Origin: Rhodocyclaceae bacterium
GTDB taxonomy: Bacteria; Pseudomonadota; Gammaproteobacteria; Burkholderiales; Rhodocyclaceae
DNA: 64,000 nucleotides
Assembly: GCA_018262775.1 (NCBI GenBank)
Contig: JADFDU010000044.1
Coordinates: 62,001 to 126,000, forward strand
Direction of reading: 5' to 3'
Both the position numbers and the translations under genes were made by a program. A model generated the notes under the pieces. That model ran no database searches. It was not told the DNA's origin and saw only the letters and a list, made by a program, of their open reading frames with translations. Below, piece after piece: positions 1-64,000 of this stretch; the first letter of the stretch is position 1; each line of letters opens with the position of its first letter.

Positions 1-1
1 C

Positions 2-733
2 ATCTCCGAAGCGGTCGAGGAGGCAGCCTCGCGCAAGGACACCAATTATTCCCTGGGCTCGGTGCTGAACCACGTTTGCCTGCACCAGACGGTGATCGGC
101 CTGGAAGCCAAGAAGCAGTTCGAGAAGGTTGGCGATTATCCCGACATGGTGTTCGCCTGCTGCGGTGGCGGCTCCAACTTTGCCGGCACCGCCTTCCCCT
201 TCCTTGCCGACAAGGCGGCGGGCAAGAAGGTGCGCCTGGTGGCGGCCGAGCCGAGTTCCTGCCCGAGTCTGACCAAGGGTGTCTATGCCTACGATTTCGG
301 CGATGTCTCCGGCTATACGCCGATGATGAAGATGTACACCCTCGGTCATGACTTCATGCCGCCCTCGATCCATGCCGGCGGCCTGCGCTATCACGGCGAT
401 TCGCCGCTGGTGTGCCAGCTTTACAACGAGGGCCTGATCGAGGCGGTGGCCGTGCCGCAGATCGCCACCTTCGAAGCCGGCGTGCAGTTCGCCCGCGCCG
501 AAGGCATCATCCCGGCGCCCGAGTCGAATCACGCCATCCGTGCCTGCATCGACGAGGCGCTGCGCTGCAAGCAGACCGGCGAGGCGAAAACGTTGTTCTT
601 CAACCTCTCGGGCCACGGCCATTTCGACATGGCCTCCTACGACAAGTACTTCGCCGGCGAACTGGTCGATTACGACTATCCGGAAGAAGCGGTCAAGGAA
701 GCCCTCAAGCGTCTGCCCAAGATCGCCGCCTAA
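2..733 (+). CDS. TrpB-like PLP-dependent enzyme (tryptophan synthase beta chain type 2), 5' end outside window
   Basis: The reading frame is open from base 2, so only the C-terminal part (about 243 residues) is present and the real start lies upstream. The glycine-rich phosphate-binding stretch [10 protein letters not shown] and the C-terminal segment NLSGHGHFD are typical of the TrpB2 branch of fold-type II PLP enzymes, which condense indole with serine or O-phosphoserine. No trpA is nearby, which fits a stand-alone TrpB2. The family is clear; the physiological role, whether tryptophan synthesis or indole salvage, cannot be read from this fragment. A membrane-anchored SPOR protein follows after 18 bases on the same strand. 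Confidence 0.85.
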
Positions 734-751
734 GCGGTCTGAAGCAGCAGC

Positions 752-1411
752 ATGCAGGTCCTGCGCACCTTTTTTTTCCTGCTGGTGCTCGGGAACCTGC
801 TGCTGTTCGTCTGGGACCAGGGGTATTTCGGCAAGGCGGGCAGCGGGGGGGAGAGCGAACGGCTGAGTGCGCAGATCGACCCCGACAGGGTGCGTATCGC
901 TGGCAAGGGCGCGCCACCTGCCGCGGCGCTGGAGCCGTCCCGCGAGGTTTGCCGCGCGCTGACAGGACTTGAACGCGAGGCGGCCGACAAGCTTGCCGCA
1001 CTGCTTTCCGGCCGTGAAGCGCAACTCCGGATCGAGCAGCGTCCGCATTTGGGGCCGCAGTCCTGGTGGTTGCATATCCCGCCTTCCGCCAATGGCGCGC
1101 AGGCCGAGAAGAAGGCTGCCGAACTCACCCGGCTGGGCGTCAAGGATTTCTTCATCGTGCGCGAGAGCGGCCCCAATCAGTACGCCATCTCGCTCGGCCT
1201 GTACAAAAGCGAAGAAAGTGCGAAAGCCTATCTCGACGTCCTGCAAAAGAAGAAAGTGAAATCGGCGCGCATCCAGGTCCGCGAAGCCGCCGGCGACAAG
1301 ATCGTCGTCGAAGTGCGCGGCAACGCGGAGCAACTGGCGAAGGCGATGGCCGACCTGCCACCGGAATTCGCTTCCGTGCCGAAAGCCGAGTGCGCGGCCG
1401 CCAAGCCATGA
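752..1411 (+). CDS. membrane-anchored SPOR-domain protein
   Basis: 219 residues. An N-terminal hydrophobic segment (about residues 5-22) anchors the protein, followed by a low-complexity linker and a C-terminal SPOR-like domain (about residues 105-190), recognisable by the pattern from WWLHIPP through SLGLYKSEESAKAYLDVL to the end of a beta strand. SPOR domains bind denuded peptidoglycan glycan strands, so a role at the cell envelope or septum is likely. The stop codon overlaps the coaE start in an ATGA arrangement, so the two genes are translationally coupled. No enzyme motif is visible; the specific function is unknown. Confidence 0.7.
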   Translation: MQVLRTFFFLLVLGNLLLFVWDQGYFGKAGSGGESERLSAQIDPDRVRIAGKGAPPAAALEPSREVCRALTGLEREAADKLAALLSGREAQLRIEQRPHLGPQSWWLHIPPSANGAQAEKKAAELTRLGVKDFFIVRESGPNQYAISLGLYKSEESAKAYLDVLQKKKVKSARIQVREAAGDKIVVEVRGNAEQLAKAMADLPPEFASVPKAECAAAKP

Positions 1412-2013
1412 GCTTCATTGTCGGCCTGACCGGCGGCATCGGCAGCGGCAAGAGCGCGGCGGCCGATCTTTTCGGTGAACTCGGCGCAACCGTCGTGGAC
1501 ACCGATGCCATCGCCCATGAACTGACGGCACCGGGCGGGGCGGCCATTGGTGCCATACGCGCGGCCTTCGGTGCGGACGTCATCGCAGCGAATAGTGCGC
1601 TCGATCGTGCCGCCATGCGCCGCAGGGTCTTCGCCGATGCGCAGGTGAAAGCCCGCCTGGAAGGTATACTGCATCCCATGATCGGCGATGAAGCCGACCG
1701 ACGCTGCGCCGCATCGCGCGCGCCGTATGTCGTCCTCGTGGTGCCCCTGCTGGTCGAATCCGGCGGCTACCGCAGCCGTGTGCAGCGCGTAGTGGTGGTC
1801 GACTGCCCTGAAGAGGTGCAGGTGGCGCGCGTCATGTCGCGTAGCGGTCTCTCCGCGGAAGAAGCCCGCGCCATCATGGCGGCGCAGGTCGACCGGGCAC
1901 AGCGTCTGGCCGTGGCGGACGATGTCATCGACAACTGCGGCGCGCTGGCGGCGCTGCGTCCGCAGGTCGAGGCGCTGCACCGGAAATATCTGGAAATGAC
2001 CGCAGTTTCATAG
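1408..2013 (+). CDS. coaE: dephospho-CoA kinase
   Basis: 201 residues, the usual CoaE length. It phosphorylates the 3'-hydroxyl of dephospho-CoA, the last step of coenzyme A synthesis, in the cytoplasm. The P-loop GLTGGIGSGKS starts at residue 6, followed by the typical VVDTDAIAHEL and, later, VVVVDCPEEVQVARVMSR. The reading frame is open further upstream, but the ATG at 1408 is directly followed by the conserved N-terminus and overlaps the preceding stop, so it is the chosen start. The order coaE-zapD-yacG is a standard proteobacterial cluster; here the usual upstream pilBCD genes are replaced by a SPOR protein and a trpB-like gene. Confidence 0.95.
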   Translation: MSFIVGLTGGIGSGKSAAADLFGELGATVVDTDAIAHELTAPGGAAIGAIRAAFGADVIAANSALDRAAMRRRVFADAQVKARLEGILHPMIGDEADRRCAASRAPYVVLVVPLLVESGGYRSRVQRVVVVDCPEEVQVARVMSRSGLSAEEARAIMAAQVDRAQRLAVADDVIDNCGALAALRPQVEALHRKYLEMTAVS

Positions 2014-2100
2014 GTTTCCGGGTGGTTCTTGTTGTACTTTGTCGGGGAATAGGTCAGAATTGGCCGAATTGACTCCACGGCATCCACGGCACAGCGCGGC

Positions 2101-2856
2101 GTGATTACCTACGAATATCCTCTCAACGAGCGCATTCGCACACTGCTGCGGTTGGAGGACCTGTTCGACAAGACGGGGCACTTCATTGGCAGCGACGGTG
2201 CCCAGGAGCACCACATTGCCCTGGTGACGCTATTCGAAATCCTCGATGTTGCCGGCCGCGCCGACCTCAAGTTCGATCTCGTGCAGGAACTCGAGCGGCA
2301 GCGGCAGATCCTCCTGTCCTTCCGCAACAATCCAGACATTTCCGAAACGGCGCTCTCCGGCGCGCTCTACGAGATCGAGCAGGCGAGCGCCGCATTGCTC
2401 AACATGCAGGGCAAGATCGGCCACTACCTGCGCGAGAACGACTGGCTGATGAGTATCAAGAGCCGTGCCTCGATCCCGGGTGGCGTCTGCGAATTCGACC
2501 TGCCCTCGTACCACTATTGGCTGCATCGCGATGTCGCCGCGCGCCAGCGTGACCTGGCCGGCTGGCTCAGTCCGATGCTGCCGATCCGCGACGGCCTGTC
2601 CATAGTGCTGCGCCTGCTGCGCGCCTCCGGCCGCCAGGAAGAACAGGTTGCGCAACATGGCGCCTACCAACTCATGCTCGGTGGCCGCACGGCGCAGATG
2701 GTGCGCCTGCGCGTCCGCCGCAACGAGCCCTACGTGCCCGAAATCAGCGCCAACAAATACGCCCTCAACGTCCGCTTCACCACGCCCGGCACAGATGCGC
2801 GTCCGCGCCAGGCCGACAGCGACGTCGTCTTCGAGATGACTTTCTGCAACCTGTAG
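2101..2856 (+). CDS. zapD: cell division protein ZapD
   Basis: 251 residues beginning with the family signature [19 protein letters not shown], initiated by GTG at 2101. ZapD (formerly YacF/DUF1342) is a cytoplasmic FtsZ-binding protein that bundles protofilaments at the Z-ring. The predominantly helical N-terminal half and the beta-rich C-terminal half ending [10 protein letters not shown] match the family layout. It lies 87 bases downstream of coaE and 19 bases upstream of yacG on the same strand, the conserved order in beta- and gammaproteobacteria. Confidence 0.95.
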
Positions 2857-2875
2857 GTTTCGTTCCGACGGATTC

Positions 2876-3061
2876 GTGAAAGAGACACCCGTACCGCGCG
2901 TCGTCACTTGCCGCACCTGCGGCAAGCCGGTGGCGTGGATTCCCGAGAATACCTACCGGCCTTTCTGTTCCGAGCGCTGCCGCAGCATCGATCTCGGCGC
3001 CTGGGCGGCGGAGGAGTACCGCGTGCCCGAGCAGAGCAAGCCGCTCCCGGACGAGCAGTAA
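2876..3061 (+). CDS. yacG: DNA gyrase inhibitor YacG (zinc-binding)
   Basis: 61 residues, GTG start. Four cysteines form the single zinc site: CRTC at residues 12-15, then CSERC at about residues 31-35. YacG binds GyrB and blocks DNA binding by gyrase in characterised homologues. The acidic C-terminal tail is typical. The gene is the last of the coaE-zapD-yacG set and converges with the Nudix fusion gene, with one base between the stop codons. Confidence 0.93.
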
Positions 3062-3062
3062 A

Positions 3063-3998
3063 TCAGCTCCACGCCGCACGGATGGCGGCGACGCCGTGCG
3101 CGCCCGCCTGTTGCGCCGTCTCCAGGTCTTCCCGCTGCAGGCCGCCGAGGGCGAACACCGGCAAAGACATGTTTTCCAGCAGTTGCGTGAAGCGTTCCCA
3201 GCCGAGGCCGTGGATGTCGGGATGGCTCAGGGTTTCGCGCACCGTTCCCAGCACCGCGAAATCCAGTTCCAGCGCGGCGGCACGCGCCAGTTCTGGCGCG
3301 TTGTGGCAGGACGCCGCTACCAGCGGCAGTTCGGGCCGCACCTGCATTTGCATCAGTTGCACGCTGGGCAGGTGCACGCCGTCGGCGCCGACATGCCGCG
3401 CCAGGGCGATATCGGCATTTACCAGCACGCGCGCGCCGCAGGCATGTGCCAGGCGCGTCGCCTCGCGCGCGAACACCTCGCGTTTTTCCGCCGTCAAATG
3501 CGGCTCGCGAATCTGCAGCAGGCGCAGGCCACCGGCCAGCGCGCGCTCCAGCAGTTTCAGCTGTACCTTGACGCCGATTTTGCCGGCATGAGTGATGGCG
3601 TAGACATCCGGCAAAGTCAGTCCCCGCAGTACGGCGAGGTTGGCCGGCAACAGCGGAGAAACATCGACGTTGTCGGCGCGCCGCCACGCCAGCGCCGAAT
3701 GATGGATGTCGCGGATCTCGCCGTGCCAGCCGCTGACGCGGAAGAAATGCAGCCGCACATGGGCGTGCGGATAGACGAACTCGCGCGTAATCCACGGCGT
3801 GTAGCGATCCGCCTCGATGCCGAGCTCTTCATGCAGCTCGCGCACCAGCGCCTGTGCCGCGGTCTCGCCCGGCTCGATCTTGCCGCCGGGAAACTCCCAG
3901 TAGCCGGCGTAGGGCTTGCCTTCGGGGCGCTGGCCCAGTAGAAAGCTGCCGTCGGGCTGCAGGATGACGGCAGCAGCGGCTTCAACGATTTTGGTCAT
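3063..3998 (-). CDS. Nudix hydrolase fused to a thiamine-phosphate-synthase-like domain
   Basis: 311 residues. Residues 1-130 are a MutT-type Nudix hydrolase with a full Nudix box from GGKIEPGE to RELHEELGI, expected to hydrolyse 8-oxo-dGTP or a related nucleotide. Residues about 135-311 resemble thiamine phosphate synthase (ThiE/TenI). In that half several ThiE catalytic positions are altered: the usual QxRxK is QIREP, the IND(R) segment is VNADIA, and GVHLGQ is GVHLPS. This fused arrangement is known in proteobacteria. A sanitising Nudix function is likely; ThiE activity is doubtful. Upstream, a palindromic heptamer repeat separates it from the DUF815 gene. Confidence 0.88.
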   Translation of the reverse strand: MTKIVEAAAAVILQPDGSFLLGQRPEGKPYAGYWEFPGGKIEPGETAAQALVRELHEELGIEADRYTPWITREFVYPHAHVRLHFFRVSGWHGEIRDIHHSALAWRRADNVDVSPLLPANLAVLRGLTLPDVYAITHAGKIGVKVQLKLLERALAGGLRLLQIREPHLTAEKREVFAREATRLAHACGARVLVNADIALARHVGADGVHLPSVQLMQMQVRPELPLVAASCHNAPELARAAALELDFAVLGTVRETLSHPDIHGLGWERFTQLLENMSLPVFALGGLQREDLETAQQAGAHGVAAIRAAWS

Positions 3999-4014
3999 GG
4001 ATGAAACCTCATTT

Positions 4015-4095
4015 AACGCAAAGAACGCAAAGGACGCGAAGAAACAAGGCTATTTGTTCTCTTTGCGATCTTTGCGTCTTTGCGACCTCTGCGTT
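4015..4095. repeat. inverted cluster of CGCAAAG/CTTTGCG heptamer repeats
   Basis: The left arm carries repeated CGCAAAGA/CGCAAAGG units and the right arm carries CTTTGCG, TCTTTGCG and CTCTGCG units in the opposite orientation, so the segment can form a long imperfect hairpin. It lies between the Nudix fusion and the DUF815 gene and also supplies the last codons and stop of the DUF815 gene. It has the look of a dispersed intergenic element; no second copy is visible in this window. Confidence 0.75.
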
Positions 4096-4964
4096 GAATG
4101 CGGTTCGTCGTGCTGCCCCGCGTAGTCGCGTGCGAACTGCCAGGCGATGCGGCCGCTGCGTGAGCCGCGCATGAGCGCCCACTGCAGTGCCTCCTCACGC
4201 GCCGTGGCAAGGGCGGCATCCGGTACACCGTACTCGCGCAGCCAATGGCTGGCGATGGCGAGGTAGGCATCCTGGTCGAAGGGATAAAAAGACAGCCACA
4301 GTCCGAAACGCTCCGACAGGGATATTTTCTCCTCGATGGTCTCGCCGGGGTGGATCTCGCCGTCGACATGCCTCGTCTCCAGGTTCTCCTGCATGTACTC
4401 TGGCATCAGGTGGCGGCGGTTCGAGGTGGCGTAGAGCAGTACGTTGTCCGGCGTGCTGGCCACCGAGCCGTCGAGGATGCTCTTCAGCGCCTTGTAGCCG
4501 GGTTCGCTCGCCTCGAAGGACAGGTCGTCACAGAAAATGATGAAGCGCTCCTTGCGCCCGTCGATCAGTTCGACGATGTCGGGCAGGTCGATGAGATCGT
4601 TCTTGTCCACCTCGATCAGGCGCAGTCCCTTTGCAGCGTAGCGGTTGAGCAGCGCCTTCACCAGCGAGCTTTTGCCCGTGCCGCGTGCGCCGGTAAGCAG
4701 CACGTTGTTGGCGCTGTGTCCCTCGACGAACTGGCGTGTGTTGCGCTCGATGCGCTTCTTCTGCTCGTCTACGTTGCGCAAGTCCTGCAGGCGGATGCGG
4801 TGCGGTCGGGCGACCGGCTCCAGATGGCCGCGGCCACCGCGCTTGCGCCAGCGGAAGGCCGTCGAGGCTTTCCAGTCAGGTGCCGCGGCTGCTGCCGGCA
4901 GCAGGGCTTCGACGCGTGCGAGCAGGGCTTCGGCACGCAGGATCAGACGCGAGAGATCATCCAT
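4050..4964 (-). CDS. DUF815-family AAA ATPase
   Basis: 304 residues from the ATG at 4964. The Walker A motif is LLTGARGTGKSSLVKALL, the Walker B-like segment is FIIFCDDLSFE, and a sensor-1-like LYATSNRRHL follows. These mark the DUF815 (YcaO-unrelated, DnaA/AAA-like) ATPase family, whose cellular role is not established. Translation could extend upstream, but that would run through the mltA promoter and start; MDDLSRLIL is the sensible beginning. The extreme C-terminus (about the last 14 residues, rich in R, K, Q) is encoded by the heptamer repeat. It is divergent from mltA with 43 bases between starts. Confidence 0.85.
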   Translation of the reverse strand: MDDLSRLILRAEALLARVEALLPAAAAAPDWKASTAFRWRKRGGRGHLEPVARPHRIRLQDLRNVDEQKKRIERNTRQFVEGHSANNVLLTGARGTGKSSLVKALLNRYAAKGLRLIEVDKNDLIDLPDIVELIDGRKERFIIFCDDLSFEASEPGYKALKSILDGSVASTPDNVLLYATSNRRHLMPEYMQENLETRHVDGEIHPGETIEEKISLSERFGLWLSFYPFDQDAYLAIASHWLREYGVPDAALATAREEALQWALMRGSRSGRIAWQFARDYAGQHDEPHSTQRSQRRKDRKENK

Positions 4965-4970
4965 CTCGAT

Positions 4971-4979
4971 TGTTATACT
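4971..4979 (+). promoter_or_regulatory. extended -10 promoter for mltA
   Basis: TGTTATACT contains a TATACT -10 hexamer with the TGn extension and lies about 29 bases before the mltA ATG. No good -35 is seen 17 bases upstream, which is acceptable for an extended -10 promoter. It falls between the divergent DUF815 and mltA starts. Confidence 0.45.
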
Positions 4980-5007
4980 GGTAAAAGATCCGACTTTAAC
5001 GAAATTC

Positions 5008-6252
5008 ATGCCGACACGCCAACTCGCAACTGCACTTCTTGCAATCCTTGTCCTTGCCGGCTGCGCCACGCAACCCGCGCCCACTGCCGGACCCGGGCCG
5101 GCTCAAGCGATTTGTCCTGCGCCGCAGCCCTGCCCATTGTGTCCATTGTGTCCAGTATGTCCGACCGCCGAACCGCCCATGCCACCCAAACCGCCGGCCA
5201 AGCCGCTGCAGGAAGCGCGCTGGGAGGACATCCCCGGCTGGGGCGAGGACAACCTCGCCGAGGCGCAGGGCGCGCTGCTCGAATCCTGCGCTGCGCTTTC
5301 AAAGCAGCCTGTCTGGCGCGGCGTGTGCGACGCGGCGCGCGCGCTGCCTGCCGAGACCACGGCACTGCGCAGCTTCTTCGAAAGCCGCTTCCGTCCCTGG
5401 CGCGTGACTAACGCAGACGAATCCCGCGAGGGCCTCGTTACTGGCTACTACGAGCCGCTGCTCAAGGGCAGCCGCGAGCGCACGCAACGCTTCCGCCATG
5501 CAATTTATGGCGTGCCCGACGACCTCCTCGTGGTGGATCTCGCGTCGCTTTATCCGGAGTTGAAAAACTACCGCTTGCGCGGCCGCATCGACGGGCGCAA
5601 GGTGGTGCCCTACTGGTCGCGCGCCGAGCTCGCGCAACAGGAGGCGCAGCTTGCCGGCACGGTGCTCTATTGGGTAGCCGATCCGATCGAGCTGTTTTTT
5701 CTCCAGGTACAGGGCTCCGGCCGGCTGGACCTGCCCGACGGCAGCCGCGTGCGTCTCGGCTATGCTGACCAGAATGGATATCCCTATCAATCTATCGGGC
5801 GCTGGCTGGTGGAGCGGGGTGAACTGAAGCTGGAACAGGCCTCCATGCAGGGCATCCAGGCCTGGGCGCGGGCAAACCCGCGGCGCGTGAATGAAATGCT
5901 CAACACCAACCCGAGCTTCGTCTTCTTCCGCGAGTTGCCGGATACGGGCGGCGGGCCGCTCGGCGCACTCGGCGTGCCGCTCACGCCCGGGCGCAGCATC
6001 GCTGTCGACCCGCGCGCCGTGCCGCTCGGCGCACCGGTGTTCCTCGCCACCACCTTTCCCAACAGCGACAAGCCGCTGCGCCGCCTCATGCTGGCGCAGG
6101 ATACCGGCGGCGCCATCAAGGGTGCCGTGCGCGCCGACTTCTTCTGGGGCTTCGGCGCCCAGGCCGGCGCCGAGGCCGGGCGCATGCGGCAGCGGGGCGA
6201 GATGTGGGCGCTGCTACCGAACGGCTACGTGCCGAACAACGCCACGAAGTAG
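5008..6252 (+). CDS. mltA: membrane-bound lytic murein transglycosylase A (lipoprotein)
   Basis: 414 residues. The signal peptide ends in a lipobox LAGC (Cys at about residue 18), so it is an outer-membrane lipoprotein. The MltA barrel includes GYYEPLLKGS, VLYWVADPIELFFLQVQGSGRL and the 3D-domain segment MLAQDTGGAIKGAVRADFFWGFG, which carries the catalytic aspartate region. It cleaves peptidoglycan with 1,6-anhydromuramoyl ends. Between lipobox and barrel is an unusual Cys/Pro repeat (CPLCPLCPVCP, about residues 42-52). The frame is open further upstream, but the lipobox and promoter place the start at 5008. Confidence 0.93.
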   Translation: MPTRQLATALLAILVLAGCATQPAPTAGPGPAQAICPAPQPCPLCPLCPVCPTAEPPMPPKPPAKPLQEARWEDIPGWGEDNLAEAQGALLESCAALSKQPVWRGVCDAARALPAETTALRSFFESRFRPWRVTNADESREGLVTGYYEPLLKGSRERTQRFRHAIYGVPDDLLVVDLASLYPELKNYRLRGRIDGRKVVPYWSRAELAQQEAQLAGTVLYWVADPIELFFLQVQGSGRLDLPDGSRVRLGYADQNGYPYQSIGRWLVERGELKLEQASMQGIQAWARANPRRVNEMLNTNPSFVFFRELPDTGGGPLGALGVPLTPGRSIAVDPRAVPLGAPVFLATTFPNSDKPLRRLMLAQDTGGAIKGAVRADFFWGFGAQAGAEAGRMRQRGEMWALLPNGYVPNNATK

Positions 6253-6271
6253 TGCGCTCCGTTTGAATCGC

Positions 6272-6286
6272 GCACCGAGTGGGTGC
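6272..6286 (+). promoter_or_regulatory. NtrC-type binding site 1
   Basis: GCACC-N5-GGTGC, a perfect palindrome (extended to CGCACC...GGTGCG), matches the NtrC enhancer consensus. It sits about 110 bases upstream of the sigma-54 element for amt and about 32 bases (centre to centre) from site 2, close to three helical turns. Confidence 0.7.
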
Positions 6287-6303
6287 GCGGCGGACAGGCC
6301 GCC

Positions 6304-6318
6304 GCACTGCAATGGTGC
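6304..6318 (+). promoter_or_regulatory. NtrC-type binding site 2
   Basis: GCAC-TGCAA-TGGTGC fits the published enterobacterial NtrC consensus GCAC-N5-TGGTGC exactly. Together with site 1 it forms a paired enhancer in the mltA-amt intergenic region. Confidence 0.72.
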
Positions 6319-6381
6319 GGCGCATTGCACGGGCTGACGCTAATCCACTGATTCGACGTTCCAATCGCGTTTCAATCGTTC

Positions 6382-6397
6382 TGGAACGGATATTGCA
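6382..6397 (+). promoter_or_regulatory. sigma-54 (RpoN) promoter of amt
   Basis: TGGAACGGATATTGCA has GG at 6383-6384 and GC at 6395-6396 separated by exactly ten bases, as required for -24/-12 promoters. The predicted start near 6408 leaves a short leader before the ATG at 6431. With the two upstream NtrC sites this is a textbook nitrogen-limitation promoter. Confidence 0.78.
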
Positions 6398-6430
6398 CTT
6401 GTTGTGCTCAATTTATCTCTGGAGCGCACC

Positions 6431-7636
6431 ATGGAGTCCAATGCGGTCACGTCCGCCGACGTCCTTTTCGTCCTGCTCGGCGCCATCATGATCCTGGCCA
6501 TGCACGCCGGTTTCGCCTTCCTCGAACTCGGTACAGTGCGCAGGAAGAACCAGGTGAACGCCCTGGTGAAGATCATGGTGGATTTCGCCGTCTCCACCAT
6601 TGCCTATTTCTTCATCGGCTACGGCATCGCCTACGGCGTGCATTTCTTCGCCGGCGCGGAGACACTGGCGCAGAAGAATGGTTACAGCCTGGTGAAGTTT
6701 TTCTTCCTGCTTACCTTTGCCGCGGCCATTCCCGCCATCGTCTCCGGCGGCATCGCCGAGCGCGCGAAATTCAACCCGCAGATCGCCGCGACCTTCCTCC
6801 TCGTCGGCTTCGTCTACCCCTTCTTCGAGGGCATCGCCTGGAACCAGGCCTACGGCATCCAGGCCTGGCTGAAAGCCGCCTTCGGCGAGGAATTCCACGA
6901 CTTCGCCGGCTCCGTGGTGGTGCATGCCATGGGCGGCTGGATCGGGCTGGTGGCCGTGCTCATGCTCGGCGCGCGGCGCGGCCGCTACCACAAGGACGGC
7001 GGCATTTCGGCGCATCCACCCTCGAGCATCCCCTTCCTCGCGCTCGGCGCCTGGGTGCTCACCGTCGGCTGGTTCGGCTTCAACGTCATGAGCGCACAGA
7101 TGCTCGACAAGATCAGCGGTCTGGTGGTGATGAACTCTCTCATGGCGATGGTGGGCGGCACGCTGGCTGCGCTGATTGCCGGCAAGAACGACCCGGGCTT
7201 TGTGCATAACGGCCCGCTTGCCGGGCTGGTGGCGGTATGCGCCGGCTCGGATATCATGCACCCGCTCGGCGCCCTCGCAACCGGCGCCGTGGCCGGCGCA
7301 TCGTTCGTCTACCTCTTCACCCTGACGCAGAACCGCTGGAAGATCGACGACGTGCTCGGCGTGTGGCCGCTGCACGGCCTGTGCGGCGCCTGGGGTGGCA
7401 TTGCCGCCGGCATCTTCGGTGCCAAGGCGCTGGGCGGCATGGGCGGTGTCGCCTTCATGTCGCAACTGACCGGCACACTGCTCGGCATTGCGATCGCCGT
7501 CCTGGGGAGCCTGACTGTCTACGGCCTGCTGAAGAAAGCCTTCGGCCTGCGCCTCGACGCCGAGGCGGAATTCAACGGCGCCGATCTGTCCATCCACAAA
7601 ATCTCCTCGACTGCGGAGCGTGAGACGTTGTGGTAA
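6431..7636 (+). CDS. amt: ammonium transporter (Amt family)
   Basis: 401 residues, about eleven membrane segments. It moves ammonium/ammonia across the inner membrane. Family motifs include FLELGTVRRKNQVN near the N-terminus, FFEGIAWNQ, VVHAMGGWIGLVAV (first pore histidine region), GWFGFNV, ALIAGKNDP and LHGLCGAWGGIAAGIFG (second pore histidine region). The start at 6431 is preceded by a GGAG ribosome site; an in-frame GTG at 6404 would precede the predicted transcription start. No glnK is adjacent, unlike the common glnK-amtB pair. Expression is predicted to be NtrC/RpoN dependent. It converges with the GH15 gene. Confidence 0.93.
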   Translation: MESNAVTSADVLFVLLGAIMILAMHAGFAFLELGTVRRKNQVNALVKIMVDFAVSTIAYFFIGYGIAYGVHFFAGAETLAQKNGYSLVKFFFLLTFAAAIPAIVSGGIAERAKFNPQIAATFLLVGFVYPFFEGIAWNQAYGIQAWLKAAFGEEFHDFAGSVVVHAMGGWIGLVAVLMLGARRGRYHKDGGISAHPPSSIPFLALGAWVLTVGWFGFNVMSAQMLDKISGLVVMNSLMAMVGGTLAALIAGKNDPGFVHNGPLAGLVAVCAGSDIMHPLGALATGAVAGASFVYLFTLTQNRWKIDDVLGVWPLHGLCGAWGGIAAGIFGAKALGGMGGVAFMSQLTGTLLGIAIAVLGSLTVYGLLKKAFGLRLDAEAEFNGADLSIHKISSTAERETLW

Positions 7637-7688
7637 ATGGTGATAAGGAACGATAAGGCCTGTCGGAAGAATTGTTGCGGCACGCAAT

Positions 7689-10073
7689 TCAATTGGGCTG
7701 CAGTGACCCCACCGCAGTCATCTCAAAGGGTTCACTGGCGTCTTGCGACTCTGGCAGCGTCCAGGCGAACGCGACGCGACTCCCGACGGGCAACGATGCG
7801 GTGGGCAATTTCACAGAGTGAATGTCCGTCAGTTCACAATGTGTTGTCAGCACGCGCCAGTCGCTGTCGCCTTCGGTGCGCCATCGTACCGATGCTGTAT
7901 CCAGCAAGTTGATGCGCAGGTCGCTGCCCGCAAGAAATGTCCGGGACGGTGCATTCTTGCCCCAGACGGACGTTGCGGGTTGCGCGACTTCGCCCTTGTA
8001 CCTTTCAATAACGTCAAGCGGGCAGTCGAATGCCCGCCCAAGCTGGTTGGATAACAGCAACTTAATGAATTCCGCATGCGCCCATGCCAGCGGCATCGCG
8101 GACCCGGTCGGCACGCCTGACACACGCCCGCCTGCCTCGTCCAGATCCACATCCCAGATCTGTTCCGGCAACATGCCGTTCCCTCCGGCCATCGCGCACA
8201 TGGCTGTCAGGAAGGGTTGTGCGCTATCGCCCGCCAGCATTTCGTAGTGGCCGCGCTCGCCTGTCAGCAGTGGCCACAGGCGCCCCACCCCTGTGCCATC
8301 ATAGGCAGAACCATCCGCATGCTCGCCGTAACCGTCTTCGTTGTAGCGATGCCAGGACGGGCCAGAGGGCGTGGCCACGCGCAACACGGCATCCGCAACA
8401 GCGACAGAGTCCCGTACCCAGGCATTCTTGGGCGACCTGAGTCCGAAGCGAACCAGTTGCAGAAAATCGTTGGCGACCTGCTCTTTTGCCGCCAAGCCAG
8501 GATCCGGGCTGCGGTTCTTGATGGATAATTGCCGGTCGGCGGCAGCCGGGTCCAGGAGCACGCCTGGCGGCGCGACGCGAATGTAGTGTCCTGACACGTT
8601 GGCCTTTTTTGCCAGGGAGGTGTCCCGTACGTAAAGCCAGGATTCGATTCTGGCGTTCCAGTCATCAGCGATATCATTCAGAAGGGTTCGTTCGCCGGCC
8701 TCCAAAAACTGCGCTCCGGACACCAGCGCCGCGATCGACACTGCCAGCGTAAACGCATTGATCCCCCGGTCCTCCTCCCAGCGATCCTGATCCGTAACCG
8801 GACCCATGCGTGCGATGAACGACAGCGCCCGACGGACCATATCTGCAACCTCGATGCCCTGCAGCGCATTTCGTTCTTTCAGCAGAGCGGCCAGAATGAC
8901 GGGCATCGCGGTTTCATCGAGCTGAATGCCGTGCCAGACAGGCGTGCCCCCAAGCCACTGATTCTGATTCCAGTGGCCGTCTTCGTGTTGAGTGGCGATC
9001 AGGTAGCGCAATACATTGCGTGCCTCCTCTTCGCCACCGGCACCCAGAAGTGCTGTGGCACATTCAACCAGGTCACGCGGCCAGACCAGATGGTAGCCGC
9101 CGCGTGAATCGCTCGTATTGCCCCAGGGAATGCTGAGACTCGCGACAAGTCCGCCCGCCTGTGTCTTGTCCATGTGACACCGCAGCACCATTCTGGAGGT
9201 TGCCCACTGCGCATCGATATCGGGTGAAATCGGCCGCACCTTCGATGCCGTGTGGCAATCCCGATGCCAACCAGACCACGCCGCAACATGCTCGCTCCAG
9301 GACTGCTCGAACGGCCGCGCCAGCGCCGCGAGGGCCAGTGTCGCAGCAGCGCCGCGTGACGGGCCGAATCCAAGCGCCAGTGTGCAATCCCGCGTCAATT
9401 CACCCAGCAACGCGACATTGCCGGGCCCGGCGCGTTCGTGCGACCAGGACATGACGCCATTTTGATTGAAGTCCTGCCAGCCGTCGCTAAAACCCACATA
9501 GCCTGCGCTCCGCCGACCCATCGCGTCCCTTTGCGAGCGATCAACGGCCGCCAGTGCGAGTGCGTATGGCCCTTGCTCTGCCCACAGCAATTTCCGACTG
9601 TAGTGCTGCCCCACGCCTGCAATGTTGTTCCGTCCCGAACCGCCAAGATGCGGCGCAAGCAAAACGAAGGGTTTCAGTTCCGGGTCACCCTCGAGTCGTA
9701 CATCGATTAGCAACGCATCGCGAAGCAGGTCAGGTACGATCCTGACGGTCAGCGTAAAACGCTCATGACGGTGCACGACCGTCGGCGCCGGGACGCCAGG
9801 TTGCGGCAATACAAGCTCGTAATCATTGAGGCGCTTGATCTCGCACCAAAAACCCGCATTGTCGGCAACAATGAATCCGAGATCCCTGATTTGCGGCTGG
9901 TCGACACGTGGATAGTAGACCTCGTTGAGGATGCCGAATCCGAGCGTAAACCAGACACGGCTCGGGCCAAGTGATGTGCCAACAATGTCTTTCGCGCTGG
10001 AAGTCCAGGTCGGATCGATGCCGGGTGAGCCGGGCGCATCGTCCGCCGGCCAATTCGCTTCCTCGGTTTCCAT
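7689..10073 (-). CDS. glycoside hydrolase family 15 protein (glucoamylase/glucodextranase-like)
   Basis: 794 residues without a signal peptide, so probably cytoplasmic. The N-terminal beta-sandwich (about 20-275) is followed by an alpha/alpha barrel (about 285-690) and a C-terminal tail domain. Barrel landmarks are GGYHLVWPRDLVECA (326-340), WNQNQWLGGTPVWHGIQLDE with the likely acid E387, and LLTGERGHYE with the likely base E606. GH15 enzymes release glucose from non-reducing ends of alpha-glucans or dextrans; an intracellular role in glycogen or maltodextrin turnover is an inference. A GGGAG ribosome site precedes the ATG. No glycogen genes are adjacent. Confidence 0.85.
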   Translation of the reverse strand: METEEANWPADDAPGSPGIDPTWTSSAKDIVGTSLGPSRVWFTLGFGILNEVYYPRVDQPQIRDLGFIVADNAGFWCEIKRLNDYELVLPQPGVPAPTVVHRHERFTLTVRIVPDLLRDALLIDVRLEGDPELKPFVLLAPHLGGSGRNNIAGVGQHYSRKLLWAEQGPYALALAAVDRSQRDAMGRRSAGYVGFSDGWQDFNQNGVMSWSHERAGPGNVALLGELTRDCTLALGFGPSRGAAATLALAALARPFEQSWSEHVAAWSGWHRDCHTASKVRPISPDIDAQWATSRMVLRCHMDKTQAGGLVASLSIPWGNTSDSRGGYHLVWPRDLVECATALLGAGGEEEARNVLRYLIATQHEDGHWNQNQWLGGTPVWHGIQLDETAMPVILAALLKERNALQGIEVADMVRRALSFIARMGPVTDQDRWEEDRGINAFTLAVSIAALVSGAQFLEAGERTLLNDIADDWNARIESWLYVRDTSLAKKANVSGHYIRVAPPGVLLDPAAADRQLSIKNRSPDPGLAAKEQVANDFLQLVRFGLRSPKNAWVRDSVAVADAVLRVATPSGPSWHRYNEDGYGEHADGSAYDGTGVGRLWPLLTGERGHYEMLAGDSAQPFLTAMCAMAGGNGMLPEQIWDVDLDEAGGRVSGVPTGSAMPLAWAHAEFIKLLLSNQLGRAFDCPLDVIERYKGEVAQPATSVWGKNAPSRTFLAGSDLRINLLDTASVRWRTEGDSDWRVLTTHCELTDIHSVKLPTASLPVGSRVAFAWTLPESQDASEPFEMTAVGSLQPN

Positions 10074-10185
10074 TGTTTACTCCCTTCGGTATCCGGAAAG
10101 AAAAATCAGTCGATGTGGCGATGGCTGCTTTACAGGGGCGGTATCGAATAAGTGAATTCCCGGCGTAATGCTGCACTGGCTGACC

Positions 10186-10890
10186 TTATTTTGCGGCCTG
10201 GGCCAGCTTCTGCTCGAGTTGAGCAATAGGGATGGCGCCGGGAATGCGCTCGCCGCTGGGGAGGAAGATCGTCGGCGTGCCGCGGATGTTGTACTTCTGG
10301 GCAAGTGCGAGGACCTTTTCAATGGGTGCATCGCAAGTGCCGGCGGCGGGGGCCGTGCCGTTCACCATAAGATCGCTCCAGGCCTTGGCCCGGTCGGCCG
10401 CACACCATACCGCCTTCGCCTTCTCGGCCGAGTCCCGCGACAGGATGGGCAGCAGGAAGGTATAGATCGTTACGTTGTTGATGCCCGTCAGTTCCTTCGC
10501 CAGTTTCTTGCAATAGCCGCAATTCGGATCCTCGAAAGTGGCGAAGACGCGCTTGCCGTCGCCCTTGACGGTCTTCACTGCGAGTTCCAGCGGCAGGTCG
10601 GCGAATTTGATGGCGGAGAGTTTGTTCAGCCGCTCCTGGGTCAGGTTCTGACGTGTCTTGGTGTCGATGATGTTGCCGGTGAGGATGTAATTCACCTTCT
10701 CGTCGGTGTAGAGGATTTCGCCGCCAACCACCACCTCGTAGAGTCCGAGGATGTTTGTCTTGCGTACACCTTCGGGTTTTGCGCCGACTGCGGCTTCGAC
10801 CGCCTGTTTGACCTTGGCTTCGTCGGCCAGGGCATTTCCAGCGAGCAGCAAGAGGGCGAGGCAGGCGCTTGAGAATAGTTGTTTCAACAT
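10186..10890 (-). CDS. dsbC: DsbC-type periplasmic thiol:disulfide interchange protein
   Basis: 234 residues from the ATG at 10890. The signal peptide is about residues 1-23 (hydrophobic core ACLALLLLAGNALA). The N-terminal dimerisation domain is followed by a thioredoxin domain with the redox motif CGYC in DPNCGYCKKLAKEL and the cis-proline loop RGTPTIFLP. A second cysteine pair (WCAAD...GTCD) matches the structural disulfide of DsbC. It isomerises wrong disulfides in the periplasm. Lies 23 bases downstream of the ubiH-like gene on the same strand, probably co-transcribed. Confidence 0.92.
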   Translation of the reverse strand: MLKQLFSSACLALLLLAGNALADEAKVKQAVEAAVGAKPEGVRKTNILGLYEVVVGGEILYTDEKVNYILTGNIIDTKTRQNLTQERLNKLSAIKFADLPLELAVKTVKGDGKRVFATFEDPNCGYCKKLAKELTGINNVTIYTFLLPILSRDSAEKAKAVWCAADRAKAWSDLMVNGTAPAAGTCDAPIEKVLALAQKYNIRGTPTIFLPSGERIPGAIPIAQLEQKLAQAAK

Positions 10891-10913
10891 GATGTCTCCG
10901 AGGGGGAATGGGG

Positions 10914-12071
10914 TCAGCCGAGCGCGTAGCGCACCAGCGTGTTGCGTACGACAGGCAAGCTGTCCGTGAGGTTCAATCCGAGGTTGCGAAAGGCGGCAAG
11001 GGCCGGGTGCTGCGGTCGGAACAGCCTTTGCAGTCCATGCGTGGCCCATTGTAGCAGGGCGACCTCCTCGGCCCGGGCACGCGCGTAGCGTCGCAGCGCC
11101 CTTTCGTCGCCGCAGTCGCGGTGTGCCGGCAAATCAAGCAGGGTATGTGCCAGGGTGCGCGCGTCGAGAAAGCCGAGGTTGATGCCGTGGCCGGAGAGTG
11201 GATGGAGGGCGTGGGCGGCGTCGCCGACGAGGGCCAGGCGCGGCGCGACGATGCGCGGTACTTGCATCATCCGTAGCGGGAAGGCCGTCGGCGGCGTGAG
11301 GGGCCGTAGCGCGCCGAGCCGGTTTGCGCCTGCGCCGGCAATGCGCTGGCTGAGCGCACCCTCATCCAGCGCGAGCAGTTCGCGGGCATGGGCTTCCGGC
11401 GTCGACCAGACGACGGAGATGCGATTGCCCGTCAACGGTAGCCAGGCCAGCACGCCGTCCGCGCGGAACCACTGGAAGGCTGTGTTGTGGTGCGGCTTCT
11501 CGCATTCGAAATTGGCCACCACGCCCATTTCACCATAGAGCAAAGTGTCGGCTTGCAGTCTGGCCTGCGCGCGCACCCAGGAGTCGGCGCCGTCGGCGCC
11601 CACCACCAGCGTCGCCTCCAGCGTTTCACCGGAAGTCAGTCCCAGCGATACGGTGTCCGCGCGGATTTCCAGGCGCTGCGGTTGCGCCGGGCAGAACAGC
11701 GTGACATTGCCTTGGCGCTTGACGGTTTCCCACAATTCGCGCTGCATGAGGCCGGATTCGACGATCCAGGCAAGCTGATCGACGCCGCTGTCGTAGGCGG
11801 AAAAAATCAGCCGCCCATCGGCATCACCGCGGATATCCATGTCGTAGACGGGCGTGAGGCGCTCGGCATCGAGATGTTGCCAGGCGCCGATTTCCCGCAG
11901 AAAGCCCTGTGCGGACGGGCTGATGGCATAGATGCGGCTGTCCCAGCCAGCAGGGGCCGGTGCGGGAGGTCGGCCCTCGACGAGCGCGATGCTATAGTGG
12001 CTGCTCTTGAAGGCGGCGGCAAGACTGGCGCCGGCGAGGCCAGAGCCGACGATAATGATATCGAAACGCAA
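10914..12071 (-). CDS. UbiH/UbiF/VisC/COQ6-family FAD-dependent hydroxylase
   Basis: About 385 residues. The N-terminal FAD Rossmann motif is DIIIVGSGLAGASLA, and the second FAD motif is ALVGDAAHALHPLSGHGINLGFLDA; VVGADGADSWVR is the DG motif. This family hydroxylates the ubiquinone ring; which position cannot be decided here. No ATG exists upstream of the Rossmann fold: in-frame TTG codons at 12146, 12131, 12122 and 12071 are the candidates. I choose 12071, immediately before the fold, with a weak GAGTG ribosome site. Downstream dsbC is probably in the same transcript. Confidence 0.85.
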   Translation of the reverse strand: MRFDIIIVGSGLAGASLAAAFKSSHYSIALVEGRPPAPAPAGWDSRIYAISPSAQGFLREIGAWQHLDAERLTPVYDMDIRGDADGRLIFSAYDSGVDQLAWIVESGLMQRELWETVKRQGNVTLFCPAQPQRLEIRADTVSLGLTSGETLEATLVVGADGADSWVRAQARLQADTLLYGEMGVVANFECEKPHHNTAFQWFRADGVLAWLPLTGNRISVVWSTPEAHARELLALDEGALSQRIAGAGANRLGALRPLTPPTAFPLRMMQVPRIVAPRLALVGDAAHALHPLSGHGINLGFLDARTLAHTLLDLPAHRDCGDERALRRYARARAEEVALLQWATHGLQRLFRPQHPALAAFRNLGLNLTDSLPVVRNTLVRYALG

Positions 12072-12170
12072 TTTTTCACTCGGGGAAAGGACCGATTCTG
12101 CATTGTGACGTGACGCGACCAACCTTGACAAGGCTTTGCTGCACAACGATAATTCGCCCCCTTCCCCAGT

Positions 12171-12247
<77 letters not shown>

Positions 12248-12277
12248 CCCCCTCCCCGCAAGCCCCTGCTGGTTCGC

Positions 12278-12283
12278 TATAAT
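12278..12283 (+). promoter_or_regulatory. possible -10 element upstream of the small gene at 12312
   Basis: A perfect TATAAT hexamer lies 28 bases before the ATG at 12312 and just after the tRNA-Met gene. No convincing -35 is present, so this is a weak call for the promoter of the miaB operon. Confidence 0.35.
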
Positions 12284-12311
12284 TGCCTAATATCAAAGCC
12301 AAAAGGCGTGC

Positions 12312-12698
12312 ATGAATCCAATCGTCTCGGCCATCATCAGCAGCATCATAGACAGCATTCTCGAGTCGGCGATGACGCCGGCGCCAGCGCCAGTGGTGCC
12401 CCCAAGCGCGCCACCTGGCGTCGTGCGACCCGCCCTGCAGAACGGCCCGCTGGCAGTGATGAGCCCGCCCAGCAACGGTTACGCCCAGTTCGGCGACAAG
12501 ACGCTGCAACTGGCGGCGAGCCTGCAGATCCGCGATACGCAGAACCGCATCGTCATGTCAGGCAGCCTGCAGCAGCCGGTGCCCGTGCTGTACAAGATCG
12601 ATGCATACGGCTCCGTGCAGCGCGTCTGGGTGCTGACGCCCGAGGAGGCGGAGGTCGCCGACGAGCTCATCAAGCAGAAGGCTGCGCAGAAGCAGTAG
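12312..12698 (+). CDS. hypothetical protein preceding miaB
   Basis: 128 residues. An amphipathic or hydrophobic N-terminus ([17 protein letters not shown]) is followed by a proline/alanine stretch (about residues 22-45) and a globular C-terminal part ending in a Lys/Gln-rich tail. I do not recognise the family. The stop codon overlaps the GTG start of miaB by one base, so it is translated in the same operon. The codon pattern matches its neighbours. Membrane association or export is possible but no cleavage site or lipobox is evident. Confidence 0.65.
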
Positions 12699-14032
12699 TG
12701 ACCAAGAAGCTCTATATCAAGACGTTCGGCTGCCAGATGAACGAGTACGACTCGGACCGCATGGCCGACGTGCTCGCCGCCAGCGAGGAGATCGAGAAGA
12801 TCGACTCCCCCGAAGACGCCGACATCATCCTCTTCAATACCTGCTCGGTGCGCGAGAAGGCGCAGGAGAAGGTGTTCCACGATCTCGGCCGCGTGCGCCA
12901 TCTGAAGCAGGCCAAACCCCATCTCGTCATCGGCGTCGGCGGTTGCGTGGCGAGCCAGGAAGGCGACGCAATCATCAGGCGCGCGCCCTATGTGGACATC
13001 GTCTTCGGCCCGCAGACGCTGCATCGCCTGCCGCAACTGATCCGTGAGCGGCGCGCCTCCGGGCGACCGCAGGTGGACACTTCCTTCCCCGAGATCGAGA
13101 AATTCGACTATCTGCCGCCGGCGCGGGTGGAAGGCTCCTCGGCCTTCGTCTCCATCATGGAAGGCTGCAGCAAGTTCTGCAGCTTCTGCATCGTGCCCTA
13201 CACGCGCGGCGAGGAAGTCTCGCGGCCGCTCGACGACGTGCTGGCGGAGATCGCCGGACAGGCGGCGCAGGGTGTCCGGGAGGTGACGCTGCTAGGCCAG
13301 AACGTGAACGCCTACCGCGGCCTGATGGCGGACGATGAGACTGCCGACCTCGCCTACTTGCTCGACTGCGTGCACGACATGCCCGGCATCGAGCGCATCC
13401 GCTACACGACCTCGCACCCGCGCGAGATGACGCCGCGCCTGATCGAGGCCTATGGCCGGCTGCCGAAGCTGGTCTCCCACCTGCATCTGCCGGTGCAGTC
13501 CGGCTCCGACCGCGTGCTGGCGGCGATGAAACGCGGCTACACCGTGCTCGAATACAAATCCATCGTGCGCCGGCTGCGCGCGGTGCGGCCGGACCTTTCG
13601 CTGTCGACGGACTTCATCGTCGGCTTCCCCGGCGAGACGGAAGCGGACTTCGAGGCAACCATGAAGCTGATCGAGGATGTCGGCTTCGACGCCTCCTTCA
13701 GCTTCCTCTACAGCCCGCGCCCCGGCACACCGGCAGCGGAGCTGGCGGACGACACGCCGCAGGAACTCAGGGCGCAGCGCCTGATGCGCCTGCAAAAACG
13801 CATCGAGTCGCAGGCACAGGCCATCAGCGCGGCGATGGTCGGCACGGTGCAACGCATCCTCGTCGAGGGCGTATCTAAGAAGGATGCCGCCGAGCTGACG
13901 GGGCGCACCGACAACAACCGCATCGTCAATTTCACCGCCCCGCTGCGGCTGGCTGGCGGCTTTGTTGACGTCTCCATTACTGCCGCGCTACCGCACTCGT
14001 TGCGCGGCGAGATCGCCATCCGGGAATCGTGA
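12698..14032 (+). CDS. miaB: tRNA-2-methylthio-N6-isopentenyladenosine methylthiotransferase MiaB
   Basis: 444 residues, GTG start directly after the upstream stop. The UPF0004 domain has the three cluster cysteines ([29 protein letters not shown]); the radical-SAM domain has the CxxxCxxC motif in [15 protein letters not shown]; a TRAM domain (about 375-440) closes the protein. It methylthiolates i6A37 in tRNAs reading UNN codons. The order miaB-phoH-ybeY-corC-lnt is conserved, and the phoH start overlaps the miaB stop (GTGA). Confidence 0.97.
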
Positions 14033-14994
14033 AAGCCAAACCAATCGAATTCGTGCTGTCCCCCGTGGACAACCAGCGCCTGGCGAACCTGTGCGGTGCG
14101 CTGGACGAGAACCTGCGGCAGATCGAGGCGGCCTACGACGTGGCCATCACCCGTCGCGGTGAGCGCTTCAGCGTACACGGCCAGCCGGCGCAGTCGACGC
14201 AGGCGGCGAATGCGCTGCGCCACTTCTACGCGGAATCCGCAGGACATCTTTCCGTCGATGCCATCCAGCTCGGCCTGGTGGAGCTGGCCAACCGTGGCCA
14301 GGCCGGCCAGCCGGCGCAGGGACTGCTCACGCGCAAACCCGAATTGCACGGCCGCACGCCGCGTCAGGTGCAGTACCTGCGCCAGATCCAGGAGCACGAC
14401 ATCACCTTCGGCATCGGCCCGGCGGGCACCGGCAAGACCTATCTGGCCGTGGCCAGCGCCGTCGACGCCTTCGAACGCGACCAGGTGAGCCGCATTGTGC
14501 TCACGCGTCCGGCGGTGGAGGCGGGCGAGCGCCTCGGCTTCCTGCCGGGCGACTTGGCGCAGAAGATCGATCCCTACCTGCGACCGCTCTACGATGCGCT
14601 CTACGACCTGATGGGCTTCGACAAGGTGGCCAAGCTCTTCGAGCGCCAGGCCATCGAGATCGCACCGCTGGCCTACATGCGCGGACGCACGCTCAACCAC
14701 GCCTTCATCATTCTCGACGAAGCACAGAACACCACGCCGGAGCAGATGAAGATGTTCCTCACGCGCATCGGCATTGGCGCCAAGGCGGTGGTTACCGGCG
14801 ACGTCACGCAGATCGACCTGGCGCGCGGCACGAAGAGCGGGCTGATCGAGGCGGGCCGCATCCTGCGCGAAGTGCGCGGCATCGCTTTTACCAATTTCCT
14901 CGCCGAGGATGTGGTGCGCCATCCGCTGGTGGCGCGCATCGTCGCCGCCTATGAAAAGCATGAGCACAGCGTCCGTGGCCAAGGCGAGAAGTGA
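14029..14994 (+). CDS. phoH: PhoH-family ATPase (PhoL-like)
   Basis: 321 residues, GTG start overlapping the miaB stop. A Walker A motif [14 protein letters not shown] (about residues 125-138) and Walker [12 protein letters not shown] define the PhoH ATPase core, with an N-terminal KH-like extension (residues 1-100). PhoH proteins are RNA-associated ATPases, often encoded next to ybeY; a role in rRNA or mRNA processing is inferred from that linkage. The name refers to phosphate-starvation induction in E. coli, but no Pho box is seen here. Confidence 0.93.
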
Positions 14995-15022
14995 AGCGAA
15001 ACGCCTGCCAGCCAAGGAAGGC

Positions 15023-15469
15023 ATGGCCGGGGGCAGGTTGTCGCTCAGCGTCCAGTACGCAACGGATGACGCAACGGATACGGATGGGCTGCCCACGCGC
15101 GCCGAGGTGCGCAAATGGGTGCGTGCGACCCGGCCGGGGGCGGCGGAACTGACCGTGCGCTTCGTCGACGCAGAGGAAGGGCGCCAGCTCAATGCGCACT
15201 ACCGCGGCAAGGACTGCGCCACCAACGTGCTGAGCTTTCCATATGCGCGCGCGCCGGTGCTGGCCGGTGATCTGGTGCTGTGCCTGCCGGTGGTGCTGCG
15301 CGAGGCGGCAGCGCAGGGCAAGCCCGCTGCCGCCCATTTCGCCCACCTTGTCGTGCATGGTATGCTGCACTTACAGGGATACGATCACGGCACGGACGCC
15401 GAAGCATGTGCCATGGAGCGCATGGAACGCGAGGTTCTGGCCCGGCTCGGCTTTCCCGACCCTTACTGA
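15023..15469 (+). CDS. ybeY: endoribonuclease YbeY
   Basis: 148 residues. The zinc-binding signature [15 protein letters not shown], with three histidines, is intact near residue 115. YbeY acts in 16S rRNA 3' maturation and ribosome quality control. The frame is open upstream inside phoH; the ATG at 15023 has an AAGGAAGG ribosome site just before it, and gives a protein of usual length, so I prefer it to the in-frame ATG at 14960. Ends three bases before corC. Confidence 0.92.
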
Positions 15470-15472
15470 TTT

Positions 15473-16306
15473 ATGGAACCCTCTCCCAGTCGACCGTCGC
15501 TGCTCGAACGCCTCTCCGCATTGCTGATGCGCGAACCGGAGGATCGTGAGCAGCTCGTCACTCTGCTTCACTCCGCCTTCGAGCGCAACCTGCTCGACGC
15601 CGACGCGCTGTCGATCATCGAGGGCGCGCTCGCCGTCTCGGACATGCAGGTGCGAGACATCATGGTGCCGCGTGCCCAGATGCAGATGATTCCGATTGAG
15701 GCTTCCGCAGCGGACATGACCGCCACGGCGATCGACACGGCGCACTCGCGCTTTCCCGTCACCGGCGACAACAAGGATGATGTGATCGGCATCCTGCTTG
15801 CCAAGGACCTGTTGCGCCTGCAGGCCGGCGAGGACGTTGCCGTGCGCGACATGCTGCGGCCGGCGATCTTCATTCCCGACTCGAAGCGACTCAACGTGCT
15901 GCTGCGGGAATTCCGCGCCTCGCACAATCACATGGCGATCGTCGTGGACGAATATGGCGGCGTCGCCGGCCTCGTGACCATCGAGGACGTGCTTGAGCAG
16001 ATCGTCGGCGACATCGAGGACGAATACGATTTCGACGAGACCTCCGACAATATCCTGCTCGACCATGCTGGGCACTACCGCGTCAAGGCGACCACCGAGA
16101 TCGCCGACTTCAATGCCGCCTTTGACACGCACTTCAGCGACGAGGAATACGACACCTTCGGCGGCTTGGTGATCCACCATCTGGGCCGCCTGCCCAAGCG
16201 CGGCGAGAACGTGCAGATCGACGGCCTGCGCATCCAGGTGCTACGCGCCGACAGCCGGCGGGTGCACACCCTGCTGGTGGACCGGCCGCAGACGCCTGCC
16301 GCATGA
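15473..16306 (+). CDS. corC: CorC/YbeX (HlyC/CorC family) CBS-domain protein
   Basis: 277 residues. Two CBS domains (about 65-185) with VSDMQVRDIMVPRAQMQ and AIVVDEYGGVAGLVTIEDVLEQIVGDIEDE, then a C-terminal CorC_HlyC transporter-associated domain (about 200-275) with YDTFGGLVIHHLGRLPKRGE. It lacks the DUF21 membrane domain, as expected for CorC/YbeX. Implicated in Mg/Co efflux and, with ybeY, in ribosome metabolism in studied species. Its stop overlaps the lnt start (ATGA), so translation is coupled. Confidence 0.94.
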   Translation: MEPSPSRPSLLERLSALLMREPEDREQLVTLLHSAFERNLLDADALSIIEGALAVSDMQVRDIMVPRAQMQMIPIEASAADMTATAIDTAHSRFPVTGDNKDDVIGILLAKDLLRLQAGEDVAVRDMLRPAIFIPDSKRLNVLLREFRASHNHMAIVVDEYGGVAGLVTIEDVLEQIVGDIEDEYDFDETSDNILLDHAGHYRVKATTEIADFNAAFDTHFSDEEYDTFGGLVIHHLGRLPKRGENVQIDGLRIQVLRADSRRVHTLLVDRPQTPAA

Positions 16307-17811
16307 GGCGCGCCGTGCCGCGCCTCACGGCGGCATTTCTGCTCGGCACAGTCTCGGTATTCGGATTCGCCCCATTCCACCTGTTCCCCATCCCGCTCAT
16401 CACCCTGGCGGCGCTCGCCGCGTTGTGGCAGGGGGCGACGCCGCGCGCGGCGGCGATGCGGGGTTTCGCATTCGGTGTGGGCTGTTTCCTCGCCGGCGTC
16501 TCCTGGGTGTATGTCAGCATGCACGTCTTCGGCGGTATGCCGCCGCTGCTGGCGGGTGTGGCGGCATTCCTCTTCTGCTGCGTGCTGGCAGTGTTTCCCG
16601 CCCTCGCGGGCTTTGCCTTCGCCCAACTGCGTAGCGGACGCCTGTGGGCGGATGCATGGCTCTTCGCTTCCGCCTGGACAGTCGCGGAATGGCTGCGCGG
16701 CTGGGTGCTGACGGGTTTTCCCTGGCTGTCCTTCGGCTACGCGCAGACGCCGCCCAGCCCGCTTGCCGGCTATGCGCCGCTGCTCGGCGTGCATGGCGTG
16801 GGCTTCGTTGCTGCGCTGGTCGCTGCATTGGTCGCCGCGCCGGTCGCCGTATTGTGCGGACTGACTTTCCACCGGCGCGCGCACTGGCTGCCGAGCGGAG
16901 TAGCGATTGTCGCGCTGCTGGGTGTCGGGGCGGGACTGGCGGCGATAGACTGGACGCAGCCCCTCGGCAAACCGGTGACGGTGAGCCTGCTGCAGGGGAA
17001 CATCGAGCAAAGCCTGAAATGGAAGCCGGAACGCCTGCAGCAGTCCCTCGACACTTATCTGCGTTTGGCGCGCGCGCATCCGGCGCAGCTGATCGTGCTG
17101 CCGGAAACCGCGCTGCCGCTCATGCTCGAGCAGCTGCCGCGCGATTACGTCGCCGCACTGCGCCGCCCGGCGCAGGACGGCAGCGGCGATGTGCTGCTCG
17201 GCATCGCCGCGCAGGATGCGCAGGGACGCTACTACAACAGCGCCGCCGGCTTTGTGCGGGAGAATGAGAACGTCCAGGTCTATCGAAAAAGCCATCTCGT
17301 GCCCTTCGGCGAATTCACGCCACCGGTCTTCGCCTGGACTCTGGCGCTGCTGAACATACCGATGTCGAACTTCTCGCCCGGCGCCGCCGTCCAGCTGCCG
17401 CTGATGCTCGCCGGCCAGAAAATCGCGGTGAACATCTGCTATGAGGATGTCTTCGGCGAGGAAATCATCCGTGCCCTGCCCGAAGCGAGCCTGCTGGTGA
17501 ATCTCTCCAACACGGCCTGGTTCGGCGACTCGCTGGCGCAGCCGCAGCACCTGCAGATTGCCCAGATGCGCGCCCTGGAAACCGGCCGGCCCATATTGCG
17601 CGCCACGAATACCGGCATGACTGCCATCGTCAGTCCGCACGGCCGCATCGAGCGCGTGCTGCCACCCTTCAGCGAGGGCGCGCTGGTCGGCGAGGTGAGC
17701 GGCTACACCGGCGCCACGCCATATGTGCGCTGGGGCAATGCGGCGGTGCTGCTGCTGGCCGGTCTCGGATTGATTGCGCCTCTGCTGGTTTTACGCCGCA
17801 GTGCACATTGA
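16303..17811 (+). CDS. lnt: apolipoprotein N-acyltransferase
   Basis: 502 residues. The N-terminal part holds about six membrane helices; the C-terminal part is a periplasmic nitrilase fold. The catalytic triad is visible: Glu in IVLPETALPLM, Lys in VYRKSHLVPFGEF and Cys in VNICYEDVFGEE. It adds the third acyl chain to lipoproteins at the inner membrane, and mltA and lptE in this window are lipoproteins it would mature. Last gene of the miaB operon, followed by a strong terminator at 17901. Confidence 0.96.
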   Translation: MRRAVPRLTAAFLLGTVSVFGFAPFHLFPIPLITLAALAALWQGATPRAAAMRGFAFGVGCFLAGVSWVYVSMHVFGGMPPLLAGVAAFLFCCVLAVFPALAGFAFAQLRSGRLWADAWLFASAWTVAEWLRGWVLTGFPWLSFGYAQTPPSPLAGYAPLLGVHGVGFVAALVAALVAAPVAVLCGLTFHRRAHWLPSGVAIVALLGVGAGLAAIDWTQPLGKPVTVSLLQGNIEQSLKWKPERLQQSLDTYLRLARAHPAQLIVLPETALPLMLEQLPRDYVAALRRPAQDGSGDVLLGIAAQDAQGRYYNSAAGFVRENENVQVYRKSHLVPFGEFTPPVFAWTLALLNIPMSNFSPGAAVQLPLMLAGQKIAVNICYEDVFGEEIIRALPEASLLVNLSNTAWFGDSLAQPQHLQIAQMRALETGRPILRATNTGMTAIVSPHGRIERVLPPFSEGALVGEVSGYTGATPYVRWGNAAVLLLAGLGLIAPLLVLRRSAH

Positions 17812-17900
17812 CCTGATAAGACAATGGAGGGAAAATCCAGCCCCGTTATCTGGCCAGTTCAGGCAAGGCAGGTTGAAAAGCCTGTCGTGGGAGGAAGGGA

Positions 17901-17930
17901 AACGGGGACCGAGGTCCCCGTTTCTTTTTT
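17901..17930 (+). terminator. Rho-independent terminator of the miaB-lnt operon
   Basis: A ten-base perfect stem (AACGGGGACC / GGTCCCCGTT, 17901-17910 and 17913-17922) runs directly into TCTTTTTT on the plus strand. On the minus strand the stem is followed by C-rich sequence, so termination is mainly for plus-strand transcripts. Confidence 0.9.
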
Positions 17931-17935
17931 ACGGC

Positions 17936-18256
17936 TCAGTACCCAAGCGAATGGTTGCCGAGATCGATGGTGAGGACGGCGCGGCCGATGGCGCTGGCCG
18001 CGGCGCGAACGAAGGTCTGCACCCAGGGGGTGGGTGCGGCGTAGGCCGTGTCCATCTGTGTCTTCGCCAGGCAGATGATCTTGTCGGCCAGCAGCAGTTT
18101 GCCGACGGGATTGGTGGGCACGCAACCGGCCGACGCGAACTCCTGCCCCAGCCATTCCCGCGCCTTGCTCGCATCCATGCCGACGAGATCGGCGTCAAGC
18201 AACTCGAACTCATGCCGTTCACCGTTGCCGGTGACGACCGTGACGTGGCAGCCCAT
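17936..18256 (-). CDS. conserved hypothetical protein
   Basis: 106 residues, ATG at 18256 with GGAG upstream. It starts MGCHVTVVTGNGERHEFELLDADLVGMD and contains three cysteines and a central alpha-helical stretch around SKAREWLGQEF; no known motif is apparent and no signal peptide. It stands alone on the minus strand between the lnt terminator and the divergent lipid-transport operon. Normal codon use suggests a real gene. Confidence 0.6.
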   Translation of the reverse strand: MGCHVTVVTGNGERHEFELLDADLVGMDASKAREWLGQEFASAGCVPTNPVGKLLLADKIICLAKTQMDTAYAAPTPWVQTFVRAAASAIGRAVLTIDLGNHSLGY

Positions 18257-18396
18257 TGCTAGCTCCGCATGTGTTGGAAGGGGAGAATGTTACCCCATCC
18301 CTCCTTCCTGCACAGTCGCAGTACCGACAATTGATTTATGACGCCCCGGACCGCTCCGGACTTGTGACCGCGACGTTCCCAGATTACGATTCGCCA

Positions 18397-19563
18397 ATGA
18401 CAAATGCTTTCGAATCGCCCGCCGCCGGCAAGGCGGGGCAGATGCTCGATATGCGCTATGTCGGCGGGGACGGTCTGCTGGTCGTCCTGTCCGGGCGCTG
18501 GTGTCTCGACCGGGCGCTGCCGTCGCGCGATGCCGTCGAGCAGGCGCTAAGCGAAGGCGTCGAAGACGTGCGCCGCCTGAAATTCGATGCAGCTTCGCTG
18601 GGCGCCTGGGATTCCGGGCTGCTCACCTTTCTGGCGGGGGTGCTCAAGGCCTGCGCTGCGCGGGGAATCGAGGTCGATCAGGACGGACTGCCCGAGGGCA
18701 TTCGACGCCTGCTAGCGATGGCTTTCGCGGTGCCCGAGCAGAAAGTGGCGAGGCGCAGCGGGCGGGATGCGAATCTTCTCGCGCGTGTGGGGACGGCAAC
18801 CATGAAGATGTTCCATGGCGCGCCGGCGATGCTGCGCTTCCTGGGTGAAATCACTCTGTCCTTCCTGCGCCTGCTTGGCGGGCGCGCCCGCTTCCGCGTC
18901 AGCGACATGTGGCTGGAGGTGGAGCAGGTCGGGCCGCGCGCGTTGCCCATCGTTTCGGTGATCAGCTTTCTGGTGGGACTCATCCTGGCCTATCTGGGGG
19001 CAGATCAGCTTCGTCTGGTCGGCGCACAGATATTCATTGCCGACCTGGTGGCGATCGGCATGGTGCGCGAGATCGGCGCGCTGATGACCGGCATCATCAT
19101 CGCCGGGCGCACCGGTGCGGCCTTTGCCGCGCAACTGGGCACTATGCAGGTCAACGAGGAGATCGACGCCTTCAAGACACTCGGTATCTCACCCATCGAT
19201 TTCCTAGTGCTGCCGCGCATGCTTGCCCTGATGCTGATGGTGCCGCTGCTGACGCTATACTCCGGCTTCGTCGGCATGCTGGCTGGGCTGCTGGTGTCGG
19301 TCTTCATCTTCGACATCAGCCTCTTCGAGTATTACAACGAGACCTTGCGCGCGCTGGAGCTGAAACATTTCTGGGTGGGTCTTTCCAAGGGGACGGTGTA
19401 TGGCGCCATGGTTGCCTTTGCCGGCTGCCTGCGCGGCATGAAATGCGGCCGCAGTGCCGAGGCGGTGGGCAAGGCGGCGACGTCGGCGGTGGTCACCGGG
19501 ATACTGCTCATCACCATCGCGGCGTCGGTGATGACCATCGTTTACTACCAGCTCGAGATCTGA
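18397..19563 (+). CDS. MlaE-family ABC permease with N-terminal STAS-like domain
   Basis: 388 residues from the ATG at 18397; the frame is open back to 18256 but that would overlap the divergent gene's start. Residues about 8-120 look like a STAS/MlaB-type domain (LLVVLSGRWCLDRALPS...), and residues about 140-388 are the MlaE permease with DLVAIGMVREIGALMTGIIIAGRTGAAFAAQLGTMQVNEEIDAF, the family hallmark. It forms the membrane part of an MCE lipid transporter with the two following genes. The STAS-permease fusion replaces the separate mlaB of E. coli. Confidence 0.9.
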   Translation: MTNAFESPAAGKAGQMLDMRYVGGDGLLVVLSGRWCLDRALPSRDAVEQALSEGVEDVRRLKFDAASLGAWDSGLLTFLAGVLKACAARGIEVDQDGLPEGIRRLLAMAFAVPEQKVARRSGRDANLLARVGTATMKMFHGAPAMLRFLGEITLSFLRLLGGRARFRVSDMWLEVEQVGPRALPIVSVISFLVGLILAYLGADQLRLVGAQIFIADLVAIGMVREIGALMTGIIIAGRTGAAFAAQLGTMQVNEEIDAFKTLGISPIDFLVLPRMLALMLMVPLLTLYSGFVGMLAGLLVSVFIFDISLFEYYNETLRALELKHFWVGLSKGTVYGAMVAFAGCLRGMKCGRSAEAVGKAATSAVVTGILLITIAASVMTIVYYQLEI

Positions 19564-19566
19564 ACC

Positions 19567-20316
19567 GTGGAAGTCGTTCCGCACATCGAGGTACGCGGCC
19601 TGAGCATGGCCTACGGCGAATTCGTCGTGCAGCGGGATCTGGCGTTCAGGGTGAACCCGGGCGACATCTTCGTCATTATGGGCGGCAACGGCTGCGGTAA
19701 GACTACGCTGATGCGCGCCCTGACCGGCTTGCAGCGCCCTGCCAGCGGCACGGTGCTCTATGGCGGGGAGGACTTCTGGAACGCGGCACCGGAAGACCAG
19801 GAGCGCCTGCAGCGCCGGCTCGGCATCATGTTCCAGGGTGGTGCGCTATGGAGTTCGCTCACCCTGGCGGAAAACGTCGCCCTGCCACTCGCCGAGTATG
19901 TCGACCTGTCCCCGTCCCACATCGCCGAAATCGTTTCTTTCAAGCTGGCTCTGGTGGGACTGGCCGGCTTCGAGGATTTCTATCCCTCCGAGCTTTCCGG
20001 CGGCATGAAGAAACGCGCCAGCCTGGCGCGAGCCATGGCGCTCGACCCGGAAATCCTCATCATCGACGAGCCGTCCTCCGGTCTTGACCCGCTGACGGCG
20101 CGCCGGCTCGACGACCTGATTCTGGAACTGCGCGACAGCCTCGGCGCGACCATCGTTGTCATCAGCCACGACCTGGCCAGCATCCTTACTATCGGCAGCG
20201 ACTCGATCTATCTCGATGCCGAAACACACACCATGATCGCCACCGGCAACCCGCGGCAGGCCCTTCAGTCGGGTGATGCGAAGGTGCGACATTTTCTTAC
20301 ACGGGGAACCGCATGA
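19567..20316 (+). CDS. MlaF-like ABC transporter ATP-binding protein
   Basis: 249 residues, GTG start three bases after the permease stop. Walker A GGNGCGKTTLM, Q-loop MFQGGALWSSLTLAENVALPL, signature LSGGMKKRASLARAMALDPEIL and Walker B IIDEPSSGLDP are all intact. The LSGGM(K/R)KR signature is characteristic of MlaF/Mkl ATPases. It powers phospholipid movement by the MCE complex. Its stop overlaps the start of the MlaD-like gene (ATGA). Confidence 0.93.
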   Translation: MEVVPHIEVRGLSMAYGEFVVQRDLAFRVNPGDIFVIMGGNGCGKTTLMRALTGLQRPASGTVLYGGEDFWNAAPEDQERLQRRLGIMFQGGALWSSLTLAENVALPLAEYVDLSPSHIAEIVSFKLALVGLAGFEDFYPSELSGGMKKRASLARAMALDPEILIIDEPSSGLDPLTARRLDDLILELRDSLGATIVVISHDLASILTIGSDSIYLDAETHTMIATGNPRQALQSGDAKVRHFLTRGTA

Positions 20317-21329
20317 GCAGAAGAGCTGATCCCACCCTCATCGGCGCCTTTGTGCTCGGCGCAGTTGTGCTGGCTGTCGTGACTATCCTGCTGGTTGCCG
20401 GCGGCGAATGGTTCCGCGAGCGAAGCCGGCACGTTCTTTATTTCGAAGGGGCGGCGCACGGCCTGCAAGTGGGCGCGCCGGTGGTGTTCCTCGGCGTCAA
20501 GGTGGGCACTGTCAAGCATATCCAGCTCGGGCTCGATGAGTCCAGTCACGAATTCGTCGTCCCCGTCACCATCGAGGTCGAGCCGCATGTCGTGCGCGGT
20601 CGAGGCGGCGAGCAGATCGATCTGCGGGATCGCGAGACGGTCGGCAGGCTGGTGCAGCGAGGCTTGCGAGCGCGCCTGAGAATGCAGAGCATCCTCACCG
20701 GACAGCTCTATGTCGACCTCGATTTCTATCCCGACAAGCCGGCGCGCTTCGTTGCCACCGACCCCGACATCCGCGAGATTCCGACCATCCGTACCACTGT
20801 GCAGGAATTGACGACCAAGCTGCAAAGTTTTCAGATGGACAAGTTCCTCGACGATGTAGCGGCTATCGGCGAGGCCCTGAACCAGGCGCTCAGTTCTCCA
20901 GAAGCGCGCAATCTGCCGCTCAGACTGGACGCGACGCTGAAGCATCTAGAGTCGCTGGCCGCGCAGTTCGACGCCAAGAGTGGCCCGATCCTGAATGAGA
21001 CGCGCGCCAACCTGCGGGAGATGCGTAAGGCGCTGGTGGCGGCGCAGTCGGCCATGGCCCGCCTGGAAGCTGCGGCGGATCGCGTCGGTACGCTGGCCGG
21101 TGCCGACTCCAACCTGGTTCGCAGCCTGACGCGGGCCAGCGATGAACTGGCCGGTGCGGCCAGGGCGGTGCGCGGCCAGACAGAGTCGGAGTCGCCGACG
21201 GTGCAGAACGTGAATCAGACTTTGAAGGAAATTACGCGCGCCGCCGAGGCCCTGCGCAAGCTGGCGGAGCTGTTGGAGCAGCAGCCGGATGCCATCCTGC
21301 GGGGCAAGCGCAAGGTCGATAATCCCTGA
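20313..21329 (+). CDS. MlaD/MCE-domain protein of lipid transporter
   Basis: 338 residues. One N-terminal membrane helix (about 10-30) is followed by an MCE domain (about 38-115; YFEGAAHGLQVGAPVVFLGVKVGTVKHI) and a long helical C-terminal region with coiled-coil character (about 150-330). Longer than E. coli MlaD and more like a PqiB/LetB-type single-MCE protein with a needle-forming tail. With the permease and ATPase it makes a three-gene importer or exporter of lipids; the lipoprotein or periplasmic shuttle (MlaA/MlaC or PqiC) is not encoded next to it. Confidence 0.9.
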   Translation: MSRRADPTLIGAFVLGAVVLAVVTILLVAGGEWFRERSRHVLYFEGAAHGLQVGAPVVFLGVKVGTVKHIQLGLDESSHEFVVPVTIEVEPHVVRGRGGEQIDLRDRETVGRLVQRGLRARLRMQSILTGQLYVDLDFYPDKPARFVATDPDIREIPTIRTTVQELTTKLQSFQMDKFLDDVAAIGEALNQALSSPEARNLPLRLDATLKHLESLAAQFDAKSGPILNETRANLREMRKALVAAQSAMARLEAAADRVGTLAGADSNLVRSLTRASDELAGAARAVRGQTESESPTVQNVNQTLKEITRAAEALRKLAELLEQQPDAILRGKRKVDNP

Positions 21330-21361
21330 AGCGGCAGCGACTCGACCGGGTAAAGCCTGTA

Positions 21362-21381
21362 AAATCGCGCTTTTGCGATTT
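21362..21381 (+). other. small hairpin in the glyQ leader
   Basis: AAATCGC at 21362-21368 pairs with GCGATTT at 21375-21381 around a GCTTTT loop, 14 bases before the glyQ ATG. It could affect translation initiation; it may equally be chance. Confidence 0.3.
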
Positions 21382-21395
21382 CTCCCAGCCGTTTC

Positions 21396-22313
21396 ATGCC
21401 CACGTTTCAAGAAATCATCCTGCGCCTGCAGGCATTCTGGGATAAACAGGGCTGCGCGCTGCTGCAGCCCTACGACATGGAAGTCGGCGCCGGCACCAGC
21501 CATACCGCCACCTTCCTGCGCGCGCTTGGCCCCGAGCCGTGGAAGGCCGCCTACGTGCAGCCCTCGCGTCGGCCCAAGGACGGCCGCTACGGCGAGAACC
21601 CCAACCGCATGCAGCACTACTACCAGTACCAGGTGGTGCTGAAACCCGCGCCGCAGAACATCCTCGAACTCTATCTCGAGTCGCTGAAGGCGCTCGGTTT
21701 CGATCTCAGGCAGAACGACGTGCGCTTCGTCGAGGACGATTGGGAGAACCCGACGTTGGGCGCCTGGGGCCTGGGCTGGGAAGTGTGGCTGAACGGCATG
21801 GAGGTGACGCAGTTCACCTACTTCCAGCAGGTTGGCGGCATCGACTGCAAGCCGATCACCGGCGAGATCACTTACGGCCTCGAGCGGCTGGCGATGTATC
21901 TGCAGGGCGTCGAGAATGTCTTTGACCTCGTCTATGCGCCCGGTCTCAAGTACGGCGATGTCTTCCACCAGAATGAAGTCGAGCAGAGCGCCTACAACTT
22001 CGAGCACAGCGACGTCGATTTCCTGCTCGGCGCGTTTGGCGCCCACGAGAAGCAGGCAAAGCATCTGATGGAACAGCAGCTCGCGCTACCTGCCTACGAG
22101 CAGGTACTCAAGGCCGCGCACACCTTCAACCTGCTCGACGCCCGCGGCGCGATTTCCGTCACCGAGCGCGCTGCCTACATCGGCCGCATCCGCAACCTGG
22201 CGCGCAGCGTGGCCAGGAGCTACCTCGACAGCCGCGCTCGCCTCGGATTCCCGATGGCGCCCAGGGCCTGGGCCGACGAAGTGCAGGCCGAACTGGCGAA
22301 GAGGGCGGAGTGA
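21396..22313 (+). CDS. glyQ: glycyl-tRNA synthetase alpha subunit
   Basis: 305 residues. The start [20 protein letters not shown] and the motifs [23 protein letters not shown] and [25 protein letters not shown] are the class II aminoacylation core of the alpha2beta2 enzyme. It forms glycyl-adenylate and charges tRNA-Gly with the beta subunit encoded immediately downstream, with one base between the genes. Confidence 0.97.
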
Positions 22314-22314
22314 G

Positions 22315-24417
22315 ATGACTGCGAAGAATCTGCTCGTCGAACTGTTCGTCGAGGAACTGCCGCCTAAGGCTCTGGAGCAATTGGGTGAAGTTTTTGCCGA
22401 TAAGATCATCAATCACCTTGCTAAGGCCCAGTTGATAACGAGGGCCTCTGTTACGAGCGCTATGGGCAAAAAAGAGTTTGCTAGCCCAAGACGCCTCGCA
22501 GTGTTTGTACCCGACGTTGAGCAGCGTGCAGTCGACAGGCCAGCGCAACAAAAATTAATGCCAGTAGCTTTTGGGCTAGATTCAGAAGGAAAACCGACGC
22601 CAGCACTATTGAAAAAACTTGCTACGCTAGGCGTTGATGCATCAGTTGTTTCCTCGCTCAAGCGGCAAATGGAAGGCAAGACTGAAACTCTGTTCCTCGA
22701 TAGCGTCATCTCCGGCGCGACCCTCACCGAGGGCTTGCAGGCAGCGTTGGAAGCCGCGCTCGACAGTCTGCCCATTCCGAAGGTGATGAGCTACCAGTTG
22801 CAGGACGGCTGGACGAGCGTCAAATTCGTCCGCCCTGCGCATCGGCTGGTGGCGCTGCACGGTGCCGACGTCGTGCCCGTATCCGTGCTGGGCCTCGAGG
22901 CCGGCCGCGATACGCAGGGCCACCGCTTCGAGGCAGCCCATCCTGTCGTGTCGATTCGCGATGCCGATTCTTATGCGCAGCAGATCGAAGCGGAGGGCGC
23001 AGTGATCCCGGGCTTCGACGCGCGCCGTGCCGAGATATCACGGCAACTGCGGGTCGCCGCGGCAAAGGAGGGCTTGCAGCCCATCGATGATGAGACGCTC
23101 CTCGGCGAGGTGACGGCGCTGGTCGAACGCCCGAACGTGCTGATCTGCCAGTTCGAGGAGGAATTCCTCGAGGTGCCGCAGGAATGCCTGATCCTGACCA
23201 TGAAGGCCAATCAGAAATACTTCCCGCTGCTCAAGGACGGCAAGCTGACGAACAAATTCCTCGTCGTCAGCAACATTCGCCCGGACGATCCGGGCGCGGT
23301 GATCGGCGGCAACGAGCGCGTGGTGCGTCCGCGGCTGGCCGACGCCAAGTTCTTCTTCGACCAGGATCGCAAGAAATCGCTGATGGACCGCATTCCCGGT
23401 CTCGCCAAGGTGGTCTACCACAACAAGCTTGGCACCCAGGGCGAGCGCGTTGAACGGGTTGCCGCGTTGGCGCGCGCAATCGGCCACAAGCTGGGTGGCG
23501 AGACGCTCGCGAATCAGGCCGACCGCGCCGCCGTGCTGTCGAAGGCCGACCTACTGACCGACATGGTCGGCGAGTTCCCCGAGCTGCAGGGCATCATGGG
23601 CCGATACTACGCGCTGCACGACGGCGAACCCGTCGAGATCGCCGACGCCATCGAGGACCATTACAAGCCGCGCTTCGCCGGCGACGAATTGCCCCGTGGG
23701 CCGGCCGGTTTATGCGTTGCGCTGGCCGACAAGCTGCAAACATTGGCCGACATGTTCGGCATCGGACAGTTGCCCACCGGCGACAAGGACCCTTTCGCCC
23801 TGCGTCGCCATGCACTGGGCGTCATTCGCATGCTGATCGAGCGGGACCTGTCGCTCGACCTGATGTGGCTGTTCCAGGCAGCGAATCTCGCCGACGACAA
23901 GGTGATCGGGCAGCTAGCTGAATTCATTTACGAGCGTCTCGCCGGCAGTCTGCGTGAGCAGGGTTATTCGGCACTCGAGGTGGATGCCGTCCTCGGTTTG
24001 GCACCGCAGCGACTCGGCGACATCCCGAAGCGGCTTGCCGCTGTGCGCGCCTTCGCCGCCCTGTCGGAAGCGGCCAGCCTCGCCGCCGCCAACAAGCGCG
24101 TCGGTAACATCCTGAAGAAAGTCAGTGGCGGCGTGACGGCGAAGGCGGACCCGGCACTGCTCAGCGAGCCGGCCGAGATCGCGCTGCATGCCGCGCTGGC
24201 CGGGGTCAAGGCTAAGGCCGATGCCGCCTTCGCGCAGGGCGACTACACGGCATCGCTGCAAGCGCTGGCGGCACTGAAGGGGCCGGTCGACGACTTCTTC
24301 GACCACGTCATGGTGAATGTCGACGATGCCACTTTGCGAACCAATCGCCTCGGCCTGCTCGCCATCCTGCATGCCGCCATGAACCAGGTCGCCGACCTGT
24401 CCAGGCTCTCCGCATGA
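22315..24417 (+). CDS. glyS: glycyl-tRNA synthetase beta subunit
   Basis: 700 residues, full length. N-terminal LLVELFVEELPPKALEQLGE, the HD-type region around GIMGRYYALHDGEPVEIADAIEDHY and the C-terminal DALR-like tRNA-binding part (about 590-690; DDFFDHVMVNVDD) are present. A segment near the 5' end (about 22375-22695) is visibly less GC-rich and uses codons such as TTA, CTA, GCA and ATA that are rare in the flanks; the reading frame and alignment to the family remain intact. The stop overlaps the gmhB start (ATGA). Confidence 0.96.
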   Translation: MTAKNLLVELFVEELPPKALEQLGEVFADKIINHLAKAQLITRASVTSAMGKKEFASPRRLAVFVPDVEQRAVDRPAQQKLMPVAFGLDSEGKPTPALLKKLATLGVDASVVSSLKRQMEGKTETLFLDSVISGATLTEGLQAALEAALDSLPIPKVMSYQLQDGWTSVKFVRPAHRLVALHGADVVPVSVLGLEAGRDTQGHRFEAAHPVVSIRDADSYAQQIEAEGAVIPGFDARRAEISRQLRVAAAKEGLQPIDDETLLGEVTALVERPNVLICQFEEEFLEVPQECLILTMKANQKYFPLLKDGKLTNKFLVVSNIRPDDPGAVIGGNERVVRPRLADAKFFFDQDRKKSLMDRIPGLAKVVYHNKLGTQGERVERVAALARAIGHKLGGETLANQADRAAVLSKADLLTDMVGEFPELQGIMGRYYALHDGEPVEIADAIEDHYKPRFAGDELPRGPAGLCVALADKLQTLADMFGIGQLPTGDKDPFALRRHALGVIRMLIERDLSLDLMWLFQAANLADDKVIGQLAEFIYERLAGSLREQGYSALEVDAVLGLAPQRLGDIPKRLAAVRAFAALSEAASLAAANKRVGNILKKVSGGVTAKADPALLSEPAEIALHAALAGVKAKADAAFAQGDYTASLQALAALKGPVDDFFDHVMVNVDDATLRTNRLGLLAILHAAMNQVADLSRLSA

Positions 24418-24947
24418 AGCTCGTCATCCTCGACCGCGACGGCGTCATCAACCGCGACAGTGACCAGTTCATCAAGTCGCCCGAGGAGTGGCTGCCCTTG
24501 CCCGGCAGCCTGGAAGCCATTGCCCGCCTGACGCAGTGGGGCTATCGCGTCGTGGTGGCGACCAACCAGTCCGGCGTCGGGCGCGGCTTGTTCGACATGG
24601 GCACCCTCAACGCCATCCACGACAAGATGATCAAGGCGGTGGCGCTCGCCGGCGGACGCATCGATTCCATCTTCTTCTGTCCGCATGCGGCGGATTCGAC
24701 CTGTGACTGCCGCAAGCCGCGTCCGGGCATGCTGCGTGAAATCGCCATGCGTTACAACGCCGACCTCAAGGGGGTGCCGGCGGTGGGCGACAGCCTGCGC
24801 GACCTGCAGGCTGCCGCTGCCGTGGGCGCCCAGCCCATCCTCGTGCTGACCGGCAAGGGCGCGAAGACGCACGACCATCCCGACCTGCCGCGCGAGACGC
24901 TGGTGTTTCCCGACCTTGCCGCCGCTGCGGCGCACCTAGCGGCATGA
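24414..24947 (+). CDS. gmhB: D-glycero-beta-D-manno-heptose 1,7-bisphosphate 7-phosphatase
   Basis: 177 residues. HAD-superfamily motif I is LVILDRDGVINRDS; the zinc-binding loop is CPHAADSTCDCRKPRPGML, which is specific to GmhB; motif IV is GVPAVGDSLRDLQAA. It dephosphorylates heptose bisphosphate in ADP-heptose synthesis for the LPS inner core. It is overlapped at both ends (ATGA with glyS and with the acyltransferase gene), so it belongs to the glyQS operon. Confidence 0.95.
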   Translation: MKLVILDRDGVINRDSDQFIKSPEEWLPLPGSLEAIARLTQWGYRVVVATNQSGVGRGLFDMGTLNAIHDKMIKAVALAGGRIDSIFFCPHAADSTCDCRKPRPGMLREIAMRYNADLKGVPAVGDSLRDLQAAAAVGAQPILVLTGKGAKTHDHPDLPRETLVFPDLAAAAAHLAA

Positions 24948-25726
24948 GCATGGCGAAATCTCCCGCACGCACGCCAAGCCTGGCGATCATCGTTCGCTCG
25001 GCCCTCTTCATGCTGCTGCTGGTGATCATCACGCCGCCCTATGCGCTGCTCGTCATGCTCTGCTTTCCGTTGCCGCATCGCCTGCGCCGGCAATCGGTCG
25101 TGCCCTGGGTCACCATGGCGACCTGGCTGATCAAGCATCTGCTGCGCATCGACTATAGCGTCCTGGGGCGGGAGAACATACCGGACCGCCCTTCCGTGAT
25201 CCTCGCCAAGCACCAGTCGGCGTGGGAAACCATCGTGCTGCAGATGATCTTTCCGTGGACGCTGTTTGTCTGGAAGAGCGAGTTGAAACGGCTGCCGTTT
25301 TTCGGCTGGGCGCTGGCGGCGACCCCCATGATCTCGATCGATCGCGCCGGCGGCAAGGAATCGCTCAGGCAACTGGTGGAGCAGGGACGGATGCGCCTCA
25401 GTCAGGGGTATTGGGTGATCATTTTTCCGGAAGGCACGCGTACTCCGGTCGGCACCTATCGCCGCTACAAGATCGGTGGCGCCCATCTGGCCGTGGAAAC
25501 CGGCGCGCCGGTCGTGCCGGTGGCACTCGATTCCGGCGAATTCTGGAGTCGCAGGGCCTTCATCAAGCATCCCGGCACGGTCACCGTGAGCATCGGCCCG
25601 GCCATTGACCCGGCCGGGTTGACGGCGGAAGATGTGAATACGCGCGCCGAAGCCTGGATGGAAGACGAAATGCGCCGCATTTGCCCGCACCGATATGAGC
25701 GTGATTCAACCCGAACTCCAGCTTGA
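24944..25726 (+). CDS. 1-acyl-sn-glycerol-3-phosphate acyltransferase family protein
   Basis: 260 residues with one or two N-terminal hydrophobic segments (about 20-45). PlsC-family blocks are AKHQSAWETIV, where the usual HX4D is HX4E, ISIDRAGGKESLRQL, and FPEGTRTPVG. It should acylate lysophosphatidic acid at the sn-2 position or a related lysolipid at the inner membrane. It overlaps gmhB by four bases and the next gene by about 32 bases, showing tight operon packing. Confidence 0.88.
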   Translation: MSMAKSPARTPSLAIIVRSALFMLLLVIITPPYALLVMLCFPLPHRLRRQSVVPWVTMATWLIKHLLRIDYSVLGRENIPDRPSVILAKHQSAWETIVLQMIFPWTLFVWKSELKRLPFFGWALAATPMISIDRAGGKESLRQLVEQGRMRLSQGYWVIIFPEGTRTPVGTYRRYKIGGAHLAVETGAPVVPVALDSGEFWSRRAFIKHPGTVTVSIGPAIDPAGLTAEDVNTRAEAWMEDEMRRICPHRYERDSTRTPA

Positions 25727-26399
25727 CCTGCCGCTCGGCGGTAGCCCGCCGGACGCCCCGGGTGGGCAGTTTTCCCTTCAATTGAACGATCAACCCCTGC
25801 CTTTCCGCCTGCGCCGCTCGCGCAGTCCGAATCTGAGCATGGTCGTGGATGAACAGGGTCTGCGGGTGAGCGCCCCGCGCGGCATGACCCTGCCGCAGAT
25901 CGAACAGGCCGTTCGCGAGGGGAGCCGCGCCATCGCGGGCAAACAGGACAACAAGTTGTCGCTGCCCATTCGCTGGCAGGACGGTGCACGTTTTCCCTTC
26001 CTCGGCAGTGAAGTCGTGCTGTGCCTGAGTGGAGAGCACGACAGGATCGAATTGCGCGACGGCACCCTGCATCTGCCCCTGCCACCGCAAGCCGTGGAAA
26101 AACAGATCAAGGACAGTGTTCAGGGTTGGCTGCAGATGCAGGCACGGCGGGTCATCGAAGCCCAATTGGAAGCCGCCTGCGCGCGTATGGGCATGGTGAA
26201 GCCTTCCTGGCGCGTGTCCTTTGCTGCGGGCGCCTGGGGTGCCGTCGATGCGGACGGAAGCCTGCGCCTCTCATGGCGGCTTGTGCATATTACGCCGGAA
26301 GCGATCGGCACCGTGGTGAACCGCTTCCTGGCGCAACTCGAGACGTCCGCCAGGGCGCCGCAGTTATGGGAAGACGATGCCGCGCCTCTTCCAGCTTGA
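25695..26399 (+). CDS. YgjP-like (DUF45) protein lacking the metallopeptidase active site
   Basis: 234 residues. The fold signature is clearly that of the YgjP/DUF45 family: FRLRRSRSPNLSMVVDEQGLRVSAPRG near the N-terminus and LRLSWRLVHITPEAIGTVVNRFLAQLE near the C-terminus. The zinc motif HExxH is absent: where the next gene has VVAHEMAHL this one has VVNRFLAQL, and the conserved WGSC is WGAV. It overlaps the acyltransferase gene at its start and the active paralogue by 23 bases at its end. Likely a pseudo-enzyme produced by tandem duplication; a structural or regulatory role is possible. Confidence 0.8.
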   Translation: MSVIQPELQLDLPLGGSPPDAPGGQFSLQLNDQPLPFRLRRSRSPNLSMVVDEQGLRVSAPRGMTLPQIEQAVREGSRAIAGKQDNKLSLPIRWQDGARFPFLGSEVVLCLSGEHDRIELRDGTLHLPLPPQAVEKQIKDSVQGWLQMQARRVIEAQLEAACARMGMVKPSWRVSFAAGAWGAVDADGSLRLSWRLVHITPEAIGTVVNRFLAQLETSARAPQLWEDDAAPLPA

Positions 26400-27126
26400 A
26401 CTGCCGCTGTTCCGGCGAGCCGCGCCACCTGCGGAGCAGGTGCGGCATATCCAGCTCGGCACGCGCATCGTCGACTATCGCCTGATCCGCTCGAGTCGAC
26501 GCACCCTGGGCATGACCATCGACCAGCGCGGATTGCGCGTCGGCGCATCTCCGCGCACTTCACTGGCTGATATCGAGCGCTTCCTGCACCAAAATACCGC
26601 CTGGGTACTGAAGAAACTCAACGAGTGGCACGGGCATGGCGCGCGTCATCTGGCGATCTGCGAGGGGGCGTTGGTGCCGGTGCTGGGCGAGAATTGCGTG
26701 GTACGCATCGAGTCGGGCGCCAACCGCGTGCACTGGAACGGGCAGGTGTTGATCCTGCGGGCACGAGCGGATGCCGACCTGCGGCAACTGGCGCGTCGCG
26801 CGCTGCGCACTCGCGCGCTCGATCTGGTCAGGGAACGGGCCGCGCATTACGCCGAAAAACTGCATCGCCCGCTGCCGCGTATGGCCCTTTCCAACGCGCA
26901 GACGCGCTGGGGCAGTTGCAGCGAGAAGACCGGTATCCGCATTTCGTGGCGCCTGATCCATGCGCCGCCGCGACTACTGGATTACGTCGTGGCGCATGAA
27001 ATGGCGCATCTCGTCGAAATGAATCATTCGCCGCGTTTCTGGTTGGTCGTGGAACGGCTTTGCCCGGACTATCGCGCAGCGCGTGACGAACTGCGGCGGC
27101 TGGCCGCGACCTGCCCGCAAATATAG
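26377..27126 (+). CDS. YgjP-family M48-like metal-dependent hydrolase
   Basis: 249 residues. The intact zinc site is [20 protein letters not shown] (HExxH plus downstream His), preceded by [29 protein letters not shown]. Family members are predicted zinc peptidases; the substrate is not established. No signal peptide, so cytoplasmic. The start lies within the end of the degenerate paralogue. gloA follows after 14 bases. Confidence 0.9.
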
Positions 27127-27140
27127 GCACTGGAGGCCTC

Positions 27141-27530
27141 ATGCGCATATTGCACACCATGTTGCGAGTCGGCGACCTCGATCGCTCGCTCAAGTTCTAC
27201 ACCGAAGTGCTGGGCATGCGGCTGCTGCGGCGCACCGATTTTCCGGACGGCAAGTTCACCCTGGCCTTCGTCGGCTATCAGGACGAAAAGAACGGCGCGG
27301 TGCTGGAACTGACTTTCAACTGGGATGCCGATCGCTACGATCTCGGCACCGGCTACGGCCATATCGCACTGGAGGTGGAGGATGCCTACGCCGCCTGTGA
27401 CGAGATCAAGCGCCGGGGTGGCACCGTGACCCGCGAGGCGGGGCCGATGAAGCACGGCAGCACGGTCATTGCATTTGTACAAGACCCCGATGGCTACAAG
27501 ATAGAACTGATTCAGAAGAAGGCGCGCTGA
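27141..27530 (+). CDS. gloA: lactoylglutathione lyase (glyoxalase I)
   Basis: 129 residues. The N-terminal [31 protein letters not shown] and the C-terminal [16 protein letters not shown] are the two vicinal-oxygen-chelate repeats; metal ligands His (LHTML), Glu (VLELTFNW), His (GYGHIALEV) and Glu (YKIELIQ) can be assigned. It converts the hemithioacetal of methylglyoxal and glutathione to S-lactoylglutathione. GGAGG lies before the ATG. Last gene before a shift to lower-GC sequence. Confidence 0.96.
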
Positions 27531-27808
27531 CGCTCAGCCTGCAGGCATTTCAAGCCGCGCATCGCAGGCACCATCCACTGAATACTGCTTTCGATCGAGC
27601 AACCAGTTCGAGGGGGAAGTACGCCCCGGGTTACCAGCTCTGCGGATCGTGATCCACGTTTAGGGATATCTTGTATCAGTAATTACAGCGCAAAATAAAT
27701 ACTAGAGCTAACTCAATGATAGGAATAGACTTGTTGCGTAACCGGCTGGAGTGAGAGGCTGGTAATGAAATGCGAATCATGAATTACTTCACAGAAAGGA
27801 TATTGCAA
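27531..27808 (+). other. intergenic region before the FeeM-type gene
   Basis: 278 bases between gloA and the acyltransferase. The second half (27660-27760) is A+T-rich, with candidate but poor promoter elements (TTGTAT near 27673, A/T-rich hexamers after it). No tRNA, direct repeat or integrase remnant marking an insertion boundary was recognised. Confidence 0.4.
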
Positions 27809-28612
27809 ATGGAAACGCAAGACTGCTTGGAAGCAATTCAAGTTGCCTACCAGAATGCCAACATATTCAATGTCGCGCCACAGGCGACCGATATGCAGAA
27901 GGAGCGGTTGCCATTCACGGTCAAACTGGCAACCAGTGAGGAAGACCTCGCCAAGGCGGTGTCGATCCGGCATCGGGCATATGCTCGGCACGTACCGGCC
28001 GTAGCAAAAATGCTTACGGGGGCCGAGCAATACGATTTCGAGAAAGGGGTGGCGGTATTGCTTGCCGAATCCAAGCTGGATGGCTCGCCGCTTGGGACCA
28101 TGCGAATACAGACGAATCGTAACCGGGGGCTGATACTGGAGCAATCAGTGGAATTGCCGGTATGGTTGCAGGGCTTGAGCCTTGCTGAAGCGACGCGCCT
28201 GGGTGTTGTTGAAGGCCGTATCGGGAGGCTTGTCAAGACAGTGCTCTTCAAAGCCTATTATCAGTTTTGTCAGTTGGCGGGCATCGACTGGATGGTAATT
28301 GCTGCCAGGTACCCATTGGACAAGCAGTATGTGGCTCTCCAGTTCCAGGATGTTTATCAGGCAGAGGAGTACATCCCGATGAGTCACGCCGGTAACATAC
28401 CGCACCGTGTATTGGCATTCGAGGTGGGAACGGCGCAAGCAAGGTGGGCTGCGACCCATCATCCACTTTTGCACTTCATGTGCGGCACACATCATCAGGA
28501 CATTATGATTTTTGGACCAGAAGCAATCGAGGTTTTGTCGAAATCCATTCCACGCCAGGAGGCAACACTGCCTGTTCAAGTTAAGCACGGGGAAGCCGTT
28601 AGCATGAATTGA
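27809..28612 (+). CDS. FeeM-like N-acyl amino acid synthase / GNAT-type acyltransferase
   Basis: 267 residues from the ATG at 27809, which has AAAGGA eight bases before it; an in-frame ATG at 27770 would add 13 residues. The core from about residue 36 (FTVKLATSEEDLAKAVSIRHRAYARHVP) and the later FKAYYQFCQLAGIDWMVIAARYPLDKQY resemble the N-acyl amino acid synthase (FeeM) and exosortase-associated acyltransferase families, which transfer an acyl chain from acyl-ACP to an amino acid and share the autoinducer-synthase fold. No exosortase or PEP-CTERM gene is in the window. Lower GC than its neighbours suggests acquisition. Followed by a GGDEF-EAL gene. Confidence 0.65.
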   Translation: METQDCLEAIQVAYQNANIFNVAPQATDMQKERLPFTVKLATSEEDLAKAVSIRHRAYARHVPAVAKMLTGAEQYDFEKGVAVLLAESKLDGSPLGTMRIQTNRNRGLILEQSVELPVWLQGLSLAEATRLGVVEGRIGRLVKTVLFKAYYQFCQLAGIDWMVIAARYPLDKQYVALQFQDVYQAEEYIPMSHAGNIPHRVLAFEVGTAQARWAATHHPLLHFMCGTHHQDIMIFGPEAIEVLSKSIPRQEATLPVQVKHGEAVSMN

Positions 28613-28703
28613 GGTTATCGATTCGTATGGATGGCCTCCGGCGCTGTTCTTCGAGCTCGGAAGGTACAGTTGCGGGATGCGCTTGCAATGAAGGAGAGGA
28701 GAG

Positions 28704-31679
28704 TTGCGGTTGAAACTGAGGCGGCGGTTTCTTACCGGTTGGGATAATGCGGCGGCGGTTGACTCGATGCTGTATCGCCTGTCCGTCTACGGCATCCCGG
28801 CGCTCATAGTACTCGTTTCTATCGTTGCGTTGACTTCATGGGAGAGCCAGTACGACATAGGCGAAGCCTCGCAGGTCGAATTCAGAGTCATTAAAGACAA
28901 GGATGGGAAATTAACGTCCGCGGAGGCGTTATCGCAGTTGGCAACTGTTCCGTATGTCACTCGTCAAGATACCCGGTTGTCCGAATCGTCGTTCTGGTTT
29001 TATTTTGTGGTGCGTGCGACCCCGGGCGCTGACAGCCAGGAAGTTGAATTGACTTCAAGGCACGCCGTAGAAACCACCTGTTGGAATGCTGCGGATTTGA
29101 GCCTGATAGGCAAGGCCTCGCGGATGGGGGCGACGGGACGAATCAGACCGGTAAAGGCGGGCTTCGCAATAGGGTTCGACCAGTTGCCTGCAGATACTCA
29201 AGTCTTATGCAGGGCCTGGCACTCCGGGCCGGCGCGCATCATGATCAAGCAGTGGCCGACGCAAGGGCTCGAAGCATCAGTCCGGTTGTTCCATCGGAAT
29301 GCCGGCTTGCTCGATGGTGGATTGATCGTGCTTTCTCTTTTTGTCCTGGTGACAGCTGTTATCAATCGGGAATGGATGTACGTCCTGTTTGCAGCCTGGC
29401 TGATTGGAAACCTGAGACTTGGTGCCATTTCGGTTGGTTGGGACACCCAATGGCTTGGACGGACAGTGCCGCAGGAATGGATATTCCTGATGAGGAAGGT
29501 CACCATCTCGGCCTACTACATACTGACCTACACACTGTTCAGCAGACTATTTCGGGATGACTTGAAGATCGTTGGGTTTTCTCTTCTGGTTCGCATCGCG
29601 GGATTATCTTGCATGCCGTTACTTGTGTTTGCAGTCATTCTTCCATTCTCGCTGTTTCTTCCCTACATGTGGCTGACTGCAGCCCTGGGCATCGGAGCAT
29701 TGGTGTTTATGCTGGCTCGCATCATTGTGATGCGGCGATCTCGTGTGGCGTTCTGGTATGGGACGTCCCTGGCTATCGCCTTGTTTGCCAGTCTTTACGA
29801 AGTCATTTCCGCAGCGCTGGGTTTAAAAGAGCTCATTGGAACTGTTAACAGCGTTACAGCTGCGCTGGCATCCAGTCTCATGGCCGCCTTTGCGATAGCG
29901 GAACAAATGAGGCAAGAAAGGGAAGGGCGGGTTACGGCACAAGCGGAACTACGCAGCGCTTACGAGGCAATTCCGATCGGGCTGTTTACTCTGACGTCCC
30001 AAGGCCAGTTCTCCCAGGCCAATCCGGCTTTGCGAAAGATGTTCGGCGTACGCAGTATGCCTAGCGATCATTGGAGCGACCACTTCGAGTTGGGCGCATG
30101 GGACAAGCTGCAAAAACTCGTGTTGAGCGGCGCTGGGCAGGAGATGGAGATCCGAAGTCTCGCGCGGTTGGGCAAGGGGCAAAAATGGTTCATGGTGAAA
30201 GCCACCATGGCCAAGGACAAGATTGAAGGTTCGTTACAGGACGTTACCGACAAGGTCAAGGCTACCGGGAGGCTGCTCTTTCTTGCGGAACACGATCCGC
30301 TGACGGGAATTTTTAACCGGCGGGGCATTGAAAAGGAATTCGACGAGGCCATCAGCGGACTGGCCGACGGGAACGCCATGGCCCTGGCCTATCTGGATCT
30401 GGACCGGTTCAAGCTGATCAACGATCTGTTCGGCCATGTTGCCGGCGACGAAGTCCTGAAGCAGGTGTGCGACCGCATCCGCAGCATGCTGACCGAAGGG
30501 CAAAGCATAGGCCGGGTAGGGGGGGATGAGTTCGTGATCGTGCTCAAGGGCACGCCGATCCAGTCCGCCGCATGGATTTGCCGCGGGATCGTCGACAGAA
30601 TCGGAACGCATCCCTATCAGATTGGCGATCGCGCATTTCAGGTCAAGGGCTCGATCGGCCTGGTCGAAATTGACAAGCGCATGCGGGTCAAGGACGCCAT
30701 TTCGGTGGCAGACCGGGCCTGCCGCGAAGCCAAGAATGGCAATCATGGCAATCCTGTGGTGTATGACCGTCATTCACCGGTGTTCCGCGAGCGCGAGGAG
30801 GAACTGCATCTCATCGAGCGCTTTGGAACGAATGCTGCTCCAGAGGGGCTGTTCCAGGTGATGCAGCCCATCATGTCCTTGCACGCGCCTTATGACTCCC
30901 TCAATTTCGAGGTGTTGCTGCGCATGCGGGAAGCCGACGGTTCCATTACTCCCGCCGGAAAAATCATCACTGCGGCGGAAAGCAACGGCCGCATCGCGGT
31001 GATCGACAAATGGGTACTCATCAATACGCTTGAGTGGGTCAGTACCCACTACGAGCACCTCAAGAACACGCACTTTGTCTGCCTGAATTTGAGTGGCGGA
31101 TCACTTAACGACGAGAAATTCATCAAGGATGCATTCTCGATACTGTCGCAGTATGGGCGTACCGTGGAGCGGCTGTGCATCGAGATTACCGAGAGCGTGG
31201 CGCTGCACGATCTGGACAATACCCGGCGTTTCATCGACGGGGTGCGCAGTTACGGAGCGAAGATAGCGCTCGATGATTTTGGCGCGGGCTACACGTCGTT
31301 TTCCTACCTCAAGGAGCTCCCGGCGGATGCCCTTAAAATCGATGGGGAATTCGTCAGGGGCGTGAACGCCCACCCGGCTAATTTGGCCATCGTCGAAGCC
31401 ATCGTGGAACTGGCGCGCAACCTGGGCATGAAAAGCATTGCCGAATGGGCGGAAGACTGCGCCACCGTCGAATCCCTGTCGCAAATCGGCGTCGATTATG
31501 TTCAGGGTTTCGCCATCGCCACGCCGCAGGAGCCCGGCAAGTTGTTGCTGGCCGAGTCTTCAGCCAGTTTCATCGAGGATGAACGTGTGGCGGCTTTCGT
31601 TCGCAACACCTTGGCAAATGATCCGGCCAAAGAGCTGCCGAATCACCCTGAAGACATCACGCGGATCAACTTGCACTGA
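28704..31679 (+). CDS. membrane sensor diguanylate cyclase/phosphodiesterase (PAS-GGDEF-EAL)
   Basis: 991 residues from a TTG start with a strong AAGGAGAGGAG ribosome site. Order: one membrane helix (about 27-47), an extracytoplasmic region (48-200), a group of about seven helices (205-395), a PAS domain (about 410-515), GGDEF (about 525-690) and EAL (about 710-955). The cyclase signature GGDEF is intact at about residue 606. In the EAL domain the signature is EVL (FEVLLRM), but IEITES, LDDFGAGYTSF and LKIDGEFVR remain, so hydrolysis is possible. It would set c-di-GMP levels in response to an outside signal. The 5' half is lower in GC than the 3' half. Confidence 0.9.
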   Translation: MRLKLRRRFLTGWDNAAAVDSMLYRLSVYGIPALIVLVSIVALTSWESQYDIGEASQVEFRVIKDKDGKLTSAEALSQLATVPYVTRQDTRLSESSFWFYFVVRATPGADSQEVELTSRHAVETTCWNAADLSLIGKASRMGATGRIRPVKAGFAIGFDQLPADTQVLCRAWHSGPARIMIKQWPTQGLEASVRLFHRNAGLLDGGLIVLSLFVLVTAVINREWMYVLFAAWLIGNLRLGAISVGWDTQWLGRTVPQEWIFLMRKVTISAYYILTYTLFSRLFRDDLKIVGFSLLVRIAGLSCMPLLVFAVILPFSLFLPYMWLTAALGIGALVFMLARIIVMRRSRVAFWYGTSLAIALFASLYEVISAALGLKELIGTVNSVTAALASSLMAAFAIAEQMRQEREGRVTAQAELRSAYEAIPIGLFTLTSQGQFSQANPALRKMFGVRSMPSDHWSDHFELGAWDKLQKLVLSGAGQEMEIRSLARLGKGQKWFMVKATMAKDKIEGSLQDVTDKVKATGRLLFLAEHDPLTGIFNRRGIEKEFDEAISGLADGNAMALAYLDLDRFKLINDLFGHVAGDEVLKQVCDRIRSMLTEGQSIGRVGGDEFVIVLKGTPIQSAAWICRGIVDRIGTHPYQIGDRAFQVKGSIGLVEIDKRMRVKDAISVADRACREAKNGNHGNPVVYDRHSPVFREREEELHLIERFGTNAAPEGLFQVMQPIMSLHAPYDSLNFEVLLRMREADGSITPAGKIITAAESNGRIAVIDKWVLINTLEWVSTHYEHLKNTHFVCLNLSGGSLNDEKFIKDAFSILSQYGRTVERLCIEITESVALHDLDNTRRFIDGVRSYGAKIALDDFGAGYTSFSYLKELPADALKIDGEFVRGVNAHPANLAIVEAIVELARNLGMKSIAEWAEDCATVESLSQIGVDYVQGFAIATPQEPGKLLLAESSASFIEDERVAAFVRNTLANDPAKELPNHPEDITRINLH

Positions 31680-31726
31680 GACAGGATGTGCGGTGCGGGA
31701 AGCACCCGCAAGAACCCGGGGAGGGT

Positions 31727-31803
<77 letters not shown>

Positions 31804-31818
31804 TGCGGGAGATGATAC

Positions 31819-31846
31819 GGAATCGGTAGCCCATGCTGCCGATTCC
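31819..31846 (-). terminator. hairpin after rpoD, possible terminator or processing site
   Basis: GGAATCGG (31819-31826) pairs with CCGATTCC (31839-31846) just beyond the rpoD stop and before tRNA-Ile2. The minus-strand product lacks a U-tract; the plus strand has CTTTTC. It may therefore stabilise or process the rpoD transcript rather than terminate it. Confidence 0.4.
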
Positions 31847-31850
31847 CTTT

Positions 31851-34049
31851 TCAGGTTTCGGTATCGAGGAAGCTTCGCAGTTTCTCCGAACGCGAGGGAT
31901 GGCGCAACTTGCGTAGCGCCTTCGCCTCGATCTGGCGGATGCGCTCACGCGTGACATCGAACTGTTTGCCGACTTCCTCCAGGGTGTGGTCGGTGTTCAT
32001 TTCGATGCCGAAGCGCATGCGCAGCACCTTGGCCTCACGCGGCGTCAGAGAGTCGAGGATTTCCTTGGTGACATCACGCAGGCTGGCATAGACGGCCGCT
32101 TCGGCCGGCGCCAGGGTGGCAGCGTCCTCGATGAAGTCGCCCAGATGGGAATCGTCGTCGTCGCCGATCGGCGTCTCCATTGAAATCGGCTCCTTGGAGA
32201 TCTTGAGAATCTTGCGGATCTTCTCCTCGGGCATTTCCATCTTGATCGCCAGGGTGGCGGGGTCCGGCTCCTGGCCGGTTTCCTGCAGGATCTGGCGCGA
32301 GATGCGGTTCATCTTGTTGATGGTCTCGATCATGTGCACCGGAATGCGGATGGTGCGCGCCTGGTCGGCGATCGAGCGGGTGATGGCCTGGCGGATCCAC
32401 CAGGTTGCATAAGTGGAGAACTTGTAGCCGCGCCGGTATTCGAACTTGTCTACGGCCTTCATCAGGCCGATGTTGCCTTCCTGGATCAGGTCGAGGAACT
32501 GCAGGCCGCGGTTTGTGTATTTCTTGGCGATGGAGATGACCAGGCGCAGGTTGGCTTCGGTCATTTCGCGCTTCGCACGACGTGCCTTGGCTTCGCCGGT
32601 GGACATCTGCTTGTTGATGTCCTTGAGGTCCTTGAGCGGGATGCCGATGTGGTTCTGCAGGTCGATGAGCTTCTGTTGCTCCTCGATGATGGCTGGCGCC
32701 GCACGCATGAGGGTGGATGCGTAGGGCTTGCCACCGGTCACTTCATGCTTGAGCCATTCGAGATTGGTTTCGTTGCCCGGGAAACCCTTGATGAAGTGCG
32801 GGCGCGGCATATTGCCCTTCTTCACGCACAGTTCGAGGATTTTGCGCTCGTGGTTGCGTACATCCTCCACCATGTGGCGCACCGAGTCGCACAGCCGCTC
32901 GATGATGCGCGCCGTGAAGCGGATGTTCATCAACTCATTGGAAATCTGCTGCTGTCCCTTGAGATATGCCTTGTCGCGCGGACCTTTCTTGACCAGCGTG
33001 CCCTGCATCTTGACAAAGAGCCCGTGGATGGTGGTGAATCGTTCCAACGCGTCTGTCTTGAGGCGCAACAGCGAGGCGGATACGGCACGGCCTTCGTCGT
33101 CTTCATCGGCCTCGTCCTCCTCGACTGCCAGTTCTTCGTTTTCGGCTAGCGCTTCGATGTCCTCAGCGGCATTGGGATCGATCAGGCCGTCCACCAGCTC
33201 GTCAACGCGCATTTCCTCGCGTGCTACCTTCGCCGCCATGTCGAGCATTTCCGCAATGGTGGTGGGGCAGGCCGAAATGGCTTGCACCATGTGTTTCAGA
33301 CCGTCCTCGATGCGTTTGGCGATTTCGATTTCACCCTCTCGCGTCAGTAATTCGACCGAGCCCATTTCGCGCATGTACATGCGCACCGGGTCTGTGGTGC
33401 GGCCAAACTCCGATTCAACCGTTGACAGCGCCTGCTCGGCTTCTTCTTCAATGTCCTCGTCGGCGACGGCCGGTGACGATCCCTCGGACATCAACAGGTC
33501 TTCGGCTGCAGGGGCTTCGTCGAAGACTTTGATGCCCATGTCACTGAAGGTACTGATGATGGCTTCGATCTGCTCGGCATCCACCATGTCGTCGGGGAGG
33601 TGGTCGTTGACCTCGGCGTAGGTGAGGAATCCGCGTTCCTTCCCCAGGGCGATGAGGGTTTTCAGACGGGTGCGGCGCGTTTCCAGATCGAGCGGTTGTG
33701 CCAGTGGCGCGGGCGCAAGAGCGGTGCGGCCCTTGCCTCGCCCGATCCTGAGCTTGGGAGGGGCTGCCTTGATGGCAACTTTAGGTTCTGCCAAAACCGC
33801 GGGCATGGCCGTAGCCTCTTTGCGCGGTTTAGATTTAGGAACCGTAACGGCCTTGGCGGGAGCGGCCTTGGACTTGGCTTTGGCTGGCGCTTTGGCCTTG
33901 GCGGGAACGGCCTTGACGGTTTTGCTTGCCTTGGCAGCAGATCTGGCCGGCCTGACCGGCGCTTTCACCGGCCTGGAGGCCGGTTTGGCTGCTGCCTTAC
34001 TCCGTTTTCCGGCGGTTTTTGCAGCCGCCTTGGCTTTTTCCTTGGCCAT
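31851..34049 (-). CDS. rpoD: RNA polymerase primary sigma factor RpoD (sigma-70)
   Basis: 732 residues. Region 1.1 is about 115-205, the nonconserved region 240-400 is acidic, region 2 includes [37 protein letters not shown], and region 4 ends with [32 protein letters not shown]. It directs housekeeping transcription. The first roughly 80 residues form a Lys/Ala/Pro-rich, histone H1-like extension, seen in some betaproteobacterial RpoD proteins. Last gene of the rpsU-yqeY-dnaG-rpoD operon. Confidence 0.97.
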
Positions 34050-34103
34050 GTTGTTCCTCAGTAAGCGCAGTATGCGGGGAAAACCCGAAATTATATCAAA
34101 AAA

Positions 34104-35855
34104 TCAGGCAGAAGTCGTTGGTTTAACTGACTGTTTCTGCATCAGTAATTGCTGCAGACGGCGCACTTCTTCGGAAGCCAGCCCGACGCTCTTGTTCTTG
34201 GCGTTGAGCGCGTTGATCTCGTTGTGGATTCCGGCCTGCCTCAGGCGTTCGACAGTATCTGTAAAAACGGCCTCGATCGATTCCGCGTCGAATTCCTCTT
34301 CGACGAGCTCCCCGAGGATTTCCGAAATCAGGCTTTCATGCGCAGTGCTGCGGAAATGCTCCAGCACCATGCCGTAGCCCTCCCCCGCCAACTCCCCTTC
34401 GGTGATTGCCACGATCAGGGCATTAAGCACGCCTGTTTCGGCGTGTCCCTCGGGGATGAGGTCTGCCGAGAGGCGGGCGGCCAGCCCGGGTTGCTGCACA
34501 ATCACGCGCAGGAGTTTCCGTGCGATGGGCGAGGGGGCGCCGCGTGGCGCCCGAGCGTGTATCGGCTTGCGAACGATTGCCGGCAAGCCACAGAGGGATT
34601 CGATCTCCGCCTGCGAAAAGCCGCTCGCCTGCGCCAGCAGCTTGACGAGTTGCAGGCGCAGCAACGGCGCCTGCAGTCTGCCCAGTTGCGGCTTGGCGGC
34701 ATGTACCAGCTGCGAGCGGCCTTCGGCGGTGGCGAGGTCCTTGCCGGATTTCAGCTCCTGCATGAGGAAATCCGTGAGCGGCATGGCCTGCCGTGCCTGT
34801 GTGCGGAATGTATCAGCGCCGTGGGCGCGAACATAGCTGTCGGGATCATCCTCGGGCGGAAGGAAGAGGAAGGCGATGGTCTTGTTGTCGGCTACCTGCT
34901 CCAAGCTGGCATCCAGCGCCCTGGCCGCCGCCTTGTGGCCGGCATTGTCGCCGTCGAAGCAGAAGATGACGCGGTCGGCCTGGCGTAGCAGTTTGTGCAC
35001 ATGCGTGGACGTAGTGGCCGTGCCCAGTGTGGCCACGGCGTTGCCGACACCGTGTTGGGCGAGAGCAACCACGTCCATGTAACCCTCGACGACGATGACG
35101 CAATTCTCATCGCGAATGGCGATGCGCGCCTGCAGCAGGCCATACAGCTCGCGGCCTTTCTCGAACAGCGGCGTTTCCGGTGAGTTGAGGTACTTCGGCT
35201 CACCCTGGCCGATGACGCGACCGCCAAAGCCGATGACGTTGCCGCGACCGTCGAGGATCGGGAACATGATGCGGTCGCGGAAGCGGTCGTAGCGTTTGCC
35301 GGCATCGCCCTCGATGACCAGGCCGCACTCGGCCAGCGCCTTGTCGGAATAGTCTGGGAATACGGCAGCCAGGCCCTGCCAGCCGTCCGGAGCGTAGCCC
35401 AGGCCAAAGCGCGCCGCGATCTCGCCGGTGAGGCCGCGGCTCTTCAGGTAGTCGATGGCATGCGGACTTGCCTTGAGCTGTTCCTTGTAGAACTTTGCCG
35501 CGCGGGTCATGAACTCGGTGAGTGGGGCAGTACCGGCGGCTTTCGGCCGACGCTCGTCAGGCCGCTGCTGCGGCACTTGCAGGCCGATAGTTCCGGCAAG
35601 GTCCTCCACCGTCTCTATGAAGCCGAGACCGGCATACTCCATGATGAAACCGATGGCGCTGCCATGCGCGCCGCAACCGAAGCAGTGATAAAACTGCTTC
35701 GAGGGACTGACGGAAAAGGAGGGTGTCTTCTCGCTGTGGAAGGGGCAACAGGCGACATAGTTGGCGCCTGCCTTCTTCAGGGGCAGGTAGCGCTCGATGA
35801 CGTCGACGATGTCGATGCGCGCGAGGAGGTCCTGGATGAAGGATTCTGGAATCAC
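34104..35855 (-). CDS. dnaG: DNA primase
   Basis: 583 residues. N-terminal zinc finger CCPFHSEKTPSFSVSPSKQFYHCFGCG (CHC2 type), TOPRIM region with VVEGYMDVVALAQHGV and FCFDGDNAGHKAA, and a C-terminal DnaB-interaction domain (about 430-583). It makes RNA primers at the replication fork. The GTG at 35855 gives the family start (M)IPESFIQDLL; a TTG two codons upstream is the alternative, and neither has a strong ribosome site. Downstream rpoD follows after 54 bases. Confidence 0.96.
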   Translation of the reverse strand: MIPESFIQDLLARIDIVDVIERYLPLKKAGANYVACCPFHSEKTPSFSVSPSKQFYHCFGCGAHGSAIGFIMEYAGLGFIETVEDLAGTIGLQVPQQRPDERRPKAAGTAPLTEFMTRAAKFYKEQLKASPHAIDYLKSRGLTGEIAARFGLGYAPDGWQGLAAVFPDYSDKALAECGLVIEGDAGKRYDRFRDRIMFPILDGRGNVIGFGGRVIGQGEPKYLNSPETPLFEKGRELYGLLQARIAIRDENCVIVVEGYMDVVALAQHGVGNAVATLGTATTSTHVHKLLRQADRVIFCFDGDNAGHKAAARALDASLEQVADNKTIAFLFLPPEDDPDSYVRAHGADTFRTQARQAMPLTDFLMQELKSGKDLATAEGRSQLVHAAKPQLGRLQAPLLRLQLVKLLAQASGFSQAEIESLCGLPAIVRKPIHARAPRGAPSPIARKLLRVIVQQPGLAARLSADLIPEGHAETGVLNALIVAITEGELAGEGYGMVLEHFRSTAHESLISEILGELVEEEFDAESIEAVFTDTVERLRQAGIHNEINALNAKNKSVGLASEEVRRLQQLLMQKQSVKPTTSA

Positions 35856-35955
35856 GCTCAATTCAAATGAGGGCGCTGGCGTAAAGGAGTAGCACCCCGG
35901 CCTTCAACCCATTATAGGAGAGCCCGCCGGATTTGCCGGGGGATTGCCGGCTTGG

Positions 35956-36402
35956 CTATCTGGCCAGGGCGGTCTTGACCAGACCAGACACCTGGCTCAT
36001 GTCGGCACGGCCGGCGAGTTGCGGTTTTAGGATCGCCATCACCTTGCCCATGTCCTGCATGCCGGCCGCACCGCTGGCAGCGACGGCTTCTGCAACGGCA
36101 GCCTGGATTTCGGCGGGAGAAAGTGCCTGCGGCATGTAGCCGGTGAGTACGGCGACCTCGAGCTTCTCGGCATCGGCCAGGTCCTGGCGACCGGCCGCTT
36201 CGTACTGGCCGATGGAATCGCGGCGCTGTTTCAGCATCTTGTCGATGACGGCCAGTACGCCCGCATCGTCGAGTTCGACGCGGTCATCGATCTCGCGCTG
36301 CTTGACGGCGGCCAGCAACAGGCGGATGGCACCCAGGCGCGTGGTTTCCCGGGCCTTCATGGCCATCTTCATGTCGTCGCTGATTCTGCTTTTGAGTGAC
36401 AT
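35956..36402 (-). CDS. yqeY: GatB/YqeY domain-containing protein
   Basis: 148 residues from the ATG at 36402. The start MSLKSRISDDMKMAMKARETTRLGAIRLLLAAVKQREID and the C-terminal GKVMAILKPQLAGRADMSQVSGLVK define YqeY, which resembles the tRNA-binding tail of GatB. Its function is unproven. Between rpsU and dnaG is its usual place in betaproteobacteria. The start lies about 30 bases downstream of the terminator that follows rpsU. Confidence 0.93.
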   Translation of the reverse strand: MSLKSRISDDMKMAMKARETTRLGAIRLLLAAVKQREIDDRVELDDAGVLAVIDKMLKQRRDSIGQYEAAGRQDLADAEKLEVAVLTGYMPQALSPAEIQAAVAEAVAASGAAGMQDMGKVMAILKPQLAGRADMSQVSGLVKTALAR

Positions 36403-36430
36403 TGGCTTCCCGTCAGGTTGCTGTGCATAC

Positions 36431-36466
36431 AAAGCAAAAAGCCCCGGCACTTGGCAGTCCGAGGCT
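36431..36466 (-). terminator. internal Rho-independent terminator between rpsU and yqeY-dnaG-rpoD
   Basis: On the minus strand AGCCTCGG pairs with CCGGGGCT (one G-U) around an 11-base loop and is followed by TTTTTGCTTT. The same position in E. coli (T1 between rpsU and dnaG) reduces read-through so that S21 is made in excess over primase. Stem bases are 36440-36447 and 36459-36466 on the plus strand. Confidence 0.75.
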
Positions 36467-36540
36467 GGTTGTAGGGGAGACCACCCCACCGTCCAGATGC
36501 CAATGCCGCCTTGTCTGGCGACCCGGACACCCGGGCGGGT

Positions 36541-36753
36541 TTAAAACATCTTCGGCGGTAGCGTCTGGCTGCGGATGCGCTTGTGATGGCGCTTCACCGC
36601 AGCGGAAAGCTTGCGCTTGCGCTCGGCCGTGGGCTTCTCGTAAAACTCGCGCGAACGCAGTTCGGTCAGAAGGCCGGTTTTCTCAATGGCGCGCTTGAAG
36701 CGGCGGATGGCCACTTCGAAGGGCTCGTTTTCTTTGACGCGGATGCCAGGCAT
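36541..36753 (-). CDS. rpsU: 30S ribosomal protein S21
   Basis: 70 residues: starts [20 protein letters not shown] and ends in a Lys/Arg-rich tail [15 protein letters not shown], matching S21. It binds the 16S 3' domain near the anti-Shine-Dalgarno region and helps initiation. First gene of the macromolecular synthesis operon, with a consensus-like promoter at 36790-36818 and a terminator right after it. The frame is open upstream but the conserved N-terminus fixes the start. Confidence 0.96.
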
Positions 36754-36789
36754 GCGGTAAACCCTGCTATCTATCTGGGAAAGCCGCAA

Positions 36790-36818
36790 ATTATAGCCGC
36801 ATTTCCGGGAAAGGCCAA
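36790..36818 (-). promoter_or_regulatory. sigma-70 promoter of rpsU-yqeY-dnaG-rpoD
   Basis: On the minus strand TTGGCC is followed after exactly 17 bases by TATAAT, then the rpsU ATG about 37 bases later. The -10 is perfect and the -35 matches at the first three positions. Confidence 0.7.
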
Positions 36819-36820
36819 GC

Positions 36821-36846
36821 GGCCGGTAGAATGGGCCGGTAGAATG
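36821..36846 (+). repeat. 13-bp perfect tandem repeat in the tsaD promoter region
   Basis: GGCCGGTAGAATG occurs twice back to back (36821-36833 and 36834-36846). Each copy contains TAGAAT, a near-consensus -10 element for plus-strand transcription towards tsaD at 36874. Confidence 0.7.
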
Positions 36847-36873
36847 CTTTTTTTGGCCCCGATCCTGGCCCTC

Positions 36874-37884
36874 ATGCTTGTTCTTGGCATCGAATCCTCC
36901 TGTGATGAAACCGGCCTTGCCTTGTACGACAGCGAACACGGCTTGCTGGCGCATGCCGTGCATTCCCAGGTGGATTTGCACGAGGCCTATGGCGGGGTCG
37001 TGCCCGAACTGGCTTCCCGCGACCATATCCGGCGTGTCGTGCCGCTGCTGCGCAAGGCGCTGAATGAGGCTGCTACTGGCCTGGGCGAGGTCGATGCCAT
37101 CGCCTATACCGCCGGTCCGGGCCTGGCCGGGGCGCTGCTGGTCGGGGCCGGCTTCGCCGAGTCGCTGGCCATGGCCCTCGCGGTGCCGGCGCTGCCGGTG
37201 CACCATCTTGAGGGCCATCTCCTCTCGCCCCTGCTCTCGGCCGATCCGCCGCGTTTTCCTTTCGTTGCCCTGTTGGTGTCAGGTGGCCATACCCAGCTGA
37301 TGCGCGTCACAGGTGTCGGTCAGTATGAACTGCTGGGAGAGACCCTGGATGACGCTGCCGGCGAAGCCTTCGACAAGACCGCCAAACTGCTTGGGCTGGG
37401 TTATCCCGGTGGACCGCAACTGGCACACCTGGCGGAACAGGGGCAGCCAGGGCGCTACACCCTGCCGCGCCCTATGTTGCATAGCGGCGACCTGAGCTTC
37501 AGCTTTTCCGGCCTGAAAACCGCCGTACTGACGCAGGTGCGCAACCGCACTCTGGATGCGCGGGACAAGGCCGATTTGTGTGCTGAATTCCAGGCGGCGA
37601 TCATCAAGGTGCTGGCGACCAAGTCACTCGCCGCACTGAAGGCGACCGGGCTGAGGCAGTTGGTGGTGGCCGGTGGCGTGGGCGCCAACCGGGCGCTACG
37701 CGCCACCTTGGATGCCGGTACGCAGGCGGCAGGGGCGCGGGTTTTTTATCCTGAAATGGAACTGTGCACCGACAATGGCGCGATGATCGCTTTTGCTGGT
37801 GCGCAAAGGCTGCTTAACGCTCCGGTGGCAAAAGGCAGTGGCCGTTTCGACGTCAGGCCGCGCTGGCCGTTAGGGGAGGTTTGA
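36874..37884 (+). CDS. tsaD: tRNA N6-adenosine threonylcarbamoyltransferase TsaD
   Basis: 336 residues from [14 protein letters not shown]. Metal-binding HxxxH is in [13 protein letters not shown], and the ATPase-like GGHTQL and the [10 protein letters not shown] motif are present. It transfers threonylcarbamoyl to A37 of ANN-reading tRNAs, with TsaB and TsaE encoded elsewhere. Divergent from rpsU, the usual proteobacterial arrangement. An in-frame ATG at 36844 adds only a hydrophobic leader and is less likely. Confidence 0.96.
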
Positions 37885-37885
37885 C

Positions 37886-38650
37886 ATGGACGTGCCGGTG
37901 AACCCTTTCAAGCGCGCCTTGCGCGAAGGCCGGCCGCAGATTGGCCTGTGGTCGGTACTGGCGGACGCGGTCGCCATCGAACTGCTCGGTGCTTCCGGTT
38001 TTGACTGGCTGCTCATCGACATGGAGCACGCGCCGAATGAACTGCCGGCCGTGCAAGCGCAACTGCAGGCCTTGCGTGGCTCGACTGCGACGCCCATCGT
38101 GCGGCCACCCTGGAACGACATGATATGGATGAAGCGCGTACTCGACCTGGGTGCGCAGACCTTGCTGATCCCGTATGTGCAGACGGCGCTGGAAGCTGCC
38201 GAGGCGGTGAGTTACATGCACTATCCGCCGGCAGGCCGCCGCGGCGTGGCGGGCGGAACGCGCGCCACGCAATGGGGCCGTATCCGGGATTATTACAAGC
38301 GTGCCGAGGACGAGTTGTGCCTGCTGGTGCAGGTGGAGTCGCGCCAGGGACTGGGAAACCTGGAGGCCATCGCTGCGACGCCTGGCGTGGACGGTATTTT
38401 CATCGGGCCGGCCGATCTGTCCGCTGACATGGGCTACTTGGGCGAGCCTAGGCATCCACATGTGCTGGGTGCCATCGAGGACGCCGTGCGACGCATCAGG
38501 CAGTCGGGCAAAGCGGCCGGCATCCTGGCGCGTGGGGAAGCGCCCGTGCGGCACTGGCTGAAGGCGGGATGCAATTTTGTTGCTGTTGGCGTGGATGCTG
38601 CCCTGCTGGTGGAGGCAGCCGACGGCCTCGCCGCGAAATTCAAGACGTAG
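37886..38650 (+). CDS. HpcH/HpaI-family class II aldolase
   Basis: 254 residues. Metal-binding and catalytic segments are IDMEHAPNEL, RPPWNDMIWMKRVLDLGAQTLLIPYVQT, QVESRQGLGNLEAIAATPGVDGIFIGPADLSADMG, all characteristic of 4-hydroxy-2-oxoheptanedioate/2-keto-3-deoxy-glucarate aldolases. It splits 4-hydroxy-2-oxoacids to pyruvate (or an analogue) and an aldehyde. One base after tsaD, so co-transcribed; no catabolic cluster is adjacent, so the substrate is open. Confidence 0.9.
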   Translation: MDVPVNPFKRALREGRPQIGLWSVLADAVAIELLGASGFDWLLIDMEHAPNELPAVQAQLQALRGSTATPIVRPPWNDMIWMKRVLDLGAQTLLIPYVQTALEAAEAVSYMHYPPAGRRGVAGGTRATQWGRIRDYYKRAEDELCLLVQVESRQGLGNLEAIAATPGVDGIFIGPADLSADMGYLGEPRHPHVLGAIEDAVRRIRQSGKAAGILARGEAPVRHWLKAGCNFVAVGVDAALLVEAADGLAAKFKT

Positions 38651-38653
38651 CGG

Positions 38654-39256
38654 TCACTTCTTGTCGCCGATCTTCGGCTCGGTGCCGGCGCGGATGCGCT
38701 GCAAGTTCTCGCTGTGGCGCCAGTACAGCAGTAGCGCGATGCAGAACACCGCGGTGAGCACGTCGCCCGAACCCAACAGCGCCAGGGCGAGGATCGGCGC
38801 AGTGATGGCGGCGGCGATGGCGCCAAGCGAGGAATAACGGAAGAACCACACCACGGCGACCCAAATCGCTATTGTGGCAAGGCCCAGCCACAGGTTGAAG
38901 CCGAGGAGCACGCCTGCGGCGGTGGCTACGCCCTTGCCACCCTTGAAGTTGAGGAAGATCGGGTGCAGATGGCCGAAAAAGGCGGCGAAGCCGGCCATGG
39001 CCACGTCCTGCGGTTGTGCGCCGTAGGCAGGGCCGAACTGCTGCACGAGGAACACCGCCAGCCAGCCTTTCGCGGCATCGCCAAGCAGGGTGAGCAGCGC
39101 CGCCAGTTTGTTGCCGCTGCGCAGCACGTTGGTGGCACCCGGATTGCCCGAGCCGTAGTTGCGTGGATCGTCCAGCCCGAAGAGGCGGCTGGTCACAACC
39201 GCGAAGGGGATGGAACCGATCAGGTAGGCCAGGATGGCAAAGCCGAGCGTAGTCAT
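38654..39256 (-). CDS. plsY: acyl-phosphate:glycerol-3-phosphate acyltransferase PlsY
   Basis: 200 residues, about five membrane helices. The three PlsY motifs are visible: LIGSIPFAVV with GSGNPGATNVLRSG, GHLHPIFLNFKGGKGVATAAG, and the C-terminal YWRHSENLQRIRAGTEPKI. It makes lysophosphatidic acid at the inner membrane, upstream of PlsC-type enzymes such as the one at 24944. Divergent from folB with 44 bases between starts; converges with the aldolase gene. Confidence 0.95.
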   Translation of the reverse strand: MTTLGFAILAYLIGSIPFAVVTSRLFGLDDPRNYGSGNPGATNVLRSGNKLAALLTLLGDAAKGWLAVFLVQQFGPAYGAQPQDVAMAGFAAFFGHLHPIFLNFKGGKGVATAAGVLLGFNLWLGLATIAIWVAVVWFFRYSSLGAIAAAITAPILALALLGSGDVLTAVFCIALLLYWRHSENLQRIRAGTEPKIGDKK

Positions 39257-39300
39257 GTCAGATAACCTAAAATCTGCGGCATTCTAATCGAGATTGTTTC

Positions 39301-39654
39301 ATGGATCGCATCTTCATAGAGGAACTGCGCGTCGAGGCCTGGGTTGGCATCTATCCGCGCGAGCGCGCGGCACGGCAGACCATCGAGATCAGCCTCGAGT
39401 TCGGCGTGCCCGACGCCGCGGCGCAGCATGATGATATCGCCGACACCATCGATTACGCCGAAGTGATTGCGCGTATCCGCAAGGAACTCGGCGAGCGCCA
39501 TTTCAACCTGCTGGAAACGCTGGGGGAATATGTCGTGGCGCTGCTCACCGGAGATTTCCGCGCGCCCTGGGTGAAAATTTCCATTGCCAAGACCGGTGTG
39601 GCGAGGGGGGTCAAGCGGGTCGGCGTGGCTATCGAGCGGGGCAGGCTGGGCTAG
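39301..39654 (+). CDS. folB: dihydroneopterin aldolase
   Basis: 117 residues. FIEELRVEAWVGIYPRERAARQTIEISLEF at the N-terminus, the catalytic region DTIDYAEVIARIR and FNLLETLGEYVV fit FolB, which splits dihydroneopterin in folate synthesis. Adjacent plsY-folB is a conserved pair. The stop overlaps the ybaK stop by four bases in a tail-to-tail arrangement. Confidence 0.94.
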   Translation: MDRIFIEELRVEAWVGIYPRERAARQTIEISLEFGVPDAAAQHDDIADTIDYAEVIARIRKELGERHFNLLETLGEYVVALLTGDFRAPWVKISIAKTGVARGVKRVGVAIERGRLG

Positions 39655-40142
39655 TCGGCCAAGCCGCACTCCACCTGTATGGGCGTCAGCACGCGGATGA
39701 TTTCGTGCGGCTGCACGCCGACGAGGAAACCGCGCCGGCCGCCGTTGATGTAGATCAGCGGCAGGTCGAGGATAGTCTTCTCGACATACACCTGCAGGGC
39801 CTTCTTCGTGCCGAAGGGAGAGGTGCCGCCTACCCTGTAGCCCGTGTGGCGCTGCGCGACCTCGGGTTTGCAGAGGGAGACGCTCTTGACGCCGAGTTGC
39901 CGCGCCAGGTTCTTCGTGGACACCTTGCGGTCGCCGTGCATCAGCACGATCAGGGGTTTGTCGGTTTCGTCCTCCATCACCAGCGTTTTCACGACGGCGT
40001 GCTCGTCGACGTTCAGTTCGCGCGCCGACGTGCGCGTGCCGCCGTGCTCCTCGTACTCGTAGAAGTGATTGGAATGGGCGACATGATGCTGCCGGAGAAA
40101 CCGGGTCACGGGCGTTTCCGGGGCATGATCCTCATGTTTCAT
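39651..40142 (-). CDS. ybaK: Cys-tRNA(Pro)/Cys-tRNA deacylase YbaK-type
   Basis: 163 residues from the ATG at 40142. The family segments GTRTSARELNVDEHAVVKTLVME, KVSTKNLARQLGVKSVSLCKPEVAQRHTGYRVGGTSPFGTKKALQVY and IYINGGRRGFLVGVQPHEI include the catalytic lysine region and GG-SPFG motif of YbaK. It hydrolyses Cys-tRNA(Pro) to protect translation. Upstream lies the candidate small RNA gene transcribed in the opposite direction. Confidence 0.93.
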   Translation of the reverse strand: MKHEDHAPETPVTRFLRQHHVAHSNHFYEYEEHGGTRTSARELNVDEHAVVKTLVMEDETDKPLIVLMHGDRKVSTKNLARQLGVKSVSLCKPEVAQRHTGYRVGGTSPFGTKKALQVYVEKTILDLPLIYINGGRRGFLVGVQPHEIIRVLTPIQVECGLAD

Positions 40143-40194
40143 AAGGCTTAATTTTACCCATGACAGCCACCCGTGACAGCCTTGAATATTCAGC

Positions 40195-40223
40195 TTGAAC
40201 ATCAGGCGTCGGCGGGCTATAAA
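40195..40223 (+). promoter_or_regulatory. sigma-70 promoter of the candidate small RNA
   Basis: TTGAAC (40195-40200), a 17-base spacer, TATAAA (40218-40223). Four of six -35 positions and five of six -10 positions match consensus. It points away from ybaK and towards a hairpin-rich, ATG-free stretch; no annotated plus-strand gene lies downstream before xerD, which is on the other strand. Confidence 0.6.
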
Positions 40224-40229
40224 GAAAGT

Positions 40230-40387
40230 GTTCCCATCACTTGGAGAACGCGTCGGAAGAAACTGGAAGCATCGTTTCACCGAAGTAGCCCCCTTACGGG
40301 ATCATCGATCCCGCCCTGCGCCCCCTAAAGGCGCTGCGTCGAAGTCGACGCACGAGAGCCCCGCAATCGCGGGGCTTCTCAATTTAA
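40230..40387 (+). ncRNA. candidate structured small RNA, about 155 nt, unknown family
   Basis: Between a good promoter and a terminator-like hairpin the plus strand contains no ATG and can fold into a row of local hairpins: 40230-40249 (one bulge), 40259-40278 (short), 40297-40313 (CGGGATC/GATCCCG), 40318-40334 (GCGCC/GGCGC), 40335-40352 (TGCGTCG/CGACGCA) and 40357-40376. The start of the first hairpin coincides with the predicted transcription start. It does not look like 6S, tmRNA, 4.5S, RNase P or a riboswitch I know. The flanking genes ybaK and xerD both lie on the minus strand, so the unit is independent of them. Inference only; no transcript evidence. Confidence 0.5.
40357..40387 (+). 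terminator. terminator-like hairpin ending the candidate small RNA
   Basis: AGCCCCGC-AATC-GCGGGGCT is an eight-base perfect stem with a four-base loop, followed on the plus strand by TCTCAATTT. The U-tract is interrupted but clearly better than on the minus strand, where GCTCTCGTGCG follows. Confidence 0.6.
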
Positions 40388-40400
40388 GGACTTCTTTCGT

Positions 40401-41321
40401 TCAGCCGCGGGGATGGTGCTGGGCGTGCAGTTGCTTGAGCCGCTCCCGGGCGACGTGAGTGTAGACTTGGGTTGTCGAAATATCCGCATGACCGAGCAGC
40501 AACTGCACGACGCGCAGGTCGGCGCCGTGGTTGATCAGATGGGTGGCGAAGGCGTGGCGCAGCGTGTGCGGCGAGATGCGCGCCGGATCGATGTCTGCCA
40601 GTGAAGCGTAGCGCTTGACCAGGTTCCAGAACATCTGTCGCGACAGCCCGGTGCCGCGGCGCGTGACGAATACCGCATCGCAGTTGCGGCCGGCAAGCAA
40701 GCCTGCCCGCGCGTCTTTCTGATAACGCGCGATCCAGTCCAGCGCCTCCTGTCCGAGGGGCACCAGCCGTTCCTTCGCGCCTTTGCCGAACACGCGCACC
40801 ACGCCCTCGTTCATGCCGATCTCGAACAGCTTCAGGGCGACCAGTTCGGAGACGCGCAAGCCCGTGGCGTAGAGCACTTCGAGCATGGCGCGATCGCGCA
40901 GGCCGAGCGCCGTGTCGCAATCCGGCGCCGTCAGCAGCGCTTCCACCTGGGCCTCCGACAGCGTTTTGGGAAAGCGCTCAGGCCGCGGCGGCGGCTCGAT
41001 GTTCAGCGTGGGATCGGCCTGGATTTTGCCGATGGTCAGCAGGTGCTGATAGAAGCGGCGCAGGGCGGAAATCAGGCGACGCTGGCTGGTCGATTTGGCG
41101 CGTCGGCTGAAATCGCGCAGATAGTCGTGGATGTCGACCGGCGAGACCTGCTCAAGCGGCACGCTGCGAGCGCCAAGCCATGCGGAAAATTGCATCAGGT
41201 CGGCGCGATAGCTCGCCAGGGTGTTTTTCGACAGGCCGGCTTCAAGCCACAACGTGTCCGTGAAAGCATCCAGGAATGCCTGGTCGGTTGCGCAGAGTGC
41301 GGGCCTGGGGGTTCGAGTCAA
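40401..41321 (-). CDS. xerD: site-specific tyrosine recombinase XerD
   Basis: 306 residues. An N-terminal SAM-like domain (about 10-100) precedes the catalytic domain with Arg in LYATGLRVSELVAL, HxxR in SPHTLRHAFATHLINHG and the later His and Tyr in LLGHADISTTQVYTHVARERLKQLHAQHHPRG. With XerC it resolves chromosome dimers at dif. The TTG start overlaps the ogt stop (TTGA), so xerD is the last gene of the TAXI-TRAP transcript. Confidence 0.93.
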   Translation of the reverse strand: MTRTPRPALCATDQAFLDAFTDTLWLEAGLSKNTLASYRADLMQFSAWLGARSVPLEQVSPVDIHDYLRDFSRRAKSTSQRRLISALRRFYQHLLTIGKIQADPTLNIEPPPRPERFPKTLSEAQVEALLTAPDCDTALGLRDRAMLEVLYATGLRVSELVALKLFEIGMNEGVVRVFGKGAKERLVPLGQEALDWIARYQKDARAGLLAGRNCDAVFVTRRGTGLSRQMFWNLVKRYASLADIDPARISPHTLRHAFATHLINHGADLRVVQLLLGHADISTTQVYTHVARERLKQLHAQHHPRG

Positions 41322-41788
41322 AGCGCCCCTTCGTGCGCCAGCAGCCAGCGTTTGGTGTCGAGCAGATAGCCGTCGCGCGCGTTGGCGAAGCCACCCATGC
41401 CACTCTTACTGACCACCCGGTGACAGGGCACGATCAGCGGATACGGATTGCGACCGCAGGCATGGCCTACCGCCCGCGGGGCGCTTTGCAGATTCCTGGC
41501 GATCTCGCCATAGCTCAGAGTGGTGCCCGTCGCAATGGCGGCAATGGCCTGCCAGACATTGCGCTGGAAGGCGGTGCCGGCGGGTTTTAGCGGCAGGGTG
41601 AAACGTGCTTGCGGATTGGCGAGATAGGCGGCCAACTGAGTGCCGGTGCGCGCGGCAAGCGCATTCTTCGGCGCCACCGGCTTTGTGCCGGGCGGCAGAA
41701 AAGAAATTTCGGAAACGAAATTGCCCTCGGTGCGCACGCCCAGCGCGCCGAAAGGGGCGGCAATGATCGCATCGAATTCATCGGGCAC
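41318..41788 (-). CDS. ogt: methylated-DNA-protein-cysteine methyltransferase
   Basis: 156 residues from the GTG at 41788, which has AAGGAGG five bases upstream; the frame extends further but inside the preceding gene. The active site is PLIVPCHRVV with the acceptor cysteine, preceded by the helix-turn-helix NVWQAIAAIATGTTLSYGEIARNLQSAPRAVGHACGRNP. It removes methyl groups from O6-methylguanine in a suicide reaction. It overlaps the DUF1850 gene by 11 bases and xerD by four. Confidence 0.93.
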   Translation of the reverse strand: MPDEFDAIIAAPFGALGVRTEGNFVSEISFLPPGTKPVAPKNALAARTGTQLAAYLANPQARFTLPLKPAGTAFQRNVWQAIAAIATGTTLSYGEIARNLQSAPRAVGHACGRNPYPLIVPCHRVVSKSGMGGFANARDGYLLDTKRWLLAHEGAL

Positions 41789-42167
41789 GATCGCCTCCTT
41801 CGCAGGCATGGAGTTCCAAAGGTTCATTCTCCGCGCCGCCCGCCAGTTCGGCAAGCGGGCGGCAGCGATGCGCGACGCAGAACTCATAGTCAGCGGTGAA
41901 ATCGGAGTTGGCGAGGCGTAGCCGCTCAAGCGGGGCAAGGTGCGGCGTATAGCGCCAGACGCCGTTCTCCAGCACTGCGCCTGCGGGCGGCTCCATGCCG
42001 GCGCCGCTGCCGCGAATGCGCGCCTCGACGAGGTGCAACTGCCCCGCTTCGATGCGCCAGTCCTCCTCCCAGCGGATCTTCTCGATGGAATGTGTCCACG
42101 CCAGGGTGAAGGTCTGCAACGGCAGGAAAATGAGCAGGGAACCCGCGGCGATGCAAAGACCGCTCAT
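41778..42167 (-). CDS. DUF1850 domain-containing protein (TRAP-associated)
   Basis: 129 residues. One N-terminal hydrophobic segment (SGLCIAAGSLLIFLPLQ) acts as a signal anchor, followed by a beta-rich domain with ETL-type ends around FTLAWTHSIEKIRWEEDWRIE and the later FCVAHRCRPLAEL with two cysteines. DUF1850 proteins are regularly encoded next to TAXI-type TRAP permeases, as here, and are presumed accessory. The start overlaps the permease stop in an ATGA arrangement. Confidence 0.82.
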   Translation of the reverse strand: MSGLCIAAGSLLIFLPLQTFTLAWTHSIEKIRWEEDWRIEAGQLHLVEARIRGSGAGMEPPAGAVLENGVWRYTPHLAPLERLRLANSDFTADYEFCVAHRCRPLAELAGGAENEPLELHACEGGDRAR

Positions 42168-44215
42168 GCGGCGATGGCCGCCTTGCGCGCACGCCAGACA
42201 TGCCAGGCAATGGAAACCGCGACGAGGGCGAAGCCGATCTCGTCCGTCGCCGGCAGGGCGACGATGAGAAAGCCGGCAGCAAGCACTGCGAGAATGCGCT
42301 CGGGCCAGGTCATGTGTGTTCTCAAGTAGCCGATCGAGGCCGCGCCCCACAAGCCGATGGCCAAGACCGCCTTGAAAACGATGTAGGCCGTGTCCAACCA
42401 GGTGCCGCCCTGCAGCATGAGCGCCGGCGCATAGACCGCCATGTAGGGCACGACGAAACCGGCCGCGGCGATGCGGATCGCCTGCATGCCGATCTGCAGG
42501 GCCGGGGCCTGGGCGATGGGTGAGGCGGCGAAGGCCGCCAGCGCCACGGGCGGCGTGAGGTCGGCCATGATGCCGAAATAGAAGACGAACATGTGCGAGA
42601 CGATCAACGGTACGCCGAGTACAAGCAGGGCCGGCGCCGCCAGCGAGCTGGTGATGATGTAGTTGGGAATGGTGGGGATGCCCATGCCCAGCATGAGGCA
42701 GACCAGCATGGTCAGCAGCAGCGACAGGAACAGGCTGTCAGCGCCCAGTTGGATGATGAAGCCGGCGAAGCTGGTGGCCACACCAGTGAGGGTAATGACG
42801 CCGATGATCACGCCCACCAGGGCGCAGGCGACGCCGACGGGCAGGGCGTGGCGCGCGCCATCGGCCAGTGCATTGACCGCCAGTTGCAGCGTCTCGCGCC
42901 CGCCGCGGACGAAGAAACAGACGACGGCGAGCGCGCCCGTGACGACGAAGAACACGCCCACGCCGAATTTGAAAAAGGCGGCGCTGGCGAGTCCCAGCGC
43001 GATCCAGAAGGCGACCCGCAGGCCGGTGAAAGTCAGTCGCGCCGCTACGGCGATGCCGAGGATGAGGATGGCCGTGAGCCCCAGCCCCACCGTGCCGGAG
43101 AACAGCGGCGTGTAGCCGGAAAACAGCAGCCACACCAGGGCGGCGAGCGGCAGGATCAGGTACCAGCCCTTGCGTATTGCGGCCCACGCATCCGGGCATT
43201 CCGACTTGGGCAGGCCGTGCAGGCTCATGCGCCCGGCTTCCAGATGCACCATCCAGAAGGCGGAGGCAAAATACAGCAGGGCCGGAATGGTGGCCGCCTT
43301 GACCACTTCGACATAGGGCACATTGATCGTCTCGGCCATGATGAAGGCCACGGCACCCATCACCGGCGGCATGATCTGGCCGCCCATGCTGGAAGTCGCC
43401 TCGACGCCGCCGGCGAACTCCGCGCGGTAACCGAAGCGCTTCATGAGCGGAATCGTGAACTGCCCGGTGGTGACCACATTGGCCACACCGGAACCGTTGA
43501 TCGTGCCCATGAGGCCGGAGGAAATTACCGAGACCTTGGCCGGGCCGCCCTTGGTATGGCCGACGGTGCCCATGGCGAAATCGGTGAACAGCCGGATCAT
43601 GCCCGCCTGCTCGAGAAACGAGCCGAAGAGAATGAACAGAAAAATGTAGGTGGACGAGACGTAGGTCGGAATGCCGTAGATGCCCTCCGTGCCGAAGCCC
43701 AACTGGTCGACCACCTGGCTGAAGGCATAGCCGCGATGCGCCAGCCCCCCCGGCAGGAGGTTGCCGAACAAGGCATAGGCGAGAAAGGCGCCGCAGATGA
43801 GCGGCAGGGCCGGCCCCATGATGCGCCGTGCCGCCTCGAAGACCAGGGCGATGCTGACGATGCCCACCGTCAGGTCGAGCTGCGTCGGGTCACCCGCCCG
43901 CAATATGAGATCGCCCTCGAAAATCCAGTGGTAGAACGCCAGGATGAAACCCGTTCCGCCGAGGAGCCAGGCCACGCCCGGCACGGGACGTCGCTGCGCA
44001 CTGAAGCCGGGGAAGAGGGCGAAGGTCATCAACAGCAGGAAGCCGACGTGGATGGCCCGCACCACCACGCTGGAGAGCGGGCTGAAGGCAGCGGTGACGA
44101 CCTGGAAGGCAGAAAAGGCGACAGCGATGAGAAATAGCACGCGGCCACGCGTCCCGGCCGCCCAGCCGAATTCGCGGGCCAGGCCGGGCGCTTCGTTATG
44201 CGGGGATGTGGACAT
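42164..44215 (-). CDS. TRAP transporter permease, fused small and large subunits (DctQM type, TAXI class)
   Basis: 683 residues with many membrane helices. The first part (about 20-130) replaces the small DctQ subunit; the remainder is the DctM large subunit with TKGGPAKVSVISSGLMGTINGSGVANVVTTGQFTIPLMKRFGY and SSMGGQIMPPVMGAVAFIMAE, hallmarks of TAXI-TRAP permeases. It imports an organic acid or similar substrate driven by an ion gradient, using the binding protein encoded upstream. Substrate unknown. A 15-bp hairpin sits between the two genes. Confidence 0.93.
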   Translation of the reverse strand: MSTSPHNEAPGLAREFGWAAGTRGRVLFLIAVAFSAFQVVTAAFSPLSSVVVRAIHVGFLLLMTFALFPGFSAQRRPVPGVAWLLGGTGFILAFYHWIFEGDLILRAGDPTQLDLTVGIVSIALVFEAARRIMGPALPLICGAFLAYALFGNLLPGGLAHRGYAFSQVVDQLGFGTEGIYGIPTYVSSTYIFLFILFGSFLEQAGMIRLFTDFAMGTVGHTKGGPAKVSVISSGLMGTINGSGVANVVTTGQFTIPLMKRFGYRAEFAGGVEATSSMGGQIMPPVMGAVAFIMAETINVPYVEVVKAATIPALLYFASAFWMVHLEAGRMSLHGLPKSECPDAWAAIRKGWYLILPLAALVWLLFSGYTPLFSGTVGLGLTAILILGIAVAARLTFTGLRVAFWIALGLASAAFFKFGVGVFFVVTGALAVVCFFVRGGRETLQLAVNALADGARHALPVGVACALVGVIIGVITLTGVATSFAGFIIQLGADSLFLSLLLTMLVCLMLGMGIPTIPNYIITSSLAAPALLVLGVPLIVSHMFVFYFGIMADLTPPVALAAFAASPIAQAPALQIGMQAIRIAAAGFVVPYMAVYAPALMLQGGTWLDTAYIVFKAVLAIGLWGAASIGYLRTHMTWPERILAVLAAGFLIVALPATDEIGFALVAVSIAWHVWRARKAAIAA

Positions 44216-44309
44216 GGGGGCGCGGAAGATCCCGGGTCATGGCGCGGCTGCTTGCATCGGGCACCTGCAATACCCGCGGAAAGTCAGCGGTGGCAACACG
44301 GCGTTGGGA

Positions 44310-44341
44310 CACCCGGCGCCCGGCACGCCGGGCGCCGGGTG
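44310..44341 (-). other. 15-bp perfect hairpin between TAXI binding protein and permease genes
   Basis: CACCCGGCGCCCGGC (44310-44324) pairs completely with GCCGGGCGCCGGGTG (44327-44341). There is no U-tract on the minus strand, so it is better read as an RNA-stability element at the 3' end of the binding-protein message than as a terminator. Such elements often raise the ratio of binding protein to permease. Confidence 0.75.
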
Positions 44342-44349
44342 AGGTGTGT

Positions 44350-45300
44350 TTATTTCAGCAAACCGACTTCGCGATAGTATTTTTCCGCGCCCGGATGCAG
44401 CGGCAGCGGCATGCCCTTGAGGGCGTTCTCGCGCTTGATGGCCTTGGCGGCGGCGTGCGCGGCCACCATCATGTCGAGGTTGTCGTACATGGCCTTGGTC
44501 ATCTGGTACACCAGATCGACTGGAACGCCTTCGTGGCTGACGAGGAAGTTGGCAATGGCGGCGGTGGGCACGTCGGCGGTCTGTCCCTGATAGGTGTTCG
44601 CCGGAATGATGGCCGCTTGATAGGCCGCGTCACCCACCTTGGCAACGACATCGGCCGGGATCGACACCACGACGATGTTCACCGAAGTGGCCAGGTCGCG
44701 GATCGAGGCCACGCCCAGGCCGGCGGATTGCAGAGTGACGTCGAGCTGACGGTTCTTGATCAGTTCCACTGACTCGCCGAAGGGCAGATATTCCACCTTG
44801 GCAAAATCAGCGTAGGTGAGTCCGGCGGCCTTGAGGATGGAGCGGGCGTTGAGCTCGGTGCCCGACTTGGGCGCGCCGACGGAGATGCGCTTGCCTTTCA
44901 GGTCGGCCATGGTCTTGATGCCTGAATCGGCCGCGGCGACGATCTGGATGTAATTGCTGTAAGTGGCGGAAACGCCGCGCAGTTTGTTCAGCGGCGTCTT
45001 GAAGCCGGCTTCGGCGTCTCCCTTCCAGGCCAGCGACAGCGCGTCGCCCAGGGTGAGTGCGATCTCGCCGCGGCCGGCCTGCAGCAGGTTGAGGTTCTCC
45101 GCAGAGGCTTTGGTCGATTGCACCGTGGCCTTGGCGGAAGGAATGGCCTTGCTGTAGATCTGCGTCAGAGATACGCCGAGCGGATAGTAGATGCCGCTGG
45201 TGCCGCCGGTCAGCACATTGATGAACTGCTGCGCCTGGGCGCTCACGGCAAAGAGGGTGCCGGCGGCGAAGGCCAACAGGGTGCGATATGGAATTTTCAT
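44350..45300 (-). CDS. TAXI-family TRAP transporter solute-binding protein
   Basis: 316 residues with a signal peptide ending VSAQAQQ (about residue 24). The family signature LTGGTSGIYYPLGVSLTQIYSK follows immediately, then AENLNLLQAGRGEIALTLGDALSLAWKG and GVGKxISVGAPKSGTELNAR-like segments (here KGKRISVGAPKSGTELNARSIL). It captures substrate in the periplasm for the permease downstream. The intergenic gap to the lipoprotein hydratase gene upstream is 107 bases. Confidence 0.93.
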   Translation of the reverse strand: MKIPYRTLLAFAAGTLFAVSAQAQQFINVLTGGTSGIYYPLGVSLTQIYSKAIPSAKATVQSTKASAENLNLLQAGRGEIALTLGDALSLAWKGDAEAGFKTPLNKLRGVSATYSNYIQIVAAADSGIKTMADLKGKRISVGAPKSGTELNARSILKAAGLTYADFAKVEYLPFGESVELIKNRQLDVTLQSAGLGVASIRDLATSVNIVVVSIPADVVAKVGDAAYQAAIIPANTYQGQTADVPTAAIANFLVSHEGVPVDLVYQMTKAMYDNLDMMVAAHAAAKAIKRENALKGMPLPLHPGAEKYYREVGLLK

Positions 45301-45407
45301 TGTCGTCTCCTTGTATGTGTATTGCGTCGGGAAATTGGATTATAGCCTCGCTTGCCAGGGCGTCTTGTTCGGTAGCGCGAATGTCTTCATGAGGCCTCCC
45401 CGATTGC

Positions 45408-46250
45408 TTACTTGAAGCGCACGGATACGCCCGGGTTGCCCGGCAGGCCTTCGTAATTGACCGTGACGCGCATGCCGGCTTTCGGGAAGTGCGGCGGCGT
45501 GAAGGAGCCTAGGCTGAGGATGTCGCCGGCGCGTAGCTTGCCGCCGGATTTCGCCATATCCTCCGCCAGCCAGACGACGGCGTTGAGCGGATGGCCGAGG
45601 ATCGCCGCGCCGGGCACCTTGGCCAGTTCCTTGCCGTCCTGGTCGCGCATGACGACCATCATCTTGCCCAGCGCATCGACCAATTCGGGCGAGGGCGCGA
45701 TCGGTTTGCCCAGCACGCCCAGGCGCGCGCCAACGTTGAAGGAGGTAATCACCGCGGCGGTGAGCGGTTGTTCCTTCGTCGTCACCAGGTCGGGCAGTTC
45801 GATGAAGGGGCGCACGCTGGCGAGGTGCTTGATCACATCGGCCGGCGTCTTCGCCTGGTTGATGCCTTCATCCTTGACCACCACCACCAGGTCAGCCTCG
45901 AAGAAGGGAATGGCGCCGAACTTCAACGGCACTTCCGCGCCGTCATCGAGCAGCATCTTCTCCAGCAGCACGCCGCGCACCGGGGAATTGGTGCCGAAGC
46001 GCTTCTGCACCGCCGGGTTGGTCAGGCCGGCCTTGTAGCCGACCACCTTGCCCTGGCTGGCGGACAGTTCGGCGACGAGTCCGTCACGAATGCGCGCCGC
46101 CTCCTCCATGGTCATGTCCTTGGACAGACCCGAGGTCGGCTTCATGGCCTGGAAGTTGGCTGCCAGTTGCTGGCTCTGCGGCGGTACCGAGGCGCAGGCG
46201 CCCAGGATGAGGACGGCGGCGAATGCTGCAATGACGTTTCGGTGTTTCAT
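45408..46250 (-). CDS. lipoprotein with 2-keto-4-pentenoate hydratase-like (FAH superfamily) fold
   Basis: 280 residues. The first 19 form a lipoprotein signal peptide with lipobox LGAC. The rest resembles MhpD/TodG-type 2-keto-4-pentenoate hydratases and 4-oxalocrotonate decarboxylases: KVVGYKAGLTNPAVQKRFGT, PFFEADLVVVVKDEGIN (metal ligands), FIELPDLV and GNPGVSVRF-like end. These are normally cytoplasmic enzymes. Export as a lipoprotein is unusual, and its location just upstream of a TAXI-TRAP operon suggests processing or binding of an oxo-acid in the periplasm. Functional assignment is open. Confidence 0.82.
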   Translation of the reverse strand: MKHRNVIAAFAAVLILGACASVPPQSQQLAANFQAMKPTSGLSKDMTMEEAARIRDGLVAELSASQGKVVGYKAGLTNPAVQKRFGTNSPVRGVLLEKMLLDDGAEVPLKFGAIPFFEADLVVVVKDEGINQAKTPADVIKHLASVRPFIELPDLVTTKEQPLTAAVITSFNVGARLGVLGKPIAPSPELVDALGKMMVVMRDQDGKELAKVPGAAILGHPLNAVVWLAEDMAKSGGKLRAGDILSLGSFTPPHFPKAGMRVTVNYEGLPGNPGVSVRFK

Positions 46251-46304
46251 GGCTTCTCCTCCTTGTTGTTGTTGAACTGCTCGCCGTATCCCGGCGACTG
46301 ACTT

Positions 46305-47582
46305 TTACTGGCGCACCTCCCCGTTGCCGAGCACCACCCACTTCTGGCTGGTCAGCCCCTCCAGGCCGACCGGGCCGCGGGCGTGGATCTTGTCGGTGGA
46401 AATGCCGATCTCCGCGCCGAGGCCGTACTCGAAGCCGTCGGCGAAGCGCGTCGATGCATTCACCATCACCGAGGCCGAATCCACCTCGCGCAGGAAGCGC
46501 ATGACGCGGGTGTAGTCCTCGCTGACGATGGCGTCGGTGTGCTGCGAACTGTATTTGTTGATGTGGGCGATGGCCGCGTCCACGCCGGCCACCACTTTCA
46601 CGGCGATGATGGCGGCGAGATACTCCTCGTACCAGTCCTGTTCCGTCGCCTCCTTGAGCATCGCAGCATTGATGCCGGCCTGGCGTAGCAGTGCCAGCGA
46701 TTCCCCGCAGCAACGCAACTCCACACCCTTGGCGGCCAGCATGGCACCGAGTTTCGGCAACAGCGTAGCGGCGATGCCGCGCGCCACCAGCAATGACTCG
46801 GCAGTGTTACAGGTGCCCAATCTTTGCGTCTTGGCATTGTCGACGATGGCAAGCGCCTTGGCTTCGTCGGCACCGTCGTCGACATACACATGGCAGTTGC
46901 CGTCGAGGTGCTTGATGACGGGAATGCGCGCCTCGTTCGAGATGCGCTCGATCAGTCCCTTGCCGCCGCGCGGCACGATGACATCGACGAATTCGCGCAT
47001 CGTCACCAGCTCGCCGACGGCGGCGCGGTCGGTGGTGTCCACTACCTGCACCGCTGCGGCTGGCAGGCCGGCGGCGCGCAATCCTTCGTGCACCAAAGCG
47101 GCGAGGGCGCGGTTGCAGCGGATGGCCTCCGAGCCGCCGCGCAGGATGGCGGCGTTGCCCGACTTGAGACACAGCCCGGCGGCGTCGACGGTGACGTTGG
47201 GACGCGCCTCGTAGATGATGCCGATCACCCCGAGCGGCACGCGCATGCGGCCGACCTGGATGCCCGTGGGGCGGAACTTGAGATCGGTGATTTCGCCGAT
47301 GGGATCGGCCAGGGCGGCGATCTGCTCCAGCCCCTCGGCCATCGCCGCCACCGACTTGTCGGAGAGCGCCAGGCGGTCGAGCATGGCCTCGTCGAGACCG
47401 GCGGCTCTTGCAGCTTCCATGTCCTCGCGATTGGCGCAGAGGAGGGCGGCTGTTTCCCGGCGTATCGCGGCCGCCATGGCCAGCAGGGCATGATTCCTTG
47501 CGTTGGTCGATGCGCGCGCCATCGCACGCGATGCTTCACGCGCCTGGCGGCCGAGGGCCTGCATGTAGTCCTTGATGTTCAT
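46305..47582 (-). CDS. proA: glutamate-5-semialdehyde dehydrogenase (gamma-glutamyl phosphate reductase)
   Basis: 425 residues. Catalytic Cys in [14 protein letters not shown], the NADPH-binding [39 protein letters not shown], and [12 protein letters not shown] are all present. It reduces gamma-glutamyl phosphate in proline synthesis. It follows holA after 22 bases, completing the conserved leuS-lptE-holA-proA order; proB is not in the window. Confidence 0.96.
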
Positions 47583-47592
47583 ATGTCCTATT

Positions 47593-47649
47593 GTAGGTCG
47601 GGCTTCAGCCCGACTTCTGCGCTTGCTGTCGGCCTGAAGGCCGACCTAC
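47593..47649. repeat. REP-like inverted pair (GTAGGTCGGGCTTCAGCCCGAC / GTCGGCCTGAAGGCCGACCTAC, in two halves)
   Basis: Two palindromic 22-mers, at 47593-47614 and 47628-47649, face each other across 13 bases; each has its own GTCGGxxTxxAxxCCGAC stem and the outer GTAGG/CCTAC ends also pair. This is the layout of REP/BIME elements. It lies between proA and holA and provides the final codons and stop of holA. Confidence 0.8.
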
Positions 47650-48648
47650 AGTCAGCCGCAGGGCGAGTTGGAGAAATTCATCCCACACGTCGCCCTGCAC
47701 CAGGCCCTTGATCATCCTGTCGATACGCGCCGCAGCAAGCAGTGCTGCGCGCAACTGCGGCGGGCGCAGCCGCGGCAGGGCGCGCTGCAGGGCGGCGGCG
47801 CGGCGGTCGTCGAACACGCGTTCGGCGCGCAGGGCCGCGGCGAGCGGGCGGCCTTCGTCCTGGGCGGCCCGCAGCACTGTCAGTGTGCGGATCTCGCTGG
47901 CGAAGGCCCACAGCAACAGCGGCGGCGCCACGTCCTCGCCGCGCAATCCTTCCAGCAAGCGGGCGCAACGGCCGACGTCGCCGTCGAGCAGCGCCGCGCG
48001 CAGTTTGTCGACATCATAGCGCGCCACATTCAGCACTGCATCCCCGACCTGCGCCAGGGTCAGGGTGCCCGGCGGGTGCAGCAGGCCCAGCTTCTGGATT
48101 TCCTGGTGGGCGGCGAGCAGATTGCCTTCGACGTGGGCGGCGATGAACTCCAGGGCGGCGCGCTCCGCCTGCTGCTGCTGACGTGCCAGGCGCAGGGCAA
48201 TCCAGTCAGGCAGTTCGGCGAGGGCAGGGGCGTTCAGCTCGATGGCCACGCCCGCCTGGGAGAGGGCGGCGAACCAGGCGGCCTTGCGTGCCGACCAGTC
48301 GAGCTGGGGCAGGGTAACCAATGTCAGCACGCCGTCGGCGAGGCGCTCGCAATAGCGCTGCAGGGCTTCGCCGCCGTCGCGGCCCGGCTTGCCGTTGGGG
48401 ATGCGCAGGTCGACCAGCTTGTTGTCGCCGAACAGGGACATGTTGCCGGCGGCGAGCATCAGCGCATCCCATTTGAAGCCGGGACCGGTAACCACGACTT
48501 CGCGCTCGGCGTAGCCATTTTTCCGGGCGGCGGCACGGATCGCATCGCCCGCCTCGATCACCAGCAGAGGTTCGTTGCCATGCAGGACGTAGAGAGGCGC
48601 GAGTGTCTTGGCGAGATGCGAGGCGAGCTGGTCCGCGCGCAGTTGCAT
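47605..48648 (-). CDS. holA: DNA polymerase III delta subunit
   Basis: 347 residues. The start [38 protein letters not shown] and the later [51 protein letters not shown] fit HolA, the clamp-loader wrench. The last ten or so residues ([10 protein letters not shown]) are encoded by the REP-like element, so the natural end of the gene has been replaced or extended. Five bases separate it from lptE upstream. Confidence 0.92.
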
Positions 48649-48653
48649 GGAGG

Positions 48654-49160
48654 CTACTCCACCTCAGCCTTCGGTTCGATCTTCGCCGCGGCAAGGCGGC
48701 GCAGCAACTGCTGCGCCATGTCGTTCTGCATGTCGCGGTAGAGCAGACCCTCCTCCTGCTCCTTGGCCAGCACGCGCTCGTCGGCAAAGCTGATGTCGCG
48801 CACGAGGACGATTTCCGTGGGCGGGATGAATTCGCGCCCCTTCAGGTCGTGCACGCGGAAGGCCAGGCGGTAACGCAACTGGTATTCACGCACGCGACTG
48901 GTGGCGGAGAGGCTGAGGATATCCTTTTCCCGCGCTTCGCCGATGAGGGTGAACACGGCCTGAGCTTCCTGGGGTGTTGCTGCCAGGCGGGTGCTGTCGA
49001 GGGCGCGGATTTGGCGCCTCAGTAGCGCCCCCAGCTCCCAGTTGTCGGCGATATACAGACTGGAGAAGGGCAGCGGCTGCGCGCCGCGCAACTGGAAGCC
49101 GCAGGCAGTGAGCAGGGCGGCGAGCAGGATGGCCATCGGGACTGAAATCAACTTGCGCAT
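48654..49160 (-). CDS. lptE: LPS-assembly lipoprotein LptE
   Basis: 168 residues with a lipobox LTAC at about residue 20, then GFQLRGAQPLPFSSLYI, the conserved LptE start. It plugs the LptD barrel and helps insert lipopolysaccharide in the outer leaflet. The gene lies 12 bases downstream of leuS and before holA, its usual position. Confidence 0.94.
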   Translation of the reverse strand: MRKLISVPMAILLAALLTACGFQLRGAQPLPFSSLYIADNWELGALLRRQIRALDSTRLAATPQEAQAVFTLIGEAREKDILSLSATSRVREYQLRYRLAFRVHDLKGREFIPPTEIVLVRDISFADERVLAKEQEEGLLYRDMQNDMAQQLLRRLAAAKIEPKAEVE

Positions 49161-49172
49161 AGACCGCTCCGC

Positions 49173-51836
<2,664 letters not shown>

Positions 51837-51868
51837 TCACCGCCGCGCCACGCATGAAGGAGAAAACA

Positions 51869-52726
51869 ATGAAAATGACGCTTGCCTGTGCCCTGTTCGC
51901 GCTCGCCACGCAAGCAATGGGCGCACCCCAGGCCGTTGTCGACGCCGTGCAATCGCCCGCCTGGCGCGATCGCGATGGCAAGGCCATGCCGCTGGCGCCA
52001 GGGATGGAATTGCAGAGTCGGGACCGCATCCGCACCGGCGAAGGGTCGCGGGTTTACCTGAGGCTCGTCGACGGCAGTACGGTCAAGCTGGGCGAAAACG
52101 GCATTCTGCTGGCGGAACGTCTTGGACCCAGCGAAAAGCAGTTTTTCTCGGCTGCACTCGACGTCGCCAAAGGCGCATTTCGCTTCACGACCGACAAGCT
52201 CAGAAAGCTTTCGCGGCGCGATGTCACCATCCGCGTGGCGACGGTGACGGCCGGCATTCGCGGTACCGACATCTGGGGCAAGACCGAGCCGGAGCGGGAC
52301 TTCGTCTGCCTGCTCGAAGGCAAGATCACCGTCAGCCACCAGGACGGCGATACGCGCGAAATGAGCGAGCCGCTCACCTTCTACGTGGCGCCACGCAACC
52401 AGCCGCCGCGAGGTATTGAGACGGCCGATCCGGAAACCGTGAAGAAATGGGCGGCTGAAACGGAAATCCCGGCAGGTGCGGGGGTCTTGCGTCGAGGCGG
52501 GAAATGGAAATTGTTGCTGGCCGATAGCGAAGACCAGCCGTCGGCGCTTGAAGTTTACGATCGGGCGGCCGTCGCGGGCTATGCCGCCTCGATCAGGCCC
52601 CGTATCGTCGGCGAGGCCATTCGTTACGAAATTCTGCTGCGTAACCTGCCCGGTAAAACCGAGGCTGAAGCTTTGGCGGCCAGGGTGAAGGCCCAGTTCG
52701 GCCTGGAGGCCAGGCCGACGCGTTAG
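51869..52726 (+). CDS. exported FecR-domain protein with C-terminal SPOR-like domain
   Basis: 285 residues from the second ATG, which has AAGGAG before it; an in-frame ATG lies five codons upstream. Signal peptide ends at TQAMGA (about residue 19). The FecR domain (about 45-150) has GMELQSRDRIRTGEGSRVYLRLVDGSTVKLGENG and VTIRVATVTAGIRGTDIWGK. Residues about 205-280 (WKLLLADSEDQPSALEVY...RYEILLRNLPGKTEAEALAARVKAQFG) resemble a SPOR domain. No sigma factor or TonB receptor is adjacent, so it is not a classic iron-signalling FecR. Probably a periplasmic, cell-wall-binding protein. Confidence 0.75.
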   Translation: MKMTLACALFALATQAMGAPQAVVDAVQSPAWRDRDGKAMPLAPGMELQSRDRIRTGEGSRVYLRLVDGSTVKLGENGILLAERLGPSEKQFFSAALDVAKGAFRFTTDKLRKLSRRDVTIRVATVTAGIRGTDIWGKTEPERDFVCLLEGKITVSHQDGDTREMSEPLTFYVAPRNQPPRGIETADPETVKKWAAETEIPAGAGVLRRGGKWKLLLADSEDQPSALEVYDRAAVAGYAASIRPRIVGEAIRYEILLRNLPGKTEAEALAARVKAQFGLEARPTR

Positions 52727-52729
52727 AGG

Positions 52730-53044
52730 CTACAGCGCCTTCGGCGAAAGCAACCGGACCCAAGCCACCGACCAGCTTTCCGCCAGCAACAACGGCAGGT
52801 GGGCCATGCGCGACTGCAGGCGTACCCAGCCGCTGAGTTCCGGCTTGGGCAGGCAGTTCGCCTGGATTTCGCGGCCGATCAACTGGCGTAGCCGGGCTGC
52901 TGCTGCCTCCCAGTACTCTGAAGTGCCGACCCATCCGGTCGTTTCGGTAGCATGACAAAGCGCTTCGCGCCAGAGTTCTTCGGCGCGGGCTTCAGAAATG
53001 CCGGCCTTGTGGGCGATCCAGGGCAGGATCATCGGTCCATTCAT
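52730..53044 (-). CDS. hypothetical protein
   Basis: 104 residues from the ATG at 53044 with AAGGAGAA upstream. The sequence is mostly helical (MNGPMILPWIAHKAGISEARAEELWREA...; GWVGTSEYWEAAAARLRQLI) with two cysteines; no known motif or signal peptide. It ends three bases before the stop of the FecR-type gene in a convergent arrangement. Codon use is like the surroundings. Confidence 0.6.
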   Translation of the reverse strand: MNGPMILPWIAHKAGISEARAEELWREALCHATETTGWVGTSEYWEAAAARLRQLIGREIQANCLPKPELSGWVRLQSRMAHLPLLLAESWSVAWVRLLSPKAL

Positions 53045-53304
53045 GCTGTTCTCCTTTTCAACCATTCAGGGGCGGAGCGCACTGCTTGCAGGTGGCTTTA
53101 TGCGCAGCTCGCAAGTTCATGATGCAATGCACAAATAAATTAATTGCATATTTTACACCTGATTAGATAGGAAACTTGTTGACTTGGTTCAATAGAATAT
53201 TGCGGTGCAATACGATTGGAGGTGGGTGCCTAAAAACATGAAGCGGGCACTCACATGCACTGTTGCCTCCGGTTTGACTCACCATCCAGTGCCGGAGGCG
53301 GGCC
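53045..53304. other. AT-rich intergenic region after the histidine kinase array
   Basis: About 260 bases, with 53120-53220 markedly A+T-rich. It could hold promoters for the minus-strand gene at 53044 (upstream side), but no confident -35/-10 pair is seen. A 25-codon plus-strand open frame near 53238 was not accepted as a gene. No Rho-independent terminator for the kinase genes was recognised. Confidence 0.4.
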
Positions 53305-56300
53305 CTACAGTGTGAATCTCAGCGTCGTACCCTGGCCGAGCGCCGACTCGATCCACACCCGTCCGCCGTGGCGGCGGACGATGCGGGCGACGGTGGCCAA
53401 GCCGATGCCGGTGCCCTCGAACTCCTCCGGCTTGTGCAGGCGCTGGAAGGGGGTGAACAGGCGGTCGGCGTACTTCATGTCGAAGCCGACGCCGTTGTCG
53501 CGGATAAAGAAGACTCGCTCGCCTTCGTGCGTTTCGCAGCCGAATTCGATGTTTGGCGCGGCCTCCTTGGCGGAGTATTTCCAGGCGTTCTCCAGCAGGT
53601 TCTGCATCATCACGCGCAGCAGTTGCGGGTCGCCGAAGGCGGAGCAGCCTTCTTTGATCGATACCTCGACGCTGTGGGCGGGCGCGCCCTGCTTCAGTTC
53701 GTCGAGGACCTCGTGCGCCAACTGGCTCAGATCGGCCTGGCTGCGCCGCATGCTGTGGCGTGTGATGCGCGACAGCTCCAGGATGTCATCGATGAGGGCG
53801 CCCATGCGCTGGGCGGCGGCACGCACCCGCTCCAGATAGCCTTTGCCCTGTGTATCGAGCTGCTCGCCGTATTCCTCGGCGAGCAGGTGAGAGAACCCGT
53901 CGATGCCGCGCAAGGGCGCACGCAGATCATGCGAGATGGAGTAGGCGAAGGACTCCAGCTCCTGGTTGGCCGACTGCAACTCGGCCGTGCGCTCGCGCAC
54001 GCGATCTTCAAGTGAAGCATTGAGGTGCTGGATCTCCTCGTTGATCAGCACCTGCGCCGTAATGTCCTGGGCGGTGCCCAGCGCACGGATCGGTTTCCCC
54101 GCGGTGTCGAGAAACACTTCCCAATGCGCATGGATATGCTTGACGCGGCCGTCCGGCGTGAGTATGCGGTGGTCGATCTCGTAGCTTCCCGCGGCCTTGC
54201 CGGAATCGCGGAAGACTGTGCGGATGCGATCGAGATCATCCGGGTGCATCATGGGCAGCATATCCGCGAAGGTGCCGCCGAATGTGTCCGGCTCGCACTC
54301 GAAGATATTGTAGAGTTCAGTGGACCAGGTCATGCGCAGACTGGGGAGGTCCAGGTCCCAACTGCCGACATGACCGATGCGCTGCGCCTCGTTTAGTCGT
54401 GCCTCGTTTTCGCGCAGCGCACTTTCCGCCCGGTGCAGTTCCGTGATGTCGTGCACGAGCCCGAGTACGCATTGCTCGCCGTCCAGGCTGTACTGCTCGG
54501 CCGAGATCAGCACCGAATGCAGCTCACCGGACTTGGCACTGAGGGTGGCCTCGTAGGATCGCACCCTGCCGGACTTGCGCAGTTCAGCCGTCCACTTGCT
54601 TCGTTCTGCTTCGCTGGGCCATACGCCCACCTCGACCGAAGTGCGGCCGATCATTTCCTTGCGCGACCAGCCGAACTGCTCGGTAAAGGCTTCGTTCACA
54701 TCCAGGTAGTGGCCGTCACGCAGGCGGCTGATGGAAATGGGCACGGGGCTGGCATGGAAGACCTTGGCGAACTGCTCCTCGGCGCGTTTGCGCTGCGTGA
54801 TGTCCAACGCCATGCCGAGCATGCGCTGCGGGCTGCCGTCCGCGCCGTACTGCCCATGGCCGCGGGCGACGATCCAGTGCACGCCCCCATCAGGGCGGAC
54901 GATGCGGTACTCGCAGTCGAAGTCGCCGTGGTGATCGAGTGCGTGCATGAAGGCCTGCTGCACGCGGGCGCGGTCCCCGGGAAAGATGGCCTCGATGAAG
55001 CGGTCGAGCGTAAGCTCCGTGCTGGTGTCCGTCAGTCCGAAGATAATTCGGAGTTGCTCATTCCATTCCAGCCGGTTGCTGGCTATGGCCCACTCCCAGA
55101 TGCCGACGCCGCCACCGGCCGTGGCGATGCGCAGGCGTTCTTCGCTTTCGGCCCGAGACTGCTCGGCCTGTTTGCGCTCGGTGATGTCCGCAGCGAGAAT
55201 CAAGGCGCAGGATTCGCCGTCAAGGTCGATTTGTTCCGCCGACAATAAAACATCGCAGACATCTCCGCCCTTGGCGCGGAAGCGAATCTCCTGGTTGCTG
55301 ATGCGGCCCGCCTGTTTCAGCGTGGCCACCCAGTTCGCCCGCTCTTCCGGCGCCAGCCACTTGCCGACTTCCAGCGAGGTGCGCCCGATCACTTCCTCGC
55401 GGCGCCAGCCGAAGAGGCGCACGAACGCGTCATTGACGTCCAGGTAACGGCCATCCGCGAGCCGGGTGATGGCGATGGCGAGCGGGCTGGAGCGAAAGGC
55501 GCGCGCAAACTTTTCCTCAGAACGGTGTAACTCCTCCTCGATCGCGACCTGCCGCGTGACATCCTTGAACACGGCGAAGAAGCCGCGCGTCTCTCCATCC
55601 AGGCCCGGTTCCGGCACCATGTCGATGTCGAGCACGTTGCTTTCGTTGCCTGCAGAACGGCGGGTGGCACGGTAGGAAAGCTGCCCACCGGCAAGGACAC
55701 GATCCAGCAATGGCCCCACATGCTTGACGTAAACCTCGTCGCCGATGATCTCGCGCACCGTCAGGCCGGAGAGGCCTTCCTGGGCGCGGCCGTAGAAGTC
55801 GGCGAAGCTGGGGTTGGCGTAGAGGCAGCGCTTCTCGCTGTCGCCGTGAAAGAGCATCACCGGCACGTTCTCGGCGATCAGCCGCAGCTGGTTCTTTTCT
55901 GCATCGAGTTCCGCGACCCGTTTGGCCAGGGCTTCGCCCATGCGGTTGAGCCGATCGAGCTGCGACTGGAAGGCGCGCCGGACGATGATGGCAAGAATCG
56001 TCGCGATGCTCAGCAACATGACCAGGGCGAACCAGATTACGTAGGGGCGAGGCGTCGCCGGTGGCGCGATCACCCCCCTCACTTCGGCCAGGGTCAGGCC
56101 GAAGGTGCCGGCCATGGCGAGCAGGGCGATGGCCACGGCATGGCGTGGCCCGGACAGCCAGGCCGTGAGGCCGATCAGCACTGGGAGGCTGAAGATGGCC
56201 GCGGTGCGCATGCCGTTGAGAAAGCCAACATACAGTATGGCGGCGAAGAGGCCGTAGCTGAACAGCAGGCCGGCGGCCTGCACGCCGATTCGGCCCCGCA

Positions 56301-56499
56301 GTCCAAGCACGCTGGCACTGACGAGCAGGAACAGCAGGGGCGCGACGGTTCGGATCGCCATGCCCGGGGCAAGCCAGGGCATGGCGGCGAGGTAAACCAG
56401 GCTGGCGCCGGCGACGATCACGCAGGCGAGCCTGACGAAGCGCTGCCGGCCCGCCTCGCTGTCCGCTTCCGCCCTGGCCACGGTGTTACCGACGTTCAT
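53305..56499 (-). CDS. membrane hybrid-type sensor histidine kinase with five PAS domains (kinase 1 of 3)
   Basis: 1064 residues from the ATG at 56499 (AAGGAAGG upstream). About six helices (20-180), a coiled coil, five PAS/PAC units (about 205-320, 325-445, 450-575, 580-700, 705-830), HisKA (about 850-920; SISHDLRAPLRGIDGFSHLL with the phospho-histidine) and HATPase_c (about 955-1064; N-box MMQNLLENAWKY, G1 RDNGVGFDMKYADRL, G2 GTGIGLATVARIV). No receiver domain despite its size and no response regulator is adjacent. The terminal roughly 250 bases are nearly identical to kinase 2. Confidence 0.92.
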   Translation of the reverse strand: MNVGNTVARAEADSEAGRQRFVRLACVIVAGASLVYLAAMPWLAPGMAIRTVAPLLFLLVSASVLGLRGRIGVQAAGLLFSYGLFAAILYVGFLNGMRTAAIFSLPVLIGLTAWLSGPRHAVAIALLAMAGTFGLTLAEVRGVIAPPATPRPYVIWFALVMLLSIATILAIIVRRAFQSQLDRLNRMGEALAKRVAELDAEKNQLRLIAENVPVMLFHGDSEKRCLYANPSFADFYGRAQEGLSGLTVREIIGDEVYVKHVGPLLDRVLAGGQLSYRATRRSAGNESNVLDIDMVPEPGLDGETRGFFAVFKDVTRQVAIEEELHRSEEKFARAFRSSPLAIAITRLADGRYLDVNDAFVRLFGWRREEVIGRTSLEVGKWLAPEERANWVATLKQAGRISNQEIRFRAKGGDVCDVLLSAEQIDLDGESCALILAADITERKQAEQSRAESEERLRIATAGGGVGIWEWAIASNRLEWNEQLRIIFGLTDTSTELTLDRFIEAIFPGDRARVQQAFMHALDHHGDFDCEYRIVRPDGGVHWIVARGHGQYGADGSPQRMLGMALDITQRKRAEEQFAKVFHASPVPISISRLRDGHYLDVNEAFTEQFGWSRKEMIGRTSVEVGVWPSEAERSKWTAELRKSGRVRSYEATLSAKSGELHSVLISAEQYSLDGEQCVLGLVHDITELHRAESALRENEARLNEAQRIGHVGSWDLDLPSLRMTWSTELYNIFECEPDTFGGTFADMLPMMHPDDLDRIRTVFRDSGKAAGSYEIDHRILTPDGRVKHIHAHWEVFLDTAGKPIRALGTAQDITAQVLINEEIQHLNASLEDRVRERTAELQSANQELESFAYSISHDLRAPLRGIDGFSHLLAEEYGEQLDTQGKGYLERVRAAAQRMGALIDDILELSRITRHSMRRSQADLSQLAHEVLDELKQGAPAHSVEVSIKEGCSAFGDPQLLRVMMQNLLENAWKYSAKEAAPNIEFGCETHEGERVFFIRDNGVGFDMKYADRLFTPFQRLHKPEEFEGTGIGLATVARIVRRHGGRVWIESALGQGTTLRFTL

Positions 56500-56592
56500 C
56501 TCAGGCCTTCCTTGGTCCTGAAGCAAGCATTCCGTTCATGCGCCTCACCGATGAGGATGGCATGAGGCACGATAGCAGAATGAGTCATCGTT

Positions 56593-58659
56593 TCACAGCG
56601 TAAACCGGATTGTCGTGCCCTGACCAAGCGCCGACTCGATCCACACCCGTCCGCCGTGGCGGCGGACGATGCGGGCGACGGTGGCCAGGCCGATGCCGGT
56701 GCCCTCGAATTCCTCCGGCTTGTGCAAGCGCTGGAAGGGGGTGAACAGGCGGTCGGCGTACTTCATGTCGAAGCCGACGCCGTTGTCGCGGACGAAGAAG
56801 ATCTGCTCCTCCCCCTGCGTTTCGCGGCCGAATTCGATGTTCGGCGCGGCTTCCTTGGCGGAGTATTTCCAGGCATTCTCCAGCAGATTCTGCAGCATCA
56901 CGCGCAAGAGCTGCGGATCGCCGAACACGATGCAATCAGGCGCGATGACGCATTCGACGCGGTGGCCCGGATCGGTGCGGGCGCGCTCATCGGTCACCTC
57001 GGCGGCAATCCGGCTCAGATCGACGCGCACGCGGCGCATCTCCTGGCGGGTGACGCGCGACAGTTCGAGGATGTCGTCGATGAGCGTACCCATGCGCTGG
57101 GCGGCGCGGCGCACGCGCTCCAGATAGCCGCGCCCCGTCTCGTCGAGCGTGTCGCCGAACTCTTCTGCCAGCAGGTGGGAAAAGCCGTCGATGCCGCGCA
57201 GCGGCGCCCTCAGGTCGTGCGAGATGGAGTAGGCGAAGGACTCCAGCTCCTTGTTGGCCGCGGTGAGTTCGGCCGTGCGCTCGCTGACGCGCTGCTCGAG
57301 GTCGGCATTGAGGCTGCGCACCTCGTCTTCTGCACGCTGCTGATCGGTGATGTCGCGCATCAGGGCATAGGCGCCGCGCACTGTGCCATCGTCGCCGCGA
57401 TCCGGTAACGATTCGACTTCGATGATGCGGTCCTTACCCTTGGCGGATCGGCGAATTGTCCGGTAGGCGACTTGTCCGCCATCGAGAACCCGGCGCAGCA
57501 TCGGCGCTACTTTGCGGAAGGCCTTGTCGCCGATGATGTCGCGTATGTGCCGGCCGACGGCAGACTCGTGATCGAGGCCAAAGAACGCCAGGTAATGGCG
57601 GTTGGCATAGCGCACCACCATGTCGCAGTCGTTGTAGGCGATCATCGCAGGAACATTCTCCGCCACCAGGCGCAGATGCGCCTCGCTTTCGGCCAGTGCC
57701 CGCTCGGCGTTATGCCTGTCGGTGACATCCAGCTTCAGCGCATAGAAACCGACGACCTTGCCCGACGCGTCATGTTCCGGCACGAAGGAGATGTCCAGGT
57801 GATGTTCCCTGCCGTCGACGGCGCTGCGGCGCACGGCGTTGTACTGCACCCCTTCTCCGGCCAGCACCGACTGAAGCTTTGAATGGATGGCACGCGCCGA
57901 TTCCTCTCCGAGAATGTCGGCCACGCTCTTGCCGAGGATGTTTTCGGGCGTGAAACCGAAAAACTCGGCATACCGCCGGTTGGCAAAACGGCAGTGCAAA
58001 TCGCGATCGCCATGGAAGATGAAGGCAGGGATGTTCTCGGCGATCTGTGCGAGCTGACTTTTCTCGGCGGCCAGCGCTTCGCCGAGCCGGCGTACCTCAT
58101 CGAGCCGGCTGTCGTTGCTGTGCACGATGTATGAAGTGAGCAGTCCGGTGATCAGCAAAACGACTGCAATGGGAAACGCGGTCAGGGCTTGCTGTATCAG
58201 CGGGGCCGGCAGGTCGACCGGGTAGGCCGCCAGCGCCAGCACGAACGCCAGGCCGAGGGCCGTCAGCGCGGCAGCATGCCGGACGCCGAGCAGCCAACCC
58301 GCCAGCAGGATGGACAATGGCAGGGCAATCGTTTGCGGCGCCTGCAGGCCGCCATGCAAAACAATTGTCGGAGTCAGGCCTGCGAACGTGCCATAGACCA
58401 GCACGCGGGCCGCGAATCCTGCCTTACCTGTGCGCAGGAACAGCAGGGTCGCAGCGGCGAGGATCATCACCAGCGCCGGCCCGAGGCCGCGCATGGCCTG
58501 GTCCGAATACGTCTGGTGCGGATACCACAGGGCGAGCAGGATCAGGTACAGGGCCGGGCCGGCGAGCAGGAACCAACTGGCCACGTGCAACGCGCGCAGC
58601 CTGGCATCATCGGTTGCCTTGTCGGGGAGGTGGCCGCCCGGCGACTGCTTGAAGTGCAT
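56593..58659 (-). CDS. membrane sensor histidine kinase with two PAS domains (kinase 2 of 3)
   Basis: 688 residues from the ATG at 58659; upstream in-frame starts (58695, 58815) are possible but no strong ribosome site decides. About five or six helices (30-170), PAS1 (about 190-310), PAS2 (about 315-435), HisKA with SISHDLRAPLRGIDGFSHLLAEEFG (about 470-540) and HATPase_c to the end. The C-terminal 100 residues match kinase 1 with few changes. All catalytic boxes are intact. Signals sensed are unknown; no partner regulator is next to it. Confidence 0.91.
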   Translation of the reverse strand: MHFKQSPGGHLPDKATDDARLRALHVASWFLLAGPALYLILLALWYPHQTYSDQAMRGLGPALVMILAAATLLFLRTGKAGFAARVLVYGTFAGLTPTIVLHGGLQAPQTIALPLSILLAGWLLGVRHAAALTALGLAFVLALAAYPVDLPAPLIQQALTAFPIAVVLLITGLLTSYIVHSNDSRLDEVRRLGEALAAEKSQLAQIAENIPAFIFHGDRDLHCRFANRRYAEFFGFTPENILGKSVADILGEESARAIHSKLQSVLAGEGVQYNAVRRSAVDGREHHLDISFVPEHDASGKVVGFYALKLDVTDRHNAERALAESEAHLRLVAENVPAMIAYNDCDMVVRYANRHYLAFFGLDHESAVGRHIRDIIGDKAFRKVAPMLRRVLDGGQVAYRTIRRSAKGKDRIIEVESLPDRGDDGTVRGAYALMRDITDQQRAEDEVRSLNADLEQRVSERTAELTAANKELESFAYSISHDLRAPLRGIDGFSHLLAEEFGDTLDETGRGYLERVRRAAQRMGTLIDDILELSRVTRQEMRRVRVDLSRIAAEVTDERARTDPGHRVECVIAPDCIVFGDPQLLRVMLQNLLENAWKYSAKEAAPNIEFGRETQGEEQIFFVRDNGVGFDMKYADRLFTPFQRLHKPEEFEGTGIGLATVARIVRRHGGRVWIESALGQGTTIRFTL

Positions 58660-58729
58660 AGCTTGGCCCCATGCAATGGTTGTGCAGTTGTGCATCGCAC
58701 TGCCATTATTGAAAATGGCATGCTGAACA

Positions 58730-60454
58730 TTAGCAGATTGCCCTACCCCTTCCCAGAACAAAACGCAGGGTTGTACCTTGGCCAATGGCCGATTCGATCC
58801 ACACGCGACCGCCATGACGATGCACGATGCGCGCGACGGTGGCCAGGCCGATGCCGCTGCCGGCGAACTCTTCCGGCTTGTGCAGGCGCTGGAAAGGGGT
58901 GAACAGGCGCTCGGCGTACTTCATGTCGAAGCCGACGCCGTCGTCGCGCACGAAAAAGGCGGTCTCGCCCGTCTCAAGCAACTCCTTGCCGAACGCGATG
59001 TGGGCGTCCGCCTGTCGGGCGGTGTACTTCCAGGCGTTTTCCAATAGGTTCTGCAGCAGGATTCTCAGAAGTTGGCGGTCGCCCTCAGCCAGGCAGTCGG
59101 GCGCGATCGCCGTCTCGATCCGGCGCTGCGGGTCAGCCTGGCGCATCTCATCCAGCAGTTCCGCAGCCAGCTTGCTCAAATCAACCTGATTCCGGCCCAT
59201 GGCAAGACGCGATACGCGTGACAGCTCGAGGATGTCGTCGATCAGCGATCCCATGCGTTGCGCCGCCGCGCGCACGCGCTCGAGATAGCTGCGCCCCTGC
59301 ACGTCCAGCTTGTCGCCGTACTCCTCGATTGCCATCTGGCTGAAGCCGTCGATGCCGCGCAAGGGCGCGCGCAGGTCGTGCGAGATGGAATAGGCGAAGG
59401 ATTCCAGCTCCTTGTTGGCGGATGAGAGGTCGGTCGTCCGCTCCTTCACGCGCCGGTCGAGGTCCCGGTTCAACCGCTCGATCTCGAGGCGGGCCTGCTC
59501 CTGCTTCGTGACGTCGAAGAACAGGCCGTAGAAGCCCTGAACTTCGCCGGATTCGCCGACCTGGGGCGCGAGACTGAACATCAAGTGGTGCCCCTTGTTT
59601 GCGGGCGAAGGGTGGGGGCCGCGATAGTAGACCGGCTTGCCGGAGAGCGCCCGCTCGATGTAGGGCCGGGCCAGGGCGAAATCGGTCTCACTGAGGATCT
59701 CGCGCAAATGCTTGCCGATGATCGCCTCCTCGCTGAAACCGTAGTACGCGGCGAGGCGCGCATTGGCGAAGCGACATATCCAGCCGTCGAAGGCGCAGAT
59801 CCCGGCCGGCACGTTGCCCATGATCAGACGCAGGTCACGTTCCCGCTCAGCCAGTGTTCTCATGCCATTTTCCAGCGCCAGGACGGCGCGTTCTTCGTTC
59901 GTCCGCCAGCGATGTTGCTCACGCACCATGGACAACACGATTGCGGTCAATGTCACCAGCACAATGACGTAGACCAGACCGAGGATAGGCGACGGCGTTA
60001 GCTTGGGCGCCGGCAGGAGAGAGAAATACTCCGCCAGGCCGATGCCGGTCACGGCCGCGATGGACGTCGCGCCGACGAGTAAGACTGCCCGGGGGCCCAG
60101 CGCCGTGGCGCCGACGATGACGGTCGGGTAGGCAAACACCAGCGCCGAGCGCAATCCGGCAACCAGCAGCGCGGAAATCGTGATGGCCAGCAGGGCGCCC
60201 CATAGCAGGGCCAGGTAGGCCCCCACCGGCTTGTCGAGGCTCAGGAGAATGAGGCTCGCCAGGGAGACGGGAATCAGCACGGTCGCGCCGAGGAGCCGGT
60301 GGTCGCCGATCCCGGTCGGATCGGGAAGCAGGAGCACATACAGCAGCGTGCCGGCGAGGACGATGCTGGCCGCCAGCCTGACGGTGCGGACACCTCCCGC
60401 TATGGTGAGCCACTCCTTGGTGGAGTTGGCTGTCGGGTTGCCTGAATCTTTCAA
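58730..60454 (-). CDS. membrane sensor histidine kinase with one PAS domain (kinase 3 of 3)
   Basis: 574 residues from the TTG at 60454 (GGGGA ribosome-like site). The frame is open far upstream but that part lies antisense to the helicase gene and is not coding. About six helices (18-180), one PAS (about 205-320), HisKA with SISHDLRAPLRGIDGFSQMA (about 345-415) and HATPase_c with LLQNLLENAWKYTARQADAHIAFG and RDDGVGFDMKYAERLFTPFQRLHKPEEFAGSGIGLATVARIV. Same architecture as the two kinases downstream, more diverged. Divergent from the UvrD gene. Confidence 0.88.
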   Translation of the reverse strand: MKDSGNPTANSTKEWLTIAGGVRTVRLAASIVLAGTLLYVLLLPDPTGIGDHRLLGATVLIPVSLASLILLSLDKPVGAYLALLWGALLAITISALLVAGLRSALVFAYPTVIVGATALGPRAVLLVGATSIAAVTGIGLAEYFSLLPAPKLTPSPILGLVYVIVLVTLTAIVLSMVREQHRWRTNEERAVLALENGMRTLAERERDLRLIMGNVPAGICAFDGWICRFANARLAAYYGFSEEAIIGKHLREILSETDFALARPYIERALSGKPVYYRGPHPSPANKGHHLMFSLAPQVGESGEVQGFYGLFFDVTKQEQARLEIERLNRDLDRRVKERTTDLSSANKELESFAYSISHDLRAPLRGIDGFSQMAIEEYGDKLDVQGRSYLERVRAAAQRMGSLIDDILELSRVSRLAMGRNQVDLSKLAAELLDEMRQADPQRRIETAIAPDCLAEGDRQLLRILLQNLLENAWKYTARQADAHIAFGKELLETGETAFFVRDDGVGFDMKYAERLFTPFQRLHKPEEFAGSGIGLATVARIVHRHGGRVWIESAIGQGTTLRFVLGRGRAIC

Positions 60455-60527
60455 GACTTGTCCCCATCCAGGGATGCACTTGAGCAGGGCGCATCCGCCA
60501 TCGTTCTTTGCCAGGCTAGGCTGGCAG

Positions 60528-60533
60528 TATAAT
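60528..60533 (+). promoter_or_regulatory. -10 element of the UvrD-type helicase gene
   Basis: A perfect TATAAT lies 26 bases before the ATG at 60560. The -35 is poor (TTGCCA at 60508 gives only a 14-base spacer). Confidence 0.4.
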
Positions 60534-60559
60534 TTTGCTCCGCAATCCGGTTTTCGCAA

Positions 60560-62746
60560 ATGTCCAATCTTCTCGGCGGCCTCAATCCGCCGCAACTCGC
60601 CGCCGTCACCCTGCCGCCGCAGCACGCCCTGGTACTGGCTGGCGCCGGTTCGGGCAAGACGCGCGTGCTCACCACGCGCATTGCCTGGCTGATCCAGACC
60701 GGCCAGGCCGCACCGCACGGCATCCTCGCCGTCACCTTCACCAACAAGGCGGCGAAGGAGATGCTTGCCCGCCTCACGGCCATGCTGCCGATCAACACGC
60801 GCGGCATGTGGATCGGCACCTTCCACGGCCTGTGCAACCGCCTGCTGCGCGCGCATCACCGCGACGCCGGCCTGCCGCAGCTGTTCCAGATCCTCGATTC
60901 GGCCGACCAGCTGGCGGCGGTCAAGCGGCTGCTGAAAACCCTCAACGTCGACGACGAAAAGTTTCCGCCCCGGGACCTCGCCAACTTCATTAACGGCCAG
61001 AAGGAAGCAGGCTTGAGGCCGGACGCGGTGGAAGCCTGGGACGAGTACACACGCAAGCGCGTCGAGCTGTATCGCGAGTACGAGGCGCAATGCCAGCGCG
61101 AGGGCGTGGTGGACTTCGCCGAACTGCTGTTGCGCTCCTACGAGCTGTTGCAACGCAACGAGCCGATACGGCATCACTACCAGGGTCGCTTCAGACACAT
61201 CCTGGTCGACGAGTTCCAGGATACGAACGTCCTGCAATATTGCTGGTTGAAGCTGCTCGCCGGTGGCGGCGCCCACCTGTTCTGCGTGGGTGACGACGAT
61301 CAGTCGATCTACGCCTTTCGCGGCGCCGAGGTCGGCAACATGCGCGACTTCGAGCGCGAGTTCCGCGTCGACAACGTCATCCGCCTCGAGCAGAACTACC
61401 GCTCGCACGGCAACATCCTCGACGCCGCCAACGCCATCATCAAGAACAACGCTGCACGGCTGGGCAAGAACCTGTGGACCGACGCCGGCGAAGGCGAACC
61501 GATCCGCGTCTACGAGGCCTTCAACGACACCGAGGAGGCGCGCTGGATCGTCGAGGAGGTGAAGTCGCTTTCGCTCGACGGCATGGCACGACGCGAAATA
61601 GCGCTGCTCTACCGTTCCAACGCCCAGTCGCGCGTGCTCGAACACGCCCTGTTTTCCGCCGGGCTGCCCTATCGCGTCTACGGCGGCCTGCGCTTCTTCG
61701 AGCGGCAGGAAGTGAAGCACGCCCTCGCCTACCTGCGCCTGATCGCCAATTCTGATGACGACGGTGCCTTCCTGCGCGTGGTGAACTTCCCTGCACGCGG
61801 CATCGGCGCGCGCAGCATCGAGCAGTTGCAGGATGCCGCGAAGGCCACGAAAGTCAGCCTCTGCGAGACGGCGAAGGGCGGCGGCAAGGCCGCCGTGTTC
61901 GCCGAACTGGTCGGCAAGCTGAAGGCCGCCTGCGAAGGTCTGACGCTGCCGGAGACGGTTGAGCAGGTGCTGGAGCTGTCCGGCCTGCGCGTCCATTACC
62001 AGAACGAGAAGGAGGGTCAGGACCGCCTCGCCAACCTCGACGAACTGGTGAATGCCGCCGCCAATTTCGTCGCCGAGGAGGGCAATGTCGACGCCGAAGG
62101 CGAACTCTCGGGCGACCTCGCCGCCTTCCTCTCCCACGCTTCACTCGAGGCCGGCGAGCACCAGGCCGGCGAGGGCGACGACGCCCTGCAGCTGATGACC
62201 GTGCATTCGGCCAAGGGCCTGGAGTTCGACGCTGTCTTCATCAGCGGCCTGGAGGAAGGCCTGTTTCCGCACGAGAACAGCGTGCGCGAGGACAAAGGCC
62301 TGGAGGAGGAGCGCCGCCTGATGTACGTGGCCGTGACGCGGGCGCGGCAGCGGCTCTACATTTCGCACGCGCAGACGCGCATGCTGCACGGCCAGACGCG
62401 CTACAACCTGCCGTCGCGCTTCTTCGATGAAATACCCGAGGAGCTGCTGAAATGGCTGACGCCGCGCATTAACCGGACACAGGCCGCCGTGTCCCCGGGG
62501 CTGACTTTCAGTTCGCCGCGCCGCGGCGGCTGGGGCGGGCCGGCGCCGGCCGTTTCGGTGAGCCGGACGATCGCCAAGGAGACCGGCGGCTTCCGCATCG
62601 GCCAGAACGTGGCCCATGCCAAGTTTGGCCAGGGCGTCATCGTCAACGCCGAGGGCGCCGGCTCGGACGCGCGCGTGCAGGTGAACTTCGGTCGCGAGGG
62701 CGTCAAGTGGCTGGCGCTGTCGGTGGCGAAACTGACGGCGGCTTGA
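60560..62746 (+). CDS. uvrD: UvrD/PcrA-type ATP-dependent DNA helicase
   Basis: 728 residues. SF1 motifs: Q motif LNPPQLAAVTLP, I LAGAGSGKTRVLTTRI, Ia AVTFTNKAAKEML, II ILVDEFQDTN, III GDDDQSIYAFRGAEVGN, IV LEQNYRSHGNIL, V LMTVHSAKGLEFDAVF, VI EEERRLMYVAVTRARQRL. A C-terminal tail with a PcrA/UvrD-like FGQGVIVNAEGAGSDARVQVNFGREGVKWL Tudor-like end is present. It unwinds DNA 3'-5' in mismatch and excision repair. The alpha/beta-hydrolase gene follows 17 bases later. Confidence 0.94.
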   Translation: MSNLLGGLNPPQLAAVTLPPQHALVLAGAGSGKTRVLTTRIAWLIQTGQAAPHGILAVTFTNKAAKEMLARLTAMLPINTRGMWIGTFHGLCNRLLRAHHRDAGLPQLFQILDSADQLAAVKRLLKTLNVDDEKFPPRDLANFINGQKEAGLRPDAVEAWDEYTRKRVELYREYEAQCQREGVVDFAELLLRSYELLQRNEPIRHHYQGRFRHILVDEFQDTNVLQYCWLKLLAGGGAHLFCVGDDDQSIYAFRGAEVGNMRDFEREFRVDNVIRLEQNYRSHGNILDAANAIIKNNAARLGKNLWTDAGEGEPIRVYEAFNDTEEARWIVEEVKSLSLDGMARREIALLYRSNAQSRVLEHALFSAGLPYRVYGGLRFFERQEVKHALAYLRLIANSDDDGAFLRVVNFPARGIGARSIEQLQDAAKATKVSLCETAKGGGKAAVFAELVGKLKAACEGLTLPETVEQVLELSGLRVHYQNEKEGQDRLANLDELVNAAANFVAEEGNVDAEGELSGDLAAFLSHASLEAGEHQAGEGDDALQLMTVHSAKGLEFDAVFISGLEEGLFPHENSVREDKGLEEERRLMYVAVTRARQRLYISHAQTRMLHGQTRYNLPSRFFDEIPEELLKWLTPRINRTQAAVSPGLTFSSPRRGGWGGPAPAVSVSRTIAKETGGFRIGQNVAHAKFGQGVIVNAEGAGSDARVQVNFGREGVKWLALSVAKLTAA

Positions 62747-62763
62747 ATAGGACAGGAACGGGA

Positions 62764-63549
62764 ATGAAAGTGCGCGCCAACGGCATCGACATCCACTACG
62801 CGATTTCGGGCAGCGGCCCCTGGGTGACGCTGTCGCATTCGCTCTTCTGCGACGGGTCGATGTGGGATCCGCAAATGGCGGCGCTGGAGAAGTATTTCAC
62901 GGTGCTGCGCTTCGACACGCGCGGGCATGGCAAGACCGATGCACCGCTCGGCGCGTACACGCTGGAGCAGATGGCTGACGATGCGCTCGGCCTGCTCGAT
63001 GCGCTGGAAATCGAGCGCACGCATTTCGTCGGCCTGTCGATGGGCGGCATGATCGGCCAGCATCTCGCGCTGAAAGCGCCGCAGCGCATCGACCGGCTGG
63101 TACTGGCCGATACCGTCTGCCGCTTTCCGCCGGAGGCGCAGGCCGTGTGGCCCGAGCGCATCCGCATTGCCACGGAACAGGGCACGGCGGCACTGGCGGA
63201 GTCGACATTGGCGCGCTGGTTTACCGCGCCCTATCGTGCGGCGCAGCCGGAGGTGATGGCGCGCATCGCCGCACTCATCGGCGCCACGCCGGTGGCGGGC
63301 TTCGTCGGCTGCGCCCAGGCGATTCCGCAGATGGACACGCTTGACCGGCTGCCTGGCCTGAAGCGACCGACGCTGGTGATCGTCGGCGCGCAGGACAGCG
63401 GCACGCCGCCGGCCATGTCGCAGGAAATCGCTGCAGCGATTCCCGGCGCGCGGCTGGAAAGCATTGCCGACGCGTCGCATCTTTCCAACATCGAACAGGC
63501 GGAGACCTTCAACCGACTGCTGCTCGAATTTCTCACGGAGGAACACTAG
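62764..63549 (+). CDS. alpha/beta hydrolase, 3-oxoadipate enol-lactonase (PcaD)-like
   Basis: 261 residues from the ATG at 62764. The catalytic serine is in FVGLSMGGMIGQ, the acid region in VIVGAQDSGTPP and the histidine in IADASHLSNIEQ; FDTRGHGKTDAP and SHSLFCDGSMWDPQM are typical of PcaD-like lactonases. The reaction would be opening of 3-oxoadipate enol-lactone; without other pca genes here the assignment stays at family level. Starts 17 bases after the helicase stop and ends directly before an SDR gene. Confidence 0.8.
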   Translation: MKVRANGIDIHYAISGSGPWVTLSHSLFCDGSMWDPQMAALEKYFTVLRFDTRGHGKTDAPLGAYTLEQMADDALGLLDALEIERTHFVGLSMGGMIGQHLALKAPQRIDRLVLADTVCRFPPEAQAVWPERIRIATEQGTAALAESTLARWFTAPYRAAQPEVMARIAALIGATPVAGFVGCAQAIPQMDTLDRLPGLKRPTLVIVGAQDSGTPPAMSQEIAAAIPGARLESIADASHLSNIEQAETFNRLLLEFLTEEH

Positions 63550-64000
63550 ATGGATCTCGGCATCGCAGGAAAACAGGCGCTGGTCTGCGCCGCCAGCAAG
63601 GGCCTCGGCCGCGGCTGCGCGCTGGCGTTGGCACGCGAGGGCGTGCATGTGACGATCGTCGCGCGCGGGCGCGAGGCGCTGGAGGCGACGGCGGCCGAAC
63701 TGGGGAAAGTCAGTCCTCGTGGTACGGGGGGCACGGCAATCCGGTTTGTCGCCGCCGACATCACCACGGCGGAAGGGCGCGCCGCGGCGTTGGCCGCCTG
63801 CCCGCAACCGGACATCCTGGTGAACAATGCCGGCGGGCCGCCGCCCGGTGATTTCCGCAACTGGTCGCGCGAGGACTGGATTGCCGCCCTCGACGCCAAC
63901 ATGCTCACGCCCATCGAACTCATCAAGGCGACGGTGGACGGCATGATCGCGCGCCGCTTCGGCCGCATCGTGAACATCACTTCCGCCGCGGTGAAAATGC
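63550..64000 (+). CDS. SDR-family oxidoreductase, 3' end outside window
   Basis: 150 codons are visible and the frame runs off the window. The cofactor motif is ALVCAASKGLGRGCALALA (TGxxxGxG variant with S for T), followed by DILVNNAGGPPPGDF and, near the edge, IVNITSAAVKM, which carries the catalytic serine region. FabG-like reductases of the AASKGLG type act on 3-oxoacyl or hydroxy-acyl substrates. It begins immediately after the PcaD-like gene stop and is probably co-transcribed. Confidence 0.88.
   Translation, partial: MDLGIAGKQALVCAASKGLGRGCALALAREGVHVTIVARGREALEATAAELGKVSPRGTGGTAIRFVAADITTAEGRAAALAACPQPDILVNNAGGPPPGDFRNWSREDWIAALDANMLTPIELIKATVDGMIARRFGRIVNITSAAVKM

Follow-up and report, generated by a model that had tools for sequence, protein, structure and literature searches.

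Does the gap between ybaK and xerD, in the 64,000-nucleotide stretch of DNA analyzed here (the window), hold a gene of its own, and how would its product act? Both neighbors lie on the minus strand, with the ybaK ORF at 39651-40142 and xerD, assigned from its ORF and from relatives, at 40401-41321. The original prediction had placed between them, on the opposite strand, a small RNA unit made of a promoter, six consecutive hairpins lacking an ATG, and a terminator. We found the -35 box TTGAAC at 40195-40200 and the -10 box TATAAA at 40218-40223 of the plus strand, separated by a 17-base spacer, followed by six hairpins from 40229 to 40377 and a terminator-like end, and no ATG was present within 40224-40387 of the window. 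The RNA would extend over about 155-160 nt (40230-40387, plus strand, both ends predicted), and a covariance model built for it matched 15 of the 16 genomes of the genus. Folding of 40228-40392 yielded -75.7 kcal/mol (z = -5.85), and the 3' portion (40283-40392) gave z = -6.94; in each case none of the 200 shuffled sequences folded as well.

The promoter is conserved in the relatives. All 14 aligned promoters retain the 17-base spacing, and the alignment shows preserved boxes flanking a variable spacer, with mean pairwise identities of 95% for the -35 box (CTTGAA columns), 45% for the spacer, and 100% for the -10 box, where CTATAAA is invariant. In a fifteenth genome (G006) the -10 element reads CTATAAC and the spacing is unchanged. 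A scan for consensus promoters and terminators near the locus listed neither on the plus strand; the plus-strand signals are credible because they are conserved in relatives, not because they match a consensus. On the minus strand the scan returned a promoter-like site before ybaK (40179-40151) and a terminator-like site (40249-40230) that corresponds to hairpin P1 read in reverse, each kind being no more numerous than in shuffled sequences. The predicted terminator was borne out only in part, as the stem of P6 is conserved but the U-rich stretch following it is weak, with only 5 T per 10 bases in the window copy and 4-7 T per 10 bases across copies, and the terminator is absent from the consensus-scan list. 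Relative to the minus side, T residues after the P6 stem are in excess on the plus side in 14 of 15 copies, and the remaining copy has equal numbers. Two genomes, G015 and G007, possess a second terminator-like hairpin downstream of P6, resulting in two in tandem.

Selection on the transcribed region follows the predicted fold. Across 14 genomes, mean pairwise identity was 59% for the upstream region on the ybaK side, 83% for the RNA body, and 47% downstream of it; the four-fold degenerate sites of xerD were 68% identical (105 genome pairs). Within the RNA, the 91 paired columns were 94.2% identical with no gap columns and the 62 unpaired columns were 67.6% identical with 18 gap columns, a comparison tilted toward the paired counts, since the alignment that was scored also supplied the consensus structure; when the structure mask was shifted circularly, none of the 147 shifts gave a difference as large. 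The hairpins, whose coordinates come from this consensus structure, are unevenly constrained among the 15 genomes. P1 (40229-40250), which probably forms the 5' end, is 94% identical in its paired columns and 84% in its loop and bulge. The stem of P3 (CGGGATC/GATCCCG, 40297-40313) is 98% identical around a 3-base loop of 52% identity, P4 (40318-40334) exhibits 99% in the stem and 73% in the loop, and the terminator stem P6 (40356-40377) shows 96% and 53%, respectively. Unpaired positions change at about the rate of the xerD four-fold sites, which is slower than the flanking non-coding DNA. Since they are 68% identical compared to 45% for the spacer and 47% for the downstream region, some single-stranded contacts may matter, and the most conserved of these parts are the P1 loop and bulge, the P4 loop, and the P2-P3 linker (72%).

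The original prediction had pointed to compensatory changes among relatives as a test of the stems, and these were detected in 4 of 46 pairs (7 cells). One pair occurs in each of the outer and inner helices of P2 (40253-40283) and two are located in P5 (40336-40351). The window copy carries two of the four, those in the P2 outer helix and in P5, while the P2 inner change is found in G001 and the other P5 change in G010. Of 500 shuffles, 21 reached four double-change pairs, 13 reached seven cells, 4 the paired-cell share of 96.2%, 70 the covariation score, and 454 the number of further pair types; a control with the partners slid by one column gave 3 pairs and 7 cells. With stems that vary so little, the covariation is modest and no more than suggestive.

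The RNA matches no Rfam family. When the whole window was searched with Rfam 15 at gathering cut-offs, only two tRNAs were reported and nothing at the RNA locus, in agreement with the earlier failure to recognize a family. Relaxing the search of the RNA stretch to E ≤ 10 gave three sub-threshold matches, all situated on the P6 terminator stem: RsmY at 16.9 bits (minus strand) and 14.4 bits (plus strand) against a cut-off of 57, and CRISPR-DR10 at 13.2 against 39. The new RNA shares with RsmY and other CsrB-type RNAs the form of its terminator stem and the presence of several GGA triplets, but it differs from them in that the GG is paired in most of its triplets and CsrA was not found in the six genomes tested. 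It resembles 6S RNA (RF00013) in length and in its high degree of structure; however, 6S RNA forms one long rod opened by a central bubble, whereas the new RNA is a chain of hairpins. We rejected an identity with 6S RNA because its covariance model has no match at the locus and 6S RNA was located elsewhere in all seven genomes tested. The new RNA is similar to S17/bdhR1 (RF02278) in being an intergenic betaproteobacterial sRNA with its own promoter and terminator (here a predicted promoter and a terminator-like end). S17L is about 190 nt long, and S17S contains a 27-nt fully conserved region that holds the single-stranded Sites 1 and 2 (PMC11722255); the new RNA lacks a comparable conserved single-stranded stretch. 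An identity with RF02278 was likewise rejected, as that family has no covariance match at the locus and occurs at other loci in six of six genus genomes tested; in G002, for example, RF02278 lies at 514166 and the new RNA at 364432. The window genome has one clear and one sub-threshold RF02278 match (G000:C12:55183-55248 and G000:C17:38816-38880). The S17 paper lists the Desulfobacillus genome as a carrier of an S17-like RNA (PMC11722255), and we infer that this is the RF02278 locus found here. A limited search of the open-access literature revealed, among the titles listed, none reporting the new RNA, and the main text of the species paper on Candidatus Desulfobacillus denitrificans does not use the words ncRNA, small RNA, noncoding, intergenic, or Hfq.

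How might such an RNA act? Our best explanation, for which we judge the chances to be about even, is a stand-alone gene whose RNA product acts in trans by way of its hairpins. A sigma-70-type promoter directed away from ybaK would drive a non-coding transcript of about 155-160 nt that folds into six hairpins and stops at P6, shortly before the 3' end of xerD. The RNA would act in trans via these folded hairpins, binding a protein or making loop contacts and perhaps being held by Hfq, and would use no long linear seed. We favor action through hairpins because the stems are near letter-identical and the unpaired stretches are far more variable. Most known sRNAs act by seed pairing, and a conventional Hfq-dependent sRNA that uses a short seed to pair with mRNAs near their ribosome sites, as described for the S17 RNA of Bordetella, is the main rival here, though a less likely one. 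Hfq was detected in all six genus genomes tested, the RNA has its own predicted promoter, and its unpaired positions exceed the flanks in conservation, the P1 loop most of all. On the other hand, no more than two successive columns combine conservation of at least 85% with an unpaired value above 0.6, the best short conserved unpaired stretch is the 4-base UCAC of the P1 loop, and the U tail is weak. CsrA was not found in any of the six genus genomes and a ProQ domain in none of seven genomes, with the E. coli positive controls detected in both searches; we thus dismissed a CsrA sponge of the CsrB/RsmY type and a ProQ-dependent sRNA. Six genomes (G000, G001, G002, G009, G010, and G011) combine the presence of Hfq and 6S RNA with no detected CsrA or ProQ domain. 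The short conserved unpaired runs, together with the presence of Hfq and the failure to find CsrA or ProQ, led us to give most weight to action in trans through the hairpins. A more specific and quite speculative version is that the RNA serves as a genus-specific scaffold or decoy for an RNA-binding protein for which control by an sRNA is not yet known, with the stems of P1, P3, and P4 as its binding sites.

The conserved hairpins might instead belong to the minus strand, as a structured 5' leader or attenuator of ybaK or as the 3' end of the xerD mRNA. Both genes are on that strand, P1 read there is the only site that the scan reported as terminator-like, and the two strands differ little in single-sequence energy, with plus lower in 11 of the 15 copies, equal in 1, and minus lower in 3 including the window copy; these energies discriminate little between the strands. 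Read on the plus strand, the 690 pair cells comprise 621 Watson-Crick, 55 G-U, 1 A-C, and 13 other combinations, and an A-C on the plus strand is a G-U on the minus strand, so the ratio of 55 to 1 favors the plus strand, although the count was built on a plus-strand fold that allows G-U pairs and is therefore biased toward that strand. When each strand was given its own best consensus structure, the energies were -67.1 for plus versus -58.1 for minus, with 57 and 18 G-U cells, respectively. The conserved plus-strand promoter boxes and the excess of T after P6 on the plus side also argue against a minus-strand element. Furthermore, in a 53%-complete metagenome-assembled genome (G005), all that is left of ybaK between folB and the RNA is a remnant of roughly the first 23 codons (836-904 of locus L003), while the promoter and RNA are intact, which is evidence against a ybaK leader. 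We consider a minus-strand element very improbable, and we rate equally low a cis role in which the act of transcribing from this promoter disturbs ybaK or xerD while the RNA made is of little importance. The arrangement, back-to-back with ybaK and convergent with xerD, would suit such interference; however, interference would not require the stronger selection observed on RNA pairs than on loops, and the RNA is retained in G005 without an intact ybaK.

Perfect palindromes, such as that of P3, could also reflect a DNA-level element, i.e., an operator, a repeat, or the end of an insertion sequence. We regard this as very doubtful, as five of seven genomes have the exact P3 palindrome just once and the other two lack it, each genome contains one strong copy of the unit by the covariance model (additional matches reach at most 26.6 bits), and the G-U bias is strand-specific. 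A small protein gene is hardly plausible, for although the window copy has one frame open from TTG or GTG and an ATG is present in 10 of 15 copies, ATG is absent in the other five (including the window copy), the open frames are uninformative because all three plus frames are open in 5 of 15 copies, changes and indels fall mostly in loops, and the distances between invariant anchors in the 15 copies (63-68, 30-32, and 39-41 bases) vary by non-multiples of three, so that no reading frame is kept throughout. The claim of a structured RNA thus finds agreement in the preserved promoter boxes around a variable spacer, the selection on paired positions, the strand-specific G-U pairs, the compensatory pairs, the lack of a conserved frame, and the lack of an Rfam match, and on this comparative evidence the structured plus-strand RNA gene is very probably real.

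Returning to the stand-alone RNA gene, we examined its distribution. Of the 16 genomes that belong to this GTDB genus, 14 showed the unit by blastn, and the covariance model matched one more, with best matches of 138-184 bits per genome; among the high-quality genomes of the genus, six of seven matched. Candidatus Desulfobacillus denitrificans (AP021857.1) is a member of this genus. An exact pattern of the 5' part of the RNA hit 13 stretches in the collected genomes, including AP021857.1, and the other records carrying it are titled Rhodocyclaceae, Rhodocyclales, Betaproteobacteria, or Pseudomonadota, along with one Sulfuritalea sp. Covariance searches of 297 family genomes and 399 order genomes did not recognize the RNA outside the genus. 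In the family run, 11 genus members had strong matches of at least 154 bits (the weakest member scored 138 bits in the genus search) and matches outside the genus at E ≤ 0.01 reached at most 37.4 bits; nine of these weak places, inspected by eye, looked like coding sequence or like gene ends that carry ordinary terminators. Three order genomes matched at E ≤ 1e-6, one being the RNA's own locus and the others scoring 34.2 and 31.2 bits, with a likeness that by eye is mainly in the terminator. Diverged relatives may be missed because the family and order runs had stricter filters and covered larger groups. We rejected a mobile origin, as blastn at E ≤ 1e-5 gave no plasmid or phage match and the exact pattern was not present in viral contigs. 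The RNA represents a new, genus-restricted family within a familiar class, the intergenic sRNAs of bacteria.

The neighboring genes indicate how this restriction may have arisen. The gene xerD adjoins the RNA in all 15 loci and ybaK in 14, and the xerD-ybaK gap in the genus measures 211-315 bases. In other genera of the family, ybaK is close by at 8 of 20 xerD loci, where the gaps are 8, 12, 31, 63, 76, and 79 bases in six and 662 and 872 bases in two. Because the two genes are only 8-79 bases apart at six of these eight loci, the genus appears to have acquired the RNA gene between xerD and ybaK. One member, G008 (98% complete), has no RNA in its 113-base xerD-ybaK gap, where by eye a CCTTGAA-like piece is kept. 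This genome groups with G002 and G013 in a tree of XerD plus YbaK (support of 94; support is weak at the deep nodes of the genus), and because it is nested inside the genus, the RNA gene was probably lost in G008. The same gap contains a putatively REP-like inverted repeat, CGTCATTTCC...GGAATGACG, which may resemble the REP sequences common in proteobacteria.

Present between xerD and ybaK in a single genus, with one loss inside it, this RNA illustrates clearly how an sRNA is gained and lost. It is a well-supported RNA family with no match in Rfam 15, and the genus to which it is added has received little study; the named member of that genus is a denitrifier from an anammox reactor. The scaffold or decoy reading, tentative as it is, is set in bacteria where CsrA and ProQ were not found, and the stems it would use, those of P1, P3, and P4, are nearly invariant. 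Near-frozen stems combined with more variable loops are unlike what is expected for a seed-based sRNA and suggest that the RNA acts in a structure-dependent manner.
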